From Promicromonosporaceae bacterium (GTDB lineage Bacteria > Actinomycetota > Actinomycetes > Actinomycetales > Cellulomonadaceae), in the NCBI GenBank assembly GCA_009783295.1, contig WRHK01000019.1, positions 1 to 63,618 of the forward strand: a DNA stretch of 63,618 nt, written 5' to 3'. Position numbers and translations under genes: made by a program. This document shows positions 1 to 63,618 of this stretch, piece after piece; the stretch's first letter is position 1; the number at the start of each line of letters is the position of its first letter. The notes beneath the pieces were generated by a model. It had not been told where the DNA came from. It searched no databases and saw only the letters and a list, made by a program, of their open reading frames with translations.

Positions 1-80
1 CGCCGCCGCCCGCCGCGCGCCCCCCCGCGCCGGGGCCACCCGCCCGGGGGCCCGCGCCTTGTCGGCGGGGGTGGTGGGGG
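1..80. other. low-complexity contig end
   Basis: The first ~60 bases are almost only G and C with runs of C and G and no readable coding pattern. Together with the similar right end this looks like a poorly resolved contig edge rather than a biological element. No gene is called here; the first gene ends at 81. Confidence 0.6.
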
Positions 81-1352
81 TCAGCGCAGGAGGTCCTGGT
101 CGCGGCTCATCGTCGCCGCGACCTCCTGCGGCGTCGCGCCGTCGTGCCAGCGGAGCGTGGCGCCGACGCCGTCGATCATGCCGACCGCGCCGTCCAGGGC
201 CACCGTCAGGCCGGCGTCCTGGCCCACCGCCGCGCGCACCAGCGCGATCGCGGCCGGGAGCTCCTCGACGCCGTCCGTGTAGCCCGCGTCGGCGAGCGAG
301 TCGCGCGTCGCGGCGATCGCGAGCGGGTCCGGGCCCACCCACAGCGTGCGGCCGCTCAGCGGCCCGCGTGCGCCGTCGCTGCCGACGCCGAGCGCGCCGT
401 CGTAGCCCACGTCCTCGCTCAGCACCAGGTCCTTGACCTGCCCGCGCGCCAGGACGGCGACGACGTCGTCCACGCCCGTCACGGCGCCCTGCTCGCGGCC
501 CTGGCCCTGGCGCAGCTCCGCCAGCACGAGCTCGCGGCGGCGCTCGCGGTACGAGTCGAGGGCGTCCTCGAGGTTCTCGTGGAACACGCCCTCGCGAGCC
601 CCCGCGCCCCGGGCGCCGCCCGCCACCTCGACCGTCAGGTCGGCGACCGGACGCATCAGGGAAGACCGGACGGCCCCCACGGTGCGCGCATCGCCGTACA
701 GCAGCACGATCTCGGGGCGCTCCGCCGTCGCCGTGCGCTCGACCTCCCGGGCCAGCGCCTCCACGTTGCGGGCGAACGAGTCCTCGGCGCGCGCCTCGAC
801 CGCCGAGCTGCCGCCCCGGTCGCCACCGCCACCGCCCGCGCCGCCACCGCCCCCGCGAGACGACCCGCCGGGCGTGCCGCCCTGGGGCGCCTTCGACACG
901 TCGTCGTGCGGGGCCTCCACGGTGCGGGGCGCGTCCCACGCGCGGGCACCGAACAGCATCAGGTCGGCGCCCGTGCGGTCCACGCCGACCTTGAGCGCCG
1001 TCACCTCCTCGTCGGCCGCGAGGGCCGCCTGGAGCAGCGCCGGCACCCGGTGCCAGATGCCCGTCGCGACCGTCGGGGCCGTGCGCAGCGGCTTGTCGAC
1101 CAGCACTCCCCCGCCGTCGGCGATGATCACCCGCCCGCGGGTGCCCGGGCGCCGGAGCGGCCGCAGCGCGGCGTCCTCGACGGCGTCGAGCACCTCTGCC
1201 GGGGCGCCCTGCTGGGCCAGCGTGCGGCGGACGGCCTTCCACCGTCCCGCGACGTCCTTGTCGCCGGCCTCGACCGAGCGCGTCGCGTCGAGGTACACCG
1301 TCGCGAACGGCCCGGGGTGTCCGATCAGGGGCTTGATCCAGTCGGTCTTCAT
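81..1352 (-). CDS. Balon/Rv2629-like ribosome hibernation factor (baeRF2-type)
   Basis: 423 aa. The N-terminal part (GHPGPFATVYLDATRS, then VGVDRTGADLMLFG near residues 125-140) matches the bacterial relatives of eRF1/Vms1 represented by mycobacterial Rv2629/Msmeg1130 and Psychrobacter Balon. Members of this family bind the ribosomal A site of idle ribosomes and protect them during stress; that role is known for the family and inferred here. The C-terminal part (VVAVLARGQVKDLVLSEDVG, then GVGATLRWHDG at the end) also fits the family. A Gly/Arg/Ser-rich low-complexity linker (about residues 165-190) sits between the first and middle domains and is unusual. The ATG at 1352 was chosen because homology starts right after it (MKTDWIKPL) and GGGAGG lies upstream; a longer reading frame to 1418 has no support. 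It converges on nothing and lies at the contig edge. Confidence 0.82.
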   Translation of the reverse strand: MKTDWIKPLIGHPGPFATVYLDATRSVEAGDKDVAGRWKAVRRTLAQQGAPAEVLDAVEDAALRPLRRPGTRGRVIIADGGGVLVDKPLRTAPTVATGIWHRVPALLQAALAADEEVTALKVGVDRTGADLMLFGARAWDAPRTVEAPHDDVSKAPQGGTPGGSSRGGGGGAGGGGGDRGGSSAVEARAEDSFARNVEALAREVERTATAERPEIVLLYGDARTVGAVRSSLMRPVADLTVEVAGGARGAGAREGVFHENLEDALDSYRERRRELVLAELRQGQGREQGAVTGVDDVVAVLARGQVKDLVLSEDVGYDGALGVGSDGARGPLSGRTLWVGPDPLAIAATRDSLADAGYTDGVEELPAAIALVRAAVGQDAGLTVALDGAVGMIDGVGATLRWHDGATPQEVAATMSRDQDLLR

Positions 1353-1459
1353 AGCAGCTTCAGCGCCTCCCGGTCTCGGCTTTCCCCTAGGGTGCGTCGC
1401 CGGGCGGCGTGGCGCCACTGCCAGACCAGATCACACGCGCGGGGGGCTGCCTACCCCCT

Positions 1460-1804
1460 TCAAGCGAAGGTGTCGAGCGCCGGGACCTCTCCGGTGCGCC
1501 GCCCGGCGGCGTACTCGGCGGCGATGACCTCGTGGTGGCGGATCACCTCGGCGACGATGAAGTTGCGGAACGCCTCGGCGAACGCGGGGTCGAGGCCGGC
1601 GTCCGTCGCGAGCGCCGTGAGGCGGGCGATCTGCTGCTGGTCGCGGCTGGGGTCGGCCGGCGGCAGCCCGCCGACGGCCTTGAGCTCGCCGACGCGCTGG
1701 GTCATCTTGAACCGTTCGGCGAGCAGGTGCACCAGCGCCGCGTCGATGTTGTCGATGGAGCGGCGCAGGCCGAGGATCTCGTCAGGCATTCCCGGTTCGG
1801 TCAT
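1460..1804 (-). CDS. chorismate mutase (AroQ type)
   Basis: 114 aa, the usual length of a stand-alone all-helical AroQ chorismate mutase, which turns chorismate into prephenate for phenylalanine and tyrosine synthesis. The first helix has the expected pattern LRRSIDNIDAALVHLLAERF, with Arg14, Arg31 and Lys42 (VGELKA) at the positions that bind the substrate carboxylates in this family; the last helix has the NFIVAEVIRHHE pattern. No signal peptide, so the cytosolic rather than the secreted *MtCM form. The gene stands alone, divergent from the acyl-CoA synthetase, and appears to be transcribed without a leader (TAGGAT six bases before the ATG). Confidence 0.88.
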   Translation of the reverse strand: MTEPGMPDEILGLRRSIDNIDAALVHLLAERFKMTQRVGELKAVGGLPPADPSRDQQQIARLTALATDAGLDPAFAEAFRNFIVAEVIRHHEVIAAEYAAGRRTGEVPALDTFA

Positions 1805-1810
1805 GCCCCG

Positions 1811-1816
1811 ATCCTA
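1811..1816 (-). promoter_or_regulatory. -10 element, probable leaderless promoter of chorismate mutase
   Basis: TAGGAT read on the minus strand lies 6 nt before the ATG and there is no Shine-Dalgarno sequence, so the transcript probably starts at the start codon. Confidence 0.5.
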
Positions 1817-1909
1817 TGCGGGCCGGTCGCGCGTCCCGCCCGCCCGCACGTGTAGCGTCGCAGGTGGTACGGGCATCGGGCCCGGCCAGGACAGACGGAG
1901 ACGAAGAAC

Positions 1910-3730
1910 GTGAACCTCGCGACGACGCCGGCCCTCGTGGACGTCCCGGAGTCGACCAGCATCAACACGCTCCTGGCCGAGCGCGTCGCGCGCACCGGCG
2001 ACCAGCCGCTGCTCGAGCGTCGCGAGACGCCGTCGGCCCCCTGGGTCCCGGTCAGCGCGAACGAGTTCGACGCCGAGGTGGTCGCCGTGGCGCGCGGGCT
2101 CGTGGCGCACGGCGTCAAGGTGGGTGACCGCGTCGCGATCATGTCCCGGACGCGCTACGAGTGGACGCTGCTGGACTACGCGATCTGGGCCGTCGGCGGC
2201 GTGCCGGTGCCCGTCTACGAGACGTCCGCCCCCGACCAGGTGCAGTGGATCCTCGGCGACTCGGGGGCGCGGTTCGCGTTCGTCGAGACCGCCGCCCACG
2301 CCGGGATCGTCACGGCCGTCCGCCCCAACCTTCCCGCGCTCGAGGGCGTCGAGGTGATCGACGCCGGGCTGGTCGCGACGCTGCGCGCGGAGGGCGCCGA
2401 CGTCGACCCGCAGGAGATCGTGGACCGCCGCACGGGGGTCCACGCGAGCGACCTCGCGACGATCATCTACACGTCCGGCTCCACGGGCCGCCCCAAGGGC
2501 GCCGAGCTCACGCACGGCAACTTCGCCCACGTGTCGCTCAACGCGGCCGAGGCGCTGCCCGAGGTCCTGGAGTCCGACGGCGCCCGCACGCTGCTGTTCC
2601 TGCCGCTCGCGCACGTGTTCGCGCGCCTGATCCAGGTGGCGGTGCTCTCGGCCGACGCCGTGCTGGGCCACGCCCCGGACGTGAAGAACCTGGTGGGCGA
2701 CCTCGGGTCGTTCAAGCCGACGTTCCTGCTGGCCGTGCCGCGCGTGTTCGAGAAGGTCTACAACTCGGCGGAGCAGAAGGCGTCGGCGTCGCCCGTCACA
2801 CGGCGGATCTTCTACTGGGCCGTGCGCTCGGCGATCGCCGCCTCGCGCGCCCAGGACACCGGCCGCGTGCCCGCCTCGCTGGCGGTCCAGCACAAGATCG
2901 CCGACCGCCTGGTGCTCGGCAAGCTCCGCGACGCGATGGGCGGCGCCGTCGTGCACGCCGTGTCCGGCGGGGCGCCGCTCGGCGAGCGCCTGGGCCACTT
3001 CTTCCGCGGCGTCGGCGTCACGGTGCTCGAGGGCTACGGCCTCACCGAGACCACGGCGCCCGCGGCGGTGAACCTGCCGCGGTCGGTCGCGATCGGCACC
3101 GTCGGCCCGGCCATCCCGGGCACCAGCATCCAGATCGACGAGGACGGCGAGATCCTCATCAAGGGCCCGCACGTGTTCCGCGGCTACCACAACCAGCCCG
3201 ACCTCACGGCCGAGGCCCTGGTGGACGGCTGGTTCCACACGGGCGACATCGGCACGCTCGACAGCGAGGGCCGCCTGCGCATCACGGGCCGCAAGAAGGA
3301 GATCATCGTCACGGCCGGCGGCAAGAACGTCGCCCCCGCCCTGCTCGAGGACCGCCTGCGCTCGCACCCGCTGGTCTCGCAGGTCGTGGTGGTGGGCGAC
3401 CAGCGGCCGTTCATCGGCGCGCTCGTGACGCTCGACGCCGAGATGCTGCCCGGCTGGCTGGCGAACCACGGCCTGCCGAACATGCCGCTCTCGGAGGCCC
3501 GCGTGCACCCGGACGTGCTCGCCGCCCTGGACCGCGCGGTCGCCCGCGCCAACCAGGCGGTCTCGCGCGCCGAGTCGATCCGCAAGATCCACGTCATGGA
3601 GTCGGACTTCACCGAGGCGAACGGGTACCTGACCCCGTCGATGAAGGTGAAGCGCGCCCTGGTGCTCAAGGACTTCGGCTCGACGGTCGACGACCTGTAC
3701 GACGGCGCCCCGACGCAGCCGCACGCCTGA
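1910..3730 (+). CDS. long-chain fatty-acid--CoA ligase (FadD15-like)
   Basis: 606 aa AMP-forming acyl-CoA synthetase: ATP-dependent activation of long-chain fatty acids to acyl-CoA for degradation or lipid synthesis. Visible motifs in order: the P-loop-like AMP-binding signature [16 protein letters not shown] (about residues 185-200), [14 protein letters not shown] (about 375-390), the hinge GWFHTGDIG and the C-terminal [15 protein letters not shown]. The length and spacing are those of the FadD15 group of actinobacterial long-chain ligases. The GTG at 1910 was taken because it opens the homologous region and is preceded by GGAG at about 10 nt. Convergent with clpX; only 33 bp separate the two stops. 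Confidence 0.9.
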
Positions 3731-3763
3731 CACGCACGACGCCGTCGAGACGACTACGGGGAC

Positions 3764-5047
3764 TTACGCGCTCTTCTCGCGCGGCGTGCGGTTGCGCACC
3801 GGGTTGGCGCGCGGCACCAGGGTCGGGTTCACGTTCTCCAGCACGACCTCGCGGGAGATGACCACCCGCTCGACGTCGTCCCTGCTGGGCACGTCGAACA
3901 TGACCTGCTGCAGCACCTCTTCCATGATGGCGCGCAGGCCGCGGGCGCCGGTGCCGCGCAGCAGCGCCTGGTCGGCCACCGCCTCGACGGCGTCCTCGGT
4001 GAACTCGAGCTCCACGCCGTCGATCTGGAACATGCGCTGGTACTGCTTGACGAGCGCGTTGCGCGGCTCGGTGAGGATGCGCACCAGCGCGCCCCGGTCG
4101 AGCGGCGAGACGGACGCGATCACGGGCAGGCGGCCGATGAACTCGGGGATCAGGCCGTACTTCTGCAGGTCCTCGGGGCGCACCTCGGCGAACAGGTCCT
4201 CGTCGGCCGAGGTCTCCATGGGGGCGCCGAACCCGATGCCGCGCTTGCGGGCCCGGGCGGCGACGATGTCCTCCAGCCCGGCGAACGCGCCTGCCACGAT
4301 GAACAGCACGTTCGTCGTGTCGATCTGGATGAACTCCTGGTGCGGGTGCTTGCGCCCGCCCTGCGGCGGCACCGACGCGGTGGTGCCCTCGATGATCTTC
4401 AGCAGCGCCTGCTGCACGCCCTCGCCGGACACGTCGCGCGTGATCGACGGGTTGTCGGCCTTGCGGGCCACCTTGTCGACCTCGTCGATGTAGATGATGC
4501 CCGTCTCGGCCTTCTTGACGTCGTAGTCGGCGGCCTGGATGAGCTTGAGGAGGATGTTCTCGACGTCCTCGCCCACGTAGCCCGCCTCGGTGAGGGCCGT
4601 GGCGTCCGCGATGGCGAACGGGACGTTGAGCATCTTGGCGAGCGTCTGCGCGAGGTACGTCTTGCCGGTGCCCGTGGGGCCGATGAGCAGGATGTTCGAC
4701 TTCGCGATCTCGATCGCGTCCTCGCCCTCGATGCCCGCCCGGCCGGCCTCGGCCGCCTGGATGCGCTTGTAGTGGTTGTAGACCGCGACGGCCAGGGCAC
4801 GCTTGGCGCCGTCCTGGCCGATGATGTACTGCTCGAGGAACTCGAAGATCTCGCGCGGCTTGGGCAGCTCGGTCATGCCGAGCTCCGCCGCCTCGCTGAG
4901 CTCTTCCTCGATGATCTCGTTGCAGAGGTCGATGCACTCGTCGCAGATGTACACGCCGGGGCCGGCGATCAACTTCTTGACCTGCTTCTGCGACTTCCCG
5001 CAGAAAGAGCACTTCAGCAGATCAGCCCCGTCACCGATCCGTGCCAC
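3764..5047 (-). CDS. clpX: ClpX, ATP-dependent unfoldase of the ClpXP protease
   Basis: 427 aa AAA+ unfoldase that recognises tagged proteins, unfolds them and feeds them to ClpP. The N-terminal zinc-binding domain has Cys13-x2-Cys16 and Cys35-x2-Cys38; Walker A is GPTGTGKT at 123-130; Walker B is IIYIDEVDK; the ClpP-docking IGF loop is present (RGIGFGAP). The start is GTG with a strong GGAAGGAGG site 6-7 nt upstream. It lies downstream of clpP1-clpP2 on the same strand but is separated by 126 bp containing a hairpin, so it probably has its own promoter. The product is a complete, ordinary actinobacterial ClpX. Confidence 0.97.
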
Positions 5048-5131
5048 GGGTGCCTCCTTCCACGAGCCGAACGTCGCTCAGGCCATTCCACACCACGGAC
5101 CAGGGGTTGTCAGCCGACTTCCCCGGTGAGT

Positions 5132-5168
5132 CGCCCGGTGCCCCACGCGAACGTGGGGGCACCGGGCG
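5132..5168 (-). terminator. hairpin downstream of clpP2
   Basis: Inverted repeat CGCCCGGTGCCCCAC (5132-5146) with 5153-5168, one bulged G, loop GCGAAC. It starts 6 bp after the clpP2 stop and precedes clpX. There is no U-tract, as is common in GC-rich actinobacteria, so it may terminate only partly. Confidence 0.65.
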
Positions 5169-5173
5169 CGTCG

Positions 5174-5845
5174 TCAGCGACCGACGACAGGGAGCGGCTT
5201 GCGCGACTCCAGCACGAGGTCGACCAGGCCGTAGTCCTTGGCCTGCGCGGCGGTGAGGATCTTGTCGCGCTCGATGTCGGCGCGCACCTGCTCGGAGGTG
5301 CGGCCCGAGTGGTGCGCCAGGGTGTCCTCGAGCCACTCGCGCATGCGGATCAGCTCGTTGGCGTGGATCTCGATGTCCGACGCCTGGGCGTAGCCGCCGC
5401 CCTCCATCGCGGGCTGGTGGATCAGCACGCGGGCGTTCGGCAGGGCGTAGCGCTTGCCCTGCTGTCCGGCGGCCAGCAGCACGGCGGCGGCCGAGGCGGC
5501 CTGGCCGAGGCAGACCGTCTGGATCTGCGGCTTGATGTACTGCATCGTGTCGTACAGCGCCGTCATGGCGGTGAAGGAACCGCCCGGGCTGTTGATGTAC
5601 ATCATGATGTCGCGGTCGGGGTCCTGGGACTCCAGCACGAGCAGCTGCGCCATGACGTCGTCCGCGGAGGCGTCGTCCACCTGCACGCCGAGGAAGATGA
5701 TGCGGTCCTCGAACAGCTTGGTGTACGGGTCCTGGCGCTTGAAGCCGTAGGCCGTGCGCTCCTCGAACTGCGGCAGCACGTAGCGGGCCGACGGGCCGGC
5801 AAGACGCCCGGCCGTCGCTGCGAACCGCTCAGGGGTGTAGCTCAT
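5174..5845 (-). CDS. clpP2: ClpP2, catalytic subunit of the Clp protease
   Basis: 223 aa serine peptidase of the ClpP family. The catalytic triad can be read as Ser118 (GQAASAA), His143 (LIHQP) and Asp194 (IERDK). The N-terminus is longer than in ClpP1, as in other actinobacterial ClpP2 subunits, which form a mixed ClpP1P2 tetradecamer and provide the ClpX-docking face. The gene is 13 bp downstream of clpP1 and is certainly co-transcribed with it. The ATG at 5845 is preceded by GAGAGGGAGAG. Confidence 0.96.
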
Positions 5846-5858
5846 CGTTCTCTCCCTC

Positions 5859-6503
5859 TCAGCTCGCGCTCGTGCTGTTCATGCCGCCACCGCCGGCCAG
5901 GGCCGCGTTCTCGACCACGTGGTCGATGAACCCGTACTCCAGCGCCTCCTGGGCGGTGAACCAGTTGTCGCGGTCGTTGTCGTGCAGGATCTTGTCGACC
6001 GACTGGCCGGTCTGCTCCGCCGTCAGCTCCGCGAGCACCTTCTTCATGTGCATGATCAGCTGGGCGCCGATCCGCACGTCGGTCGCGGTGCCGCCGATGC
6101 CGCCCGAGGGCTGGTGCATCAGCACACGGGCGTGCGGCGTCGCGAACCGCTTGCCCTTGGCGCCCGAGGACAGCAGGAACTGCCCCATCGAGGCGGCCAT
6201 GCCCATCGCCACGGTGGCGACGTCGGGCTGGATGAACTGCATGGTGTCGTAGATCGCCATGCCGGCGGTGATCGAGCCGCCCGGGCTGTTGATGTACAGC
6301 CAGATGTCCTTCTCGGGGTCCTCGGCGGCCAGGAGCATCATCTGCGCGCAGATCGCGTTGGCGTTCTCGTCGCGCACCTCCGAGCCGAGCCAGATGATGC
6401 GCTCCTTGAGGAGCCGGTTGTAGATGGAGTCGTTGAGTCCGAAGCTAGGTCCGTCGGCACGAGCCACGGGACCGTTGCTGTCCATCCGCAGCAGGTCGTT
6501 CAC
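5859..6503 (-). CDS. clpP1: ClpP1, catalytic subunit of the Clp protease
   Basis: 214 aa serine peptidase; triad Ser105 (GMAASMG), His130 (LMHQP) and Asp179 (NDRDNWF), counted from the GTG at 6503. That GTG was chosen over the ATG seven codons in because a strong TTAAAGGAG Shine-Dalgarno lies six bases upstream. It heads the clpP1-clpP2 operon; mixed ClpP1P2 rings are essential in related actinobacteria. A ClgR-like box lies about 80 bp upstream. A much longer reading frame upstream (to 6596) is not used. Confidence 0.95.
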
Positions 6504-6582
6504 GTCCGTCTCCTTTAAGCGTCGGTGTCGCTCGACCCTAACCTGCACCACCGTGGCGTTCGTCCCCGTCGGGGCCGGTTTT

Positions 6583-6593
6583 CGCTCACGGCG
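6583..6593 (-). promoter_or_regulatory. ClgR-type operator upstream of clpP1P2
   Basis: CGCTCACGGCG preceded by TTTT fits the ClgR consensus core CGCY-NAN-RGCG described for actinobacterial clp promoters. ClgR is an Xre-family activator of clpP1P2 in corynebacteria, streptomycetes and mycobacteria. The position 80 bp before the start codon suits an activator; the link to ClgR is inferred from the motif only, and clgR is not in this window. Confidence 0.5.
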
Positions 6594-6618
6594 CATGGAC
6601 GTGTCGCCCGACGACGAC

Positions 6619-6647
6619 GGCGCCGCACCCTCGAGGGGTGCGGCGCC
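6619..6647 (-). terminator. terminator of tig
   Basis: Perfect 12-bp stem GGCGCCGCACCC / GGGTGCGGCGCC with loop TCGAG, about 40 bp after the tig stop and before the clpP1 promoter region. No U-tract. Confidence 0.75.
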
Positions 6648-6654
6648 GTGCGGC

Positions 6655-6683
6655 GGTGGTCTCGACAGGCTCGACCAGCGGGC
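6655..6683. repeat. short REP-like palindrome, copy 1
   Basis: GGTGGTCTCGACAGGCTCGA and following bases: one of four related intergenic palindromic words in the window (also at 45386, 49209 and 50968), each built around TCGACAGGCTCAACC. Such elements are common in Micrococcales genomes. It lies between the tig stop and its terminator hairpin. Confidence 0.6.
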
Positions 6684-6686
6684 GGA

Positions 6687-8027
6687 TCAGGCCTCCTCGG
6701 CCTCCGCGGCCTCGGCGGCGGCGTCCTGGAGCGCCTCGGCGGCGGCGTCGGCCTCGTCCGAGCCGATGAACTCGCTCAGGTCCACCGTGCTGCCCTCGCC
6801 GTCCTTGACGTCGATCTGACGCAGCGCGACCGCGAGCGCCTTGGAGCGCGCGACCTCGCCGACCATGGCGGGGATCTGGCCGCCCTGGTCGAGCGACTGG
6901 ATGAACTGCTGCGGCTCCATGCCGTACTGGCGGGCCGACTGGACCAGGTACTCGACGAGCTCGCCCTGGCCGACCTTCACCTGGAGCTTCTCGGCGAGGG
7001 TGTCGAGCAGGATCTGGTTCTTGAGGGCCTTGGTGGCGTCCTCGGTGACCTCGGCGCGGTGCTTGTCGTCCTCGAGGCGGTCCTCGGACTCGAGGTGGCG
7101 GTGCACCTCGGCCTCGACGGCGCCCGAGGGGACGGGGATCTCGGTGGACTCGAGGAGCTTCTCGAGCAGCGTGTCGCGGGCCGTGACGGCCTGGTTCGAC
7201 TTCTTGATCGACGCGACCTGCTCGCGCAGGTCGGCGTTGAGCTCGTCGAGCGTGTCGAACTCGGAGGCGAGCTGGGCGAAGTCGTCGTCGGCGTCGGGCA
7301 GGTCGCGCTGCTTGACGGAGGTGGCGGTGACGGTGACGTCGGCCGCCTCGCCCGCGTGCTCGCCGCCGGCCAGGTCGGCCTTGAAGGTGGTGGTCTCGCC
7401 GGCGGAGAGGCCGGTGAGCGCCTCGTCCAGGCCCTCGAGCATGTTGCCCGAGCCGATCTGGTACGAGATGCCCGACACGGAGTCGACCTCCTCGTCGCCG
7501 ATGACGGCCTTGAGGTCGATGACGACGTAGTCGCCGTCGGCGGCCGGGCGGTCGACGCCCACGAGGGTGCCGAAGCGCTCGCGCAGCGCGTCGAGGCGCT
7601 CGGTGACGTCGGCCTCGGTGACCTCGGTCGACTCGACGGCGATGTCGATGGTGTCCAGCTCGGGGAGCGTGATCTCCGGGCGGACCTCGACCTCGGCGGT
7701 GAACTTCAGCTGGCCCTCGCCGGCCTTCGCGGGGATCTCGGTGACCTCGACGGCGGGCTGGCCCAGCGGGCGCAGCTTCTGCTCGGCGGCGGCCTGGCCG
7801 TAGAACCCACCGAGCGCGTCGTTGACGGCGTGCTCGACGACGGCGCCCCAGCCGACGCGCTGGTCGATGATCCGCGGCGGCACCTTGCCCTTGCGGAAGC
7901 CGGGGATGTTCACCTCCGACGCGATGTGCTTGTAGGCGTGGTCGATGCTCGGCTTGAGCTCGTCGTAGTCCACCTCGACGGTCAGCTTGACCTTGGTCGG
8001 CTCCAGGGTCTCGACGGCGCTCTTCAC
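6687..8027 (-). CDS. tig: trigger factor, ribosome-associated chaperone and prolyl isomerase
   Basis: 446 aa. The N-terminal ribosome-binding domain has the signature NIPGFRKGKVP, followed by the FKBP-type PPIase domain and the long helical C-terminal domain. It binds at the ribosomal exit tunnel and holds nascent chains. The GTG at 8027 was chosen because family members begin with KSAVETLEPTKVKL right after the start and GGAG lies 9 nt upstream; the frame is open for another 52 codons upstream without homology. The acidic Ala/Glu-rich tail (EADAAAEALQDAAAEAAEAE) is usual for actinobacterial Tig. It lies upstream of clpP1P2-clpX on the same strand, the typical proteostasis neighbourhood. Confidence 0.95.
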   Translation of the reverse strand: MKSAVETLEPTKVKLTVEVDYDELKPSIDHAYKHIASEVNIPGFRKGKVPPRIIDQRVGWGAVVEHAVNDALGGFYGQAAAEQKLRPLGQPAVEVTEIPAKAGEGQLKFTAEVEVRPEITLPELDTIDIAVESTEVTEADVTERLDALRERFGTLVGVDRPAADGDYVVIDLKAVIGDEEVDSVSGISYQIGSGNMLEGLDEALTGLSAGETTTFKADLAGGEHAGEAADVTVTATSVKQRDLPDADDDFAQLASEFDTLDELNADLREQVASIKKSNQAVTARDTLLEKLLESTEIPVPSGAVEAEVHRHLESEDRLEDDKHRAEVTEDATKALKNQILLDTLAEKLQVKVGQGELVEYLVQSARQYGMEPQQFIQSLDQGGQIPAMVGEVARSKALAVALRQIDVKDGEGSTVDLSEFIGSDEADAAAEALQDAAAEAAEAEEA

Positions 8028-8200
8028 TTCGATGGTCTCCAACTGTGATCGGGTGCGTACGCGCGCTGCGGCTCCGTCGGGGACGGGGAAGGGCGTACGG
8101 GCAACCCGAACATGGTAGAGCACGGTGCCCGATCCGGGCGCCGTCGTGCACCGGCCGCCACGGGCCGGATCCGGGCCGGACACCGGTCTCGCGCGCTTCG

Positions 8201-8206
8201 TACCTT
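8201..8206 (+). promoter_or_regulatory. -10 element, probable leaderless promoter of the ABC exporter
   Basis: TACCTT lies exactly 6 nt before the ATG at 8213 and no Shine-Dalgarno is present. Confidence 0.45.
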
Positions 8207-8212
8207 GGTCTG

Positions 8213-9952
8213 ATGCCCACCGAGTCCGCCCGCAACTGGCGCACCCTGATCTCCTTCCTCTGGCCGTACCGCGGCCGCATCGTCGTCGGCTCCCTGCTGG
8301 CCATGGTGGGGACGGTGGCCGGGCTGTGGACGCCCCGGATCGTCGAGAGCGTCATCGAGCACCTGTGGGCCGGCACGTCGGTCGCCGGGGACGTGATGCT
8401 GTTCGGCGCGCTGACGCTCGTCTACATCGTCGCGGTGCTCACGCAGTGGGCGATCATGGGCCGCGCCGCCGAGAAGGTGGTCTACGACGTGCGCGAGGCG
8501 CTCGTGGCCCGGTTCCTGCGCGGCCGCGTCGCCGAGATCCGCGAGCGCGCCACGGCCGACCTGGTGGCCCGCGCGACCGCCGACGCCCCGCTGCTCCAGG
8601 TGACGGTGACGCTCGGCTTCGTCTCCTTCATCACGGCGATCACCGGCGTCGTCGGCTCGATCGTGCTCATGGGCGTCATCGACGGGCTCATGCTCGGAGT
8701 GACCCTGGCGGCCGTCGCGGTGCTGGGCGTCGCCATGGCCGCGATCATGCCGAAGGCCGGCCGCGAGCGGGCCCTGGCCCAGGAGGCCGTGGGCGCGATG
8801 TCGACGGAGCTCGACGGGTCGATGCGCGCGCTGCGCACCATCAAGGCGGCGGGCGCCGAGCGTTCCCACTCCGACGCCGTGCTGGCCGACGCCGCCAAGG
8901 CTCGGAACCACGGCATCAAGGCGCTGTGGGCCGAGGTCATGGCCTACGAGACCGGGTTCGGCGGCATGCAGGTGGTCACCGTCGTCATGGTGGCCTTCGG
9001 TGCCTGGCGCGTGACGCAGGGCGAGCTCGAGATCCCGGCGCTGGTCGCGTTCATCATGTACACGCAGGGCTTCATCATGCCGCTCATGCAGATGGCCGAC
9101 GGCTTCTCCACCATCCAGCAGGGCCTCGCGGCGTCCAAGCGCATCGCGGAGGCGCAGGAGATCCCGCTCGAGGAGGAGGCCGTGACCGCCTCCACCGGTG
9201 CCGCCGACCGCGACGACGCCACCCCCGTCCTCGCGTTCGAGTCCGTCACCGCGCGTTACAAGCCCTCGGAGGACGACATCGTGCGGGGCCTCGACCTGGT
9301 GGTCCCGCGGCGCGGGCACCTCGCGATCGTCGGCCCGTCGGGTGCCGGCAAGTCGTCGCTCGTGTCGCTCGCGCTACGCTTCCTGTCCCCGCGGTCGGGC
9401 ACCATCCGGCTCGACGGGGTCCCCTACGAGGAGCTCACCTACGCCCAGGTGCGGTCCCGGTTCGCGTACGTCGAGCAGGAGCCGCCCGTGCTGCCCGGCA
9501 CGGTGCGCGACAACCTCGAGCCCACCGAGCCGAAGGCGTCGGACGACGAGCTGTACGCCGTGCTGGAGGCGGTCGACCTGGCCGACGACGTCGCCGCCCT
9601 CGAGAACGGCCTGGACACCGAGCTGGTCGGCGCGACCATGACCGGCGGTGGCCGCCAGCGCCTCGCGATCGCGCGCGCCCTGCTCACGGGCGCCGAGATC
9701 CTGGTGCTCGACGACGCGACCTCCCAGATCGGCGGCCGCGCCGAGGAGGCGATCCACCGCGCCACCCGGGCCGCCGCCCAGCGCGCCGCCGTCGTCACCA
9801 TCGCCACGCGCGCCACGACCGCGGCGACGGCCGACACGGTCGTCGTGCTGGAGGAGGGCCGCGTCCGCGCGACCGGCACCCACGCCGAGCTGCTCGCGAC
9901 CGACGCCCTCTACCGCGACCTCGCCGCCCCGGCGGCGGCGCTCGCCGCCTGA
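8213..9952 (+). CDS. ABC exporter half-transporter (fused membrane and ATPase domains) with altered catalytic residues
   Basis: 579 aa: six-helix ABC exporter membrane domain (about residues 15-310) followed by an ATPase domain. Walker A is intact (GPSGAGKS, 374-381) and so is the Q-loop (YVEQEPP). The signature loop reads MTGGGRQR (476-483) in place of LSGGQRQR. At Walker B (LVLDDATSQ) the catalytic Glu is Asp501, and the switch His is Thr532 (VTIATRA). These are changes expected to slow ATP hydrolysis. Similar losses occur in one half of heterodimeric exporters, but no partner half is next to this gene; it stands alone, divergent from tig. The substrate cannot be told. The ATG at 8213 starts the homology; the frame is open further upstream without support. 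Confidence 0.88.
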   Translation: MPTESARNWRTLISFLWPYRGRIVVGSLLAMVGTVAGLWTPRIVESVIEHLWAGTSVAGDVMLFGALTLVYIVAVLTQWAIMGRAAEKVVYDVREALVARFLRGRVAEIRERATADLVARATADAPLLQVTVTLGFVSFITAITGVVGSIVLMGVIDGLMLGVTLAAVAVLGVAMAAIMPKAGRERALAQEAVGAMSTELDGSMRALRTIKAAGAERSHSDAVLADAAKARNHGIKALWAEVMAYETGFGGMQVVTVVMVAFGAWRVTQGELEIPALVAFIMYTQGFIMPLMQMADGFSTIQQGLAASKRIAEAQEIPLEEEAVTASTGAADRDDATPVLAFESVTARYKPSEDDIVRGLDLVVPRRGHLAIVGPSGAGKSSLVSLALRFLSPRSGTIRLDGVPYEELTYAQVRSRFAYVEQEPPVLPGTVRDNLEPTEPKASDDELYAVLEAVDLADDVAALENGLDTELVGATMTGGGRQRLAIARALLTGAEILVLDDATSQIGGRAEEAIHRATRAAAQRAAVVTIATRATTAATADTVVVLEEGRVRATGTHAELLATDALYRDLAAPAAALAA

Positions 9953-9988
9953 CCTGCGGCCGCGGGCGGACGCGGCGAGCATGGGGGC

Positions 9989-10306
9989 ATGACTCCCCGG
10001 ACACGCAGGATCCTGCTCGTCGCAGGCGTCGCGGTCGGGTGCGGCCTGGTGCTCGCGGCGTGCGCCGCGGGCGCCAACCCGCAGGCCGGCACCGCTCCGC
10101 CGGGCTCCACGCAGCCCGCCGGGTTCTGGCTCGGGCTCTGGCAGGGCCTGATCCTGCCCATCACGTTCGTGATCTCGCTGTTCCGCGACAGCGTGTCGAT
10201 CTACGAGGTGCACAACAGCGGCAACTGGTACGACTTCGGGTTCGTGCTGGGCGCCGCGTGCTCGCTGGGCGGCGGGATCTTCGGCGGCAGCCGCCGCCGG
10301 CACTGA
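9989..10306 (+). CDS. small predicted lipoprotein with one membrane segment
   Basis: 105 aa. The N-terminus is a lipoprotein signal (RRILLVAGVAVGCGLVLAAC, lipobox LAAC with Cys25). The rest contains a hydrophobic stretch (FWLGLWQGLILPITFVISLF) and the conserved-looking motif HNSGNWYDFGFVLGA, a pattern seen in a widespread family of uncharacterised bacterial membrane proteins. The function is unknown. It follows the ABC exporter by 36 bp on the same strand and converges with the DUF1345 gene only 9 bp away. Confidence 0.75.
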   Translation: MTPRTRRILLVAGVAVGCGLVLAACAAGANPQAGTAPPGSTQPAGFWLGLWQGLILPITFVISLFRDSVSIYEVHNSGNWYDFGFVLGAACSLGGGIFGGSRRRH

Positions 10307-10315
10307 ACCCTGACC

Positions 10316-10966
10316 TCAGGCGGCGAGGCCCGCCACCAGGTTGACGAGCAGCGCCACGATCACGGTGCCGTACAGGTAGGCCAGCAGCGCCTGGACCTGG
10401 GCGGTGCGGCGCATCGTCGTCGTGCGCAGGTCGGTGTCCGAGATCGCGAAGCTCATGCCCACCGTGAAGGCCACGTACGTGAAGTCGGTGTACGACGGCG
10501 GGTCCTCGGTGTGGAAGTCGATGCCGCCCTGCGGGTCCGTGTAGAAGAGCCGGGCGTAGCGCAGCGCGAAGATCGTGTGCATGCTCCCCCAGGACGCGAC
10601 GACGGCGGCCAGCACCGTCACCGCCGTCAGCGGGTTGCTGCGCAGCCCGCCCTGCGCGAGCACGACGACCAGGCCGGCGAGGCTCGCGACGGCGGCGATC
10701 AGCACCACCAGCCGCTCGAGCACGCGGGCCGGCTCCTCGCGCAGCGCGTGCGCCGCCGTGTCCTCCGGCCCCATGGGCGCGACGACCAGCAGCATCCACA
10801 CCACGAACAGCAGGCCCGCGGCGGCCCACCCGCCCAGCAGCGCGGCCACCACGGAGTCGACCTGGAGCACCACGCCGACGACGACGCCGACCACCGCGGC
10901 CACCCCGAGCTTCACCCCGGGCGGCACGTCCAGAACCCGGCTGAGCCGCAGGAACCACTCCGACAT
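10316..10966 (-). CDS. DUF1345 family membrane protein
   Basis: 216 aa integral membrane protein with five or six hydrophobic segments and the DUF1345 signature region GGIDFHTEDPPSYTDFTYVA followed by AFTVGMSFAISDTDL. No function is established for the family. The ATG at 10966 (MSEWFLRLSR) was preferred to upstream options because it starts the conserved part and a TACATT hexamer lies six bases before it. Single gene, convergent with the small lipoprotein gene. Confidence 0.82.
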   Translation of the reverse strand: MSEWFLRLSRVLDVPPGVKLGVAAVVGVVVGVVLQVDSVVAALLGGWAAAGLLFVVWMLLVVAPMGPEDTAAHALREEPARVLERLVVLIAAVASLAGLVVVLAQGGLRSNPLTAVTVLAAVVASWGSMHTIFALRYARLFYTDPQGGIDFHTEDPPSYTDFTYVAFTVGMSFAISDTDLRTTTMRRTAQVQALLAYLYGTVIVALLVNLVAGLAA

Positions 10967-10972
10967 GGCCTC

Positions 10973-10978
10973 AATGTA
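10973..10978 (-). promoter_or_regulatory. -10 element, probable leaderless promoter of the DUF1345 gene
   Basis: TACATT on the minus strand, 6 nt before the ATG, with no Shine-Dalgarno. Confidence 0.5.
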
Positions 10979-11078
10979 GAGGCGGCAGGGCGCCGGACGG
11001 CGCGACGGCACGCGTCAGCCGCCCGGGCGCACCCCACGGCGATGCCACGATCAGGTCTCCACTGCCGAAGGAGGCACC

Positions 11079-11555
11079 GTGAGAGCAGCTGTCGTCGTCG
11101 CGTCGAAGTACGGGACCACCCTCGAGATCGGCCGCCGGGTCGCCGCCGCGCTGGGCGGTGACGTGCCTGTGCTGAACCTCGACGAGAACCACCACCCCGA
11201 CGTCTCCGCGTACGACACCGTGGTGCTCGGCACCGCGATCTACGCGGGCAGGCCGCGCGCGCCCATGTCGGCGTTCGCGCGGACGGCCGACCTGAGCGGC
11301 AAGCAGGTGGGGCTGTTCGTCAGCGGCATGCTGCCCGGCGACAAGGAGCGCGCGGACGAGCTGGCCGGCGCCTACCCGGAGTCGGTGACCGAGGCGGCCG
11401 CGGTGTCGGCGTTCCTGGGTGGCGCGTTCCAGTTCGACCAGCTCAACAGGTTCGAGCGGTTCGTGGTCAAGCGGTTCGCGAAGGCCACGTCCGACGTCGA
11501 CGCCATCGACGACCACGCGATCGAGCGGTTCGCGCAGACGCTGCGGGCCGCCTGA
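11079..11555 (+). CDS. flavodoxin-domain protein (HemG-like fold)
   Basis: 158 aa. The N-terminus AAVVVASKYGTTLEIGRRVA is the FMN phosphate-binding loop of flavodoxins, and VVLGTAIYAGRPRAPMSAF followed by VGLFVSGMLPGD fits the flavodoxin/HemG group. Members carry FMN and act as electron carriers or as menaquinone-dependent protoporphyrinogen oxidase; which applies here cannot be decided. GTG start with a very good GAAGGAGG site. It faces the NrdI gene, with 3 bp between the stops. Confidence 0.85.
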   Translation: MRAAVVVASKYGTTLEIGRRVAAALGGDVPVLNLDENHHPDVSAYDTVVLGTAIYAGRPRAPMSAFARTADLSGKQVGLFVSGMLPGDKERADELAGAYPESVTEAAAVSAFLGGAFQFDQLNRFERFVVKRFAKATSDVDAIDDHAIERFAQTLRAA

Positions 11556-11558
11556 CCC

Positions 11559-12032
11559 TCAGGCGCGCGGCTCGCTCGGCTCGGTGCAGGCGAGCCACGC
11601 GTCGAGCTCCTCGAGGATGCGCCGGGCGTCGTCGACGTCCCAGCGCGTGCCCTGGAGCTCGAACTCGAACAGGACCGGGCGGCCGGACACGCGCGCGATC
11701 TGCCGGGCCGCGGCCTGGTAGTGCGCGCCGAAGTTCCGGTTGCCGGACCCCATGACGCCGGCCAGCCGGCGCCGGGTGTCGGGGTGCCGCAGGAACCGCC
11801 GCACGGCCTCCGGGATGGTGTCGTTGCCGGGGTTCCCGGTCTTGTACGACGGCGTGACCAGCACCCACGGCCCGTCGGGCACGGAGCGGCGCACGTCACG
11901 CTCGCCGACGTCGTGGGCGGTGCGGCCGGTGCCCTCGCAGACCCGCTCGCAGAACTGCCGCACCATGCCGGACGCGGAGGAGAAGTAGTACACCGGGACC
12001 GGGCCGGTGGCGTCATCGGTCACGGCCACCAT
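11559..12032 (-). CDS. nrdI: NrdI, flavoprotein of class Ib ribonucleotide reductase assembly
   Basis: 157 aa. The motifs PVYYFSSASGMVRQFCERV, WVLVTPSYKTG, GVMGSGNRNFGAHY and FEFELQGTRWDVDD match NrdI, the flavodoxin-like protein that supplies the oxidant to build the dimanganese tyrosyl radical cofactor of NrdF. There is no nrdH, nrdE or nrdF beside it in this window, which is unusual because nrdI normally sits in that operon. The ATG at 12032 was taken; a GTG three codons in is also possible. No clear Shine-Dalgarno. Confidence 0.85.
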   Translation of the reverse strand: MVAVTDDATGPVPVYYFSSASGMVRQFCERVCEGTGRTAHDVGERDVRRSVPDGPWVLVTPSYKTGNPGNDTIPEAVRRFLRHPDTRRRLAGVMGSGNRNFGAHYQAAARQIARVSGRPVLFEFELQGTRWDVDDARRILEELDAWLACTEPSEPRA

Positions 12033-12136
12033 CGTGGCGCACCGGCCGCGCCCGGGTCGTGCCGCCGGCGGGTGGGTGTGATCACCGTGGCGCGTCACCA
12101 CGATCCGATCGACCTGCGAGCGGTTCCCGACCGCCC

Positions 12137-12142
12137 TAGGGT
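12137..12142 (+). promoter_or_regulatory. -10 element, probable leaderless promoter of the VOC gene
   Basis: TAGGGT 6 nt before the ATG at 12149; no Shine-Dalgarno. Confidence 0.5.
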
Positions 12143-12148
12143 CGCCAG

Positions 12149-12847
12149 ATGGCCGTCACGCTCGCCGCGGTGCGCATCGACGCGAACGATCCCGGGCTCC
12201 TCGCGCGGTTCTGGGCGGGCGTGCTCCGCGGGGAGGTGTCCGGTACCACGGTGTGGGTCCCGGACACCGCGTACGTGCTCCGGTTCACGCCGACGTCCGT
12301 CCCGAAGACGGGCCGCAACCGGATGCACCTCGACCTGACCAGCGCCTCGCCGCAGGACCAGGCAGAGACCGTCACCCGCGCGCTCAGGCTCGGCGGGTCC
12401 CCCTACGACGTCGGGCAGCGCGGCGACGAGGGGCACGTCGTGCTCGCCGACCCGGAGGGCAACGAGTTCTGCGTCATCGAGCCGGGCAACGCGTTCCTCG
12501 CCGGGTGCGGGCCCGTCGGCGCGCTGAACTGCGAGGGGACGCGCGCGTCCGGCGAGTTCTGGCGCGACGCGCTGGCCTGGCCGTTCGTGTGGGACGACGG
12601 CGACGAGACGGCGATCCAGTCCCCCGCCGGCGGCTCCAAGGTGACCTGGAGCGGGCCGCCGCTGTTCGACAAGCCCGCCACCGGCCGCAACCGCTGGCGC
12701 CTCGAGCTCGCCACGCTCGACGGCGCCACGCCCGGCTCGGAGGCCGACCGCCTGGTCGCGCTCGGTGCCCGCGGCGCCGCCGGCGCGTACGACGACGGCG
12801 CGATCACCCTGGCGGACCCCGACGACAACGAGCTGCACGTGCACTGA
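12149..12847 (+). CDS. VOC superfamily protein with two glyoxalase-like domains
   Basis: 232 aa made of two similar halves of the Glyoxalase_6 type. Half one starts TLAAVRIDANDPGLLARFWAGVL and ends LADPEGNEFCVIEPG; half two ends LADPDDNELHVH. The repeated (L)ADP-(E/D)-(G/D)-N-E-(F/L) motif supplies the usual C-terminal ligand strand of this fold. The catalytic activity and substrate are unknown; members range from lyases to drug-binding proteins. The gene stands alone, and its end converges on the sugar kinase gene 15 bp away. Confidence 0.85.
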   Translation: MAVTLAAVRIDANDPGLLARFWAGVLRGEVSGTTVWVPDTAYVLRFTPTSVPKTGRNRMHLDLTSASPQDQAETVTRALRLGGSPYDVGQRGDEGHVVLADPEGNEFCVIEPGNAFLAGCGPVGALNCEGTRASGEFWRDALAWPFVWDDGDETAIQSPAGGSKVTWSGPPLFDKPATGRNRWRLELATLDGATPGSEADRLVALGARGAAGAYDDGAITLADPDDNELHVH

Positions 12848-12862
12848 GCGGCTCGGGCCGGG

Positions 12863-13744
12863 TCAGCCCCTGCGGCGGAACGGCGCGAGCGTGGCCCGCG
12901 TGATCTCGGCGGCGCCCCAGTCGGGCTCGAACTGGGCGATCACGGCCAGGTGCTGACGCAGCTGGTAGATCGGCATCCGCTCGCGCCAGCCGGCGTCGAT
13001 TCCGGTCAGCTCGGCGTACAGGCCGAAGAACGCGTCGGCCTCCGGCGGGGGCGCCGTCGTCCACACGTGCGCGAGGTCCACCTCGGCCCACGTGTACGAC
13101 ACGGCCGGGTCGATGAGCGCGGGGCGGCCCGCGGCGTCGGCCATGACGTTCTGTGCCCACAGGTCGCCGTGCGTGAGGCACGCAGACCTCACCGGGAGCA
13201 GCTCGGGGAGCCGGTCGCACAGGTGCTCGAGCGCGGCGAGGTCCTCGGCGTCGAGCGCCGCCTGGACGCGCGGCTCGTCCACCCAGCGCAGCAGCCGGTG
13301 CTGCGCGAAGAACGCGAACCCGTCGTCCTCCCACGTGTTGACCTGCCGGCGGCGGCCGAGCCAGTTGTCGCGGTGCCAGCCGAACCGCGGGTGGACCGTC
13401 GTGGTGTGCAGGCGCGCGAGGGCGTGCGCGAAGTCCTGCCAGAAGCCCTCCGACGCCGGGCGCGGGCCCAGCATCGACAGCACCAGCAGGTCGCGGTTCG
13501 CCACCAGCACCTCGGGAGTCGCGACGCCGCCCTGCTCGCGCAGGGCCGTGAGCCCCTCGGCCTCGGCGTCGAAGACGTCCGGGTGGGGCGCGTCGGTGAA
13601 CGTCTTGACGAAAACCTCGGTGCCGTCGGCGCGCCGTGCGATGCCGGCCTCGGCGGCGAGGCCGCCGGTGGCGGGCTGGACCGAGGTGATGTCGTCGAGG
13701 CCCGCGGCGTGGAGGCGGTCGCGGAGCAGGGTCGTGGCGTCCAC
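12863..13744 (-). CDS. fructosamine-3-kinase family protein
   Basis: 293 aa small-molecule kinase of the APH-like fold. It shows the ATP-side lysine motif (EVFVKTFTDA), the family motif FGWHRDNWLG, and the catalytic loop CLTHGDLWAQNVMAD followed by the metal-binding region PALIDPAVSYTW. Fructosamine kinases phosphorylate sugar amines formed by glycation and so help to repair glycated proteins and amino acids. The GTG at 13744 begins 2 nt after the stop of the upstream SGNH hydrolase gene, so translation is coupled; longer upstream reading has no homology. Confidence 0.88.
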   Translation of the reverse strand: MDATTLLRDRLHAAGLDDITSVQPATGGLAAEAGIARRADGTEVFVKTFTDAPHPDVFDAEAEGLTALREQGGVATPEVLVANRDLLVLSMLGPRPASEGFWQDFAHALARLHTTTVHPRFGWHRDNWLGRRRQVNTWEDDGFAFFAQHRLLRWVDEPRVQAALDAEDLAALEHLCDRLPELLPVRSACLTHGDLWAQNVMADAAGRPALIDPAVSYTWAEVDLAHVWTTAPPPEADAFFGLYAELTGIDAGWRERMPIYQLRQHLAVIAQFEPDWGAAEITRATLAPFRRRG

Positions 13745-13746
13745 GG

Positions 13747-14352
13747 CTACTCCCCCAGCCCGGCGAGCACCGGCTTCGCGCGGTCCAGCCACAGCTCCGC
13801 GAGCTCGGCGTGGCCGCGGGGGGTGGGGTGGACGCCGTCGTCGGCGAGGTCGGCGGCGTCGCCGGCGGCCGTCAGGTGCACGTCGGCGTCGACCAGGACG
13901 GCGGACCGCTCGGCGGCCAGCCGCCGCACGACGGCGATCTTGGGGTCGAGGTCCTCGCGCCACGCCGCCTGCGCCTCGGTGACCGGCAGCAGGAAAGGCT
14001 CGACCAGCACCAGGCGCGTGGTCGCGGGCAGGGCTTCGAGGATCGCGCGGTAGTCGCGCTCGAACTCCTCGGCCGACGTCGGGTCGTCGCTGTCGTAGCG
14101 CCGCCAGGTGTCGTTCACGCCGACCAGGATGCTGACGACGTCCGGCTGCTCGGCGACGACGTCGTCGCTCCAGCGGGCGCGCAGGTCACGGACGCGGTCG
14201 CCCGAGATGCCACGGTTGAGCACGCGGAACCCCTGCAGTGCTCCGGAGTCCACGACGGCACGGACGTACCCGTTGCCGAGCCCGGTGGGATCCTCGCGCC
14301 GCCCGCAGTCGGTCACGCTGTCGCCGACGAACAGGACTGTGGGGTTGGTCAT
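13747..14352 (-). CDS. SGNH/GDSL-type hydrolase
   Basis: 201 aa secretion-signal-free esterase of the SGNH fold. Block I is FVGDSVTDCGRR (nucleophile Ser in GDS), block II ISGDRVRDL, block III GVNDTW, and block V DGVHPTPRGH with the Asp-x2-His pair. Such enzymes cleave short acyl or acetyl esters; the substrate is not known. It is the first gene of a two-gene unit with the fructosamine kinase. The ATG at 14352 was chosen because homology starts there and TACCCT sits six bases upstream. Confidence 0.88.
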   Translation of the reverse strand: MTNPTVLFVGDSVTDCGRREDPTGLGNGYVRAVVDSGALQGFRVLNRGISGDRVRDLRARWSDDVVAEQPDVVSILVGVNDTWRRYDSDDPTSAEEFERDYRAILEALPATTRLVLVEPFLLPVTEAQAAWREDLDPKIAVVRRLAAERSAVLVDADVHLTAAGDAADLADDGVHPTPRGHAELAELWLDRAKPVLAGLGE

Positions 14353-14358
14353 GACGGG

Positions 14359-14364
14359 AGGGTA
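14359..14364 (-). promoter_or_regulatory. -10 element, probable leaderless promoter of the SGNH hydrolase gene
   Basis: TACCCT on the minus strand 6 nt before the ATG at 14352, between this gene and tRNA-Pro. Confidence 0.45.
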
Positions 14365-14391
14365 CTGACCGAGCGGCGATGCCGCTGTGGG

Positions 14392-14465
14392 TCGGGGTGA
14401 CAGGATTTGAACCTGCGACATCGTGCTCCCAAAGCACGCGCGCTACCAAGCTGCGCCACACCCCG
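14392..14465 (-). tRNA. tRNA-Pro(UGG)
   Basis: 74 nt cloverleaf on the minus strand: acceptor CGGGGTG/CACCCCG, D-arm GCGC...GCGC, anticodon stem CGTGC/GCACG with loop TTTGGGA (anticodon TGG), T-loop TTCAAAT. Discriminator A; CCA is not encoded. Confidence 0.97.
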
Positions 14466-14538
14466 TGGTCCGCACGTCGGCGGCCGAGCAGCCAGTCTAG
14501 GTGGTGACGCACCGAGGTCTGGCCACCGGTGGGTTTGC

Positions 14539-14544
14539 TAGTGT
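14539..14544 (+). promoter_or_regulatory. possible -10 element of tRNA-Gly
   Basis: TAGTGT about 50 nt before the tRNA. No convincing -35 is seen, so this is tentative. Confidence 0.3.
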
Positions 14545-14593
14545 GGCGCCCGCGCGCTCGAGGGCTGCGTCAGTGCGGCCCGTTGCGGACCTC

Positions 14594-14664
14594 GCGGATG
14601 TAGCTCAATGGTAGAGCCTCAGTCTTCCAAACTGATTACGCGGGTTCGATTCCCGTCATCCGCT
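14594..14664 (+). tRNA. tRNA-Gly(UCC)
   Basis: 71 nt: acceptor GCGGATG/CATCCGC, D-loop AGCTCAATGGTAGAGC, anticodon stem TCAGT/ACTGA with loop CTTCCAA (anticodon TCC), T-arm CGGG-TTCGATT-CCCG. Discriminator T; CCA is not encoded. Its 3' end is 1 nt from the stop of the convergent membrane protein gene. Confidence 0.97.
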
Positions 14665-14665
14665 C

Positions 14666-15307
14666 TCAGCACGCCGACGGCCCGGTTCTCCTCGGAGAGC
14701 CGGGCCGCCGCTGTCCCAGCTCAGGTACCCCGTCCAGGGTCAGCACGACGGCCAGCGCCGCCCCGGCCAGGCCTGTGGCCGCCGACCATCCGACCGCGGA
14801 GGCGCGCCATCCGGCGTCGGGCCCGAACGGGAACACCGGCACGGCGTCGGGCCACGGGCGAACCAGCGCCCAGCCCGCGGCGAGCGGCACGACCGTCAGG
14901 GCCCACCGCCCACCGGGCGACGACTCCCCCGCCGCTCGGCGCCACGTCGTCCACGCCATCGCGACCAGCACCCCGGCACCTCCCTGCTGCAGCACGTCGA
15001 GCGGGTGCCCGAAGAGGGCGTCGCCCGCCCATCGGACCCCGCCCGCCCAGGCGAGCACGAGCACGCCGATCCCGGGTGCCCGGGTGGCGGTCCGCCAGGC
15101 CAGACCGCGGGGTGCGACATCGACGACGGCGGCCGCGGGCTCGTCCAGGCACCACCCGGCTGCCGCCGCCAGCAGCCCGACGGCCACGCCCTCGAGCGGC
15201 CACAGCGTCCACGGCCGCCAGCGCACCAGCCCGAGCAAGCCCACGACGAGCACTGCGGCGACTGCCACGAGCGCCCACGGCACGGCCCGCCCGGCGTGGC
15301 GCAGCAT
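14666..15307 (-). CDS. hydrophobic membrane protein, last gene of the sigma/ABC operon
   Basis: 213 aa with about six hydrophobic segments (for example VPWALVAVAAVLVVGLLGLV) and no domain I recognise by name. It overlaps the stop of the upstream permease gene by one base (TGATG), so it is the final gene of the five-gene unit starting with the ECF sigma factor. It probably works with the ABC ATPase as a second membrane subunit; this is inferred from position and composition only. The C-terminus is a basic, disordered tail. Confidence 0.7.
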   Translation of the reverse strand: MLRHAGRAVPWALVAVAAVLVVGLLGLVRWRPWTLWPLEGVAVGLLAAAAGWCLDEPAAAVVDVAPRGLAWRTATRAPGIGVLVLAWAGGVRWAGDALFGHPLDVLQQGGAGVLVAMAWTTWRRAAGESSPGGRWALTVVPLAAGWALVRPWPDAVPVFPFGPDAGWRASAVGWSAATGLAGAALAVVLTLDGVPELGQRRPGSPRRTGPSAC

Positions 15308-16190
15308 CAGAACGACAGCCCGGCGACCGGGTTGTGGACGGCGTCCGGCAGCCCGAGCGTCATCGTCGCGACGAGCGCAGCAACGGCGACGGCGACCAGC
15401 CCCAGCAGCACGGGTCGCAGCCGCGAGCGGTCACCCTCGGCGTCGTGCCACATCGCAACCACGACGCACAGCCCACACATCGCGAGCTGGTACACGATCC
15501 ACGCGAACGGCGACCCGGGCAGCGCCACCCACGATGTCGAGCCGGTGCCCGTGCTGCCCCAGCCGAGCGGCCCGTACCAGTACACCCACGGCCACACGAC
15601 GTGCCAGCTCCAGGTGGACTCGAAGTTGCCCTGGAGCAGGATCGTGACAACCACGACGACGACCGCGGCGATCGCGGTGACGCCCCGCTGGGGCAGCCAC
15701 CGCGCGATCAGGAGCCCGAGAAGCGGCCCGCCGACGGCTGACACGACGCCCAGCGCGGCCATGACGGCGACGACGTGCGCCGTACTCACCGGCCCGAAGG
15801 GTACGGCGAACGCGGCGGGCGGCCGGACGGCGAGCATCACGAGCGACGCCGCGAACCACAGCAGCGCGGCACCGAGCGGTACCACGACGGCGGCTGCGAG
15901 CGCCAGCGTCCGTGTGCGCTCGGGCACGGCGACGGCACCGGCCGCGGCGGTGGCGCGGTCGGAGCGTCGCACCAGCCCGGCCATGACGACGAGGCCGACG
16001 ACGCCGATCAGGGCGGCCGGAGTGATCGTGTTCATCGTCGACGACGTGCCGTCGTCGGCTCCGAGGAAGGACTGCAGGGTGGCCGCGGCGGTGACGGCGG
16101 CACCGGCGAGGAACAGCCACGAGGTGGCGTAGTGCTTGATCTCGGCCCGGGCCAGCGTCCGGAGCACGGGCGTTACGGCGAGCGTGGCGG

Positions 16191-16194
<4 letters not shown>
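15307..16194 (-). CDS. ABC-2-like permease subunit
   Basis: 295 aa integral membrane protein. The N-terminus LRTLARAEIKHYATSWLFLAGA is typical of ABC-2 type permeases, with a short cytoplasmic helix before the first membrane segment; six or more membrane segments follow. Between segments there is a Trp-rich extracellular stretch (STWSWHVVWPWVYWYGPLGW). It overlaps the ATPase gene by 4 nt (ATGA) and the next membrane gene by 1 nt. The likely role is export or membrane protection by the neighbouring ATPase; no substrate is evident. Confidence 0.78.
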
Positions 16195-17059
<865 letters not shown>

Positions 17060-17063
<4 letters not shown>

Positions 17064-17884
17064 CGGGTGGCTCCCATCGCTTGGAGGGTGGTGGTGGCGC
17101 GGACGAGGACGACGCCGAGCGCCGTCGCGACCAGCGCGAACGCGGTCTGGCCGACGCCGCCGGTGACGGCGCCCAGGTGCCCGGATGACTCGAGACCGAG
17201 CACGACCGCGGCCCACCCCGCCCCCGCGACGCCGCACGCCCAGCGCGCCGGCAGCCGCGTGAGCAGCACGAGCGCGGCTCCGGACAGGCAGAGCGCCGGC
17301 AGCAGCCACACGCACGCGAGGGCGTGCAGCACGGGGACGACGACGCCCACGAGCGCGGTCGCGGGGACCGCGACCGCCAAGGTCGCGGCGGTGCGCAGCA
17401 ACGCCAGGCGCAGCTTGGAGAAGGGCGTCGGGGCGGCGAGCTCGCGCAGCGGGTCGGTGGCCTCGAACGCCGCGGCCACCGCCAGCAGCGGCACGAGCGG
17501 TGCGAGCAGCAGGTAGGCGAGCTCGGCACGGGCGACGTGCGCGGCCACGACCGCGCTGAGCACCGCTCCCCCGACGGCGAGCGCCCACGGCAGCCGCAGG
17601 TCCCCGGCGGCGGCCAGCACGACGACGGCGTCGTCGGGCACGCCGACCCGGCGCAGCCAGCGCAGGTGGGCGGGCTGGCGCGGGGCGCCGATCGCCGCAT
17701 GGACCGCCTCCCAGACCGGTTCGTAGCCGCCGGTCATGGGGTCGTCCTCGGCAACGCGGCGGGCGGAGTCGCGGCAGGCGGGGCAGGTCGTCACGTGCGT
17801 CTCGACGGCGGCCTGCGCCGCCATGTCGAGGTGACCGGCGGCGTACGCCTGCCAGGTCGCCGGGTCCACGTGCCAGCCGCTCAT
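17060..17884 (-). CDS. zinc-finger anti-sigma-like protein fused to a multi-pass membrane domain
   Basis: 274 aa. Residues 1-60 carry the anti-sigma zinc motif His30-x3-Cys34-x2-Cys37 (ETHVTTCPACRDS), as in zf-HC2/ZAS anti-sigma factors. After a cytoplasmic linker come about six membrane segments (residues 100-265), far more than the one segment of a usual anti-sigma factor. It overlaps the ECF sigma gene by 4 nt and the ABC ATPase gene by 4 nt. It probably holds the sigma factor at the membrane and may sense the state of the transporter; that is inferred from the motif and gene order. Confidence 0.8.
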
Positions 17885-18465
17885 GCCCATCCCTCCGTCG
17901 CCGTCCGGTCGGCCGAGGGGCCGGCCAGCAGCTGCGCCCGCATCCGAGCCTTCGCGAGCCGCACCCGGCTCTTGACCGTGCCTGCCGGGACCCCGAGCAG
18001 CCGCGCGGCCTCCCGCGTGGTGAGCCCGTCCACGACCGTCGCCTGGATGGCCTGCCGCAGCTCCGGCGAGAGGCCCCGCAGTGCGGAGCCGACGTCGCCG
18101 TGCTCGACGGCGAGCAGCAGCTCGTCCTCGGCGGACCGCACCACGGGGCAGAGGGCGCCGGCCGTCGCGTCGCTCACCGGCGTCGGGCCGCCCCGCACCC
18201 GCAGGCGCGACACGAGCTGGCGGATCGCGATGCCCCACAGCCAGGCGCCGACGTCGCCGTCGCCGCGGTAGCGGCCGGCGCTGCGCCACACCGCCACGAA
18301 GGTGTCCTGGAGGGCGCTCGCGGCGAGCTCGTCGTCGGAGGTGCGGCGCCGCAGGCGCAGCGACAGCCACGCCCAGTGCCGTTCGACGAGCTCGCGCAGC
18401 GCGCGCTCGTCGCCGGCCGCGACCTGCGCCAGCAGGTCGGCGTCGCTCGGCACGGGTGTGTCCAT
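17881..18465 (-). CDS. ECF-family RNA polymerase sigma factor
   Basis: 194 aa. Region 2 (DLLAQVAAGDERALRELVERH through LQDTFVAVWRSAGRYRG) and region 4 (LSPELRQAIQATVVDGLTTREAARLLGVPAGTVKSRVRLAKARM) are complete; there is no region 1 or 3, as expected for the ECF group. It directs transcription of a small regulon, probably including its own operon. The start may be the ATG at 18465 or the GTG two codons upstream (18471); neither has a good Shine-Dalgarno. It is first in a tight operon with the zinc anti-sigma-like protein and ABC transporter genes. Confidence 0.92.
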   Translation of the reverse strand: MDTPVPSDADLLAQVAAGDERALRELVERHWAWLSLRLRRRTSDDELAASALQDTFVAVWRSAGRYRGDGDVGAWLWGIAIRQLVSRLRVRGGPTPVSDATAGALCPVVRSAEDELLLAVEHGDVGSALRGLSPELRQAIQATVVDGLTTREAARLLGVPAGTVKSRVRLAKARMRAQLLAGPSADRTATEGWA

Positions 18466-18518
18466 GCTCACACTGTCGCGTGCCGGTGCCCGATCGGTTC
18501 ACGGACCGGGCGGGTGAT

Positions 18519-19208
18519 CTACCGGCCGCCGTCGGCCTGAAGGCGCAGCCCGGCGAGCAGCAGGTCGAGGCCGGCCCTGAACTGGTCGGCGTCGTCGTGC
18601 ACGGCGAACTCGTCGACCACGTGGTGGATGAACGGGAAGGTCGCGGGGTCGAGGTCACGCCACGCGGCGGCGGCCTCGGCGATGACGTCCTCGCGGTCGA
18701 CGTCGCCGTCGAGCACGGCTTGCGGCGGCTGCTGGCCGAGGTCGGCGGCGATGCCGACGACGTACCCGACGATCGCCGAGACGGCGTGGAAGCTCTGCCG
18801 CGGCGTGAGCCCGAGGCGCAGCACCTGCTCTCCGATGCGCTCGTAGAGCAGCAGTCCGTTGGCCTGCGTGCCGGTGGTGCGCATGAAGTACGCGCCGAGC
18901 CAGGGCCGCCGCACGATGGCGTCGAACACGGTCACGCCGACGGCCCGGAGGTTGGCGATCGGGTCCTCGCCCGCGAGGAAGGGCTCGATGTCGGCGAGCG
19001 ACTGGGCGAGCACGTGGTCGGTGGCCTTGTCGAGCAGCTCGTCCTTGCCGGACACGTACCAGTAGATGCTCCCGACGCCGGTGCCCAGCCGCGCGGCCAG
19101 GGCCCGGAAGGTGAGGGCCGGCTCGCCCGCCTCGTCGAGGAGGGCGACGGCCTCGGAGATCACGGTCTCCAGGGAGTGCGATGCCCTGCGCCGGGTCGTG
19201 GCTGGCAT
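18519..19208 (-). CDS. TetR-family repressor, probably of the divergent MFS pump
   Basis: 229 aa. N-terminal helix-turn-helix LTFRALAARLGTGVGSIYWYVSGKDELLD (about residues 34-62), followed by a helical ligand-binding domain with FHAVSAIVGYVVGIAAD in the C-terminal half, which resembles the TetR_C group that responds to drugs. It is divergent from an MFS efflux gene; the 100 bp between them hold two palindromes with GAAC/GTTC cores. A repressor of the pump and of itself is the simplest reading. Confidence 0.9.
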   Translation of the reverse strand: MPATTRRRASHSLETVISEAVALLDEAGEPALTFRALAARLGTGVGSIYWYVSGKDELLDKATDHVLAQSLADIEPFLAGEDPIANLRAVGVTVFDAIVRRPWLGAYFMRTTGTQANGLLLYERIGEQVLRLGLTPRQSFHAVSAIVGYVVGIAADLGQQPPQAVLDGDVDREDVIAEAAAAWRDLDPATFPFIHHVVDEFAVHDDADQFRAGLDLLLAGLRLQADGGR

Positions 19209-19232
19209 GACGTACCTCTCAGCGTCGCGGTG

Positions 19233-19261
19233 TTGCCCATTATCGAACAGCGTTCTATGTT
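19233..19261 (+). promoter_or_regulatory. sigma70-type promoter of the MFS gene
   Basis: -35 TTGCCC (19233-19238), 17-bp spacer, -10 TATGTT (19256-19261). The first TetR operator lies inside the spacer and reaches the -10. Confidence 0.65.
19241..19259. promoter_or_regulatory. TetR operator 1
   Basis: TATCGAAC-AGC-GTTCTATG: the same 19-bp design as operator 2 with two outer mismatches. It covers the promoter spacer and -10, so binding would block RNA polymerase. Confidence 0.65.
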
Positions 19262-19276
19262 AGCCGGAGCGCTCGT

Positions 19277-19295
19277 TATCGAACGCTGTTCGATA
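19277..19295. promoter_or_regulatory. TetR operator 2
   Basis: Perfect palindrome TATCGAAC-GCT-GTTCGATA with 8-bp arms and a 3-bp centre, just upstream of the AGGAGG ribosome binding site of the MFS gene. Confidence 0.7.
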
Positions 19296-19308
19296 CTAGG
19301 AGGCACCC

Positions 19309-20772
19309 GTGACCACCACAACCCCGCTGGCGCCGCCGCGCACGTACCCGTCGCTGCGCGCGGCGTGGATCCCGCTCGTCGCGCTGTGCATGGCCTTCTT
19401 CGTGGAGATGGTCGACAACACGCTGCTGACCATCGCGCTGCCCACCATCGGCCGCGACCTCGGCAGCGGCACGACGGCGCTCCAGTGGGTCAGCGGGGCC
19501 TACTCGCTCACGTTCGGCGGCCTGCTGCTCACCGCGGGGTCGGCCGCCGACCGGCTCGGGCGCCGCCGGGTGCTGCTGGTGGGCCTCGCCGCCTTCGGGC
19601 TGATCAGCCTGCTGGTGCTCGGGGTCGGGTCCACGGGCGAGCTCATCGCCCTGCGCGCGGCGCTCGGCCTCGCCGCCGCGGCGATGGCGCCCATCACCAA
19701 CTCGCTCGTCTTCCGGCTGTTCGACGGCCAGGACCTGCGGATGCGCGCCATGACGGTGATGATCGTCGTCGGCATGAGCGGGTTCGTGCTCGGCCCGCTG
19801 CTGGGCGGCAGCGTGCTGGCCCACGTGCGCTGGGAGTGGCTGCTGGTGGTCAACGCCCCCATCGCGCTCGTCGCGTGGATCGGCGTCCGGCTGGGCGTGC
19901 CCGCGGACCGGCGCGAGGACCTGACGCGGGAGCCGCTCGACCTGCCGGGCGCCGCCCTGAGCATCGCCGCCATCGGCCTGTTCTGCTACACGCTCACCAG
20001 CGGCGTCGAGCACGGGTGGCTGTCCCTGTCCACGGTCGGGTCGGCGCTCGGGGCCATGCTTGCCGCGGTCGCGTTCGTGCGGCACGAGCGCCGCACCCCG
20101 CAGCCGATGCTCGACCTCTCGGTGTTCACGAGCGGCACCGTGCGCGGTGCCTCCGTCGCGCAGATCGGCACGTCCATCGCCATGGCGGGGGTGATGTTCG
20201 GGCTGATCCTGCACTTCCAGTACGCCTACGGCTGGAGCCCCATGCGGGCCGGGCTGGCGAACCTGCCGCTGATCGTCACGATGATCGCCGCCACGCCGGT
20301 CTCCGAGTCCCTGGCGAAGCGGTACGGCCACCGCGTTGCGTGCCTGGTCGGGGCCGCGCTGCTGGCCGTCGCGCTCGCCGGGCTCGCCTGGGGTGTCGGC
20401 CACGGGTACCCGGCGATCGCCGCGTCCATGGTGGTGCTCACCGTCGGCCTGCGGACCGTCATGACCATCTGCGCCGTCGCGCTCGTCGACGCGATGCCCG
20501 CCAACCGCACCTCGCTCGGGGCGGCCCTCAACGACACCGCGCAGGAGGTCGGCACCAGCGTGGGCACCGCCGTCGTCGGCACGCTCATCGCCCTGCTCGT
20601 GACGCAGTACCTCCCCGCCGGGACGTGGAGCGCCGAGCTGGTCGCGCGGTTCTTCCACGGCGAGCGGGTGACGTACGCGGTGCTCGCGGTGCTGGTGGGG
20701 CTGGTCGCCGGCTGGGGCGCGATGACGTTGACCGACTCCCGCTCCACCGAGGAGCACCCCGAGGCCGCATGA
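19309..20772 (+). CDS. MFS drug efflux transporter (DHA2, EmrB/QacA type)
   Basis: 487 aa proton-driven exporter with about 14 hydrophobic segments. The loop 2-3 motif A reads GSAADRLGRRRVLLVG, and the first segment has FVEMVDNTLLTIALPTIGRDL, the usual DHA2 pattern with an acidic residue in the membrane. The N-terminal cytoplasmic leader is short. GTG start with AGGAGG at 5-6 nt. Expression is probably controlled by the divergent TetR repressor; the substrate may be a hydrophobic or cationic drug, as for other family members. Confidence 0.92.
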   Translation: MTTTTPLAPPRTYPSLRAAWIPLVALCMAFFVEMVDNTLLTIALPTIGRDLGSGTTALQWVSGAYSLTFGGLLLTAGSAADRLGRRRVLLVGLAAFGLISLLVLGVGSTGELIALRAALGLAAAAMAPITNSLVFRLFDGQDLRMRAMTVMIVVGMSGFVLGPLLGGSVLAHVRWEWLLVVNAPIALVAWIGVRLGVPADRREDLTREPLDLPGAALSIAAIGLFCYTLTSGVEHGWLSLSTVGSALGAMLAAVAFVRHERRTPQPMLDLSVFTSGTVRGASVAQIGTSIAMAGVMFGLILHFQYAYGWSPMRAGLANLPLIVTMIAATPVSESLAKRYGHRVACLVGAALLAVALAGLAWGVGHGYPAIAASMVVLTVGLRTVMTICAVALVDAMPANRTSLGAALNDTAQEVGTSVGTAVVGTLIALLVTQYLPAGTWSAELVARFFHGERVTYAVLAVLVGLVAGWGAMTLTDSRSTEEHPEAA

Positions 20773-20829
20773 TGGGTGAACGCCCCACGTCACAGTGAGA
20801 CGGTCTGGCGGGATGGACTGCCCGCGGCC

Positions 20830-20835
20830 TATGGT
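20830..20835 (+). promoter_or_regulatory. probable -10 element of the cys leader and cysK
   Basis: TATGGT, about 45 nt before the leader ORF. The -35 is not clear. Confidence 0.35.
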
Positions 20836-20879
20836 TCCCCCAGACATCGTCGATAGACCGATCGGAAGGGAGCAGACAG

Positions 20880-20951
20880 TTGCGTCTCGCCGCTGCTCCC
20901 CGCCCGCTCTTCGCGACGGGCACGGCGCTGTGCTGTCGCAGCTGTCTCTAG
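20880..20951 (+). CDS. cysteine-rich leader peptide (attenuator) upstream of cysK
   Basis: A 23-codon ORF starting TTG with a strong GGAAGGGAG site 7-8 nt upstream and ending Ala-Leu-Cys-Cys-Arg-Ser-Cys-Leu-stop. The three Cys codons in a span of five, just before the stop and 118 bp before cysK, are the mark of a cysteine-responsive translational attenuator: ribosomes that stall for lack of Cys-tRNA would change folding of the downstream RNA. Comparable Cys-rich small ORFs control cysteine genes in mycobacteria, where they are leaderless; this one has a Shine-Dalgarno. Two alternative hairpins follow it. The mechanism here is inferred. Confidence 0.72.
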
Positions 20952-20981
20952 AGCGTCCGTGCCACGCCCCGACCCCGGCCT

Positions 20982-21019
20982 CCGACGGCCCTGGGTCGTC
21001 GGCGAGCGCGGGCGCTCGC
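20982..21019 (+). promoter_or_regulatory. two adjoining hairpins between leader ORF and cysK
   Basis: Stem 1: CCGACG (20982-20987) with CGTCGG (20997-21002). Stem 2: GCGAGCGC (21002-21009) with GCGCTCGC (21012-21019). They share base 21002, so they touch and may exclude one another. They lie 30-70 bp after the leader stop. No U-tract, so any termination would be factor-dependent. Confidence 0.45.
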
Positions 21020-21069
21020 TCCCTGTCTGCCACCGAACCCGCGACAACGACCCACCGAAGAGGATGACC

Positions 21070-22005
21070 ATGGCCCGCATCTACGACGACGCGACGAAGC
21101 TCATCGGCGGCACGCCCCTCGTGCGCCTGAACCGGCTCACCGAGGGCCTCGGCGCCACCGTGCTCGCCAAGCTCGAGTTCTACAACCCCGCCAACTCGGT
21201 CAAGGACCGCATCGGCGTCTCGATCATCGACGCCGCCGAGGCGGCCGGCGCCCTCCAGGCCGGCGGCACCATCGTCGAGGCGACGTCGGGCAACACCGGC
21301 ATCGCCCTGGCGTGGGTCGGCGCGGTGCGCGGCTACAAGGTCGTGCTCGCCATGCCCGAGACCATGTCGAAGGAGCGCCGCGGCCTGCTGCGCGCCTACG
21401 GCGCCGAGCTGGTGCTCACCCCCGGCTCCGAGGGCATGAAGGGCGCCGTGGCCGTCGCCGAGAAGATCGCGGCCGAGCGTCCCGGCGCCATCCTGGCCCG
21501 CCAGTTCGAGAACGAGGCCAACCCGGCCATCCACCGCAAGACGACGGCCGAGGAGATCTGGGCCGACACCGACGGCGGCGTGGACGTGGTCGTGGCCGGC
21601 ATCGGCACGGGCGGCACCATCACCGGCGTCGGTCAGGTGCTCAAGGAGCGCAAGCCCGAGGTCAAGATCGTCGCCGTCGAGCCGAAGGACTCGCCGATCC
21701 TCAACGGCGGCGCCCCCGGCCCGCACAAGATCCAGGGCCTCGGCGCCAACTTCGTGCCCGAGATCCTCGACACCACGGTCTACGACGAGGTGCTCGACGT
21801 GGAGATCGACGACGCGCTCGAGTTCGCGCGCCGCGCCGCCAAGGAGGAGGGCCTGCTCGTGGGCATCTCGTCCGGCGCCGCGCTCTCGGCCGCCGTCGAG
21901 CTGGCCGGCCGCCCCGAGTACGCCGGCAAGACGATCGTCGCGATCGTCCCCGACTTCGGCGAGCGCTACCTGTCGACCATCCTCTACGCCGACCTCATGG
22001 ACTGA
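21070..22005 (+). CDS. cysK: cysteine synthase A (O-acetylserine sulfhydrylase)
   Basis: 311 aa PLP enzyme that joins O-acetylserine and sulfide to cysteine. The PLP lysine is Lys45 ([11 protein letters not shown]), the substrate loop TSGNTG is at 72-77, and the phosphate-binding loop [10 protein letters not shown] follows at about 178-187. Of the two nearby ATGs (21064, 21070) the second was chosen, because GAAGAGG is six bases before it and family members start MARIYDD. It forms an operon with cysE 35 bp downstream, which makes its substrate, and is preceded by the Cys-rich leader. Confidence 0.96.
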
Positions 22006-22040
22006 GCGGTCGGACCGCAGCAGGTCCACCGCACGGCAGA

Positions 22041-22724
22041 ATGTCCGACGTGACAGATCTTCGCGCCCTGCGGGCGCAGACGGTGGCCGGGGACGACGAC
22101 GAGCGCGAGCACGTCATGCCCCCCGGCCACCGGCCGGGCCTGCGCCACCTGCTCGAGATCCTGCACGAGGACCTCGACGCCGCGCACGCCCACGACCCGG
22201 CCGCCCGGTCACGCCTCGAGGTGGCCCTGGCCTACCCGGGCGTGCACGCCCTGTGGGTGCACCGCCTGAGCCACCGCATGTGGCACGCCGGGTTCCGGCT
22301 GCCGGCGCGCCTGCTCTCGCAGCTCACGCGCTGGCTCACGGGCATCGAGATCCACCCGGGCGCCGTCATCGGCCGGCGCCTGTTCATCGACCACGGCATG
22401 GGCGTCGTGATCGGCCAGACGGCCGTGGTCGGCAACGACTGCGTGCTCTTCCACGGGTCCACCCTGGGCGGCCGGTCGATGACGCGGGGCAAGCGGCACC
22501 CCACGCTGGGCGACCGCGTGATGGTCGGGGCAGGGGCCAAGATCCTCGGCCCGGTGCACATCGGCGACGACGTGCAGATCGGCGCGAACGCCGTGGTCGT
22601 CAAGGACGTCCCCGCCGGCGCCGTGGCGCTGGGCGTGCCCGCGCACATCCGGTTCCCGCACCAGCCGGCGGCGGAGCGCGAGAAGCTCCAGGACCCCGCG
22701 CTGATCATCGAGTACATGATCTGA
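22041..22724 (+). CDS. cysE: serine O-acetyltransferase
   Basis: 227 aa left-handed beta-helix enzyme that acetylates serine with acetyl-CoA, the step before CysK. The helical N-terminal part ends [17 protein letters not shown] and the hexapeptide domain contains the active-site run [24 protein letters not shown] and [19 protein letters not shown]. It is short compared with the E. coli enzyme, as usual in actinobacteria. The C-terminus ends IIEYMI; an Ile end is what the CysK active site binds in the cysteine synthase complex, which fits co-expression with cysK. Confidence 0.95.
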
Positions 22725-22768
22725 GCCCACCCGGCGGACGGCCTCCGCCGGGCACCGGGCGCCAGCTT

Positions 22769-22797
22769 TGTTCTAGTTCCCCTAGCGCAACTAGAGT
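22769..22797 (+). promoter_or_regulatory. promoter of the GntR gene, leaderless
   Basis: -35 TTGTTC (22769-22774), 17-bp spacer, -10 TAGAGT (22792-22797), then 6 nt to the ATG at 22804. Confidence 0.6.
22773..22794. promoter_or_regulatory. probable autoregulatory operator of the GntR protein
   Basis: Perfect inverted repeat CTAGTT-N10-AACTAG that fills the promoter spacer, a position suited to repression by the product of the gene that follows. Confidence 0.6.
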
Positions 22798-22803
22798 CGG
22801 GCC

Positions 22804-23160
22804 ATGATCTGGCGCATCGACCCCACGAGCGGCGCGCCGGTGTACCTGCAGCTCGTCTCCCAGGTGCACGTGGCCCTCGCCCGCGGCGACCTCACGCCCG
22901 GCGAGCGGCTCCCCTCCGCCCGCGAGCTCGCCGAGTCGCTCGAGCTCAACATGCACACCGTGCTGCACGCGTACCAGCAGCTGCGCGACGACGGCGTCAT
23001 CGAGCTGCGGCGCGGCCGCGGCGCCGTCGTCGTCGCCGGGACCGCCCACGGGCGCGACCACGTGCGCACCACCCTGGCCGCCTACGCCGCCGCCGCCCGC
23101 GACGCCGGGCTGTCCCCCGAGGCCGCCGTGGCCCTGCTCAAGGAGGAGATGCTCCGATGA
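22804..23160 (+). CDS. GntR-family regulator (YtrA type)
   Basis: 118 aa. The winged-helix domain reads GAPVYLQLVSQVHVALARGD through LPSARELAESLELNMHTVLHAYQQLRDDGVIELRRGRGAVV, and only a short helical tail follows, as in the YtrA subfamily, which usually controls membrane or transporter genes cotranscribed with it. The next gene overlaps by 4 nt (ATGA) and encodes a DUF1648 membrane protein. Confidence 0.9.
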   Translation: MIWRIDPTSGAPVYLQLVSQVHVALARGDLTPGERLPSARELAESLELNMHTVLHAYQQLRDDGVIELRRGRGAVVVAGTAHGRDHVRTTLAAYAAAARDAGLSPEAAVALLKEEMLR

Positions 23161-24158
23161 CCCGTACCCCCTTCCCGACCGCGCCCGCCGACGTCAGCTG
23201 GCGGCCGCACGCACGCCGGGTCGCGCTGTGGTCCGGCGTCGCAGGGCTCGTGCTCGTTCTTGGCGGCGCTCTCGTGGCGCTCTCGTGGCGGTCCGAGCTG
23301 CCTTCGACCGTCGCCTCGCACTGGGGCTCGGACGGCCACCCGAACGGGTTCTCCTCGCTCGGAACCTACGTCGCGGTGCTGGTGGTCACGGGGGTGCTGT
23401 GCGTGGCCGGGTTCTCCGCGATCTGCTGGTTCTGGGGCCACGCGGCGATGACCCGCCGGATGGTCGGGGCGTCATCCGTATGGATCGGGGCGTTCCTCGC
23501 CGTCATCACCGTCGGGTCGCTGTGGAACCAGCGCGGGCTCACCGACGCCGCCCACGCGTCCGACCACGGCGGTGTCGTGGCCCTGGCGATCCTCGTTCCG
23601 CTCGTGCCGGCCGTCGTCGCGGCGCTCCTGGTGCCGGGCGACCCGCGGATCGCGGCCACCGCGCCCGTGCGCGTCGACGCGGCGCGCACCCCGCTCGCCC
23701 CGAGCGAGCGCGCCGTCTGGCTGCGACGGGTGCGCGGCGGCCCCGGCCTGGTGGTTGGCGTCGTCGCGATCGCGGTCACCGCGGCCGCCGCCGTGCTGAC
23801 GCACCTGTGGCCGCTGCTCGTGGTCCCCGTGCTGCTCACCGCGCTCCTCGCGAGCTTTACCGAGTTCGAGGTGCGCGTCGACGCGTCCGGGCTGCACGTG
23901 CGGTCGCTGCTGGGCTGGCCGCGCACGTTCGTCCCGGCCGACGAGGTGCTCGCCGCCTCGACGACCACAGTCAACGCGTTCGCGGAGTTCGGCGGGTGGG
24001 GGTGGCGCGTCGGGCGCGGCGGACGCATCGGCATCGTGCCGCGCAGCGGCGAGGCGCTGCTCGTCGAGCGCACTGGGGGCCGCTCCCTGGTGGTCACCGT
24101 CGACGACGCCGCCACCGGGGCGGCGCTGCTCAACACCCTGGCGGACCGGGCGCGGTAG
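23157..24158 (+). CDS. DUF1648-domain membrane protein
   Basis: 333 aa with about eight hydrophobic segments. Near the N-terminus the DUF1648 motif SELPSTVASHWGSDGHPNGFSS is clear (about residues 43-64). The C-terminal third is soluble-looking (VDASGLHVRSLLGWPRTFVPADEVLAAS) and resembles PH-like domains of membrane proteins. The function is unknown; DUF1648 proteins are commonly linked to GntR/YtrA or SdpI-type immunity genes. It is co-translated with the GntR regulator. Confidence 0.85.
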   Translation: MTRTPFPTAPADVSWRPHARRVALWSGVAGLVLVLGGALVALSWRSELPSTVASHWGSDGHPNGFSSLGTYVAVLVVTGVLCVAGFSAICWFWGHAAMTRRMVGASSVWIGAFLAVITVGSLWNQRGLTDAAHASDHGGVVALAILVPLVPAVVAALLVPGDPRIAATAPVRVDAARTPLAPSERAVWLRRVRGGPGLVVGVVAIAVTAAAAVLTHLWPLLVVPVLLTALLASFTEFEVRVDASGLHVRSLLGWPRTFVPADEVLAASTTTVNAFAEFGGWGWRVGRGGRIGIVPRSGEALLVERTGGRSLVVTVDDAATGAALLNTLADRAR

Positions 24159-24166
24159 GCCTCGCC

Positions 24167-24565
24167 TCAGCGCTCGGCCAGGAAGTCCCGCGCCAGGTGC
24201 TCGGGGGCGACCGCCAGCCAGGCGTCGGTCACGGCCTCGCGCAGGTGCTCCTCCTTGACGGCGTCGAGCTGGATCAGCACGGCCGCGTGGCCCTCGAAGT
24301 GCGGGATGGTGAAGAAGCCGGGGTGCGCCGCCTCGAGCACGGCCTGCTTCTCGCCGAGGTCCTCGACGACGACGGCGACGATCGGCCCGGCGGGCACCGG
24401 GTCCTCGCCGAAGCGTCTGACGTCGGCCTTGCTGAACTCGCGCTCCCAGGCCAGGGTCTTGCCGCCCACGGCCCAGTGCAGGCCTTTGCTCTGACCGCCC
24501 CGGGGCGCCTCGACGACGTCGGGCAGCGACCGGGCGATGCGCGAGACGTCGTCGATGGTTGCCAT
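24167..24565 (-). CDS. MmcQ/YjbR family DNA-binding-like protein
   Basis: 132 aa. The pattern DVSRIARSLPDVVEAPRG and GHAAVLIQLDAVKEEHLREAVTDAWLAVAPEHLARDFL fits the MmcQ/YjbR (CyaY-like fold) family, whose role is not settled. The ATG at 24565 is preceded by TACCGT at six bases. A longer frame upstream has no homology. Single gene, convergent with the DUF1648 gene. Confidence 0.82.
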   Translation of the reverse strand: MATIDDVSRIARSLPDVVEAPRGGQSKGLHWAVGGKTLAWEREFSKADVRRFGEDPVPAGPIVAVVVEDLGEKQAVLEAAHPGFFTIPHFEGHAAVLIQLDAVKEEHLREAVTDAWLAVAPEHLARDFLAER

Positions 24566-24571
24566 GCATCG

Positions 24572-24577
24572 ACGGTA
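24572..24577 (-). promoter_or_regulatory. -10 element, probable leaderless promoter of the MmcQ/YjbR gene
   Basis: TACCGT on the minus strand 6 nt before the ATG at 24565. Confidence 0.45.
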
Positions 24578-24662
24578 CGACCGGTCGCTCCGTCGGGCTA
24601 GGGTGTGACGCAGATTACCTGCGACGCCCCGTCGCAGGAACTGCACTCGACGAGGAGCGCAC

Positions 24663-25772
24663 GTGCGCATCGGCATCCAGACCGGCTACTGGTCCCGCCG
24701 CCCACCCCGCGGCATCGTCCCGGCACTGATGGCGGCCGAGGCGCTCGGGCTCGACTCGGTCTGGACGGCCGAGGCGTACGGGTCGGACGCCTTCACGCCG
24801 CTCGCCTGGTGGGGCTCGCGCACGCGACGGGTGCGGCTCGGCACCGGCATCGCGCAGATGGCCGCCCGCACCCCCACCGCCACCGCGATGGCCGCCCTCA
24901 CCCTCGACCACCTCTCCGGCGGGCGGTTCGTGCTGGGGCTCGGCGCCTCGGGACCGCAGGTGGTCGAGGGCTGGTACGGGCAGCCGTACGCGCGCCCGCT
25001 GGCCCGCACCCGCGAGTATGTCGACGTCGTGCGGCAGGTGCTCGCCCGCGAGCGCCCCGTCGCCTACGACGGGTCCTTCGTCCGGCTGCCCGTCCCCGCC
25101 GAGACCCCCGGGGCGACCGGCCTGGGCAAGGCCCTCAAGCCGACCGTGCACCCGCTGCGGGCCGACCTGCCGATCGTGCTGGCCGCCCAGGGCCCGAAGA
25201 ACGTCGCGCTGGCCGGCGAGATCGCCGACGGCTGGATGGCCGGCTTCTACGCGCCGCGCACCGACGCCGAGCACCGGGCGCTGCTCGCGGAGGGCTTCGC
25301 CGCCCGCAAGGAGGAGCGGTCGCCGGCGGCGGCGTTCGAGGTGCTCGCGACCGTACCCGTCGTCGTGCGCGACGACGTCGAGGCCGCGGCCGACGTGCTG
25401 CGCCCCCACGTGGCGCTCTACGTGGGCGGCATGGGGGCCAAGGGGGCCAACTTCCACAAGGCGTCCCTCGACCGGCTCGGCTACGCGGACGCCCTCGACG
25501 AGGTGCAGGCGCACTACCTCGCCGGGCGCAAGGACGACGCCGCGCGCGCAGTGCCGCTCGAGCTGATCGAGGAGGTCGCCCTGGTGGGTCCCGCGGCGAA
25601 GATCCGGGCGGACCTGGCGCGATGGGAGGCGACGGCCGTGACGACCATGCTGCTGCAGGGCGACCCGTCGTCGCTGCTCACGGCGCTCGCGGCGGCGCAA
25701 GGGCTCGGGGGTTCTGCCGTGCGCTCCGTCGCGGGTGCGGCTCTGGCACGGGTGGCGCCGCGGCGAGTGTGA
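24663..25772 (+). CDS. LLM-class F420/flavin-dependent oxidoreductase
   Basis: 369 aa TIM-barrel of the luciferase-like monooxygenase family. The N-terminus RIGIQTGYWSRRPP, RVRLGTGIAQMAARTPTATA, SGGRFVLGLGASGPQVVEGWYGQP and the final QGDPSSLLTALAA are typical of the F420-dependent branch in actinobacteria (similar to the methylene-H4MPT reductase-like and MSMEG_-type enzymes). The substrate is unknown. GTG start with GAGGAG at about 7 nt. Single gene, convergent with the repair gene cluster. Confidence 0.88.
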   Translation: MRIGIQTGYWSRRPPRGIVPALMAAEALGLDSVWTAEAYGSDAFTPLAWWGSRTRRVRLGTGIAQMAARTPTATAMAALTLDHLSGGRFVLGLGASGPQVVEGWYGQPYARPLARTREYVDVVRQVLARERPVAYDGSFVRLPVPAETPGATGLGKALKPTVHPLRADLPIVLAAQGPKNVALAGEIADGWMAGFYAPRTDAEHRALLAEGFAARKEERSPAAAFEVLATVPVVVRDDVEAAADVLRPHVALYVGGMGAKGANFHKASLDRLGYADALDEVQAHYLAGRKDDAARAVPLELIEEVALVGPAAKIRADLARWEATAVTTMLLQGDPSSLLTALAAAQGLGGSAVRSVAGAALARVAPRRV

Positions 25773-25919
25773 CGGGGGCGGACCTCGTTCTCGAAACCCA
25801 CAGCCGTGTGCTGTGATCACCACTCACCGCTGTGGATCGCCAACGTGACCATGCGCCCGGCGGCTGCTGCCGAGCTCGTGGCCGCAGTGCGCGGACGGGC
25901 CGCTCGAGGCGGAAGCCGG

Positions 25920-26339
25920 CTACGCCTCCGGCGCGTCGATCCCCGGGAACCAGACGGCCCGCCGGAGGGCGACGCGCGTGCGGTCCCTGGTCAGCGGCGT
26001 CGCCTCGGCGCGGAGCGCGTCCAGCGCCGCGGTGGCGTGCCGCGCCGGCGGGGCGCCCGACGCGTTGACCACCCGCCACCACGGGACGCCGTTCGTGTCC
26101 TGCGCCGGGCCCACCACGACGGCGTCGTCGGGCAGCAGGTGCGCATAGCGGTCGCCCGAGCCGGCCATCACCTGGCCCACCTGGCGCGGGCCACCGCGGT
26201 GCAGGGACTCCGCGACGATCTCGGCGATGAGCCCGTACGTCATCGCCCGCCCCGGCGGGATCTGTCGCACCAGGGCCAGCACGGCGGCGGCGTACTCCTC
26301 GGCGGCGGAGTCGTGCGAGGCGTCGTCGGGCGTGGGCAC
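25920..26339 (-). CDS. alkyltransferase-like protein (ATL), catalytically inactive MGMT relative
   Basis: 139 aa. The sequence YAAAVLALVRQIPPGRAMTYG and the helix-turn-helix region PRQVGQVMAGSG match the DNA-binding domain of O6-alkylguanine-DNA methyltransferases. The alkyl-acceptor Cys of the usual PCHRV motif is Trp here (VPWWRVVNASG), as in ATL proteins, which bind O6-alkylguanine and flag it for nucleotide excision repair. It is last in the minus-strand cluster rpiB-nei-atl. The GTG at 26339 is preceded by TATCGT at six bases, so it may also have its own leaderless promoter. Confidence 0.88.
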   Translation of the reverse strand: MPTPDDASHDSAAEEYAAAVLALVRQIPPGRAMTYGLIAEIVAESLHRGGPRQVGQVMAGSGDRYAHLLPDDAVVVGPAQDTNGVPWWRVVNASGAPPARHATAALDALRAEATPLTRDRTRVALRRAVWFPGIDAPEA

Positions 26340-26345
26340 GTCCCG

Positions 26346-26351
26346 ACGATA
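26346..26351 (-). promoter_or_regulatory. -10 element, possible internal leaderless promoter of the ATL gene
   Basis: TATCGT on the minus strand 6 nt before the GTG at 26339, in the 20-bp gap after the glycosylase gene. Confidence 0.4.
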
Positions 26352-26359
26352 GCCCGGCG

Positions 26360-27349
26360 TCACGCCTGGCAGGTGGGGCACCAGTACAGCGCGCGGCCCG
26401 CGAGCTCCTTCTCGAGCACCGGGGTGCCGCAGACGCGGCAGGGCAGCCCGTCGCGCTGGTACACGTAGAACGACTCGTCGCGGGGCACGGCCCCGGGCGG
26501 CACGGGGGCGCGCCTCTCGTGCCGGCGGGTGGTGCCGCCGGTCGCGGCGAGCGGGCCCGCCGCGAGGATCCCGGGGGCGTCGGGTCCGCGGTCCTCGGGT
26601 CGCGTCGTGACGATGGCACCACGGGCGACGCCGTCGTGCATGAGCAGGACGAGGTCGTCCCAGACCTCCCCCAGCACCGCGTCGCCGACGTCGCGGCCGG
26701 GGCGCAGCGGGTCGACGCCGGCGCGGAAGAGCGCCTCGGCGCGGTAGATGTTGCCGACGCCGGCCACCACGGCCTGGTCCATGAGCTGCTGGCCCACGGT
26801 GGTGCGCGAGCGCCGCACGCGGGCCACGAACGCGTCGCGGGCGCCGTCGTCGCCGCGCAGCGGGTCGGGACCGAGCCGCGCCTCGACGGCCGCCTTCTCG
26901 GCGGGCGTGATCACCTCGCACGCCGTGGGGCCGGTGAGGTCGGCGACGGCGTGCGCGCCGAGCAGCCGCGCCCGCACGGCGCCGCGGGGCGCGGGCGCCA
27001 CCCATGTGTCCGTGCCAGGGAGCGGTCCGGGCCGCTCCGGCCCGGACAGGGTGGTCTCGCGCTCGCCGATGCGACGGCGCGGGGCGCCGATGGCGTGCAC
27101 GACGGCGGCGCTGCCGTCCGTCTGGAACGTCCACGCGCCGTAGAGGCCCAGGTGGACGCGCAGCCAGACGTCGTCGAACCCCAGGAAGAGCTGCTTGCCC
27201 CACGCCTCGCTGGCCCCGAGCGACCGCCCGGACACGAGCGCGGCGCCCGCCGCGAACCGCCCCTGAGGACTGGTCACGGCGAGCTCCTGGCCGCCGAAGA
27301 GGTCGGCGAAGGTCCGCGCGAGGCGATGGACGGTGTGTCCCTCGGGCAT
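26360..27349 (-). CDS. Fpg/Nei-family DNA glycosylase (Nei2-like)
   Basis: 329 aa base-excision repair enzyme that removes oxidised bases and cuts the abasic site. The N-terminal catalytic Pro2-Glu3 is present (MPEGHTVHRLA), the helix-two-turn-helix region includes VGQQLMDQAVVAGVGNIYRAEALFRAGV, and the C-terminal zinc finger has Cys-x2-Cys (CRVCG) and Cys-x2-Cys (CPTCQA). The PEGHTVH start is that of the actinobacterial Nei2 group. It follows rpiB by 9 bp and precedes the ATL gene by 20 bp, giving a small DNA-repair unit. Confidence 0.93.
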   Translation of the reverse strand: MPEGHTVHRLARTFADLFGGQELAVTSPQGRFAAGAALVSGRSLGASEAWGKQLFLGFDDVWLRVHLGLYGAWTFQTDGSAAVVHAIGAPRRRIGERETTLSGPERPGPLPGTDTWVAPAPRGAVRARLLGAHAVADLTGPTACEVITPAEKAAVEARLGPDPLRGDDGARDAFVARVRRSRTTVGQQLMDQAVVAGVGNIYRAEALFRAGVDPLRPGRDVGDAVLGEVWDDLVLLMHDGVARGAIVTTRPEDRGPDAPGILAAGPLAATGGTTRRHERRAPVPPGAVPRDESFYVYQRDGLPCRVCGTPVLEKELAGRALYWCPTCQA

Positions 27350-27358
27350 GGGGACCGC

Positions 27359-27817
27359 TCAGCGCGCGGAGCGCTGGGCCTCGTAGGCCGTCATCTCGTC
27401 GATGCGGCGCTGGTGGCGGGCGTCGCCGCTGAAGGGCTCGGCCACGAACGCGTCGACGATCGCCGTCGCCTCCTCGACCGTGTGCATGCGGCCGCCGACG
27501 GCCACGACGTTGGCGTCGTTGTGCTGGCGGCCCAGCTTCGCCGTCTCGAGCGACCACGCGAGGATGGCGCGGATGCCCGTGACGCGGTTGGCGGCGAGCT
27601 GCTCGCCGTTGCCCGAGCCGCCGATGACGATGCCGAGCGAGCCCGGCTCCGCGACGACGGCCTCGGCCGCCGAGATGCAGAACGCGGGGTAGTCGTCCTG
27701 CGCGTCGTAGACGTGGGCGCCGTGGTCCACGACGTCGTGACCCTCGGAGCGCAGGTGCTCGACGAGGTGGTTCTTGAGCTCGAATCCGGCGTGGTCGGTG
27801 CCGATGTGAAGACGCAT
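27359..27817 (-). CDS. rpiB: ribose-5-phosphate isomerase B
   Basis: 152 aa enzyme of the RpiB/LacAB family that interconverts ribose-5-phosphate and ribulose-5-phosphate. The phosphate-binding and catalytic loop IGGSGNGEQLAANRV has Glu72 in place of the catalytic Cys of E. coli RpiB, as in the mycobacterial enzyme. MRLHIGTDHAGFELK at the N-terminus and QRRIDEMTAYE at the C-terminus fit that subgroup. The ATG at 27817 opens the homology; CAGAAT six bases upstream may be a leaderless -10. First gene of the rpiB-nei-atl unit. Confidence 0.93.
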   Translation of the reverse strand: MRLHIGTDHAGFELKNHLVEHLRSEGHDVVDHGAHVYDAQDDYPAFCISAAEAVVAEPGSLGIVIGGSGNGEQLAANRVTGIRAILAWSLETAKLGRQHNDANVVAVGGRMHTVEEATAIVDAFVAEPFSGDARHQRRIDEMTAYEAQRSAR

Positions 27818-27885
27818 GGGTTCATTCTGACCCAGCCCGCGGGCCCCCGTGACCGGTCGTCCGCCCACGCCGTGCCGTGCGCCCG

Positions 27886-27891
27886 TAAGGT
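27886..27891 (+). promoter_or_regulatory. -10 element, probable leaderless promoter of the M13 peptidase gene
   Basis: TAAGGT 7 nt before the ATG at 27899, no Shine-Dalgarno. Confidence 0.45.
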
Positions 27892-27898
27892 GGCGGCC

Positions 27899-29899
27899 AT
27901 GACCACCGAAGCTCTGAGGTCCGGCATCGACCTCGCTGCCCTGGACCCCGCGACCCGCCCGCAGGACGACCTGTACCGGCACGTCAACGGCGCGTGGCTC
28001 GCGACGCACGAGATCCCCGCGGACCGCGCGATGGACGGCTCGTTCATGAAGCTGCGCGACCTCTCCGAGGAGCGGGTGCGCGACGTCATCACGGACCTGG
28101 CGGCCACGCCGTCGGACGAGCAGACCGGCACCGCCGCCCAGATCGGCGCGCTCTACACCTCCTTCATGGACACCGACCGGATCGCCAGGTTGGGCGTCGC
28201 GCCGCTCGCTGCCGACCTCGCGCTGATCGCGGGCACGACGTCGCAGGCCGAGCTCGTGGGCGTGCTCGGCGCGCTGCAGCGCACGGGCGGCGGCGGCGCC
28301 GTCGGGCTGTACGTCGACAACGACGCCAAGGACCCGGAGCAGTACCGCGTCTACCTGTACCAGTCCGGCCTGGGCCTGCCGGACGAGGCGTACTACCGCG
28401 AGGACGCGTACGCACCGATCCTGGCCAAGTACGCGCCGCACGTCGCACGCATGCTCACGCTGGGCGGCGCTGCGTCCGTGCTGGGGATCGACGCCGACGA
28501 CGCCGCCGCCCGCGTCGTCGCACTGGAGACCAAGCTGGCCGCCCACCACTGGGACGTCGTCAAGGACCGCGACGCGACCCTCACCTACAACCCGACGACG
28601 CTCGCCGACCTGGCCGCCTCCGCGCCCGGGTTCGACTGGGCCTCGTGGGCCGCCGCGCTCGGCGCCCCGGCCGGCGCGCTCGACGCGCTCGTGGTGCGCG
28701 AGCCGTCGTTCGCCGAGGGCCTGGCGGAGCTGTGGAAGTCCGAGCCGCTGGCCGACTGGCAGGCCTGGGCCGCGTACCGCCTGGTCAGCGCCCGCGCCCC
28801 GTACGTCACCGACGAGGTCGTCGAGGCCAACTTCGACTTCTACGGCCGCACCCTCTCCGGCGCGCAGGAGGTGCGCGAGCGCTGGAAGCGCGGCGTCGCC
28901 CTGGTCGAGGGGGCGCTCGGCGAGGCCGTGGGCGAGCAGTACGTGGCGCGGCACTTCCCGCCCGCGCACAAGTCGCGCATGGACGAGCTCGTCGCGAACC
29001 TCGTGGCCGCCTACCGCGAGTCGATCCAGAGCCTCGACTGGATGACCGACGAGACCAAGGTCAAGGCCCTCGCCAAGCTCGACAAGTTCACGCCCAAGAT
29101 CGGCTACCCGGTCACCTGGCGCGACTACTCGGCGCTGGTGATCGACCCGGCCGACGTGGTCGGCAACGTGCGCCGCTCCAACGCGTTCGACCTGGACCGC
29201 GAGCTCGGCAAGGTGGGCAAGCCCCTGGACCGCGACGAGTGGTTCATGACCCCCCAGACCGTCAACGCGTACTACAACCCGGGCATGAACGAGATCGTGT
29301 TCCCCGCCGCGATCCTCCAGCCCCCGTTCTTCGACCCGGAGGCCGACGACGCCGTCAACTACGGCGGCATCGGCGGCGTCATCGGGCACGAGATCGGCCA
29401 CGGGTTCGACGACCAGGGCTCCAAGTACGACGGCGACGGCCGCCTCGAGGACTGGTGGACGTCGCTCGACCGCGAGGAGTTCGAGAAGCGCACGGCCGCG
29501 CTCGTGGCCCAGTACGACGCGTTCGTGCCGGAGCAGCTCGGGCCCGACGGCGCGCACGTCAACGGCAGCCTCACGATCGGCGAGAACATCGGCGACCTGG
29601 GCGGCCTCTCGATCGCCATCACCGCCTACCGCCTGGCGCTGGGCGGCTCGCTCGACGCTGCACCCGTGGTCGACGGGCTGACCGGCCTGGAGCGCGTGTT
29701 CCTGGGCTGGGCGCAGGTGTGGCAGTCGAAGGGCCGCGACGAGGAGGTGGTGCGCCGCATCGCCACCGACCCGCACTCCCCCAACGAGTTCCGCTGCAAC
29801 GGCGTGGTGCGCAACGTGGACGAGTTCCACGACACGTACGGGGTCAAGGACGGCGACGCCCTGTGGCTGGCCCCGGAGGACCGCGTCCGGATCTGGTGA
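27899..29899 (+). CDS. pepO: M13-family zinc metallopeptidase (PepO/neprilysin type)
   Basis: 666 aa. The N-terminal M13 domain starts DDLYRHVNGAWLATHEIPADR; the zinc site HEIGH is at 497-501 (GHEIGHGFDDQG) and the third ligand Glu562 lies in GENIGDLGG. The NAYYNPGMNEIVFPAAILQPPFF segment and the C-terminal RCNGVVRNVDEFHDTYGV are also conserved. There is no signal peptide or anchor, so it acts in the cytosol on oligopeptides, unlike secreted neprilysins. Its 3' end converges on a secreted-domain protein gene across the first 20-bp repeat array. Confidence 0.95.
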   Translation: MTTEALRSGIDLAALDPATRPQDDLYRHVNGAWLATHEIPADRAMDGSFMKLRDLSEERVRDVITDLAATPSDEQTGTAAQIGALYTSFMDTDRIARLGVAPLAADLALIAGTTSQAELVGVLGALQRTGGGGAVGLYVDNDAKDPEQYRVYLYQSGLGLPDEAYYREDAYAPILAKYAPHVARMLTLGGAASVLGIDADDAAARVVALETKLAAHHWDVVKDRDATLTYNPTTLADLAASAPGFDWASWAAALGAPAGALDALVVREPSFAEGLAELWKSEPLADWQAWAAYRLVSARAPYVTDEVVEANFDFYGRTLSGAQEVRERWKRGVALVEGALGEAVGEQYVARHFPPAHKSRMDELVANLVAAYRESIQSLDWMTDETKVKALAKLDKFTPKIGYPVTWRDYSALVIDPADVVGNVRRSNAFDLDRELGKVGKPLDRDEWFMTPQTVNAYYNPGMNEIVFPAAILQPPFFDPEADDAVNYGGIGGVIGHEIGHGFDDQGSKYDGDGRLEDWWTSLDREEFEKRTAALVAQYDAFVPEQLGPDGAHVNGSLTIGENIGDLGGLSIAITAYRLALGGSLDAAPVVDGLTGLERVFLGWAQVWQSKGRDEEVVRRIATDPHSPNEFRCNGVVRNVDEFHDTYGVKDGDALWLAPEDRVRIW

Positions 29900-29940
29900 C
29901 GGCGCCGGCCGGGGCCTGCCCCGGCCGTTGCCCTTGCCCC

Positions 29941-30070
29941 GCGAGATAGAGCCGGCGCCCGCGAGTTAGTGCCGACGAGCGCGAGATAGAGCCCCGGCCT
30001 GCGAGTTAGCAGGCGGGGGCTCTAGCTCGCGGGCGAGGGCTCTATCTCGCGGCGCTGGGCTCTATCTCGC
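29941..30070. repeat. array A of 20-bp-phased inverted repeats
   Basis: Seven copies of the word GCGAGATAGAGC (variants GCGAGTTAGTGC, GCGAGTTAGC, GCGAGCTAGAGC) in the gap between two convergent genes. Forward copies start at 29941, 29961, 29981 and 30001; inverted copies start at 30019, 30039 and 30059: exactly 20 bp apart within each set. At the centre, 29981-30002 pairs with 30009-30030 (20 of 22 bp) around a 6-nt loop GAGTTA. No ORF, no IS ends. It could act as a bidirectional terminator, a protein-binding array or a mobile REP-type element. Confidence 0.85.
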
Positions 30071-30084
30071 GGGGGTCGGGGTCG

Positions 30085-31410
30085 TCAGAACTGGCCGATG
30101 CCCGCTCGGGCCACCGTGAAGCCCTTGCCGGACTTGTCGTCCTTGCACTCCATGCCGGTCTGCGCGCTGTTGCACGTGAACTGGCCCTGCGTCACCGACT
30201 GCCCGTAGGCGAGCTTCTGCACGTCCGGGCCGGCCTTCGCCGGCTGCTGGGCGGCCGGCACGCACGGCAGGCTGACCTTGCCCGTCGCCGCGTCGATCGA
30301 CACGACGTAGCCGACCGTGCCGTCGCACCCGTCGACGGGGGCCGGCTGCTGGTTCAGGTCGGCGATCTTGCACGACACGTTCGTGCTGGTGATCGAGCAG
30401 GTGATGTTGCCGGTGGGCGAGGCGAACGTCGCCAGGGTGGTGCCTGCGGGCGCGGGAGCGCTCGCCGAGTCCGACGGCGTGCTCGCGCCGGTCTGCCCCG
30501 ACGTCGCGCCGTGGGCGCTCGGGGCACTCGGCCCGGTGAGCAGGTGCACGGCGAAGACGCCGATGGCGACGAGCAGCACCACGGCGAACGCCGTGAACGC
30601 GATCCGCCCGGCTGACACGCGACGACGACGGCCGCCCTCGGCCGGGGGCTCGGCATACCCGGCGGGCGCGTAGGCGGGCTCGGCGTAGCCGCCGGGCTGG
30701 TAGGCGGGCTCGGCGTAGGCGGGCTGCGTGTACGCCTGCTGCTGCGGCGGGTACGACGGCTGCGGTGCGTAGGCCTGCTGCGGCGTGCCGTAGCCGGGCG
30801 CGTACGACGCCGGCGGGACGGCGGGCGGCGGGGACGCCGGGGCCTCCTGCGCGTCGGCGGCGGCCGTGAACCAGTCGTCGTCCTGCGCCGGGGCGGGCGC
30901 CGCCTGCATCGGGATCCCCGAGCGGGGCATCGGCGGGGCGGGCTGCGGGGCGGCTGCCGCATAGGCGGATGTCGGGCCGGACGAGCGCGCCATGCGCGCG
31001 GCCGCCGACACGCGCGCCACCGTGGGCGGCGCGGCGGGCGCGGGCGCCGGGGCCGGGGCCGCGGGGGCAGGCCCGGGCGCCGGCGGGATCGGGGCGTGGA
31101 CGGTGGGCTGCGGCACCACGGGCGACTGCAGCACGGTGGGCTGCGCGACGGGCGCCTGCAGCACCGTCGGCTGGCCCCCGCCTGGCTGCGGAACCACCGG
31201 CTGAGGCACGACGGGCGGCGGCACCACGGGCTGCGGCACCACAGGCTGCGAGACAGCCTGCTGCGGTGCCGTGGCCTCCTCCGCGAACGGGTCGAACGCC
31301 TGCGTCGGCGTCTCGTCGTCCCACTCGCGAGCGGCCGGCTGCGACGGGGTCGGGGCCGGCGGCGGAGGCGGCGGGGGCGGCACGTGACCCGGGTCGTGAG
31401 CTTCGGGCAT
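30085..31410 (-). CDS. proline-rich single-pass membrane protein with extracytoplasmic domain
   Basis: 441 aa. Residues 1-285 form a disordered Pro/Ala/Gln-rich cytoplasmic region with repeated QPVVPQP-type and YAEPAY-type motifs; a basic RRRRVSAGR stretch leads into one membrane segment (IAFTAFAVVLLVAIGVFAVHLL). Outside the membrane a Ser/Thr-rich linker precedes a domain with four to five Cys (NITCSITSTNVSCKIADLN, GCDGTVGY, SLPCVP, FTCNSAQTGMECKDD) that likely form disulfides. No named family is recognised. The ATG at 31410 has GGAGGGAG upstream. Composition suggests a cell-envelope or scaffold role. Confidence 0.75.
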   Translation of the reverse strand: MPEAHDPGHVPPPPPPPPAPTPSQPAAREWDDETPTQAFDPFAEEATAPQQAVSQPVVPQPVVPPPVVPQPVVPQPGGGQPTVLQAPVAQPTVLQSPVVPQPTVHAPIPPAPGPAPAAPAPAPAPAAPPTVARVSAAARMARSSGPTSAYAAAAPQPAPPMPRSGIPMQAAPAPAQDDDWFTAAADAQEAPASPPPAVPPASYAPGYGTPQQAYAPQPSYPPQQQAYTQPAYAEPAYQPGGYAEPAYAPAGYAEPPAEGGRRRRVSAGRIAFTAFAVVLLVAIGVFAVHLLTGPSAPSAHGATSGQTGASTPSDSASAPAPAGTTLATFASPTGNITCSITSTNVSCKIADLNQQPAPVDGCDGTVGYVVSIDAATGKVSLPCVPAAQQPAKAGPDVQKLAYGQSVTQGQFTCNSAQTGMECKDDKSGKGFTVARAGIGQF

Positions 31411-31692
31411 CGGGTACTCCCTCCGAGCATGGACCGGCGCACAACGGACAAGGTGGGCGCGCCGGGTCGCGCCGCAGCGCACCCGGGGCAGGATGCCACG
31501 TCACCCTGTGCAGAGTCGAACGTGGCCCGCTGACCAGGAGTTCCGGGCCGGTCGTCGTGGCGCTCCGGTGCCGCCGCACCTCCCCGCACGGCAGGCCGTG
31601 GTGAGAGGATCCCCAGGGGGTCGCGCGACGTCGTGACCCCCGGAGCGTCGTCGGCGGGCACCCGCCCGCCGCGCAAGAACGAGGGAGAACCC

Positions 31693-34281
31693 GTGCCCGG
31701 ACAGAACCTGACCCGCGCCGAGGCGGTCGCGCGCGCCGGCGTCGTGACCGCCGTCGAGTCGTACGCCATCGCGCTCGACCTGACCACCGGACCCACGACG
31801 TTCGGGTCGACGACGACCATCCGTTTCTCCGCGACGGAGGGCGGGAGCACGTTCCTCGACCTGGTGGCGCCGACGGTCCGCTCGGTGACCCTCAACGACC
31901 GCGAGCTGGACCCGGCCGAGGTGTTCGCCGACTCGCGCATCACGCTGTCGGGCCTGGCCGCGGAGAACGTCGTCACGGTGGTCGCGGACTGCGCGTACAC
32001 GAACACGGGCGAGGGCCTGCACCGGTTCGTCGACCCGGTCGACGGTGAGGTCTACCTCTACACGCAGTGCGAGGTGCCGGACGCCCGCCGCGTGTTCGCC
32101 ACGTTCGAGCAGCCCGACCTCAAGGCCACGTTCCAGGTCACGGCCACCGCTCCCGCGCGCTGGCAGGTGGTCAGCAACCAGCCGACGCCGGAGCCGGTCG
32201 CCGCGCCCAGCAGCGTCGTCGTCGTCGACGGCAAGGACGCCGAGCCGACGGCCACGTGGACGTTCGAGCCGACGCCGCGCATCTCCACCTACCTGGTGGC
32301 GCTCGTGGCCGGGCCGTACGCCGTCGTGCGCGGGGGCCTGACCAGCACGGACGGACGCGAGATCCCCCTCGGGGTGTTCTGCCGCGCGTCGCTGTCGCAG
32401 TACATGGACGCCGACTACGTCATGGAGGTCACGCGCAAGGGCTTCGCGTTCTACGAGGAGCTGTTCGCCTACCCGTACCCGTTCGACAAGTACGACCAGC
32501 TGTTCGTGCCCGAGTACAACATGGGCGCGATGGAGAACCCGGGCGCGGTCACCTTCACCGAGGCGTACGTGTTCCGCGGCTCCGTGCCCGACGGGCGCAA
32601 GGAGCGCCGCGTCGTGACGATCCTGCACGAGCTGGCCCACATGTGGTTCGGCGACCTGGTCACCATGAAGTGGTGGAACGACCTGTGGCTCAACGAGTCG
32701 TTCGCGGAGTTCGCCTCGACGCTCGCCACGGCCGAGGCCACCGAGTGGACCGAGGGCTGGACCACGTTCGCGGCGTCGGAGAAGACGTGGGCGTACCGCC
32801 AGGACGCGCTGCCGTCCACGCACCCGATCGTCGCCGAGATCGGCGACCTCGAGGACGTCTACACGAACTTCGACGGCATCACCTACGCCAAGGGCGCCTC
32901 GGTGCTCAAGCAGCTGGTCGCCTGGGTGGGCCGCGACGAGTTCATGCGCGGGCTCGCCGCGTACTTCCGCAAGCACGCGTTCTCCAACACCGAGCTGCGC
33001 GACCTGCTGGTCGAGCTCGAGGCCACGAGCGGCCGCGACCTCGAGTCGTGGAGCGCGGCCTGGCTCGAGACGGCGGGCACCAACACGCTCGCCCCGTCCC
33101 TGACGGTCGACGACGCCGGCGTCATCACGTCGTTCGAGATCGTCCAGACGGCCCCCGCCGACCACCCGACGCTGCGCCCGCACCGCATGGGCGTCGGCTA
33201 CTACGCGCTCACCGGGTCGGGCGCCGTCGAGCGCACCCACCAGGTGATCATCGACGTCGACGGGCCCGTCACGTCCGTCCCGTCGCTCGTGGGCACCGAG
33301 CGCCCCGGGCTGATCCTGCTCAACGACGAGGACCTCGCGTTCGCGAAGGTGCGCCTCGACGCCGACTCGCTCGCGTTCGCCGTCGAGCACCTCGGCGCCA
33401 TCACCGACTCCCTGGCGCGCGGGGTCATCTGGGGCTCCGCCTGGGATGCCGTGCGCGACGCCGAGGCGCCGGCGTCGTCGTTCGTGGACCTGGTGCTCAA
33501 CAACGTGTCCGCGGAGACGGAGTCGACCACCATCACGATGGTGCTCGCCCAGCTCGGCACGGCCTCGACCGTGTACGCCGACCCGGCGCAGCGGGCGTCG
33601 CAGTCGACGCGCGTCGCCGACGCCCTGTGGGCGCTCGCGACCGCCGCGCCGGCGGGCACCGACCTGCAGCTGCAGCTGCTGCGCGCGTTCGCCGCACAGG
33701 CCACCGGGCCGGAGCACGCCGCCGCGCTGCAGGGCGTGCTCGACGGGTCCGTGGCGCTCGCGGGCCGCGAGATCGACACCGACCTGCGCTGGGACCTGCT
33801 CCAGGGCGCTGTCGCGCTCGGCGCTGCCGGCGAGGCGGAGGTCGAGGCGGCGCTCGCCGCCGACGACACCGCGACGGGCCGCCAGGCCGCGGCGCGCGTT
33901 CGCGCGTCGGCCCCGACGGCCGAGGCCAAGGAGGCCGCGTTCGCCTCGATCGTGGACGACGCCGACGCGCCGAACGCGATCATCCGCGCGACGGCGGCCG
34001 GCTTCCGCCGCGTCACGTCGCCGGACCTGCTGGAGCCGCTGGTCACCCGCTACGTGGAGGCGCTGCTGCCCGTGTGGGAGTCGCGCAGCTACCAGATGTC
34101 CGAGGAGCTCGTCGAGGGCCTCTACCCGGCCCCGGTCGCGTCCGAGGCGCTGGCGGCGGCGGTGCGGACGTGGCTGGACGCCCACCCGGACGCCGCCCCG
34201 GCCCTGCGCCGCATGGTCACGGAGAACCTGGCGGACACGGAGCGAGCCCTCCAGGCCCAGGCGGCCGACGCCGCGAGATAG
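31693..34281 (+). CDS. pepN: aminopeptidase N (M1 family)
   Basis: 862 aa zinc exopeptidase that removes N-terminal residues from peptides. The exopeptidase motif GAMEN is at 278-282, the zinc site HELAH at 312-316 and the third ligand Glu335 (LWLNESFAEF). The C-terminal ERAP1-like helical domain is complete. The GTG at 31693 (with GAGGGAG 6-7 nt before it) was chosen over an upstream in-frame ATG. The stop codon TAG at 34279-34281 is part of the first unit of repeat array B (GCG-AGA-TAG), so the last residues come from the repeat. The leader contains the inverted repeat GGGGGTC/GACCCCC at 31616-31641. Confidence 0.95.
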   Translation: MPGQNLTRAEAVARAGVVTAVESYAIALDLTTGPTTFGSTTTIRFSATEGGSTFLDLVAPTVRSVTLNDRELDPAEVFADSRITLSGLAAENVVTVVADCAYTNTGEGLHRFVDPVDGEVYLYTQCEVPDARRVFATFEQPDLKATFQVTATAPARWQVVSNQPTPEPVAAPSSVVVVDGKDAEPTATWTFEPTPRISTYLVALVAGPYAVVRGGLTSTDGREIPLGVFCRASLSQYMDADYVMEVTRKGFAFYEELFAYPYPFDKYDQLFVPEYNMGAMENPGAVTFTEAYVFRGSVPDGRKERRVVTILHELAHMWFGDLVTMKWWNDLWLNESFAEFASTLATAEATEWTEGWTTFAASEKTWAYRQDALPSTHPIVAEIGDLEDVYTNFDGITYAKGASVLKQLVAWVGRDEFMRGLAAYFRKHAFSNTELRDLLVELEATSGRDLESWSAAWLETAGTNTLAPSLTVDDAGVITSFEIVQTAPADHPTLRPHRMGVGYYALTGSGAVERTHQVIIDVDGPVTSVPSLVGTERPGLILLNDEDLAFAKVRLDADSLAFAVEHLGAITDSLARGVIWGSAWDAVRDAEAPASSFVDLVLNNVSAETESTTITMVLAQLGTASTVYADPAQRASQSTRVADALWALATAAPAGTDLQLQLLRAFAAQATGPEHAAALQGVLDGSVALAGREIDTDLRWDLLQGAVALGAAGEAEVEAALAADDTATGRQAAARVRASAPTAEAKEAAFASIVDDADAPNAIIRATAAGFRRVTSPDLLEPLVTRYVEALLPVWESRSYQMSEELVEGLYPAPVASEALAAAVRTWLDAHPDAAPALRRMVTENLADTERALQAQAADAAR

Positions 34282-34382
34282 AGCGCGGCCCCGCGAGATA
34301 GAGCCCGAGCCCGCCAGTTAGAGCCCGCGAGCGCGAGATAGAGCCCAGGAGCGCTATCTCGCGCTCCTGGGCTCTATCTCGC
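34273..34382. repeat. array B of 20-bp-phased inverted repeats
   Basis: Forward units of GCGAGATAGAGC start at 34273, 34293, 34313 (variant GCCAGTTAGAGC) and 34333; inverted units start at 34351 (variant) and 34371, again 20 bp apart. The centre is a perfect inverted repeat, 34333-34354 with 34361-34382 (22 bp; 23 with the flanking base pair), loop TATCTC. The first unit overlaps the end of pepN. As with array A it lies between convergent genes. Confidence 0.88.
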
Positions 34383-34402
34383 GGGGACGGGTGGCGCCGG
34401 GC

Positions 34403-37400
34403 TCAGCCCAGCTGGCCCACCTCCGTCGGCGTCAGCGCCCGGTTGAACAGCCGGACGTCGTCGATCGCGCCGTGGAAGAAGTCCGTCGGGTTGCCCTGGT
34501 ACTGGGCTCGCCCGATCGTCACCTTCCCGGTGCTGACGTCCGTGCCGTGGGCCGTGACGCTCGACTGGAGCACGCCGTCGACGTAGAGCGACGCCGTGCC
34601 GGCCGCCGCGTCGCGCACCCCCACCAGGTGGTACCACTGCCCGATCACCGGAGTGATGCCGGTGGCGACGGCACGCGGGGAGTTCCACACGCTGAACGCG
34701 AACCCGTGAGCGCTCTGGCTGGTGGGCACGTACTGGAGGAAGAACGGGCTGCTGCCGCCCAGCCCGTCGGTGGCGACGGCGGACTGGAACCCGCCGCCGA
34801 CGGCGTCGAGCCGCACCCACGCCGACACCGAGTAGCTCGCCGTGGTGTCGAGCTTCGGCACGGTGGCCGTGGCCTGCGCCGTCGTGCCGTTGCCGAGCAG
34901 CGCCTGGCCGCTCGCCTCGTCGCGCCCGGCGGTCAGCGTCGCGCCGCCCGAGAGGGTGGCCGGGCTGCCCGGGTTCCCCTTGCCGTGGCCGTCGAGGTCC
35001 GGCGTGACGCCGTTGGCGTCGACGCCGTCGAACGACCAGGCCGCGATCCCGGCCATGCCGGGCGTGCCCGGCGGGACCGGTGCCCCGGCCCCTGCCGCGA
35101 TGACGGCCAGGTTGGCCGCCCGCACGCGGGCCGCGTCCATCTTCAGCACCGCGCGGTCGTAGGTGAAGAACCCGTTGTGCTCGCCCTCGACGTCCGTGAG
35201 CTGGGTGTACACCGAGCCGGAGAGCTGGCCGCGCGCGAGCCCGATGAGCTCCGCCGTGTTCGCCACGTAGTCGTCCGTGAGCTGTTGCGACGTGCCGACC
35301 TCGCCGTACGGGTTCACGGACCCGCCGGGCCACGAGTGCCCGACGACGGTCAGCGAGTACCCGCCGTGCTCGCCGTCGATCGCGGCGCGGGTGGCGTCGG
35401 GCGACGGGGTGGCCGGGCCGGTGTACACGTGCCAGTCGATGATGTTCCCGGAGTTGGTGTCGCCGGGGATGTCGCAGCAGTTGAGGCCGCTGCGCGTGTC
35501 GACGAGCCGCGACGGGTCCTGCGCCTTGATCGACGCGGCGACGGCGGCGGCCTGCGGGATGCCCCACTGGCCCCAGCCCTCGTTGAACGGGATCCAGCCG
35601 ATGATCGACGTCGTCGAGATGTGCTGGTCGATGACGCGGTGCAGCTCGGACTGCCACTCGTTCTGCTGGTCCACCGTGGCGTTGGTGCCCGAGGGCATGT
35701 CCTGCCAGACCATCATCCCGAGCTTGTCGGCGTCGTAGTACCAGCGCGCCGGCTCGACCTTGATGTGCTTGCGGATGGCGTTGAAGCCGAGCGCCTTGGT
35801 CTGCTTGATGTCCCAGGCGAGCGCCTGGTCCGTCGGCGCGGTGTAGATGCCGTCGGGCCAGAAGCCCTGGTCCAGGGTGGCGAGCAGGAAGGTGGGCTTG
35901 CCGTTGAGCACGATCCTGCTGATCCCGCCCACCTGGGCGATCGCGATGGACCGGATGCCCACGTACGAGCCGACCGTGTCGACGCTGCTGCCGTCCGTGA
36001 GGGTGGCCGAGAGCGTGTAGAGGTACGGGTCGTCGGGGGTCCAGCGGTGGGCGTGCGGGATCGGCAGGCTCAGCGCGGCGCCCGGCGTCCCGCTCACCGT
36101 CCCGACCAGGCCGCCCGAGGCGTCGCGCGCCTGCACCTGCACGCTCGCGCCCGACGACGCCGCCGCCGAGCTCACCGTCACGGACACCGAGTCGCCGGAG
36201 TCGGACAGCACGGGCGTCAGCTTGAGCGAGTCGACGTGCGCGGCCGGCACGGGCTCCATCCACACCGTCTGCCAGATGCCCGACGACGCCGTGTAGAAGA
36301 TGCCGGACGGGTTCGCCGACTGCTTGCCGCGCGGCTGGTCGCCGGTGGTGTCGGTGACCTGCACGACCAGGTCGTTGGTGCCCGCCTTGAGCACCGGGGT
36401 CAGGTCGGCGCTGAAGGCGTCGTACCCGCCGGTGTGCGAGACCACCTTGACGCCGTTGACGTACACGTCGGTCTGGTAGTCGACCGCGCCGAACTGCAGC
36501 ACGAGGCGCTGCTGGCCGGCCCCGGTGCCCACGTGCCACGACGCCGGCACGGTGAACGTGCGGTGGTAGGCGAAGTGGTCGTAGTGCTTCTGGATGCCGG
36601 AGAGCTTCGACTCGATCGGGTACGGGACGACGACGCTCGGGTCGCCTGTCCAGCTGGTGGGCACCGGGCTGTCCGCTGCGGCGAGGGGCGCGAAGTCCCA
36701 CCGGCCGTTGAGGTTCTGCCACTGGGTGCGCGTCAGCTGGGGTCGCGGGTACTGCGGCAGCGGGTTGTCCGGGTTGACCTTGCTGGTCCACTGCGTGGAG
36801 AGCGAGTAGGTCGAGCCGTTGAGGACGCGGCCCGTGAACCGCCCGGCCGGCTGGCCGCCGATCGCGAGGGACCCCTGCCCGTCGTACACGACGATCACGG
36901 TCGAGCCCTGCGTGACCTGCGCCCCCAGCTCGATCGTCACCTGGTCGGCGCCCGGGCCGGCCTGGACGGACGTGATGGGGAAGCTCGAGCCGTCGACGTT
37001 CAGCTTCAGGTGCGCGGCCAGGTCGGACGTGCCCGAGACGGCGTCGGCGAAGGTCAGCACGGCCGACTGCCCGTCGGCGGCCACCTGCGCGGACTCCGGC
37101 GTCGGCACGAACCCGGCCGGCGGGGTGAACGCCGCGTCGGGGACGTACTGCTTGGCGACGCCCGCGTTCGCGGACTCCCAGCTCACGTGGATGTACGAGC
37201 CGCCGGTGTTCTGGAACATCTCGAACCGGAACGGGACGGGCTCGCCGGCGGTGAGGTGCACGGTGTGCGTGGCCGTCTGCTCCTGGTCCCACTTGTCGAC
37301 CCAGAAGTCGATGAGCTGGTCGGCGGCGGACGCGGTGGCCGCGCCGGGGCCGACCCACAGCCGGAACCCGTTGTCGCCGATCGCCGAGAACGTGTAGTCG

Positions 37401-37765
37401 CCGGTCGCGGGGGCAGTGATGAAGCCTGTCCAGCGCGCGCCCGTCTGCGTGTCCTGGCCCGTGAGCGCACGCCACGCGGGCAGCAGGTCCGGGACGTTGA
37501 CGCCCGGGTCCAGCACGGTCGCCTTGAGGTTCGCGTCGTCGAGGGCGAACGTGCTCGTGTTCGTGATCGTGTAGTAGTCGCCGCGCAGGCCGCTCAGCGC
37601 GGTCGCGTCAGCGGGCGCCGCTGCTGGGGGTGGGGCTGCTGCGGTGGCTGCCGCTCCCGCGGGCGGCGCGGTCAGCCCGGCCGTCAGGAGCGCCAGGACT
37701 GCGGTGCCCACGACGGCGAACGGGCGCCACCGGAGGCCGGGAGAGATCGTGCGCTGAACCATCAC
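34403..37765 (-). CDS. secreted multidomain glycoside hydrolase, GH2 family
   Basis: 1120 aa. Signal peptide at residues 1-40 (VVGTAVLALLTAGLTAPPAGA). Next a PA14 domain (about 55-215: LRGDYYTITN ... GGSYIHVSWESA), an immunoglobulin-like region, then the GH2 sandwich, immunoglobulin and TIM-barrel domains (about 345-890) and a C-terminal LamG-like carbohydrate-binding domain (about 905-1120: SYSVSAWVRLDAV ... HGAIDDVRLFNRALTPTE). Probable acid/base Glu729 (IPFNEGWGQWG); the nucleophile is probably Glu860 or Glu862 (TQLTDVEGEHNGF). The substrate is likely a beta-galactoside, beta-glucuronide or related plant glycan. A LacI/CebR-like operator lies upstream. Confidence 0.9.
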   Translation of the reverse strand: MMVQRTISPGLRWRPFAVVGTAVLALLTAGLTAPPAGAAATAAAPPPAAAPADATALSGLRGDYYTITNTSTFALDDANLKATVLDPGVNVPDLLPAWRALTGQDTQTGARWTGFITAPATGDYTFSAIGDNGFRLWVGPGAATASAADQLIDFWVDKWDQEQTATHTVHLTAGEPVPFRFEMFQNTGGSYIHVSWESANAGVAKQYVPDAAFTPPAGFVPTPESAQVAADGQSAVLTFADAVSGTSDLAAHLKLNVDGSSFPITSVQAGPGADQVTIELGAQVTQGSTVIVVYDGQGSLAIGGQPAGRFTGRVLNGSTYSLSTQWTSKVNPDNPLPQYPRPQLTRTQWQNLNGRWDFAPLAAADSPVPTSWTGDPSVVVPYPIESKLSGIQKHYDHFAYHRTFTVPASWHVGTGAGQQRLVLQFGAVDYQTDVYVNGVKVVSHTGGYDAFSADLTPVLKAGTNDLVVQVTDTTGDQPRGKQSANPSGIFYTASSGIWQTVWMEPVPAAHVDSLKLTPVLSDSGDSVSVTVSSAAASSGASVQVQARDASGGLVGTVSGTPGAALSLPIPHAHRWTPDDPYLYTLSATLTDGSSVDTVGSYVGIRSIAIAQVGGISRIVLNGKPTFLLATLDQGFWPDGIYTAPTDQALAWDIKQTKALGFNAIRKHIKVEPARWYYDADKLGMMVWQDMPSGTNATVDQQNEWQSELHRVIDQHISTTSIIGWIPFNEGWGQWGIPQAAAVAASIKAQDPSRLVDTRSGLNCCDIPGDTNSGNIIDWHVYTGPATPSPDATRAAIDGEHGGYSLTVVGHSWPGGSVNPYGEVGTSQQLTDDYVANTAELIGLARGQLSGSVYTQLTDVEGEHNGFFTYDRAVLKMDAARVRAANLAVIAAGAGAPVPPGTPGMAGIAAWSFDGVDANGVTPDLDGHGKGNPGSPATLSGGATLTAGRDEASGQALLGNGTTAQATATVPKLDTTASYSVSAWVRLDAVGGGFQSAVATDGLGGSSPFFLQYVPTSQSAHGFAFSVWNSPRAVATGITPVIGQWYHLVGVRDAAAGTASLYVDGVLQSSVTAHGTDVSTGKVTIGRAQYQGNPTDFFHGAIDDVRLFNRALTPTEVGQLG

Positions 37766-37816
37766 TGGTGCCTCGCTTCGCTCGCTTTCGGCTCGGCTCT
37801 GAGCCGCCCTCCAGAC

Positions 37817-37830
37817 TGACAGCGCTAGCA
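37817..37830. promoter_or_regulatory. LacI-family (CebR-like) operator upstream of the GH2 gene
   Basis: TGACAGCGCTAGCA matches the CebR box TGGGAGCGCTCCCA at 10 of 14 positions, including TG, the AGCGCT core and CA. It is about 50 bp before the GH2 start. No LacI-family gene is nearby. Confidence 0.45.
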
Positions 37831-37844
37831 GCCCCGGGCAACCG

Positions 37845-37875
37845 CTGCGGGAGGCGCCCCGGGCGCCTCCCGCAG
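37845..37875 (-). terminator. terminator of malQ
   Basis: Perfect 15-bp stem CTGCGGGAGGCGCCC / GGGCGCCTCCCGCAG with one central base, 4 bp after the malQ stop. Confidence 0.75.
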
Positions 37876-37879
37876 GGCG

Positions 37880-40033
37880 TCAGTGATCGTCGTTGAGGGC
37901 CGCGATGAGGCTGCGCAGACGCTGGCTGTCGAAGAGGTCCTCGACCAGGATCGGCGTCCCGTTCGCGTCGCCCAGCGGCACCTTCCAGTTGGGGTACTCC
38001 TGGTCGGTGCCGGGCTGGTTCTGCGAGCGCCGCTCCCCCACCATGTCGACCAGCTGCACTCCGAGCAGCGCCGACGGCGTCTTGCGCAGGTAGCGGTGCA
38101 TGGCCTCGACGATCTCCCGCTCGGACGGGTCGTCGCCCACCAGGCCGCGCTCGTGCAGGGCCCGGACGAACACGTCGCGCTCGGCGCGCGCCCGCTGGCG
38201 CACCACCGAGGCGGGCTCGGTGAGCAGCCCGAGCCGCTCGCGCAGGTCCACGTGCTCGCCGGCGAGGTAGCCCGCCGTGGGCGGCATGTCGTGCGTGCCG
38301 ACGGACGCCATCGCGAGGTGGCGGTACTTCTCGGGGGCGAGCGGGCCGCCGTTCTCCTGCTCGAACCACATGACGGAGGTGCCGAGCACGCCGCGGTCGG
38401 CGAGGTAGTCGCGCACCCACGGCTCGAACACGCCCAGGTCCTCGCCCACGACGACGGCGCCTGCGCGCTGCGCCTCGAGGCACAGGATGCCCACCATCGC
38501 CTCGTGGTCGTAGGCCACGTAGGTGCCCGCCGAGGCCTTCGACCCGCCCGGGATCCACCACAGGCGGAACAGGCCGAGGATGTGGTCGGCGCGCAGCGCC
38601 CCGGCCGACCGCAGCACGGTGCGCAGCATGTCCCGGTACGGGCGGTACCCGGCCTTGGCCAGCGCGCGCGGGTTCCACGGCGGCTGCGACCAGTTCTGGC
38701 CCTGCTGGTTGTACATGTCCGGCGGCGCGCCCACCTCGACGCCGCGCGCCAGGTAGGCGCCGTTCGCCCAGGCGTCGGCGCCCTCGGGGTGCACGCCGAC
38801 GGCGAGGTCGTGCATGATCCCGATCTTCATGCCGGCCTCGCGCGCGATGCGCTGGGCCGCGGCCTTCTGCTCGTCGGCCACCCACTGGAGCCAGGAGTGG
38901 AACTCGACGCGGTCGGCGAGCTCGGTGCGCAGCGCGGCGACGGCCGGGGCGTCGGGCGTCGACAGCTCGCGCGGCCAGTCGCGGCCGACCAGGTGCTCGG
39001 TGATGGCGCACCACGTGGCGAAGTCGCGCAGCCCGGTGCCCTGCTCGGCGACGAACTCCTCGAACGCGGCCTGGCGTGCCGCGCGCCGCGGGGCGGTGAA
39101 CACGACCTCGAGGGCGGCCTTCTTGGCGTCCCACACGACGTCGCGGTCGATGGGCCCGGGGTCGGTGGCGAGGTCGCGCACCGGGTCGGCGGCCCACTCC
39201 ACGAGGGAGCGGTCGGCGGCCGAGAGGTACGCCGTCTCGGGGATGTCCTCGACGCGCACGTAGATCGGGTTGAGGAACCGGCGCGACGTCGGCAGGTACG
39301 GCGACGGCGTCATCGGCACCGTCGGCTCCGCCGCCGCGAGCGGGTTGACGGCGACGAAGTCGGCGCCGCCGCGGTGGGCGGACAGCCACGCGACGTCGGC
39401 GAGGTCGGCCAGGTCGCCCAGGCCCCACGACGTGCGCGACCGCACCGAGTAGAGCTGCACCAGCAGCCCCCACACCTGGTGCTCCTCGACCGCCGGGGGC
39501 AGCGTCAGGCGCTGCGGCGTCACCACGAGGGTGGCCTTGACGTCCGCGCCGTCGGACCGGGCGTGCAGGCTGTGCCAGCCGAGCGGCAGGTCCGCGGGCA
39601 CCGCGAACGTGGCGCGCCCGATGAGGCGGCCGTCGACCGTGCGCGGCTCCACGTAGTGCTCGACCTGCTGCAGGTCGCGGCGCTCGCGCCGCGAACGAGC
39701 GGGGGTCTCGGCGCCGTCGATCTCGACCCACGCCTCCACGCTCGACCCGTCGGTCACGTGCACGGGGAAGGTCGCGTCGACGCCCTGGCGCACCACGACC
39801 GTGGGCGGCAGCGCCTGGCGCCACTCGTCGTCGCGGGCGAGCGCGAGGCTCATCTTGACCTGGTTGGGCGACGTCGCGGGGACGCCGAGGGCTTCGAGCA
39901 CCGCCACCAGCGTCGACGCGCGCACCTGCTGGGGGGCGCCGTCGAAACCGTAGAACTCGGTGCGCACCCCGTGCACGTGCGCGAGCTCGAGCAGCTCGGC
40001 GGGGACCTCGTCGGGCGTCGTGGGCTGGCTCAC
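37880..40033 (-). CDS. malQ: 4-alpha-glucanotransferase (amylomaltase, GH77)
   Basis: 717 aa enzyme that transfers maltosyl and longer glucan units between alpha-1,4-glucans in glycogen and maltodextrin metabolism. It has an actinobacterial N-terminal extension (about 1-160) and the GH77 barrel with SRTSWGLGDLADLADVAWL, the nucleophile region ADHILGLFRLWWIPGG, the acid/base region VVGEDLGVFEPW and GTHDMPPTAGYLAG. The GTG at 40033 (VSQPTTPDEVPAELLELA) was chosen as the most likely start; the frame is open for 120 more codons without homology. A perfect 20-bp palindrome lies 12 bp upstream. No other mal gene is adjacent. Confidence 0.93.
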   Translation of the reverse strand: MSQPTTPDEVPAELLELAHVHGVRTEFYGFDGAPQQVRASTLVAVLEALGVPATSPNQVKMSLALARDDEWRQALPPTVVVRQGVDATFPVHVTDGSSVEAWVEIDGAETPARSRRERRDLQQVEHYVEPRTVDGRLIGRATFAVPADLPLGWHSLHARSDGADVKATLVVTPQRLTLPPAVEEHQVWGLLVQLYSVRSRTSWGLGDLADLADVAWLSAHRGGADFVAVNPLAAAEPTVPMTPSPYLPTSRRFLNPIYVRVEDIPETAYLSAADRSLVEWAADPVRDLATDPGPIDRDVVWDAKKAALEVVFTAPRRAARQAAFEEFVAEQGTGLRDFATWCAITEHLVGRDWPRELSTPDAPAVAALRTELADRVEFHSWLQWVADEQKAAAQRIAREAGMKIGIMHDLAVGVHPEGADAWANGAYLARGVEVGAPPDMYNQQGQNWSQPPWNPRALAKAGYRPYRDMLRTVLRSAGALRADHILGLFRLWWIPGGSKASAGTYVAYDHEAMVGILCLEAQRAGAVVVGEDLGVFEPWVRDYLADRGVLGTSVMWFEQENGGPLAPEKYRHLAMASVGTHDMPPTAGYLAGEHVDLRERLGLLTEPASVVRQRARAERDVFVRALHERGLVGDDPSEREIVEAMHRYLRKTPSALLGVQLVDMVGERRSQNQPGTDQEYPNWKVPLGDANGTPILVEDLFDSQRLRSLIAALNDDH

Positions 40034-40044
40034 GGGGACGATCT

Positions 40045-40064
40045 TGCCACCTGCGCAGGTGGCA
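40045..40064. promoter_or_regulatory. perfect 20-bp palindrome before malQ
   Basis: TGCCACCTGCGCAGGTGGCA reads the same on both strands with no spacer. It ends 12 bp before the malQ start. It could be an operator or, as RNA, a hairpin near the translation start; both are inferences. Confidence 0.55.
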
Positions 40065-40156
40065 GGCCCGACGCCTGTCCACAGGCGACGCACGATGCCC
40101 GCGGGGACGGCGCCAGGATCGCGCGTCCTGGTCACGGGCCCTTCACATGCCGCCGA

Positions 40157-40162
40157 TACGGT
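40157..40162 (+). promoter_or_regulatory. -10 element, probable leaderless promoter of the MscS gene
   Basis: TACGGT 7 nt before the GTG at 40170; no Shine-Dalgarno. Confidence 0.4.
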
Positions 40163-40169
40163 GATCCGC

Positions 40170-41240
40170 GTGATGGACCTCGACCTGTTCCCCCTGACCG
40201 ACCGGCTGCTGCACCTGACGACCCTGGCCGAGGTCGACCCCAGCCCCCTGCCCTCGTCCGCCGCCGACGCCGCCCTGCACGGCGCCGCGAAGTTCTGGAA
40301 CTGGTTCGTGGGCTGGCCCCTGCAGGTGCTGCTGATCCTGGCGATCGGCTCCGTGGTGCTCGTCGTGGTACGCCGCACCATCTCGCACGTCACCGACCGC
40401 ATCGCGCGCGGCTACCGGCGCGCCTGGCTCGACGCCCTCGAGGCCGGCGACACCGACGCGGAGGAGAGCGGCGGACGCCGCAAGAAGCGGGTCACGTTCG
40501 TCGAGGACACCCTCGGGCTGGTGACGCCCGAGGTGAAGCAGCGCCGCGCCCAGCGCGCCCGCACCATCGGCTCGGTGCTCAGCTCGGCGGCCAACATCAT
40601 CATCGTGACCGTGATGATCGTGTCGATCCTCGCCGCGGTCGGGGCGGGCGCCGTCGTGGCCAGCCTGCTCGGCGCGGCCGGCGTCGTCGGCGTGGCCGTC
40701 GGTTTCGGCGCGCAGTCGCTGGTGCGCGACTTCCTGTCCGGCATCTTCATCCTGCTCGAGGACCAGTACGGCGTCGGCGACGTCGTCGACCTGGGCGCCG
40801 GGGCCACCGGCACGGTCGAGAAGGTGGACCTGCGCCTCACGCACGTGCGCAACTTCGACGGCACGCTGTGGCACGTGCGCAACGGCGAGATCCTGCGCGC
40901 CGGCAACCGGACGCAGCAGTGGACGCGCGCCGTCGCCGAGGTGCGCGTGCCCGTCGGGTCCGACGTCGACCTCGTGCGCGCGGCCCTCGGCCGGGCGGTC
41001 GACTCGGTGCAGGGCGACGAGGCGCTGGCCGGCGAGCTGCTGGAGACGCCGAACGTGCGCGGCGTCGACGCCATCACCGAGGGCGCGTACTCGTTCACGA
41101 TGCACGCGAAGGTGCGCCCGGGCCGCGACGGCGACGTCATGCGGGCCCTGCTCGTGGCCGCCTACGCGCAGCTGCGCAAGGCGGGGATCATCGTCACCAC
41201 GGCCAAGCCGGATGCGGAGACGGCCATCGAGGCCTCCTGA
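40170..41240 (+). CDS. MscS-family mechanosensitive ion channel
   Basis: 356 aa. Three membrane segments: residues about 45-65, 140-165 and 168-195, the last being the pore helix (ASLLGAAGVVGVAVGFGAQSLVRDFLSG), followed by the beta domain ILLEDQYGVGDVVDLGAGATGTVEKVDLRLTHVRNFDGTLWHVRNGEI. It opens under membrane tension and releases solutes on osmotic downshock. A charged cytoplasmic loop (TDAEESGGRRKKRVTF) separates segments one and two. The start is GTG at 40170 or the next codon ATG at 40173. Confidence 0.93.
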   Translation: MMDLDLFPLTDRLLHLTTLAEVDPSPLPSSAADAALHGAAKFWNWFVGWPLQVLLILAIGSVVLVVVRRTISHVTDRIARGYRRAWLDALEAGDTDAEESGGRRKKRVTFVEDTLGLVTPEVKQRRAQRARTIGSVLSSAANIIIVTVMIVSILAAVGAGAVVASLLGAAGVVGVAVGFGAQSLVRDFLSGIFILLEDQYGVGDVVDLGAGATGTVEKVDLRLTHVRNFDGTLWHVRNGEILRAGNRTQQWTRAVAEVRVPVGSDVDLVRAALGRAVDSVQGDEALAGELLETPNVRGVDAITEGAYSFTMHAKVRPGRDGDVMRALLVAAYAQLRKAGIIVTTAKPDAETAIEAS

Positions 41241-41256
41241 GCCGTCTGCCTGAGAG

Positions 41257-41298
41257 CGTCAGACGCCGGCGACCCCCTGCGGGCACCGGCGTCTGACG
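41257..41298. terminator. bidirectional terminator between mscS and the EIIB gene
   Basis: Perfect 13-bp stem CGTCAGACGCCGG / CCGGCGTCTGACG with a 16-nt loop between two convergent genes. Confidence 0.7.
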
Positions 41299-41317
41299 TG
41301 TGGAGGCTGGGTGCGCG

Positions 41318-41551
41318 TCAGGCGCGCAGCGTGTCCATCTGGGCCGCGAGGTCGTCGGCCTCCGGGCCGACGATCACCTGGATCACGCGTCCCGACCGGA
41401 CGACGCCGAATGCGCCGGACTCCTTGAGTCGCGGCTCGTCGACCAGCGCGGGGTCGCTCACCTGCACGCGCAGGCGGGTGATGCACGGCTCGAGCTCCAC
41501 GATGTTCGTGGTGCCGCCGAGCGCCGCGAGGATCTGGTCAGCCTTGCTCAT
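41318..41551 (-). CDS. PTS system EIIB component (glucose/N-acetylglucosamine type), stand-alone
   Basis: 77 aa. The phosphocysteine motif is Cys23 in IVELEPCITRLRVQVSDP, and the second half VVRSGRVIQVIVGPEADDLAAQM fits EIIB of the Glc family. EIIB takes phosphate from EIIA and passes it to the sugar bound by EIIC. No EIIC, EIIA, HPr or EI gene is adjacent, so partners must be elsewhere. ATG at 41551 with GGAG at 7 nt. Confidence 0.93.
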   Translation of the reverse strand: MSKADQILAALGGTTNIVELEPCITRLRVQVSDPALVDEPRLKESGAFGVVRSGRVIQVIVGPEADDLAAQMDTLRA

Positions 41552-41675
41552 GTGGATCTCCGTCTCCTTGCGTGCGGTTCCGACCGCGCCGTTGCAGGTC
41601 ACTGCCCAGCCTAGTCCACGGATGCGGCCGTGACGCCGTGCGCGGTCCTTCGGCGCGGTCTGGCACGATGTGCCG

Positions 41676-42059
41676 GTGACAGATGGCGCGTTCTACGAGT
41701 CCGTCGGGGGGCACGAGACGTTCGTGCGCCTCGTGGACCGGTTCTACGAGGGCGTCGCGGACGACGACGTCCTGCGGGCGATGTACCCCGAGGAGGACCT
41801 GGGCCCGGCGCGTCGCCGGCTGACCATGTTCCTCGAGCAGTACTGGGGCGGCCCGACGGCGTACTCCCAGGAGCGCGGCCACCCGCGGCTGCGCATGCGG
41901 CACGCACCCTTCAAGGTCAACCCGGACGCCCGGGACCGCTGGCTCGCGCACATGCGCACCGCGCTCGACTCGCTGGGGCTCGCCCCGCTCGACGAGGCGC
42001 AGCTGTGGGACTACCTGGAGCGGGCGGCGCACTCGCTCCTGAACACGTTCGATGAGTGA
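41676..42059 (+). CDS. glbO: group II truncated haemoglobin (trHbO)
   Basis: 127 aa haem protein. The GGHETFVRLVDRFYEGVADDDVLRAMYPEEDLGPARRRL run, YWGGP with Tyr/Trp of the distal pocket, and the proximal His in LRMRHAPFKV are typical of group II truncated globins, which bind O2 and may scavenge reactive nitrogen or serve respiration. GTG at 41676 (VTDGAFYESVGG) was chosen; GTG at 41670 is also possible. It overlaps tesB by 8 nt, so the two are cotranslated. Confidence 0.92.
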   Translation: MTDGAFYESVGGHETFVRLVDRFYEGVADDDVLRAMYPEEDLGPARRRLTMFLEQYWGGPTAYSQERGHPRLRMRHAPFKVNPDARDRWLAHMRTALDSLGLAPLDEAQLWDYLERAAHSLLNTFDE

Positions 42060-42936
42060 CGCGCTCGACCGCCTGCTGGGCGTCCTCGACCTGCGCGAGA
42101 TCGAGGGCTGGGGCCCGCGTGGCGAGGAAGACGTGTGGCGCGGCGGCTCCGTGCCCGGGCTCGCCAACCGCGTGTACGGCGGCCAGGTGCTGGCGCAGGC
42201 GATCATCGCCTGCGGCCGCACGGTGCCCGCGGAGCGCGCGCCCCACTCCATGCACGCGTACTTCCTGCGCGAGGGCGCCCTCGACGCGCCGATCGACTTC
42301 GCCGTCGAGCGCCTGCGCGACGGGCGGTCGTTCAGCGCGCGGCGCACGCACGCGCTGCAGGACGGCAAGCCGATCCTGTCGCTGACGACGTCGTTCCAGG
42401 AGGACCAGCCCGGGTACGACTACCAGCGCCCCGCCCCGCAGGACGTGCCCCCGCCGGAGGACGTGCAGAGCGCCTTCGAGCTGCTGGGGTCGATCAACCA
42501 CCCGGCCGCGCGCTGGTGGTCGACCGACTCCGCGTTCGAGCTGGCGCACGTCGGCGGGTCACTCTACCTGGCCCCCGACGCGCACCCGTCGGACCGGCAG
42601 CGCGTGTGGGTGCGCGCCCGCCATGTGATCGACTCCGACGACCGCCTGCTGCACCGCGCCCTGCTCGCGTACGCGTGCGACCAGGTGATGCTGGAGCCCG
42701 TGCTGCGCGGGGCCGGCAAGTCGTGGCAGGACGTCGGCCCGCACGTGCCCGTCGCGAGCCTGGACCACGCCATGTGGTGGCACCGCGACGCGCGCGTCGA
42801 CGACTGGCTGCTGTTCGTCCAGGAGGCCCCCACGGCCCAGGGCGGCCGCGCGCTGGGCTTCGCCCGCGTCTACACGCGCGAGGGCGTGCTGGTGGCGAGC
42901 ATCGCCCAGGAGGGCATGGTCCGCCTGCCGGCGTGA
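42052..42936 (+). CDS. tesB: acyl-CoA thioesterase II (TesB)
   Basis: 294 aa with two hotdog domains. Domain one contains GLANRVYGGQVLAQAIIACGRTV and SMHAYFLREGALDAPIDFAVERLRDGRSFSARR; domain two ends with SLDHAMWWHRDARVDDWLLFVQEAPTAQGGRALGFARVYTREG, which holds the usual Asp, Thr/Ser and Gln catalytic set. It hydrolyses medium and long acyl-CoAs. Its ATG overlaps the end of glbO by 8 nt. It converges on a second hotdog thioesterase gene 6 bp away. Confidence 0.94.
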   Translation: MSDALDRLLGVLDLREIEGWGPRGEEDVWRGGSVPGLANRVYGGQVLAQAIIACGRTVPAERAPHSMHAYFLREGALDAPIDFAVERLRDGRSFSARRTHALQDGKPILSLTTSFQEDQPGYDYQRPAPQDVPPPEDVQSAFELLGSINHPAARWWSTDSAFELAHVGGSLYLAPDAHPSDRQRVWVRARHVIDSDDRLLHRALLAYACDQVMLEPVLRGAGKSWQDVGPHVPVASLDHAMWWHRDARVDDWLLFVQEAPTAQGGRALGFARVYTREGVLVASIAQEGMVRLPA

Positions 42937-42942
42937 CGGCCC

Positions 42943-43440
42943 TCAGTGGCGGAACGCGACCGGGTCCTCCTGGTACTCCTTCCAGGCCGTGCGCTCGTCC
43001 TCGGTGATGCGGCGGGGGCGGCCGGTCGCGGCGTCGATCACCACGATGGTCGTCGAGGCGCGCACGTACGGGTCGGCGCCCGACGCCGGGCCCGTGCGCG
43101 GGAACCCGCCGGGCGCGCCGTCGTGCACCTCGTAGCAGACCTGCAGGCTGGCGCCGCCGACGACGCCGATCCACAGCTCGACCCGCACCGGCGTGCGCGT
43201 GAACCCGAGCGGGCGCAGGTACTCGATCTGCTGCCCCGCCACGAAGGTGTGGCTGGAGGCGTGCGGCCCGGTCTCGAGGATGGCGGTGGGCCAGTCCTCC
43301 CCCACCTCGTCGGCCGAGTGCCGCCAGAACGCCGTGATGCGAGCCTCCTCGAGGAGGCGGAACATCTCGACGTTGTTGACGTGCTGGTACGCGTCGAGGT
43401 CGGACCAGCGGGTGCTCACGGGGACGTGCAGTCGGGTCAC
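42943..43440 (-). CDS. acyl-CoA thioesterase, 4HBT/YbgC-like hotdog protein
   Basis: 165 aa. The motif RWSDLDAYQHVNNVEMFRLLEEARI carries the Asp of the 4-hydroxybenzoyl-CoA thioesterase fold, and FVAGQQIEYLRPLGFTRTPVRVELWIG completes it. It probably hydrolyses short or aromatic acyl-CoA esters. GTG start at 43440; the upstream GntR gene ends 9 bp away on the same strand, so it may be the third gene of that unit. Confidence 0.88.
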   Translation of the reverse strand: MTRLHVPVSTRWSDLDAYQHVNNVEMFRLLEEARITAFWRHSADEVGEDWPTAILETGPHASSHTFVAGQQIEYLRPLGFTRTPVRVELWIGVVGGASLQVCYEVHDGAPGGFPRTGPASGADPYVRASTTIVVIDAATGRPRRITEDERTAWKEYQEDPVAFRH

Positions 43441-43449
43441 GCAGGCAGG

Positions 43450-43824
43450 CTATCCCGCGCCGAGGCGCTGCAGCGCCGCGTCGAGGGCCGCGTGCCCGGC
43501 GTCGTCGGGCAGGCCCAGCTGCCGCACGACGACGGCGAACGCGTCCGCGGCGGCGTCGACGTCGCCGGCGGCGGCGCGACGACGCCCCGGCCCCAGCACG
43601 CGCGTGCCGTGGCGGCCACGCGTCTCGACGAGGCCGTCGCGGGCGAGCTCGTCGTAGACGCGCGCCACCGTGCCGCGGGCCAGGCCCAGGTCGGTGGCGA
43701 GGTCGCGGATGGTGGGCAGCGGCGCGCCGGGCGCGAGCGTGCCGGCGACGACGAGCCGCTCGATCTGCCCCCGGAGCTGCTCGAACACGGGGACGGGCGA
43801 CGCCGGGTCGACGTGCACGATCAC
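43450..43824 (-). CDS. GntR-family regulator (YtrA type), second copy in the window
   Basis: 124 aa. Winged helix: VPVFEQLRGQIERLVVAGTLAPGAPLPTIRDLATDLGLARGTVARVYDELARDGLVETRGRHGTRVL, with a short Ala-rich tail. The GTG at 43824 overlaps the stop of the membrane protein gene by 4 nt (GTGA). Here the order is membrane protein first, regulator second, the reverse of the pair at 22.8 kb. Confidence 0.9.
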   Translation of the reverse strand: MIVHVDPASPVPVFEQLRGQIERLVVAGTLAPGAPLPTIRDLATDLGLARGTVARVYDELARDGLVETRGRHGTRVLGPGRRRAAAGDVDAAADAFAVVVRQLGLPDDAGHAALDAALQRLGAG

Positions 43825-44654
43825 GCGTCGACCACCGGCCGCACCACGTCGGCGGGCGCGACCCTGCGGGGCGGCCGCGGGGACGCCTTGACCAGGCAGA
43901 CGACGGCGCCCACGAGCCCCCCGAGGGAGACGACGACGGCCAGCACGCCCGCACCGTCGGGCAGGCCCGACCCGAACCAGGCGACGGCCAGCGCGCCGCA
44001 CGCGACCTCCAGCCACGCGACGGTGCGCCCCGCGAAGGCCCGCAGGTTGCCGTCGACCACGAGCGCGCGGGGGGCCAGGGCGGCCCGCCGGCGGTGCCGC
44101 ACGGCGTGACGCGTCAGCGCGCACAGGCCCGCGGCGACGGCGCAGATCAGCGTGGCCGCCAGCGCCCCGGCGCCGCGCCCGGCGACGAGCAGGGCGAGGC
44201 CGCCCGCGACGGCGAGGCCGGCGAGCCAGCGGGCGGCGGTCACCTGGGTGCCGCCCGGCAGCGCCGGCCGGGGCGCGAGGGACGCGCTGGCGCCGGCCGC
44301 GAGCGGCAGCCGCAGCCGGTACGTCTCGGCCGAGAGGGCACCGAGGAGCACGCCCGCGATGCCGCAGAAGAGCGGGTCGGCGAGGGGCCCGTTGCGGCCG
44401 ATGCCCACCGTGAGCGTCCCGCCCCACGCGATGCCCACCGTCACCCCGAACGCGACACCGAGCAGGCCACCGATCCGCCGGTGCGCGCGCAGCCTTGCCA
44501 GGTAGCGGGCGTACACCTCGGCCTCGTCGGGCGGGACGAGGGCCGTGCCGGCGAGCCACGCGGCGTCGCGGCGGCGGTCGGCGGGGCGCCCCATCCCGAG
44601 CACGACGAAGGCCGCCACCAGCAGGACCACGAGCACACCGAGCCACGCGGTCAT
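43821..44654 (-). CDS. multi-pass membrane protein cotranslated with a GntR regulator
   Basis: 277 aa with six or seven hydrophobic segments and a soluble stretch (residues 24-60: RPADRRRDAAWLAGTALVPPDEAEVYARYLARLRAHRR). No named family recognised; similar proteins of this size often accompany YtrA-type regulators. The ATG at 44654 is preceded by GGGAGG. It is divergent from a hypothetical anchored protein gene across an AT-richer region. Confidence 0.72.
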   Translation of the reverse strand: MTAWLGVLVVLLVAAFVVLGMGRPADRRRDAAWLAGTALVPPDEAEVYARYLARLRAHRRIGGLLGVAFGVTVGIAWGGTLTVGIGRNGPLADPLFCGIAGVLLGALSAETYRLRLPLAAGASASLAPRPALPGGTQVTAARWLAGLAVAGGLALLVAGRGAGALAATLICAVAAGLCALTRHAVRHRRRAALAPRALVVDGNLRAFAGRTVAWLEVACGALAVAWFGSGLPDGAGVLAVVVSLGGLVGAVVCLVKASPRPPRRVAPADVVRPVVDA

Positions 44655-44675
44655 CCGCGCACCTCCCTCTCGATC

Positions 44676-44707
44676 TTTGGACCATTGTCATAGTAGGTTG
44701 AGCCAAA
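44676..44707. promoter_or_regulatory. divergent promoter/operator region
   Basis: Inverted TTTGG (44676-44680) and CCAAA (44703-44707) flank an AT-richer stretch. On the plus strand TTGTCA, 17 bp, CATAGC can serve as a promoter for the downstream gene. A plausible target of the neighbouring GntR protein. Confidence 0.4.
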
Positions 44708-44736
44708 CATAGCGCCCACGCGCCCTAGGAGGAAGC

Positions 44737-45378
44737 GTGTCCGACCCGACGCTCGCCGAGCTCGTCCCGCCCCGCACCCGCCGACGCAGCGCGCTGACCT
44801 TCGCGGGGGCGGTGCTCGTGCTGGTGGCCGCCGCGTTCTCGCCGTGGGTGCTGCGGCCCGGGTTCGCGGACAACGGCGGGGGCGCGGGGTGGGGTGCCGG
44901 CGCAGGTGACCGCACCCTCGTGCTCGCCGTGCAAGCCACGCCACGCGCCTGGCCCGCCGCCACGATCACCGGGGTCGTCGCGCCCGCCGGGACGCACGTC
45001 GTCGGCGCCTGGGCGCTCGACACCGACGCCGCCAACGCCGCGATGCCCTCCGCGCTACCCGCCCAGACGGGCGCGCCGCAGACGTGGCGCGAGGCGATGG
45101 GCGCCCTGGTCCCGGTCGAGCTCCTCGACGCGACCACGGCGCTCCCGCAACGCGTGACCGGCGGCCGGTCCGTGACGGTCGCGATGGCGCTCCGGGTCGA
45201 CGACTGCGCGGCGCTCGCGGCGCAGGTCGCGGCCGACGATGCCTCGACGTCCGCCGTGCCCCTGCTGCGGTGGCGGTCCGTGCTCGGCACGCCCACGACG
45301 TCGAAGGCGAGCGCGTCGCTCGGGCCGGCGTCGGAGACCGCGCTCGACGCGCTGCGGACGGCGGGGGTCTGCCCCTAG
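44737..45378 (+). CDS. hypothetical membrane-anchored protein
   Basis: 213 aa. One N-terminal membrane segment (ALTFAGAVLVLVAAAFSPWVL, residues 19-39) after a short basic cytoplasmic leader, then an extracytoplasmic domain of about 170 residues with two Cys (VDDCAALAAQ and the near-terminal GVCP) that could form a disulfide. No family recognised. GTG start with TAGGAGG at 5-6 nt. Divergent from the membrane protein / GntR pair and possibly under the same control. Confidence 0.7.
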   Translation: MSDPTLAELVPPRTRRRSALTFAGAVLVLVAAAFSPWVLRPGFADNGGGAGWGAGAGDRTLVLAVQATPRAWPAATITGVVAPAGTHVVGAWALDTDAANAAMPSALPAQTGAPQTWREAMGALVPVELLDATTALPQRVTGGRSVTVAMALRVDDCAALAAQVAADDASTSAVPLLRWRSVLGTPTTSKASASLGPASETALDALRTAGVCP

Positions 45379-45385
45379 GGGTCGC

Positions 45386-45411
45386 GTGGTCTCGACAGGC
45401 TCAACCGCCGG
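45386..45411. repeat. short REP-like palindrome, copy 2
   Basis: GTGGTCTCGACAGGCTCAAC and following CGCCGG, in the 48-bp gap between two convergent genes; same family as at 6655 and 50968. Confidence 0.6.
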
Positions 45412-45426
45412 TCTGGGTGGCCGGCG

Positions 45427-47124
45427 TCAGGACGCCGCGATCACCGCCGCCGTCCGCGCGCGGGACAGCGCGGCCATCTCGTCGGCCACCGGTACGCGCA
45501 CCAGGTCGTCGGCCACCCGCACCACCGACTCCCGCAGGCGCTTGCGGGCGCGGGCGGCCCGGCGTCGGGCGCCGATACCCGCGGCGACCCGCGCGACCAG
45601 CGCGACCAGCAGCCCCAGCACCACGCCGCACACCACCAGCACCGTGCCCCACGGCACGTCCACGCCGTCGCCGTCGGCGCCCCAGGCGCGCCCGCCCACG
45701 GTGAGCACGGGCGTGGGCAGCTGCGGCAGCTGGAAGTACGCGAGCAGGAACGCGGCGCCGAGCCACAGCAGGCCCGCGACCGCGACGGCGAGCACCAGCC
45801 ACTGCAGCACGTTGACGGCCCGCCACCACAGCGGCCGCCGCCCCGCCTCGAGACGCGTGCCCGCGACCGCCTGGTCGAGCGAGTCGGGCAGCCGGTCGAG
45901 GCCCTCCTGGGCGCGGTGCCGCGCCGAGAGCACCCACGGGTCGGGCGCGCCGGCCGTCATCTGGTCGACGTAGGCGCGCACCGCCGTCGCGGTCGCGGCG
46001 CGCACGCCCGGGCGGGCGGTGGGCATCGAGGTGCGGGCGAGGTCAGGTCGGTCCTCGGGGATGCGGTCGGCGTCGGGGCGCAGACCCAGGCGGCGCAGCG
46101 GGTCGGGGCGCAGCCGCCCCACCCACCGGGTCAGGGGCCAGCCGGTGGCCTTCCGGGCGTCCTTGACCGCAGAACGCCGCACGGCCTCCGTCACCACGGG
46201 CACGCCCGCCGCGTCCTCGAGCGCCGCGTTGAGCGCCGCCCGCGCCTTGTCGCTCGCGCGGTCCGACGCCGCCCGCCCGCACAGGGCGACCATGCGGTCG
46301 GCGACGGACTTCTCGTCGAGCGCCAGCCGGGTGGTCGCCGCCTCGCGCCGCTGCGCCGCCTCGGCGAGCAGCCCCCGCAGCTGGTCGATGCCCTCCCCCG
46401 TCTTCGCAGACGCGGCGAGCACGCGCGCGCCGCCCAGCCCGTCGGCCACGACGAGCCGCTCGAGGTCCGCCCGCATGGCCTCGGCGTCGGCGTGGCTGAG
46501 CCGGTCGATCTGGTTGAGCACCACGACCACGACCTCGGAGCGCCCGGCCAGGGGTCGCAGGTACCGCTCGTGCAGGGCGGCGTCCGCGTACTTCTGCGGG
46601 TCGACCACCCAGACGAGCAGGTCGGCGCGCTCCACGAGCCGCTCGGCCCGCACGCGGTGCTCGACGACGACGGAGTCGTGGTCGGGCAGGTCGAGCAGCA
46701 CCAGGCCCGTGGTGATCCCGGCAGGCGTGCGGTGACGGCGGAACAGCCCGCCGGTCCGGCCGGGCTCGTCCTCCGGCACCGGGCCGGCCTTCATCTCGTG
46801 GCGGGTGGGGACGTCGAGCCAGTCGAGCAGCGGGTCGGCGCCCGGGCCCCAGACGGCGGCGAGGGCGTGCGACGTCGTCGGGCGGTGCACGCCCGGCTTG
46901 GCGATGTCGGTACCGGCGACGGCGTTGAACACGCTCGACTTGCCGGACCCGGTGGCGCCGGCGAGCGCCACGACGGTGTGCTCGGCCGACAGCCCGCCGC
47001 GGTCGCGGGCGCGGGCGACCACGCGGCGGGCGTCGTCGAGCAGGGGCCCGTCGAGGCGGCCGGCGGCCTCGCGGATGGCGAGCTCCAGGGCGGCGGTGCG
47101 GCCTTCGAGGTCGATGCGGCTCAC
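45427..47124 (-). CDS. dynamin-like/YfjP-type GTPase B1 with two C-terminal membrane segments
   Basis: 565 aa. GTPase domain: P-loop GATGSGKSS (56-64), switch region KPGVHRPTTSHAL, G3 LLDLPDHDSV, G4 VVLNQIDRL, G5-like AASAKTGEG. A charged middle region follows, then two membrane segments (VLQWLVLAVAVAGLLWLGAAFLLAYF and WGTVLVVCGVVLGLLVALVA) and a basic C-terminal tail. It is the partner of the GTPase A1 gene upstream, joined by a 4-nt ATGA overlap. Bacterial dynamin-like proteins usually work as pairs in membrane remodelling or repair; the exact role of this pair is not known. Confidence 0.86.
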   Translation of the reverse strand: MSRIDLEGRTAALELAIREAAGRLDGPLLDDARRVVARARDRGGLSAEHTVVALAGATGSGKSSVFNAVAGTDIAKPGVHRPTTSHALAAVWGPGADPLLDWLDVPTRHEMKAGPVPEDEPGRTGGLFRRHRTPAGITTGLVLLDLPDHDSVVVEHRVRAERLVERADLLVWVVDPQKYADAALHERYLRPLAGRSEVVVVVLNQIDRLSHADAEAMRADLERLVVADGLGGARVLAASAKTGEGIDQLRGLLAEAAQRREAATTRLALDEKSVADRMVALCGRAASDRASDKARAALNAALEDAAGVPVVTEAVRRSAVKDARKATGWPLTRWVGRLRPDPLRRLGLRPDADRIPEDRPDLARTSMPTARPGVRAATATAVRAYVDQMTAGAPDPWVLSARHRAQEGLDRLPDSLDQAVAGTRLEAGRRPLWWRAVNVLQWLVLAVAVAGLLWLGAAFLLAYFQLPQLPTPVLTVGGRAWGADGDGVDVPWGTVLVVCGVVLGLLVALVARVAAGIGARRRAARARKRLRESVVRVADDLVRVPVADEMAALSRARTAAVIAAS

Positions 47125-49148
47125 TGGTCACCGTTCCTGCGGCCGAACACGCGGCTCCACCAGCCCGGGCGCTCGGTCGCGTCGTCCGGTTCCGGGGTGT
47201 CGGCGCGCACGGCCGGGACCGGGAACGACGCCGGCCGCTCGGGCTCGCGGACCGTCCCGGCGCCGCGCAGCAGGCGCCCGGTCCAGGGGCGGGTGGTCCC
47301 GTCGGGGGCGCTGGGACGGGTGGCGCGCTCGTCGCGGGACGCCCCCTCGACGCGGCGCGCGGCGTCACGCAGGCCGGCTCCCCCGGCGTCGGCGGTGCCC
47401 AGCGCGTCGAGCTGTGCGGTGTACCGGGCGGCCTGGCCGGTCATGACCGCCTGGACCCGCGCGGTGAGCCGCTGCTTGGCCTGGGCGGCGAGGCGGCGCA
47501 CCGCGTCGTCGCCGAACACCGCCTCGAGCAGCTTCTGGCCGACCAGGGCGGTGCCGCCGGCGATGCCGATCTCGGCGCCGGTCAGCCCGGCCGTCGACGC
47601 GAAGACGATGACCATGAGGCTGACGCCCAGAGCGTTCACGCCCAAGGACAGGGCGCGGGCGGTGCCGCGCTTGGAGGCGCCCTGCTCGCGGACCAGCGTG
47701 AGCACGTCGCCCTGCCACGCGCGCACCTGCTCGGCGATCTCGGAGCGCAGGCTCGCGCTGGTGCGGCTGAGCTCGAGCCCGTCGAGCAGCGTGGTGCCGG
47801 CGGCGTCGCCGCGCCACGACTCGTAGGTGCGTTCGGCGGCAGCCTCGGCGGAGTCCAGGATCACCGACTCCAGCCCGCTGGCGATGGCCTGCTCCACCTG
47901 CGGGGCCTGGGTGGGCCGGCCGCGGAAGAACCCGACGACCAGGTCGCGGACCTTGCCCACACCCTTCTCGATCGCGCGGAAGAACTCGCTGGTGCCCACG
48001 AAGTCCTGCCAGCGGGCCAGCACCTCGCCGCGCAGGATCGCGCCGTCCGACGTCGCGGCCTCCACGGCCCGGACGGCGTCGGCGTGGTGCCGCTCGACGG
48101 CGTCGCGCAGGCGGGTGTCGGCGGACTCCTGGAGGTCGGCGGCGTCGGCGAGCTGGACGGCGCGGCGCACCAGGTCGTCGACGACGCCGTCGCGCGTGGC
48201 CGTGATGACGCGTCGGCGGGCCTCGGGGTCGCCGCCCAGGCCGGAGAGCCAGGTGGACACCTCGGCGACGGACGCCTCGGGCAGCAGGCCCTCGTCCAGG
48301 GCGGTGGGGCCGGACTCGGCGGCCTCGGGGACCACGAAGATGGGGGCGTCGCCCAGGCCGTGCTCCGCCGTCATGCGGCGCAGGTCGTCGGCGACGGCCT
48401 CCGCACCGGGGTCCACGCGGTCGAGCACCAGGGCGACCTGCGCGCGGCGGGCGGCGGCGGAGCGCAACAGCTCCCACGGCACGGCGTCGGCGTAGCGGGC
48501 GGCGGTGGTGACGAAGAGCCACAGGTCGGCGGCGCCCAGCAGCTCGGCGGCGAGCTCCCGGTTGGCCGTCTCGACGGAGTCGACGTCGGGGGCGTCGAGC
48601 AGCGCGAGGCCCTGTGGGATGCCCTCGGAGGCGACGAGCCGCAGCGTCCGGGTGGGCGCGGGGCGGTCGGCGCCCCACGCGGAGGCGTCCGTCCCCGAGG
48701 TCACGCGTGCGAGACCCGGCAGCACCCGGTCGGTCGTGAACCAGCGGGCGTCGAGCGGATGGTGCACCAGCACGGGGGCGCGCGTGGTGGGGCGCAGCAC
48801 GCCAGGCGCGGTGACGTGCTCGCCGAGGATCGAGTTGACGAGAGTCGACTTGCCGGCGCCCGTCGAGCCGCCGACCACCACGAGAAGAGGCGCCTTCTCG
48901 GCGCGCAGGCGCGGCAGCAGGTAGTCGTCGAGCTGGTCGACGGCCGCCGCCAGGTCCGCGCGGGCGGCGTGGGCGTTCGGGGTGTCGAGCGGCAGGCGCA
49001 GGGCGTGGAGCCGGGCACGCAGCGCGTCGAGCGCGTCGATGAGGGCCGCGGCCTCGCGGTGCGAGGTGAGAGCCTCCGCCTGGCTCGTGCCGGCGCCGTC
49101 GTCCGCCGCTGCGGGAGGCGGCGGGGGGACGTCGTCGGGCACGGTCAT
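47121..49148 (-). CDS. dynamin-like GTPase A1
   Basis: 675 aa. P-loop GGSTGAGKST (93-102), then LGEHVTAPGVLRPTTRAPVLVHHP (switch), G3 LLDAPDVDSVE and the G4-like VLDRVDP in place of NKxD. A long helical middle region is followed by a hydrophobic hairpin (LGVNALGVSLMVIVFASTAGLTGAEIGIAGGTALVG) that probably inserts in the membrane, and a disordered C-terminus. ATG at 49148 chosen because GGTGAGG lies at 9 nt; an ATG three codons upstream is too close to that site. Paired with B1 and paralogous to A2 at 53.2-54.9 kb. Confidence 0.85.
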   Translation of the reverse strand: MTVPDDVPPPPPAAADDGAGTSQAEALTSHREAAALIDALDALRARLHALRLPLDTPNAHAARADLAAAVDQLDDYLLPRLRAEKAPLLVVVGGSTGAGKSTLVNSILGEHVTAPGVLRPTTRAPVLVHHPLDARWFTTDRVLPGLARVTSGTDASAWGADRPAPTRTLRLVASEGIPQGLALLDAPDVDSVETANRELAAELLGAADLWLFVTTAARYADAVPWELLRSAAARRAQVALVLDRVDPGAEAVADDLRRMTAEHGLGDAPIFVVPEAAESGPTALDEGLLPEASVAEVSTWLSGLGGDPEARRRVITATRDGVVDDLVRRAVQLADAADLQESADTRLRDAVERHHADAVRAVEAATSDGAILRGEVLARWQDFVGTSEFFRAIEKGVGKVRDLVVGFFRGRPTQAPQVEQAIASGLESVILDSAEAAAERTYESWRGDAAGTTLLDGLELSRTSASLRSEIAEQVRAWQGDVLTLVREQGASKRGTARALSLGVNALGVSLMVIVFASTAGLTGAEIGIAGGTALVGQKLLEAVFGDDAVRRLAAQAKQRLTARVQAVMTGQAARYTAQLDALGTADAGGAGLRDAARRVEGASRDERATRPSAPDGTTRPWTGRLLRGAGTVREPERPASFPVPAVRADTPEPDDATERPGWWSRVFGRRNGDQ

Positions 49149-49208
49149 GCGACCCATCCTCACCCGGCGGGCGCGCACCTGCAGGTCAGATGGCTCGCAT
49201 TCGCGTCT

Positions 49209-49244
49209 CGACGGGCTCGACCACGGCGGTGGTCGAGCCCGTCG
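49209..49244 (-). terminator. hairpin of the REP-like family downstream of ettA
   Basis: Perfect 16-bp stem CGACGGGCTCGACCAC / GTGGTCGAGCCCGTCG with loop GGCG, 11 bp after the ettA stop. The sequence is that of the short palindromes seen elsewhere, here duplicated in inverse orientation and probably used as a terminator. Confidence 0.7.
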
Positions 49245-49254
49245 ACACGACGCG

Positions 49255-50937
<1,683 letters not shown>

Positions 50938-50967
50938 TGGCTCGTTTCCACCGTTTCGATCGCGTTC

Positions 50968-50994
50968 GTGGTGTCGACAGGCTCAACCACCGGG
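50968..50994. repeat. short REP-like palindrome, copy 4
   Basis: GTGGTGTCGACAGGCTCAAC followed by CACCGGG, between ssb and ettA on the minus strand. GGTG/CACC ends make it partly self-complementary. Confidence 0.6.
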
Positions 50995-51041
50995 AGGAGC
51001 TGTGAGGCCGACGGTTCGGCCGACCCCACAGCCTAAGGCCC

Positions 51042-51605
51042 CTAGACGAGCGCAGGCTCGCGCACGTCCGTCGTGGACTCCTCGCCTGCGGGCTCCTCGT
51101 CCTCGTCGGCCTCCCCGGCCGGGGCCGCGGACTCGCCGGGCGTCTCCCAGCGGTCGCGCTCGGGCCTGCCGAAGGCCTGCGGGGCGCCGTTCGGCACGAC
51201 GTCGGTGTGCACGGTCCGCGTGTACTGCGCGACGCCGCGCGAGACGTCGACGGCGACCGACGCGTTCTCCACCACCATGGCCTGGCGGGGCGTGCGCACC
51301 TCGACGAGCTCGCCGTCGGCGCCGCGCTCCTCCTTGCGCACCTCGTACTCCTCGTACGCGAGGCGGCCCGTGACCACCACGGGCGTGCCGCGGTGCACGG
51401 ACCCGGTGAGGTTGGTCGCGCGGTCGCCGAACGCCCGCACCGTGAACCACATCGTGGGCCCGTCGCCCCACTCCCCCGTGCGGGCGTCGCGCACGCGGCG
51501 CGTGCTCGCCACCCGGATCGAGGTCCAGCGGGTGCCGCTCTCGGCCGTGTACAGCACGGGGTCCTGGCCGACGTGGCCGACCACCGTGACGTGGACGTCG
51601 CTCAT
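51042..51605 (-). CDS. ssb: single-stranded DNA-binding protein
   Basis: 187 aa. The OB fold reads VHVTVVGHVGQDPVLYTAESGTRWTSIRVASTRRVRDARTGEWGDGPTMWFTVRAFGDRATNLTGSVHRGTPVVVTGRL, followed by an acidic, disordered tail (PAGEADEDEEPAGEESTTD). The tail does not end in the DDDIPF-type tip of the main replicative SSB (it ends VREPALV), so this is probably a second, paralogous SSB. It has an excellent AGGAGG site 4-5 nt before the ATG at 51605. It lies between the GTPase B2 gene and ettA. Confidence 0.9.
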   Translation of the reverse strand: MSDVHVTVVGHVGQDPVLYTAESGTRWTSIRVASTRRVRDARTGEWGDGPTMWFTVRAFGDRATNLTGSVHRGTPVVVTGRLAYEEYEVRKEERGADGELVEVRTPRQAMVVENASVAVDVSRGVAQYTRTVHTDVVPNGAPQAFGRPERDRWETPGESAAPAGEADEDEEPAGEESTTDVREPALV

Positions 51606-51657
51606 GTGTCCTCCTGGCTCGCGGGCCGGCCTGGCGCCGGCCGCTACCGGGAGACGA

Positions 51658-53223
51658 TCAGCCCTGCGAGCTGCCCGCCGCAGCGCCCTGCACCGCGCCT
51701 GTGGACGACGCCGCACGCGCGGCACCTGTGGGGGCGCTCGCCCCGGCATCGCCCGGCCGGGCGACCTCCCGGGCGGACTGCGCGAGCTCCCGCACGCGCC
51801 GGTGCTCGCCCAGCACCGCGACCGTCGGCGCACCGAGCCCGTCGGTGAGCACCCGCGCGAGCGCCTCACGCCCGTCGCCCGCCACACCCTCGGCCCGCGA
51901 CCGCGCCAATCCGCGCCGCGCCACGACAGACCCGACCGCCACCGCCACCGCGGCGAGCACCAGCACGCCCGCCACCACCCACAGCACCGCCGGCCACGGC
52001 GACGCCAGGTGCGGCGTCCCGCCCAGGGCCAGGCCCGCCAGCAGCGCCACGGCGACGCCCACGCCCGCGAGCACCCACGTCAGGCGCGTCAGCGCCTTCG
52101 CGTGCCGCGGCCCCGAGACGTCCAGCTGCACCTTGCGCACGGCCTCGAACACCGCGGTGCGCAGCACGTCGGCCGACTGCGTCCGCTCGGCCAGCGACCG
52201 CTGCCACCCCGACGGCAGCGCCGCCCCGGCCCGCGTCAGCCAGCGCGCCCGCGCCAGCGTCACCGCGTCCCGGTCCGGCGGCGGGAACTCCGGCATCCCG
52301 TACCCGTTGAGCACGGCCGCACCCGTCTGGCCCGCGACGGCGTCCAGGCCCGTCGCGTCCACCAGCGCCGGCAGCTCGCGCGCCACGGCCGCGTCCAGCT
52401 GCCACGGCACGTCCGCCGGCAGCTGCGACAGCACCAGCCGCGCCGCGCCGTCCAGCTCGCCCGCCGCACGCCCCGCCGCGACGCTCTGCCTCTCGCAGAC
52501 CTCCTCGAGCAGCTCACGCACCTGCGCCACGCCCTCGCCCGTCCGCGCCGACACCGAGATCACGGGCACACCCGTCAGCCCGTCGTCCACCAGCAGCCGG
52601 TCCAGGTCCGCGTGCAGCTCGTCGCGCCGCGCCGGCGGCACCGTGTCGATCTGGTTGAACAGCACCAGCATCGACGCCTCCATGCCCACCGACTCGCGCA
52701 GGTACCCCGAGTGCAGCGCGTCGTCCGCGTACTTCTGCGGGTCCACCACCCAGATCAGCAGGTCCACCAGCGGCAGGATCCGGTCCACCACCTCGCGGTG
52801 CTTCGGCTCCACCGAGTCGTGGTCCGGCAGGTCCAGCAGCACCAGGCCGTCGAGCTGCTCCTCGCCGTCCAGCTCGTCCGCCTGCACGATGCGGCGCTCG
52901 CGGTCCACGCCGATCCAGTCCAGCAGCGCCTCCGCGCCGTCGTCCCACGAGCACGCCGTGACGCGCGCCGTCGTCGGGCGCTTGATGCCGACGTCGGCGA
53001 ACGTGAGCCGGGAGATCTTGTTGAACAGCGACGACTTGCCCGAGCCCGTGCCGCCCGCCAGCGCCACCACCGTGTGGTCGACGCCGAGGGCGAGGCGCTC
53101 CCGCACGCCGTCGACGGCCTGCTGCACGCGCGCGACGGTGGCCTTGTCGAGCCGCTCCCCGGCGATCTCGAGCGCCTGCGCGAGGGCGTCCGTCCTCGCG
53201 CGCAGCGTCTGGTCGTCGGTCAC
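51658..53223 (-). CDS. dynamin-like/YfjP-type GTPase B2 with two C-terminal membrane segments
   Basis: 521 aa, clearly paralogous to B1. P-loop GGTGSGKSS (57-65), switch VGIKRPTTARVTACSW, G3 LLDLPDHDSVE, then VDLLIWVVDPQKYADDALH as in B1, G4 LVLFNQIDTV and VSARTGEG. Two membrane segments follow (LTWVLAGVGVAVALLAGLALGG and AVLWVVAGVLVLAAVAVAVGSVVA). The GTG at 53223 overlaps the stop of A2 by 4 nt. It is upstream of ssb by 52 bp on the same strand. Confidence 0.86.
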   Translation of the reverse strand: MTDDQTLRARTDALAQALEIAGERLDKATVARVQQAVDGVRERLALGVDHTVVALAGGTGSGKSSLFNKISRLTFADVGIKRPTTARVTACSWDDGAEALLDWIGVDRERRIVQADELDGEEQLDGLVLLDLPDHDSVEPKHREVVDRILPLVDLLIWVVDPQKYADDALHSGYLRESVGMEASMLVLFNQIDTVPPARRDELHADLDRLLVDDGLTGVPVISVSARTGEGVAQVRELLEEVCERQSVAAGRAAGELDGAARLVLSQLPADVPWQLDAAVARELPALVDATGLDAVAGQTGAAVLNGYGMPEFPPPDRDAVTLARARWLTRAGAALPSGWQRSLAERTQSADVLRTAVFEAVRKVQLDVSGPRHAKALTRLTWVLAGVGVAVALLAGLALGGTPHLASPWPAVLWVVAGVLVLAAVAVAVGSVVARRGLARSRAEGVAGDGREALARVLTDGLGAPTVAVLGEHRRVRELAQSAREVARPGDAGASAPTGAARAASSTGAVQGAAAGSSQG

Positions 53224-54869
53224 GTGAGCCTCCTGAGCTCGGCGAGCCGCACGCGCAGGCCCGTGGCCGCGTCGTCGGCGAGGTTCGGGGAGTCGAGGTT
53301 GGTCAGCACGGCGTCGAGCTCGCCGTCGACCGTGCGCGCGGCCCGGTCGGCCAGGTCGTCGCGCAGGGCGGTCACGGCCTCGGTGTGCGCGTCGCCGAGC
53401 ACGCGCGTGAGCAGCCGCCCGGCGTCGTCGCTGCCCGCGGCCGCCGCCAGCAGCAGCGTGCCCAGGCCCTGCGGCCCGAACGCCTTGACGGCGGCGGACA
53501 CGCGCGAGTCCGTAACCAGCGTGGTCACGACGTCGGCCGCGTGGGCGGACCACTCGGCGACGGTCGCACTGACGAAGGCCTCGCGGGCCGCGACGCGCGC
53601 GTCGTTGTCGGGCAGCACCGCGCCGCCGCCGGCGGGGGCGCCGGGAGCCGTGAGCACGGCGCGGAGGCGCTCCTCGACGCGGCCGCCCGCCGCGACGAGC
53701 GTGCGCTCGGCCGCGCTCGTGACGTCGTCGCGCAGCGCTCCGAGGGCCTCCTCACGCTTGCGACCGGCCCGCCTGGTGGACCGCACGGCGTCCTTGCGGA
53801 CCTTCACGCGGTCGACCTTGGCGCTGCCGGACAGCTCCCGCCAGCGCGCCTCGACCGACGCGCCGGCCACCACGCCGGCCGCGACGCCGTCGCGCGCGAG
53901 CTTCTCGGCGGCGGGCCGCTCGTTCGACACCGTGGCGCGGATGCGGTCGGCGGCCTCGCACTGGGCGTCGACGGCGTCGGCCAGCGACGTGACCCACGCG
54001 GGCAGCGCGCCGAGCGCCCCCTTGAGCGTGCGCACGATCACCGCGCGCGACCGCTCCGGCCCGGCCAGCAGCGTGAGCCAGCGGCGCACCGGTGCCACGG
54101 TCTTCGGCTCCAGCAGGCCCTCGTGCGGCCCGACGTCGGGCACCACGAACAGCGGGACGTCGGTCATGCCGTGCTCGCGCAGCCGCAGCATGAGGTCGGC
54201 GCGGATCGTCGTGAGCGTCTCTGCCGGCACGCGGTTGAGCACCATGGCCACCGACGCGCCGCGCTCGGTGGCGCGCTCCAGCGCCTGCCAGGGCAGCGCG
54301 TCGCCGTACCGGGACGCCGTGGTGACGAAGAGCCACAGGTCGGCGGCCTCGAGCAGCTGCTGGGCCGTGGTGCGGTTCTCCGAGAGGAACGAGTCGAGGT
54401 CGGGCGCGTCCAGCAGCGCCGTGCCGCGCGGTACGCCGTCGTGGTGGACCACGCGCGACGCCTCCGTGGCCGGGCCCTCGTGGATCACGTCCTTGTCCAG
54501 CGGGTTGAACGCCAGCACGGGCTCGCGCGTCGTGGGGCGCAGCACGCCGGCCTGCGACACCTCCTCGCCCAGCAGCGAGTTGTACAGCGTCGACTTGCCC
54601 GCGCCCGTCGAGCCCGCGACGACGACGATCGCCGGGGACGACAGCTCACGCAGGCGCGGCAGCAGGTGCTCGTCGAGCTGGGACATGAGCCGCCCGCGCG
54701 ACGCCTCCGCCCGGGAGGCGCCCTCGATCGGCAGCGGCAGGCGCACGGCGTCGACCTCCCGGCGCAGGTCGCGTGCGACGTCGTAGACGGTCACGCCGAT
54801 CTCGCCGGCGGCGGTGGGGTCGCCGCGGCCCGCCACGGGGCGGGCGGAGTGCGGTCCCGGAGTTGTCAC
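53220..54869 (-). CDS. dynamin-like GTPase A2
   Basis: 549 aa, paralogous to A1. P-loop AGSTGAGKST (85-94), LGEEVSQAGVLRPTTREPVLAFNPLD, G3 LLDAPDLDSFLSENR, G4-like VLNRVP and LFVVPDVGPHEG. A long helical part follows. In contrast to A1, the C-terminal hydrophobic hairpin is short (AFGPQGLGTLLLAAAAG), so membrane contact may depend on its partner B2. The GTG at 54869 was chosen as the first good start of the homologous region. First gene of the A2-B2-ssb-ettA-A1-B1 strand. Confidence 0.84.
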   Translation of the reverse strand: MTTPGPHSARPVAGRGDPTAAGEIGVTVYDVARDLRREVDAVRLPLPIEGASRAEASRGRLMSQLDEHLLPRLRELSSPAIVVVAGSTGAGKSTLYNSLLGEEVSQAGVLRPTTREPVLAFNPLDKDVIHEGPATEASRVVHHDGVPRGTALLDAPDLDSFLSENRTTAQQLLEAADLWLFVTTASRYGDALPWQALERATERGASVAMVLNRVPAETLTTIRADLMLRLREHGMTDVPLFVVPDVGPHEGLLEPKTVAPVRRWLTLLAGPERSRAVIVRTLKGALGALPAWVTSLADAVDAQCEAADRIRATVSNERPAAEKLARDGVAAGVVAGASVEARWRELSGSAKVDRVKVRKDAVRSTRRAGRKREEALGALRDDVTSAAERTLVAAGGRVEERLRAVLTAPGAPAGGGAVLPDNDARVAAREAFVSATVAEWSAHAADVVTTLVTDSRVSAAVKAFGPQGLGTLLLAAAAGSDDAGRLLTRVLGDAHTEAVTALRDDLADRAARTVDGELDAVLTNLDSPNLADDAATGLRVRLAELRRLT

Positions 54870-54963
54870 GTCGTCATCCTGGCGGGTCGGAGGGGCCACG
54901 CCAAACGCGCGCGCCGGTCCGGCGCGACGTCGACGTCGGGCGAGGTCGCAAACACCCGCAGCG

Positions 54964-55405
54964 TCACACTAGCGGCCAACCTTCCACGACCCGCGCAAGG
55001 TCCCGGAAAGTGTGCGCCTCGAGTACGCCCTTCTGCTGACCGTTCCGGCTGGGGGCGATCCGAAGAGTGACGGACGCGCGGTGCTGGTCAGGTCGGAGGT
55101 AGTAGCACGCGTCGGTCTCCGGGCAGTAGATGCACAGGATGTCCACCTCCGCCTTGTCGGTCGGTCTGAGGTGCGTCCCTGATCGGTCGTTCCACACCGA
55201 CCGGAAATGGACCGTGAGCGGCGCCCGTGAGCGCCGAGCGGTACTTGACCTGCACGCGGTAGAAGGTTCCGTCCGCATAGGCGACCAGGTCGAAGGGAGC
55301 GTGCTCCGTCGCCGGGAAGAGCACCGTGAACCCCTGGCCAACGATGTCGGCGTGCGGCTTGGCGACCCCGAGATCTCCCTTGTCCTTCGTGTGGTGGCGC
55401 GCCAT
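54964..55405 (-). pseudogene. PD-(D/E)XK endonuclease-like gene, frameshifted
   Basis: Read from 55405 the product starts MARHHTKDKGDLGVAKPHAD and continues HAPFDLVAYADGTFYRVQVKYRS, the D...QVK core of a PD-(D/E)XK nuclease of the group I intron endonuclease-like type. At about 55215-55230 the frame is lost; the homologous continuation (LTVHFRSVWNDRSGTHLRPT, then AEVDILCIYCPETDACYYLR) is in another frame and runs to the TGA at 54964. One extra base in GGCGCCGCTCACGG would explain it, near a repeated CGCTCACGG. A true frameshift or a sequencing error; total about 147 codons. Confidence 0.72.
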
Positions 55406-55481
55406 GTCGGGACACTAGGGGACGACCCGTCCATCGCTCGGCCGCCGTGCGCAGAGCGCTTTCCGGGCCTGTCGCATGGGC

Positions 55482-55487
55482 TAGATT
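55482..55487 (+). promoter_or_regulatory. -10 element of tRNA-Arg
   Basis: TAGATT 10 nt before the mature 5' end. No good -35 is seen. Confidence 0.45.
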
Positions 55488-55497
55488 TGGCGTCGCT

Positions 55498-55571
55498 GCC
55501 TCCGTAGCTCAGCTGGATAGAGCGGATCACTTCTAATGATCGGGTCGCGGGTTCGAATCCTGCCGGGGGCA
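55498..55571 (+). tRNA. tRNA-Arg(UCU)
   Basis: 74 nt: acceptor GCCTCCG/CGGGGGC, D-arm GCTCAGCTGGATAGAGC, anticodon stem GATCA/TGATC with loop CTTCTAA (anticodon TCT), T-loop TTCGAAT. Discriminator A; CCA is not encoded. Confidence 0.97.
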
Positions 55572-55816
55572 CCCTCCGTCGGCTGACGCTCGCACCTCGC
55601 GTCTGCCGCCGTACCGCACGGCAGAGCTGAGCACGCCCCCACGACGCCGCACCGGGCGACAGGGCACCAGCCCGCGGCTGACGGAAATGTCCTCGCCGGG
55701 CGCGCGACGGCCTGGTCAGAATGGGGAACGCACCGCGGTGACGCACCACCGGCACCCGCCGGGGGTGAGGAGGGGACCTGGCCCGTCCCACGCTCTCCAC
55801 GTCACGAAGGAACCCC

Positions 55817-55993
55817 ATGATCCCGGACCTGACCCTCGAGAGGGTCGAGTACCAACGTCGTGTCGTCGACGCGGCTCGCGAGCGCGAGCAGCATCGCAAG
55901 GCACGCTTCCGCAAGTCCCGTCGCCACCCGCGCGCCGAGCGCATCGGCCGCACCGCTCCGCTCATGCCGCTGGCCGGCTGGCGGATCGTGTGA
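55817..55993 (+). CDS. small basic protein, 58 aa
   Basis: 58 aa, starts [20 protein letters not shown] and is rich in Arg and Lys with a helical, amphipathic look ([17 protein letters not shown]). AAGGAA lies 5-6 nt before the ATG. It ends 22 bp before orn. No family recognised. Similar short, charged proteins without known role are frequent in actinobacteria; it could bind RNA or DNA. Confidence 0.55.
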
Positions 55994-56003
55994 CCGGCGC
56001 ACG

Positions 56004-56009
56004 TACCCT
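56004..56009 (+). promoter_or_regulatory. -10 element, probable leaderless promoter of orn
   Basis: TACCCT 6 nt before the GTG at 56016; no Shine-Dalgarno. Confidence 0.45.
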
Positions 56010-56015
56010 GGTCCC

Positions 56016-56654
56016 GTGAGTGCTGCCAACCCCTCCGACCGCATCGTCTGGATCGACTGCGAGATGACCGGTCTCGACACGCGCGGCGACGCGCTCGTCG
56101 AGGTCGCCGCCGTCGTCACCGACTCCGAGCTCACCGTGCTGGGCGACGGTGTCGACGTCATCGTCAAGCCGCCCGCCGAGGCGCTGGAGGGCATGGGCGA
56201 CTTCGTGCGCGACATGCACACGCGCTCGGGGCTGCTCGACGAGCTCGCGGGCGGCCTGACGCTCGCCGAGGCGGAGAAGCAGGTGCTCGAGTACGTGCGC
56301 CAGTGGGTGCCCGAGCCCGGCAAGGCGCCGCTGGCCGGCAACTCGGTGGGCACCGACAAGATGTTCCTGGACCGCGACATGCCCGAGCTCGTGGGGCACC
56401 TGCACTACCGGATCATCGACGTCAGCTCCATCAAGGAGCTGGCGCGCCGCTGGTACCCGCGCGTGTGGTTCGCCGCCCCCAAGAAGGACGGCGGCCACCG
56501 CGCGCTCGCCGACATCCTGGAGTCGATCGACGAGCTGCGGTACTACCGCGAGGCCCTGTTCGTGCCGCAGCCGGGCCCCGACACGGCCACGGCGCGCGCG
56601 GTCGCGGCGCGCATCGCCGAGACCTCTGTCACGCGGGGCACCCCCGCGTCCTGA
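56016..56654 (+). CDS. orn: oligoribonuclease
   Basis: 212 aa DEDDh 3'-5' exonuclease that finishes RNA decay by degrading 2-5 nt oligomers and pGpG. The first motif [16 protein letters not shown] holds Asp14 and Glu16; [18 protein letters not shown] and the last motif [20 protein letters not shown] provide the remaining Asp and His. [20 protein letters not shown] is typical. GTG start. tRNA-His follows 58 bp downstream, the usual neighbour in actinobacteria. Confidence 0.96.
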
Positions 56655-56672
56655 GGCGCCCCGAGTCTCGGG

Positions 56673-56678
56673 TATGCT
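56673..56678 (+). promoter_or_regulatory. probable -10 element of tRNA-His
   Basis: TATGCT about 35 nt before the tRNA. Weak -35. Confidence 0.4.
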
Positions 56679-56711
56679 TTCCGACGGCCGGTGCGCGTGA
56701 CGCGCCGCCAT

Positions 56712-56785
56712 GGTGGCTATAGCTCAGTTGGTAGAGCGCCTGGTTGTGGTCCAGGAGGTCGCCGGTTCGAGCCCGGTTAGCCACC
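56712..56785 (+). tRNA. tRNA-His(GUG)
   Basis: Acceptor GTGGCTA/TAGCCAC with the extra G at position -1 (56712) opposite C73, anticodon stem CCTGG/CCAGG with loop TTGTGGT (anticodon GTG), T-loop TTCGAGC. CCA follows directly (56786-56788). Confidence 0.97.
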
Positions 56786-56790
56786 CCAGC

Positions 56791-56825
56791 ACGAAGGCCC
56801 CGCACCGATGGTGCGGGGCCTTCGT
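56791..56825. terminator. terminator of tRNA-His and the RDD gene
   Basis: Perfect 16-bp stem ACGAAGGCCCCGCACC / GGTGCGGGGCCTTCGT with loop GAT, between the tRNA and the convergent RDD gene. TTCG after the stem; works in both directions by sequence. Confidence 0.85.
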
Positions 56826-56838
56826 CGTGCTCGGGGGC

Positions 56839-57438
56839 TCACGCAGCCGCGACGCGTGCGTCCTGCACCACGCGCGTGCCGGCGACGAGGTCGTGCGGCC
56901 CGCGACGGTCGCGCTGGAACGCGACGACGAGCACGTACCCGACGAAGAGCGCGCCCGCCGCGACGAGGCCCGCCGCGATCCACGCCGGGAGCGGGGCGTC
57001 CGTCCCCGCCGTCCGCGCGACGTCGAACAGGTGCCAGACGAAGAAGTGTCCGGTCTCCCAGGGCACCAGCTTCACGACGGTCCGCACGAGGACCCGCCAG
57101 CGGCCAGGCCGGGCGCCGCTCGCCGCGCCGACGACGCGCAGGCGCAGCGCCCGCTTGCCGAGCGTCGCCTGCCGGGCCGACGCCTCGCAGAGGTACAGGT
57201 ACACGCCGACCGGCAGGACGATCAGCAGGATCCCGTACAGCTCGGCGAACCCGACTCCGTCCTCCAGCCAGTTGGGCAGGCCGCCCCGGACCGTCACCAC
57301 GACGAGCGCACCCAGCCCGAGGACGCCGGCCCAGCCGACGAACACGGCGTAGTCGACTCCCAGCGCGGCCAGGCGTCGGCGAAAGGAGGGACGCGCGGCG
57401 GGCGCCTGCGTGACGAGCGAGCCGGCTGGCACGGTCAC
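56839..57438 (-). CDS. RDD family membrane protein
   Basis: 199 aa. The RDD signature is seen as RRRLAALGVDYAVFVGW at the first membrane segment and QATLGKRALRLRVVG in the loop after the second; the last segment is PAWIAAGLVAAGALFVGYVLVVAF followed by RRGPHDLVAGTRVV. RDD proteins have been linked to Na+/Li+ antiport in some bacteria, but the role here is unknown. The GTG at 57438 is 11 nt after the stop of the ATP-grasp gene, so it is third in the opuCA-ATP-grasp-RDD unit. Confidence 0.85.
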   Translation of the reverse strand: MTVPAGSLVTQAPAARPSFRRRLAALGVDYAVFVGWAGVLGLGALVVVTVRGGLPNWLEDGVGFAELYGILLIVLPVGVYLYLCEASARQATLGKRALRLRVVGAASGARPGRWRVLVRTVVKLVPWETGHFFVWHLFDVARTAGTDAPLPAWIAAGLVAAGALFVGYVLVVAFQRDRRGPHDLVAGTRVVQDARVAAA

Positions 57439-57449
57439 GTCCGGCGAGG

Positions 57450-58354
57450 TCAGACGCGGGCGGCGATCGCGTCCGCGAAGCGCGTCAGCGTGGGCACGGG
57501 CCCCGAGTACGCCATCCAGAGGCTCGGCTCCGTGAGCTCCAGCTCGATGACCAGCGGGCCGTCCTCGCCGGTCACCAGGTCGACGCGCGCGTAGAGCAGC
57601 GGCTTGTCGAGGCCCAGCTCGGCCGTCGCGACGTCGAGCGCACGCTGGGCGACGTCGAGCTGCTCCGGCGTCGCCGTCAGCGGCGACATCTCCTCCTTGA
57701 CGTACAGCCCCAGGCCCTTGGTGGGCTGCGACGGGCCCGTGAGCAGCGCGTTCTTTCGCGCCGCGTGCTGGAACGTGCCGTCCACGAAGATCAGCACGGT
57801 CTCGCCCGCGGAGTCGACGCTGGTGATGTACGGCTGGATCATGACCCAGCGCTTGGAGTCGAGCAGGCGCATCGTGTGCGTGATCGCCATGGAGCGCGAC
57901 TGCGCGCTGATCGGGATGTACCGCCCGGTGTCCTTGGCGCCCGCGGACACGACGGGCTTGACCACGAAGTCGCCGAACGCCGGCATGCGCGTGTGCACGG
58001 CCCGCTTGGAGAAGTGGCGGGCGGGGTCCAGCCACACCGTGGGGATCACGGGCACGTCGGCGGCCTCGAGCGCCCGCAGGTACGACTTGTCGGTGTTCCA
58101 CCGCAGCACGCTGGCGGGGTTCGCCAGGTTCGGCACCGTGTCGGCCCACTCGAGGAACTCGTCATGGCGCGGCGCGTAGTCCCACGTCGATCGCACGACG
58201 ACGAGGTCGTAGGCCGCCCAGTCGACGGACGCGTCGTCCCACACCGCCGGCTCGGCCGTGATCCCGCGGTCCTTGAGCGCCGGGATGAGGGGCTTGTCGT
58301 CCTTGTCCAGCGCGGGAAGGTCGGAGCAGGTGGCGAGGGCAACGCGCTTGGTGG

Positions 58355-58358
<4 letters not shown>
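57450..58358 (-). CDS. ATP-grasp domain protein
   Basis: 302 aa. An ATP-grasp fold with AVHTRMPAFGDFVVKPVVSAGAKDTGRYIP (nucleotide-binding Lys and glycine loop), VMIQPYITSVDSAGETVLIFVDGTFQHAARK and the metal-binding end YARVDLVTGEDGPLVIELELTEPSLW (Asp and Glu ligands). These enzymes join a carboxylate to an amine or other nucleophile; similar stand-alone proteins resemble glutathione synthetase/RimK-like ligases. The substrate is unknown. The GTG at 58358 overlaps the stop of opuCA by 4 nt, so it is translationally coupled to an osmoprotectant transporter ATPase. Confidence 0.88.
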
Positions 58359-59350
<992 letters not shown>

Positions 59351-59357
59351 GCGCCCC

Positions 59358-59363
59358 AACCTA
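59358..59363 (-). promoter_or_regulatory. -10 element of opuCA, leaderless, divergent
   Basis: TAGGTT on the minus strand 7 nt before the GTG at 59350. It lies 9 bp from the divergent -10 of opuCB. Confidence 0.5.
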
Positions 59364-59372
59364 TGGCACGGG

Positions 59373-59378
59373 TAACGT
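59373..59378 (+). promoter_or_regulatory. -10 element of opuCB, leaderless, divergent
   Basis: TAACGT 7 nt before the ATG at 59386. The two divergent promoters overlap face to face, so their activities are likely to interfere. Confidence 0.5.
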
Positions 59379-59385
59379 GCGCGGC

Positions 59386-60045
59386 ATGATCGGCAACCCG
59401 TGGTTCTCGTGGAGCTGGGTCACCGAGAACTCCGACCTGCTCGCCACGCGCACCGGCCAGCATGTGGGGCTGACCCTCGAGGCGGTGGCGATCGCTGCCC
59501 TGATCGCCGTGCCGCTGGCCCTGCTGGTGGTGCGGCGACGGCGCCTCGCCGCCGCGTTCGTCGGCGTCGCCGCCGTGCTCTACACGGTGCCGTCGCTGGC
59601 CCTCTTCGCGATCCTCGCGCCGCTGCTCGGGATCGGGCGCACGCCGGTGCTCATCGGCCTGGTCCTGTACGCGCTGCTCGTGATCCTGCGCCAGACGCTC
59701 GCGGGGCTGCAGTCCGTCGACCCGGCCGTGCTCGACGCTGCCCGCGGCATCGGCTACGGGCCCGTGCAGATCACGGTGCGCGTGCGCCTGCCCGCCGCGC
59801 TCCCGGCCGTCGTGTCCGGGCTGCGGCTGGCCACGGTGTCGACGGTCGCGCTGGTGACGGTGGGCGTGGTGGTCGGGTACGGCGGGCTGGGGCAGCTGAT
59901 GTTCGAGGGGTTCCGCAACAACTTCTTCCGCGCCGAGATCAGCGCCGCGACGCTCGCGTGCCTGCTCCTGGCGTTCGTGCTCGACGTCGCGCTGTGGGGT
60001 GCCGGCCGGGCGCTGACGCCGTGGACCCGCCGGAGGGGCGCATGA
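59386..60045 (+). CDS. opuCB: osmoprotectant ABC transporter permease 1 (OpuCB/OpuCD type)
   Basis: 219 aa with five or six membrane segments. The EAA-like loop is AARGIGYGPVQITVRVRLPAALPAVVSGLRLA; VLYTVPSLALFAILAPLLGIG is the typical second-segment motif of the OpuC permeases. Start ATG at 59386 (MIGNPWFSWSWVTEN). It overlaps the second permease gene by 4 nt. Confidence 0.93.
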   Translation: MIGNPWFSWSWVTENSDLLATRTGQHVGLTLEAVAIAALIAVPLALLVVRRRRLAAAFVGVAAVLYTVPSLALFAILAPLLGIGRTPVLIGLVLYALLVILRQTLAGLQSVDPAVLDAARGIGYGPVQITVRVRLPAALPAVVSGLRLATVSTVALVTVGVVVGYGGLGQLMFEGFRNNFFRAEISAATLACLLLAFVLDVALWGAGRALTPWTRRRGA

Positions 60046-60734
60046 GCGCGGGCGCCGGCGACGTCGTCCAGGAGGCGCTGCGCTACCTCAACGACCCGCT
60101 CGTGTGGACGCAGCCCGGCGGCGTGCTCGACCTCACCGGCCAGCACCTGCTCATGACGCTCGCCGCCGTCGGGATCGCGACGGCGGTCGCCCTGCCGCTG
60201 GGCGCCTGGCTCGGGCACAGCGGGCGCGGCTCGGGGCTCGTGGTCGCGGTGTCGAACACGTCCCGCGCCCTGCCCACGCTCGCGATCATCCTGCTGCTCG
60301 CCACCGCGGGGCTGTTCGGCAACACCGCCACCGTGATCGCCGCGGCGATCTTCGCCGTCCCCGTGCTGCTCGCCGGGGCGTACGACGGCGTCCGCGGCGC
60401 CGACCCGGCCGCCCGCGACGCCGCCCGCGGGCTGGGCCTCTCCTCCGCCAGGGTGCTGTGGCAGGTCGAGGTGCCCCTGGCGGTGCCGCTCGTGGCGGCG
60501 GGCGTGCGCACCGCCGTCGTGCAGGTCGTGGCGACCATCCCCCTCGCGGCGCTCGCGGGCGGCGGCGGCCTGGGGCAGATCGTCGCGTTCGGCATGGGCA
60601 CGCAGCGGTACGGGCAGGTGCTCGCCGGGGGCGTCCTGGTGGCGGCGCTGTGCCTGGTGATCGACGGCGTCCTGGCGGCCGCCCAGCGGGCCGTCACACC
60701 TCGGCCGCTGCGGGCGGTGCGAGCCCTCCGCTGA
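60042..60734 (+). CDS. opuCD: osmoprotectant ABC transporter permease 2
   Basis: 230 aa with about six membrane segments, paralogous to the first permease. VSNTSRALPTLAIILLLATAGLFG and the EAA loop AARGLGLSSARVLWQVEVPLAVPLVAAGVRTA are clear. The two permeases form the transmembrane channel as a heterodimer. ATG at 60042 overlaps the preceding stop (ATGA). The binding-protein gene follows 140 bp downstream. Confidence 0.93.
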   Translation: MSAGAGDVVQEALRYLNDPLVWTQPGGVLDLTGQHLLMTLAAVGIATAVALPLGAWLGHSGRGSGLVVAVSNTSRALPTLAIILLLATAGLFGNTATVIAAAIFAVPVLLAGAYDGVRGADPAARDAARGLGLSSARVLWQVEVPLAVPLVAAGVRTAVVQVVATIPLAALAGGGGLGQIVAFGMGTQRYGQVLAGGVLVAALCLVIDGVLAAAQRAVTPRPLRAVRALR

Positions 60735-60874
60735 GGTATGTCCTCACAGGTCAGGGATGGTTCTGCGGGGCCGGGGGGTTGCCGTTGTCGGTGGCGTGCG
60801 ATCGAATGGCGCAGATCGCACGAGACCGAGCTCTACCCCGGCAACACCACCCGGCACCGACTCTGGAGACGACG

Positions 60875-61918
60875 ATGATCACCCCCCGTACGCGCGCGTT
60901 CCGCACGCGGTCCACCACCGTCGCCCTCGCCGCGGGCGCGCTCCTCGCACTCGGCGCCTGCGGCACGCCAGGCTCCTCCTCGGGCGCCTCCGGGGGCTCG
61001 ACGTCCTCGGGCAGCGCGGGCTCCACCGCCGCGAGCTGTCCCGCGGTGCCCGGCAACGCGCTCGTGGTGCTGCAGGACGACAAGAAGCTGCAGACCGTCG
61101 ACAACGTGATCCCCGCGGTCAACGCCCAGACGGCGGCCGCCGACCCGGGCCTGATCCCGCTGCTCGACACGGTCTCCAAGGCCCTCGACACCAACACGCT
61201 CATCTCGCTCAACAAGTCGGTGGACGTGGAGCGCAAGTCGTCGGTGGACGTCGCGACGCAGTTCGTGCAGTCGAAGAACCTCGCCCCCACGGACTCCACG
61301 GCCGGCAAGGGCAAGAAGGTCGCCATCGGCGCGGCCGACTTCTCCGAGAGCGCCACGCTCGGCAACATCTACGCGCAGGTGCTCAAGGCCGCGGGCTACG
61401 ACGCCACCGTGACCACGATCGGCAACCGCGAGGCGTACCTGCCGGCCCTCGAGAAGGGCCAGCAGATCCAGGTGGTGCCCGAGTACGCGGGCACGCTCAC
61501 CGAGTTCATCAACAAGGCCGTCAACGGCGCCAACGCACCCGCCAAGGCCAGCGGCGACCTCGCCGCGACGGTCCAGGCGCTCACCACGCTCGGCAAGCAG
61601 GTGGGGCTCACGTTCGGCACGGCGTCCGACGCGGCCGACCAGAACGCCTTCGCCGTGACCAAGGGCTTCGCCGACGCCCACCACCTCAAGACGCTCTCGG
61701 ACCTCGCCAAGGCCTGCAGCGGCCTGATCCTGGGCGCCGGGCCCGAGTGCACCGAGCGGCCGTTCTGCCAGCCCGGCCTCGAGAAGACGTACGGGCTGAC
61801 GTTCAGCCAGTTCAAGTCGCTCGACGCCGGCGGCCCGCTCACCAAGGCCGCCCTCCAGAAGGGCGACATCACGCTCGGCCTGGTGTTCAGCTCCGACGGC
61901 TCGCTCGTCACCAGCTGA
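60875..61918 (+). CDS. opuCC: osmoprotectant-binding lipoprotein of the OpuC system, circularly permuted
   Basis: 347 aa. Lipoprotein signal with Cys29 (ALLALGAC). Residues 60-137 (NALVVLQDDKKLQTVDNVIP ... LISLNKSVDVERKSSVDVATQF) correspond to what is the C-terminal part of ordinary OpuC/OsmF binding proteins. Residues 148-347 (VAIGAADFSESATLGNIYAQ ... PECTERPFCQPGLEKTYGLTF ... GGPLTKAALQKGDITLGLVFSSDGSL) are the normal N-terminal and middle parts, and the protein stops where the usual C-terminal part would begin. So the domain order is permuted while the fold seems complete. It binds betaine-like solutes outside the membrane. GGAG 6 nt before the ATG. Confidence 0.93.
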   Translation: MITPRTRAFRTRSTTVALAAGALLALGACGTPGSSSGASGGSTSSGSAGSTAASCPAVPGNALVVLQDDKKLQTVDNVIPAVNAQTAAADPGLIPLLDTVSKALDTNTLISLNKSVDVERKSSVDVATQFVQSKNLAPTDSTAGKGKKVAIGAADFSESATLGNIYAQVLKAAGYDATVTTIGNREAYLPALEKGQQIQVVPEYAGTLTEFINKAVNGANAPAKASGDLAATVQALTTLGKQVGLTFGTASDAADQNAFAVTKGFADAHHLKTLSDLAKACSGLILGAGPECTERPFCQPGLEKTYGLTFSQFKSLDAGGPLTKAALQKGDITLGLVFSSDGSLVTS

Positions 61919-61926
61919 CCCTCGGC

Positions 61927-61962
61927 GACGGGCCCGGGCCCCTTGCGGGGTCCCGGCCCGTC
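61927..61962. terminator. terminator between opuCC and the flavoprotein gene
   Basis: GACGGGCC-CGGG-CCCC / GGGG-TCCC-GGCCCGTC with loop TTGC; an imperfect 16-bp stem between convergent genes. Confidence 0.6.
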
Positions 61963-61969
61963 CGCGCGT

Positions 61970-63487
61970 CTACAGGCCGAAGCCCTCGAGGAACCGCAGC
62001 CACACCTCGCTGACCGTCGGGTAGGCGGGCACGGCGTGCCACAGCCGGTCCACCGGCACCTCCCCGACGACGGCGATCGTGGCCGCGTGCAGCAGCTCGC
62101 CGGCGTCCGGGCCTACGAACGTGGCCCCCACCAGCACGCGCCGCTCGAGGTCCACGATCACCTGGCCGGTGCCCGTGTAGCCCCTCGCGGTCACCGACGC
62201 CCCGGCCACGTTCCCGAGCTCGTAGCGCACCGCGCGGACGTCGAGCCCGCGGTCGCGCGCCGCCTTCTCGGTCAGGCCCACCCAGGCGACCTGCGGGCGC
62301 GTGAACACGGCCTGCGTGGCGGCGACGTCGTCGGCCGTGGCGGCGTAGCGCGACCACGGGCGCGGCGCCCGGCCGGGCGCGGGCGGCTCCTCCCCCTGCG
62401 TGGGGGCGCCGTCGGTGCCGTTGTCGCCGAACCGGGCCGCGACCACGTCGCCGACCACGCGGCCCTGGTACTTGCCCTGGTGCGTGGTGGCGGCACGCCC
62501 GGTGACGTCGCCGCACGCGTAGAGCCACGGCCCGTCCGAGCCGGCGGGCAGCCCGACGACGGCCATCGTGTCGTCCACGGTGAGCGGACGGCCGGGCTCC
62601 AGCCCCACGGAGTCGACGCCCACGTCGGCGGTGCGCGGCACGCGGCCGGTCGCGACCAGGATCTGCGCGGCCGTCACCGACAGGCCGCCGCTCGCCGTGA
62701 CGGTCACGGGGCCTGTCGGGTCGGGGCGCTCTACCTTGTCGATGCCTACCCCGAGGTGCACGTCGACGCCGATCGCCGTGAGCTCCTTGGCCACGGCCTC
62801 GCCGGCGAACGGCTCGGCGCCCCCGAGCAGCCCGTGCCGGGCCAGCAGGGTCACGTGGGAGCCGAGGTCGGCGTACGCCGTGGCCATCTCGGTGGCCACG
62901 ACCCCGCCGCCCACGACCACGAGCGAGTCGGGCACCTCCTCGACGCTCGTCGCCTCGCGGCTCTGCCACGCCTGCGCCTCCTCGAGGCCCGGAACCGGGG
63001 GCAGCACGGGCACGCTGCCCGTGGCGACGATGACGGCCTTGCGGGCCCGCAGCAGGCGCGGGCCGGAGTCGGGCGCCGACGGGTCGTCCGGGGAGTCCAC
63101 CTGGACCAGGCGCTCGCCGGCCAGGCGGCCGTGCCCGCGCACCAGGGTGATGCCCACGGACTCGACCCAGCCGACCTGGCCGGAGTCGTCCCAGTCGGCC
63201 GTCATCCAGTCGCGCCAGGCGAGCACCGGGGCGGGGGCGATACTGAGCCCCTCGACCTGCTCGGCCAGGCCGGGCACGGCCTTGGCCGCCGCGAGCGCCG
63301 CACCCGGCCGCAGCAGCGCCTTGGACGGCATGCACGCCCAGTAGCTGCACTCGCCGCCCACCAGCTCGGCCTCGACCAGGGCCACGCTCAGCCCGGTGCG
63401 CCCGGCGCGGTCGGCCGCGTTCTCGCCGACGGGCCCGCCGCCGATGACGACGACGTCGTACTCCTCGCTCACCACTTCGGAAGTCAT
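61970..63487 (-). CDS. FAD/NAD(P)-dependent disulfide-reductase-family flavoprotein with altered active site
   Basis: 505 aa. FAD-binding loop [18 protein letters not shown] (11-28), redox pair Cys47-x4-Cys52 ([13 protein letters not shown]), NAD(P)-binding loop [23 protein letters not shown] loop YACGDVTG and the dimerisation domain with [17 protein letters not shown]. In place of the active-site His-Pro-Thr-x-Ser-Glu of lipoamide or mercuric reductases it has Tyr-Pro-Thr-Val-Ser-Glu ([11 protein letters not shown]). Substrate unknown. An insertion of about 35 residues ([20 protein letters not shown]) lies before the dimerisation domain. ATG at 63487. Confidence 0.9.
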
Positions 63488-63528
63488 GCGGCGATGCTCG
63501 CGTACCAGCGCGGCCCGCACAACAGCCC

Positions 63529-63540
63529 GCGAGATAGAGC
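63529..63540. repeat. single unit of the 20-bp-array repeat at the contig end
   Basis: GCGAGATAGAGC, identical to the forward unit of arrays A and B, followed directly by homopolymers. An array may continue beyond the assembled sequence. Confidence 0.75.
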
Positions 63541-63618
63541 CCCCCCCCCCCCGGAAGAAACGGGCCCCCCTCCCGGGGGGGGGGGGCCCTCCCCCGGGGG
63601 GGGGGGGGCGGGGCGGGG
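63541..63618. other. low-quality contig end
   Basis: Long runs of C and G with almost no A or T (apart from a short GGAAGAAAC), starting exactly after a repeat unit. This is most simply an assembly or sequencing failure at a hairpin-forming array. Confidence 0.7.

Follow-up and report, generated by a model that had tools for sequence, protein, structure and literature searches.

The window, a stretch of 63,618 nucleotides from the draft genome of a Promicromonosporaceae bacterium, carries at 29941-30070 an array of four forward and three reverse copies of a 12-bp word (array A). The gap that holds it is bounded by converging stops, at 29899 (+) and 30085 (-), as had been claimed in a preliminary description of this DNA. 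An M13 peptidase gene (27713..29899, +; domain matches to Peptidase_M13_N and Peptidase_M13) runs into the array, which is entered from the right by the gene of a DUF6636-like protein (30085..31482, -; Pfam match below the cut-off, start uncertain). Between the M13 stop codon and the array, folding predicts a GC-rich hairpin that is apart from the array and has no T-tract (29901..29932, +). By sequence match, the forward words lie at 29941..29952 and 29981..29992 (both exact, GCGAGATAGAGC), at 29961..29972 (GCGAGTTAGTGC, two mismatches) and at 30001..30012, where a degenerate copy recognised by sequence and folding (GCGAGTTAGCAG, four mismatches) forms the tip of the central hairpin. The reverse words, matched on the - strand, lie at 30019..30030 (GCGAGCTAGAGC, one mismatch), 30039..30050 and 30059..30070 (both exact). 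All seven copies thus stand where the preliminary description had put them, several with mismatches; the steps between them are, in order, 20, 20, 20, 18, 20 and 20 bp, so that the uniform 20-bp spacing described there holds inside each half and fails across the centre, where the step is 18. That all units face one side of the DNA is likewise an approximation, 20 bp being about 1.9 turns at the B-DNA helical repeat of 10.5 bp per turn. The central fold with its 6-nt loop is real: as computed, it joins forward copy 3 and the first inverted copy by 21 pairs with two 1x1 mismatches, and it is nested in a longer imperfect hairpin (-150 kcal/mol, z -9.6).

A second array lies in the same window. 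Array B has forward units at 34273, 34293, 34313 (two mismatches) and 34333 (34273..34344, +) and reverse units at 34351 and 34371 (34351..34382, -). The gene of an M1 aminopeptidase (31633..34281, +; start uncertain) runs into it and takes its stop codon from the TAG of the first unit (34279..34281, +), and a glycoside hydrolase family 2-type (GH2) gene (34403..37765, -) enters it from the right. Array B, the stop codon within the word and the orientation rule relative to the gene, given below, go beyond the preliminary description. With up to two mismatches, the window holds 18 matches to the word against 6.7 ± 2.3 in shuffles, and these matches are not due to chance. A lone exact unit near the contig end (63529..63540, +) may be where a third array, truncated by the assembly, begins; from there to its end (63529-63618) the window enters long G and C runs that resemble an assembly error. 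Units or arrays also stand at other contig ends of the host genome (C2:67, C2:138562, C16:92, C66:111 and C86:66, C-numbers denoting contigs). Since assembly may therefore break in arrays, their copy number may be underestimated. A scan limited to 29850-34450, which spans arrays A and B, predicted no T-tract terminator. In 29800-34500, Rfam gave seven matches with E up to 1, all under the gathering scores, and a known RNA family was rejected for this stretch on that ground.

A genome-wide family of arrays

The host genome (G000), a 3.98-Mb draft, contains 190 copies of the exact word and 142 neighbouring pairs of GCGAGNTAGNGC words with an 8-bp spacer. The 855,889 bases examined, window included, yielded 51 clusters with 230 core units between them, and 44 of the clusters are arrays of at least two units; this sample comprised C1 (160 of 176.5 kb), C2, C3 (80 of 115 kb), 20 kb of C4 and the window, together with stretches chosen for holding arrays. 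Five of the 51 clusters were called inside a gene, all of them single copies and one at a contig end. Position counts over the 230 core units, and over 297 units when degenerate ones are included, gave the consensus (C)GCGAG[A/T]TAG[A/C]GC and little information in the middle of the spacer. Within the word, GCGAG is as strongly conserved as TAG, whose third place is A in 0/297 units, i.e. TAA never replaces it. When exact cores were counted with no spacing condition imposed, 118 of 144 same-orientation neighbours less than 200 bp apart lay at 20 bp, and 137 of 144 at multiples of 20. Array A belongs to a family of gene-end arrays that recurs across the genome and is built on the directional 12-bp word GCGAG[A/T]TAG[A/C]GC. 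The preliminary description had raised three possible objections, namely a lack of further copies, irregular spacing in other copies, and conserved spacers that would mark a remnant of one duplicated sequence; the 190 exact copies, their mostly 20-bp spacing and the spacers, which differ in array A and are likewise unconserved elsewhere, speak in the main against all three.

The same properties were followed in G538, a genome of another genus, in 280 kb of stretches chosen around places where a family-wide search had found pairs. Arrays have a median of 7 and a maximum of 14 units in the host, and a maximum of 17 in G538. Where the spacers of neighbouring units are no more than 50% identical, the units themselves still show 88% identity in the host (151 pairs) and 93% in G538 (52 pairs), a contrast somewhat inflated by the admission of units with up to two mismatches, which favours the word side. 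Such retention of words beside diverging spacers is what selection for words on a lattice leaves, rather than the copying of a block. With one base of deviation allowed, the forward and reverse lattices moreover share their phase modulo 10 bp in 25 of the 33 two-orientation arrays of the host, where about 10 (30%) would be expected; in G538 this is so in 4 of 7, which is not significant.

Block copies exist too, namely an 81-bp block repeated in C5 and identical spacers in G538. Such visible duplication would suit a spreading or recombining repeat without cellular function, tolerated at gene ends because the stop codon of the word makes its intrusion harmless, an explanation that we consider unlikely. 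The identity of 88-93% between neighbouring words whose spacers have lost similarity is against it, and further evidence bearing on it is given with the orientation, stop codons and distribution of the word.

Position and orientation at gene ends

Gene calls came from a home-made codon-usage script and not from annotation; some contexts are surely wrong (a gene left of the C61 array was probably missed, and starts are over-long elsewhere). In the C1, C2 and C3 stretches and C19, arrays occupy 12/70 convergent gaps, 2/238 codirectional gaps and 0/71 divergent gaps; the corresponding fractions in G538 are 10/55, 3/147 and 0/54. Orientation, stop codons and folding were counted in the arrays flanked on either side by a called gene, 41 in the host and 13 in G538. 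The 41 comprise 30 in convergent gaps, 9 in codirectional gaps and 2 in gaps called divergent. Both orientations are present in 33/41 arrays of the host and 7/13 of G538, and the one-orientation arrays that make up the rest (8/41 and 6/13) keep the word and the step. By unit order, 26 of the 41 are forward-then-reverse, 3 reverse-then-forward, 8 of one orientation and 4 mixed.

At convergent gaps, most words read the same way as the gene they follow: forward units lie left of reverse units in 418 of 428 opposite pairs in the host and in 220/220 in G538, pairs within one array not being independent. For arrays of both genomes that begin past the natural stop, the leftmost unit is forward in 21/25 and the rightmost reverse in 20/24. 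The orientation rule thus holds where the word supplies no stop codon, which indicates that the word's stop codon does not by itself account for it; a spreading repeat made harmless by its stop codon would not need to face the gene there. At codirectional ends, all 19 units of three arrays in G538 are sense, and the host has 30 sense vs 26 antisense units, which is not clearly sense. An insertion sequence explains one case, and missed genes may account for others.

An IS30-type transposase gene (HTH_38; rve below the cut-off) lies between two array pieces at C1 119491-121176 (loci L006 and L007), and the pieces at 119491 and 121024 look like one convergent array split by an insertion sequence. 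The two arrays in gaps called divergent (C66 5847-6008 and C61 9212-9479), one of which is reverse-then-forward or interleaved, could be promoter-side exceptions or gene-call errors. The neighbours of divergent and mixed arrays, checked by eye for a self-regulated binder, were mostly transport and metabolic genes, with one transposase. An XRE-type regulator lies right of the C1 121024 array, its 3' end towards the array.

Stop codons inside the word

The gene's own stop codon is the TAG of a sense unit in 20 of the 69 array-facing gene ends of the host, where TAG accounts for 116/745 of all stops, and in 8 of 23 gene ends of G538. This frequent use is what a spreading repeat with a harmless end would show. 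The ending AAR of the M1 aminopeptidase is common to G008 and G005, which read CGC TGA there, and in the host it is written AGA TAG within the word. The C-terminal tail of a methyltransferase on C41 is variable among relatives and in the host ends in the word; the array there fills a 185-bp gap, and in three relatives the facing stops are 10, 16 and 20 bp apart (gaps by eye), so that room for a hairpin is absent there. Several relatives share the ending AAR of an HlyIII-family gene, G004 happening to read GCGAGGTAG at this place, and some words may thus have grown from a fitting gene end. Past the HlyIII-family gene of G001 (L209), in the place of the host's 20-bp-step array, a TAG-bearing unit of 16 bp occurs as three direct repeats, beginning at the stop codon; the 12-base unit word had no match in the 200 kb of G001 searched.

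The 20-bp step is not divisible by 3; a row of three words therefore places a TAG in each reading frame, and array A has one in all three on either strand. One may ask whether the arrays are cassettes for translation, in which a three-frame TAG would intercept ribosomes that overrun or shift past the stop, thereby uncoupling translation from transcription at the gene end. The TAG in the core of the word in both genera, the rotation of the frame by the 20-bp step and the real stops in 20/69 ends are consistent with it. We nevertheless regard this as very improbable, because two or three units would be enough for such a task, yet the arrays run to the median and maxima given above; because GCGAG is as conserved as TAG and TAA is never used instead; and because the minus strand of array B offers TAG in two frames only.

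Distribution among relatives and in a second genus

Ten genomes of the same genus, four of them less than 80% complete, contained no tandem pair of the exact or degenerate word. At the M13 junction, inspected by eye, nine relatives have the gene; in five of them it is followed by inverted repeats, plain and GC-rich ones in G001, G005 and G008 and REP-like ones in G004 and G010, and in G002, G003, G006 and G007 by other sequence. Hairpins are found in relatives at some of the other junctions and at others not. Among named records, Xylanimonas oleitrophica and Xylanimicrobium pachnodae come closest to the M13 piece, so that the host probably belongs with them. Of the named relatives inspected (20 loci, again by eye and uncounted), most likewise have GC-rich inverted repeats.

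In a family-wide search, 18 of 221 genomes had at least one degenerate pair: 142 pairs in the host, 102 in G538, 44 in G537 and 24 in G536, these last three being array-dense genomes of another genus, and 1 to 7 in each of the other 14 genomes. An artefact of one species was rejected on account of these three genomes and the smaller numbers in the 14 others. The exact word is held by 142 of 396 genomes of the order, the host included, and by none but the host more than 6 times, which gives the chance level. A phylum sample of 396 genomes, with the host as the one member of its family, gave 232 GAGNTAG pairs at step 20 in the host and at most 2 in every other genome. The 280 kb of G538 contain 13 arrays of the word NCGANGTAGCGC, at step 20 and with up to 17 units; this word, also written CGAnGTAGCGC, is related to that of the host. 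The lattice, the orientation and the stop-codon use therefore recur in genomes of two genera, with different variable bases, and the convergent place and two-way layout reported in the preliminary description extend genome-wide and into another genus.

This patchiness, with the arrays absent from the ten same-genus genomes and dense in the host and in three genomes of another genus, fits a spreading repeat. On the other hand, a search of 10 genomes, host included, found no Y1_Tnp (RAYT) transposase, whereas 5 of 14 control genomes were positive, and the viral contigs searched contained no pair of exact words at a 20-bp step. A mobile REP/RAYT origin is accordingly not supported (Y1_Tnp in 0/10 genomes), and a phage origin was set aside for want of such a match.

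Other repeat rows were met in relatives. G008 has arrays of GATCGGAACGTG in the order forward, forward, reverse, reverse at step 19 (L031-L035), with locus-specific spacers that are complementary between the arms (by eye), and one copy of this word lies at C2 67309 of the host. G001 has one such array of GGTCTGGTCGTCGG, also at step 19, whose spacers are unpaired between the arms (by eye). G010 carries the REP-like GGTGGTTGAGCCTGTCGAAACCACC in rows that often face each other (L061-L070); its first 14 bases have 54 matches with at most one mismatch in 200 kb, and the genome gave no Y1_Tnp match. Gene-end repeat rows with facing halves may be a habit of the family, each lineage having its own word; the de novo repeat scan behind these cases also gave many weak, unrelated repeats, and we claim no rate for facing rows.

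Folding and spacer complementarity

In the host, folding of the 33 two-orientation arrays gave a mean z of -9.3 against 40 shuffles per array, a result expected of any inverted repeat; perfect stems of at least 10 are present in 17 of 30 convergent arrays. The spacers were more informative. In the host, facing spacers are complementary with z 6.1 (26 arrays, free register, 0/500 shuffles as high), and with the register fixed at the centre 17 of 27 arrays have a spacer pair matching at 7/8 or more, against a null mean of 4.3. In G538, z is 0.8 (7 arrays, 105/500 shuffles as high), which is not beyond chance. One-orientation arrays fold no better than shuffles in G538 (mean z -0.17, 6 arrays) and somewhat better in the host (mean z -1.7). 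The variable base of the word agrees between same-side neighbours in 59/85 cases and between facing units in 11/31 in G538 (chance 0.45), and in 103/223 and 50/93 cases, respectively, in the host (chance 0.41); one of the seven two-orientation arrays of G538 was omitted for length from folding and from this test. Same-side units of G538 agree more than facing ones, which suggests that each half evolves as its own row of direct repeats.

These data bear on the possibility that the arrays are bidirectional RNA-hairpin terminators, in which the facing halves pair in either transcript and stop or position RNA polymerase, perhaps together with a head-on collision. We hold this possible, if doubtful. 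The strong folds of array A and of the two-orientation arrays in general, the perfect stems and the spacer complementarity of the host argue for it, as do the plain hairpins at the same gene junctions in several relatives and the complementary arms of the GATCGGAACGTG family of G008. Hairpins in the transcript were moreover described, in an excerpt from a preprint, as positioning termination at head-on polymerase collisions (PMC13082048). The one-orientation arrays cannot pair word with word, however, and the spacers of G538 are not complementary beyond chance while its halves diverge separately. Pairing also requires neither the 20-bp step nor the lattice phase, and no T-tract follows arrays A and B. 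Mycobacterial RNA polymerase reportedly needs a U-tract.

Discussion

Here, we describe a family of gene-end arrays that we tentatively read, with somewhat less than even confidence, as tandem directional sites, each word being bound by a DNA-binding protein and the whole being predicted to stop RNA polymerase. The forward copies face the left gene and the reverse copies the right gene. A putative protein would sit on each word and line up along the 20-bp lattice, and the resulting row might act as a polar roadblock that halts RNA polymerase leaving either gene, so that convergent genes would be insulated from each other's transcripts. In the host species, the two halves could in addition form a long RNA hairpin and thereby perhaps aid in retaining the polymerase, and the TAG found in every frame over three words would also stop a ribosome reading through. 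The basis for this proposal is what can be read from sequence: the word, its step and place, the convergent orientation, the divergence of the spacers, the use of TAG as a stop and the layout in a second genus.

We prefer protein sites because in G538 the spacers do not pair beyond chance and the halves drift apart, because arrays of one orientation exist and because the lattices of the host are in phase; the hairpin would be a supplementary or a competing mechanism, and we hold it only slightly less likely. We count as pointing to a protein the fixed 20-bp step, the phase in the host, the one-orientation arrays, the lack of a T-tract at arrays A and B and the C41 site, where three relatives have no room for a hairpin. 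The cooperative protein binding suggested in the preliminary description is backed by the lattice phase (25/33 arrays) and by the one-orientation arrays, binding itself being a prediction. Several observations count against protein sites: 33/41 arrays are two-orientation and their facing spacers are complementary (z 6.1), as a hairpin would want, and the variable base agrees slightly more between facing units in the host. Plain hairpins lie at the same sites in several relatives, and a separate one precedes array A. Moreover, seven arrays are reverse-then-forward or mixed, the codirectional ends of the host are not clearly sense, the phase is not significant in G538, and 20 bp is not exactly two turns of B-DNA.

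The likely job of the arrays, the punctuation of convergent genes, is already known; their architecture appears to be the new part. We did not find it in the open-licence literature searched by word strings and topic, and a description elsewhere is possible. To our knowledge, no gene-end array architecture of this kind is known. The arrays bear on how high-GC actinobacteria end transcription, and their natural variants (one or two orientations, 2 to 17 units, two genera, related words) form a panel to separate the roles of protein, hairpin and stop codon. If a protein does bind, the arrays would be a general polar terminator; in bacteria, we know of polar terminators only for replication forks. 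Canonical intrinsic terminators are reported, in part of one study, to be scarce in Mycobacterium tuberculosis (PMC10937400).

Several known systems resemble the arrays in part. REP/BIME elements are described, in an excerpt from one article, as short extragenic repeats in high copy, regularly spaced and tied to transcription termination and protein binding (PMC2817692). The array words are likewise extragenic, in high copy (190 exact) and placed between genes. Unlike the palindromic REP/BIME unit, GCGAGATAGAGC is not self-complementary, and the one-orientation arrays of G538 fold like shuffles; nor do the units alternate, 26/41 arrays being all forward and then all reverse. The DNA uptake sequences of Neisseria and Pasteurellaceae, whose role as terminators is debated according to part of one report (PMC2346458), share with the arrays a short directional word, high copy and inverted pairs between genes. 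They are scattered in genes, whereas the array word is found almost only in gene-end arrays at a 20-bp step. Closer in place, in symmetry and, as far as the two-orientation arrays go, in folding are the bidirectional intrinsic terminators of convergent genes. The arrays probably do the same job, but they are modular rows of fixed step, exist in one-orientation versions and have no T-tract at arrays A and B. Within the family, the GATCGGAACGTG elements of G008 and the GGTCTGGTCGTCGG element of G001 resemble the host arrays in their two forward and two reverse units between or near gene ends, and differ in a step of 19, other words, two units per arm and the absence of TAG from the word.

Directional tandem words at about two helical turns are also found in iterons, the Rep-protein sites of about 20 bp, and in rDNA terminator boxes such as the Sal-box bound by TTF-I, which are polar; an orientation-dependent block is the feature of the terminator boxes. 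The arrays differ from both in being chromosome-wide, at ordinary gene ends and in a bacterium, and in that their binding protein is putative. They might be a bacterial, chromosome-wide counterpart of the polar rDNA terminator boxes, in which a putative protein on 12-bp words at 20-bp pitch would form a two-way barrier insulating convergent genes, with gene stop codons taken from the first word; stated in this full form, we regard the parallel as rather unlikely.
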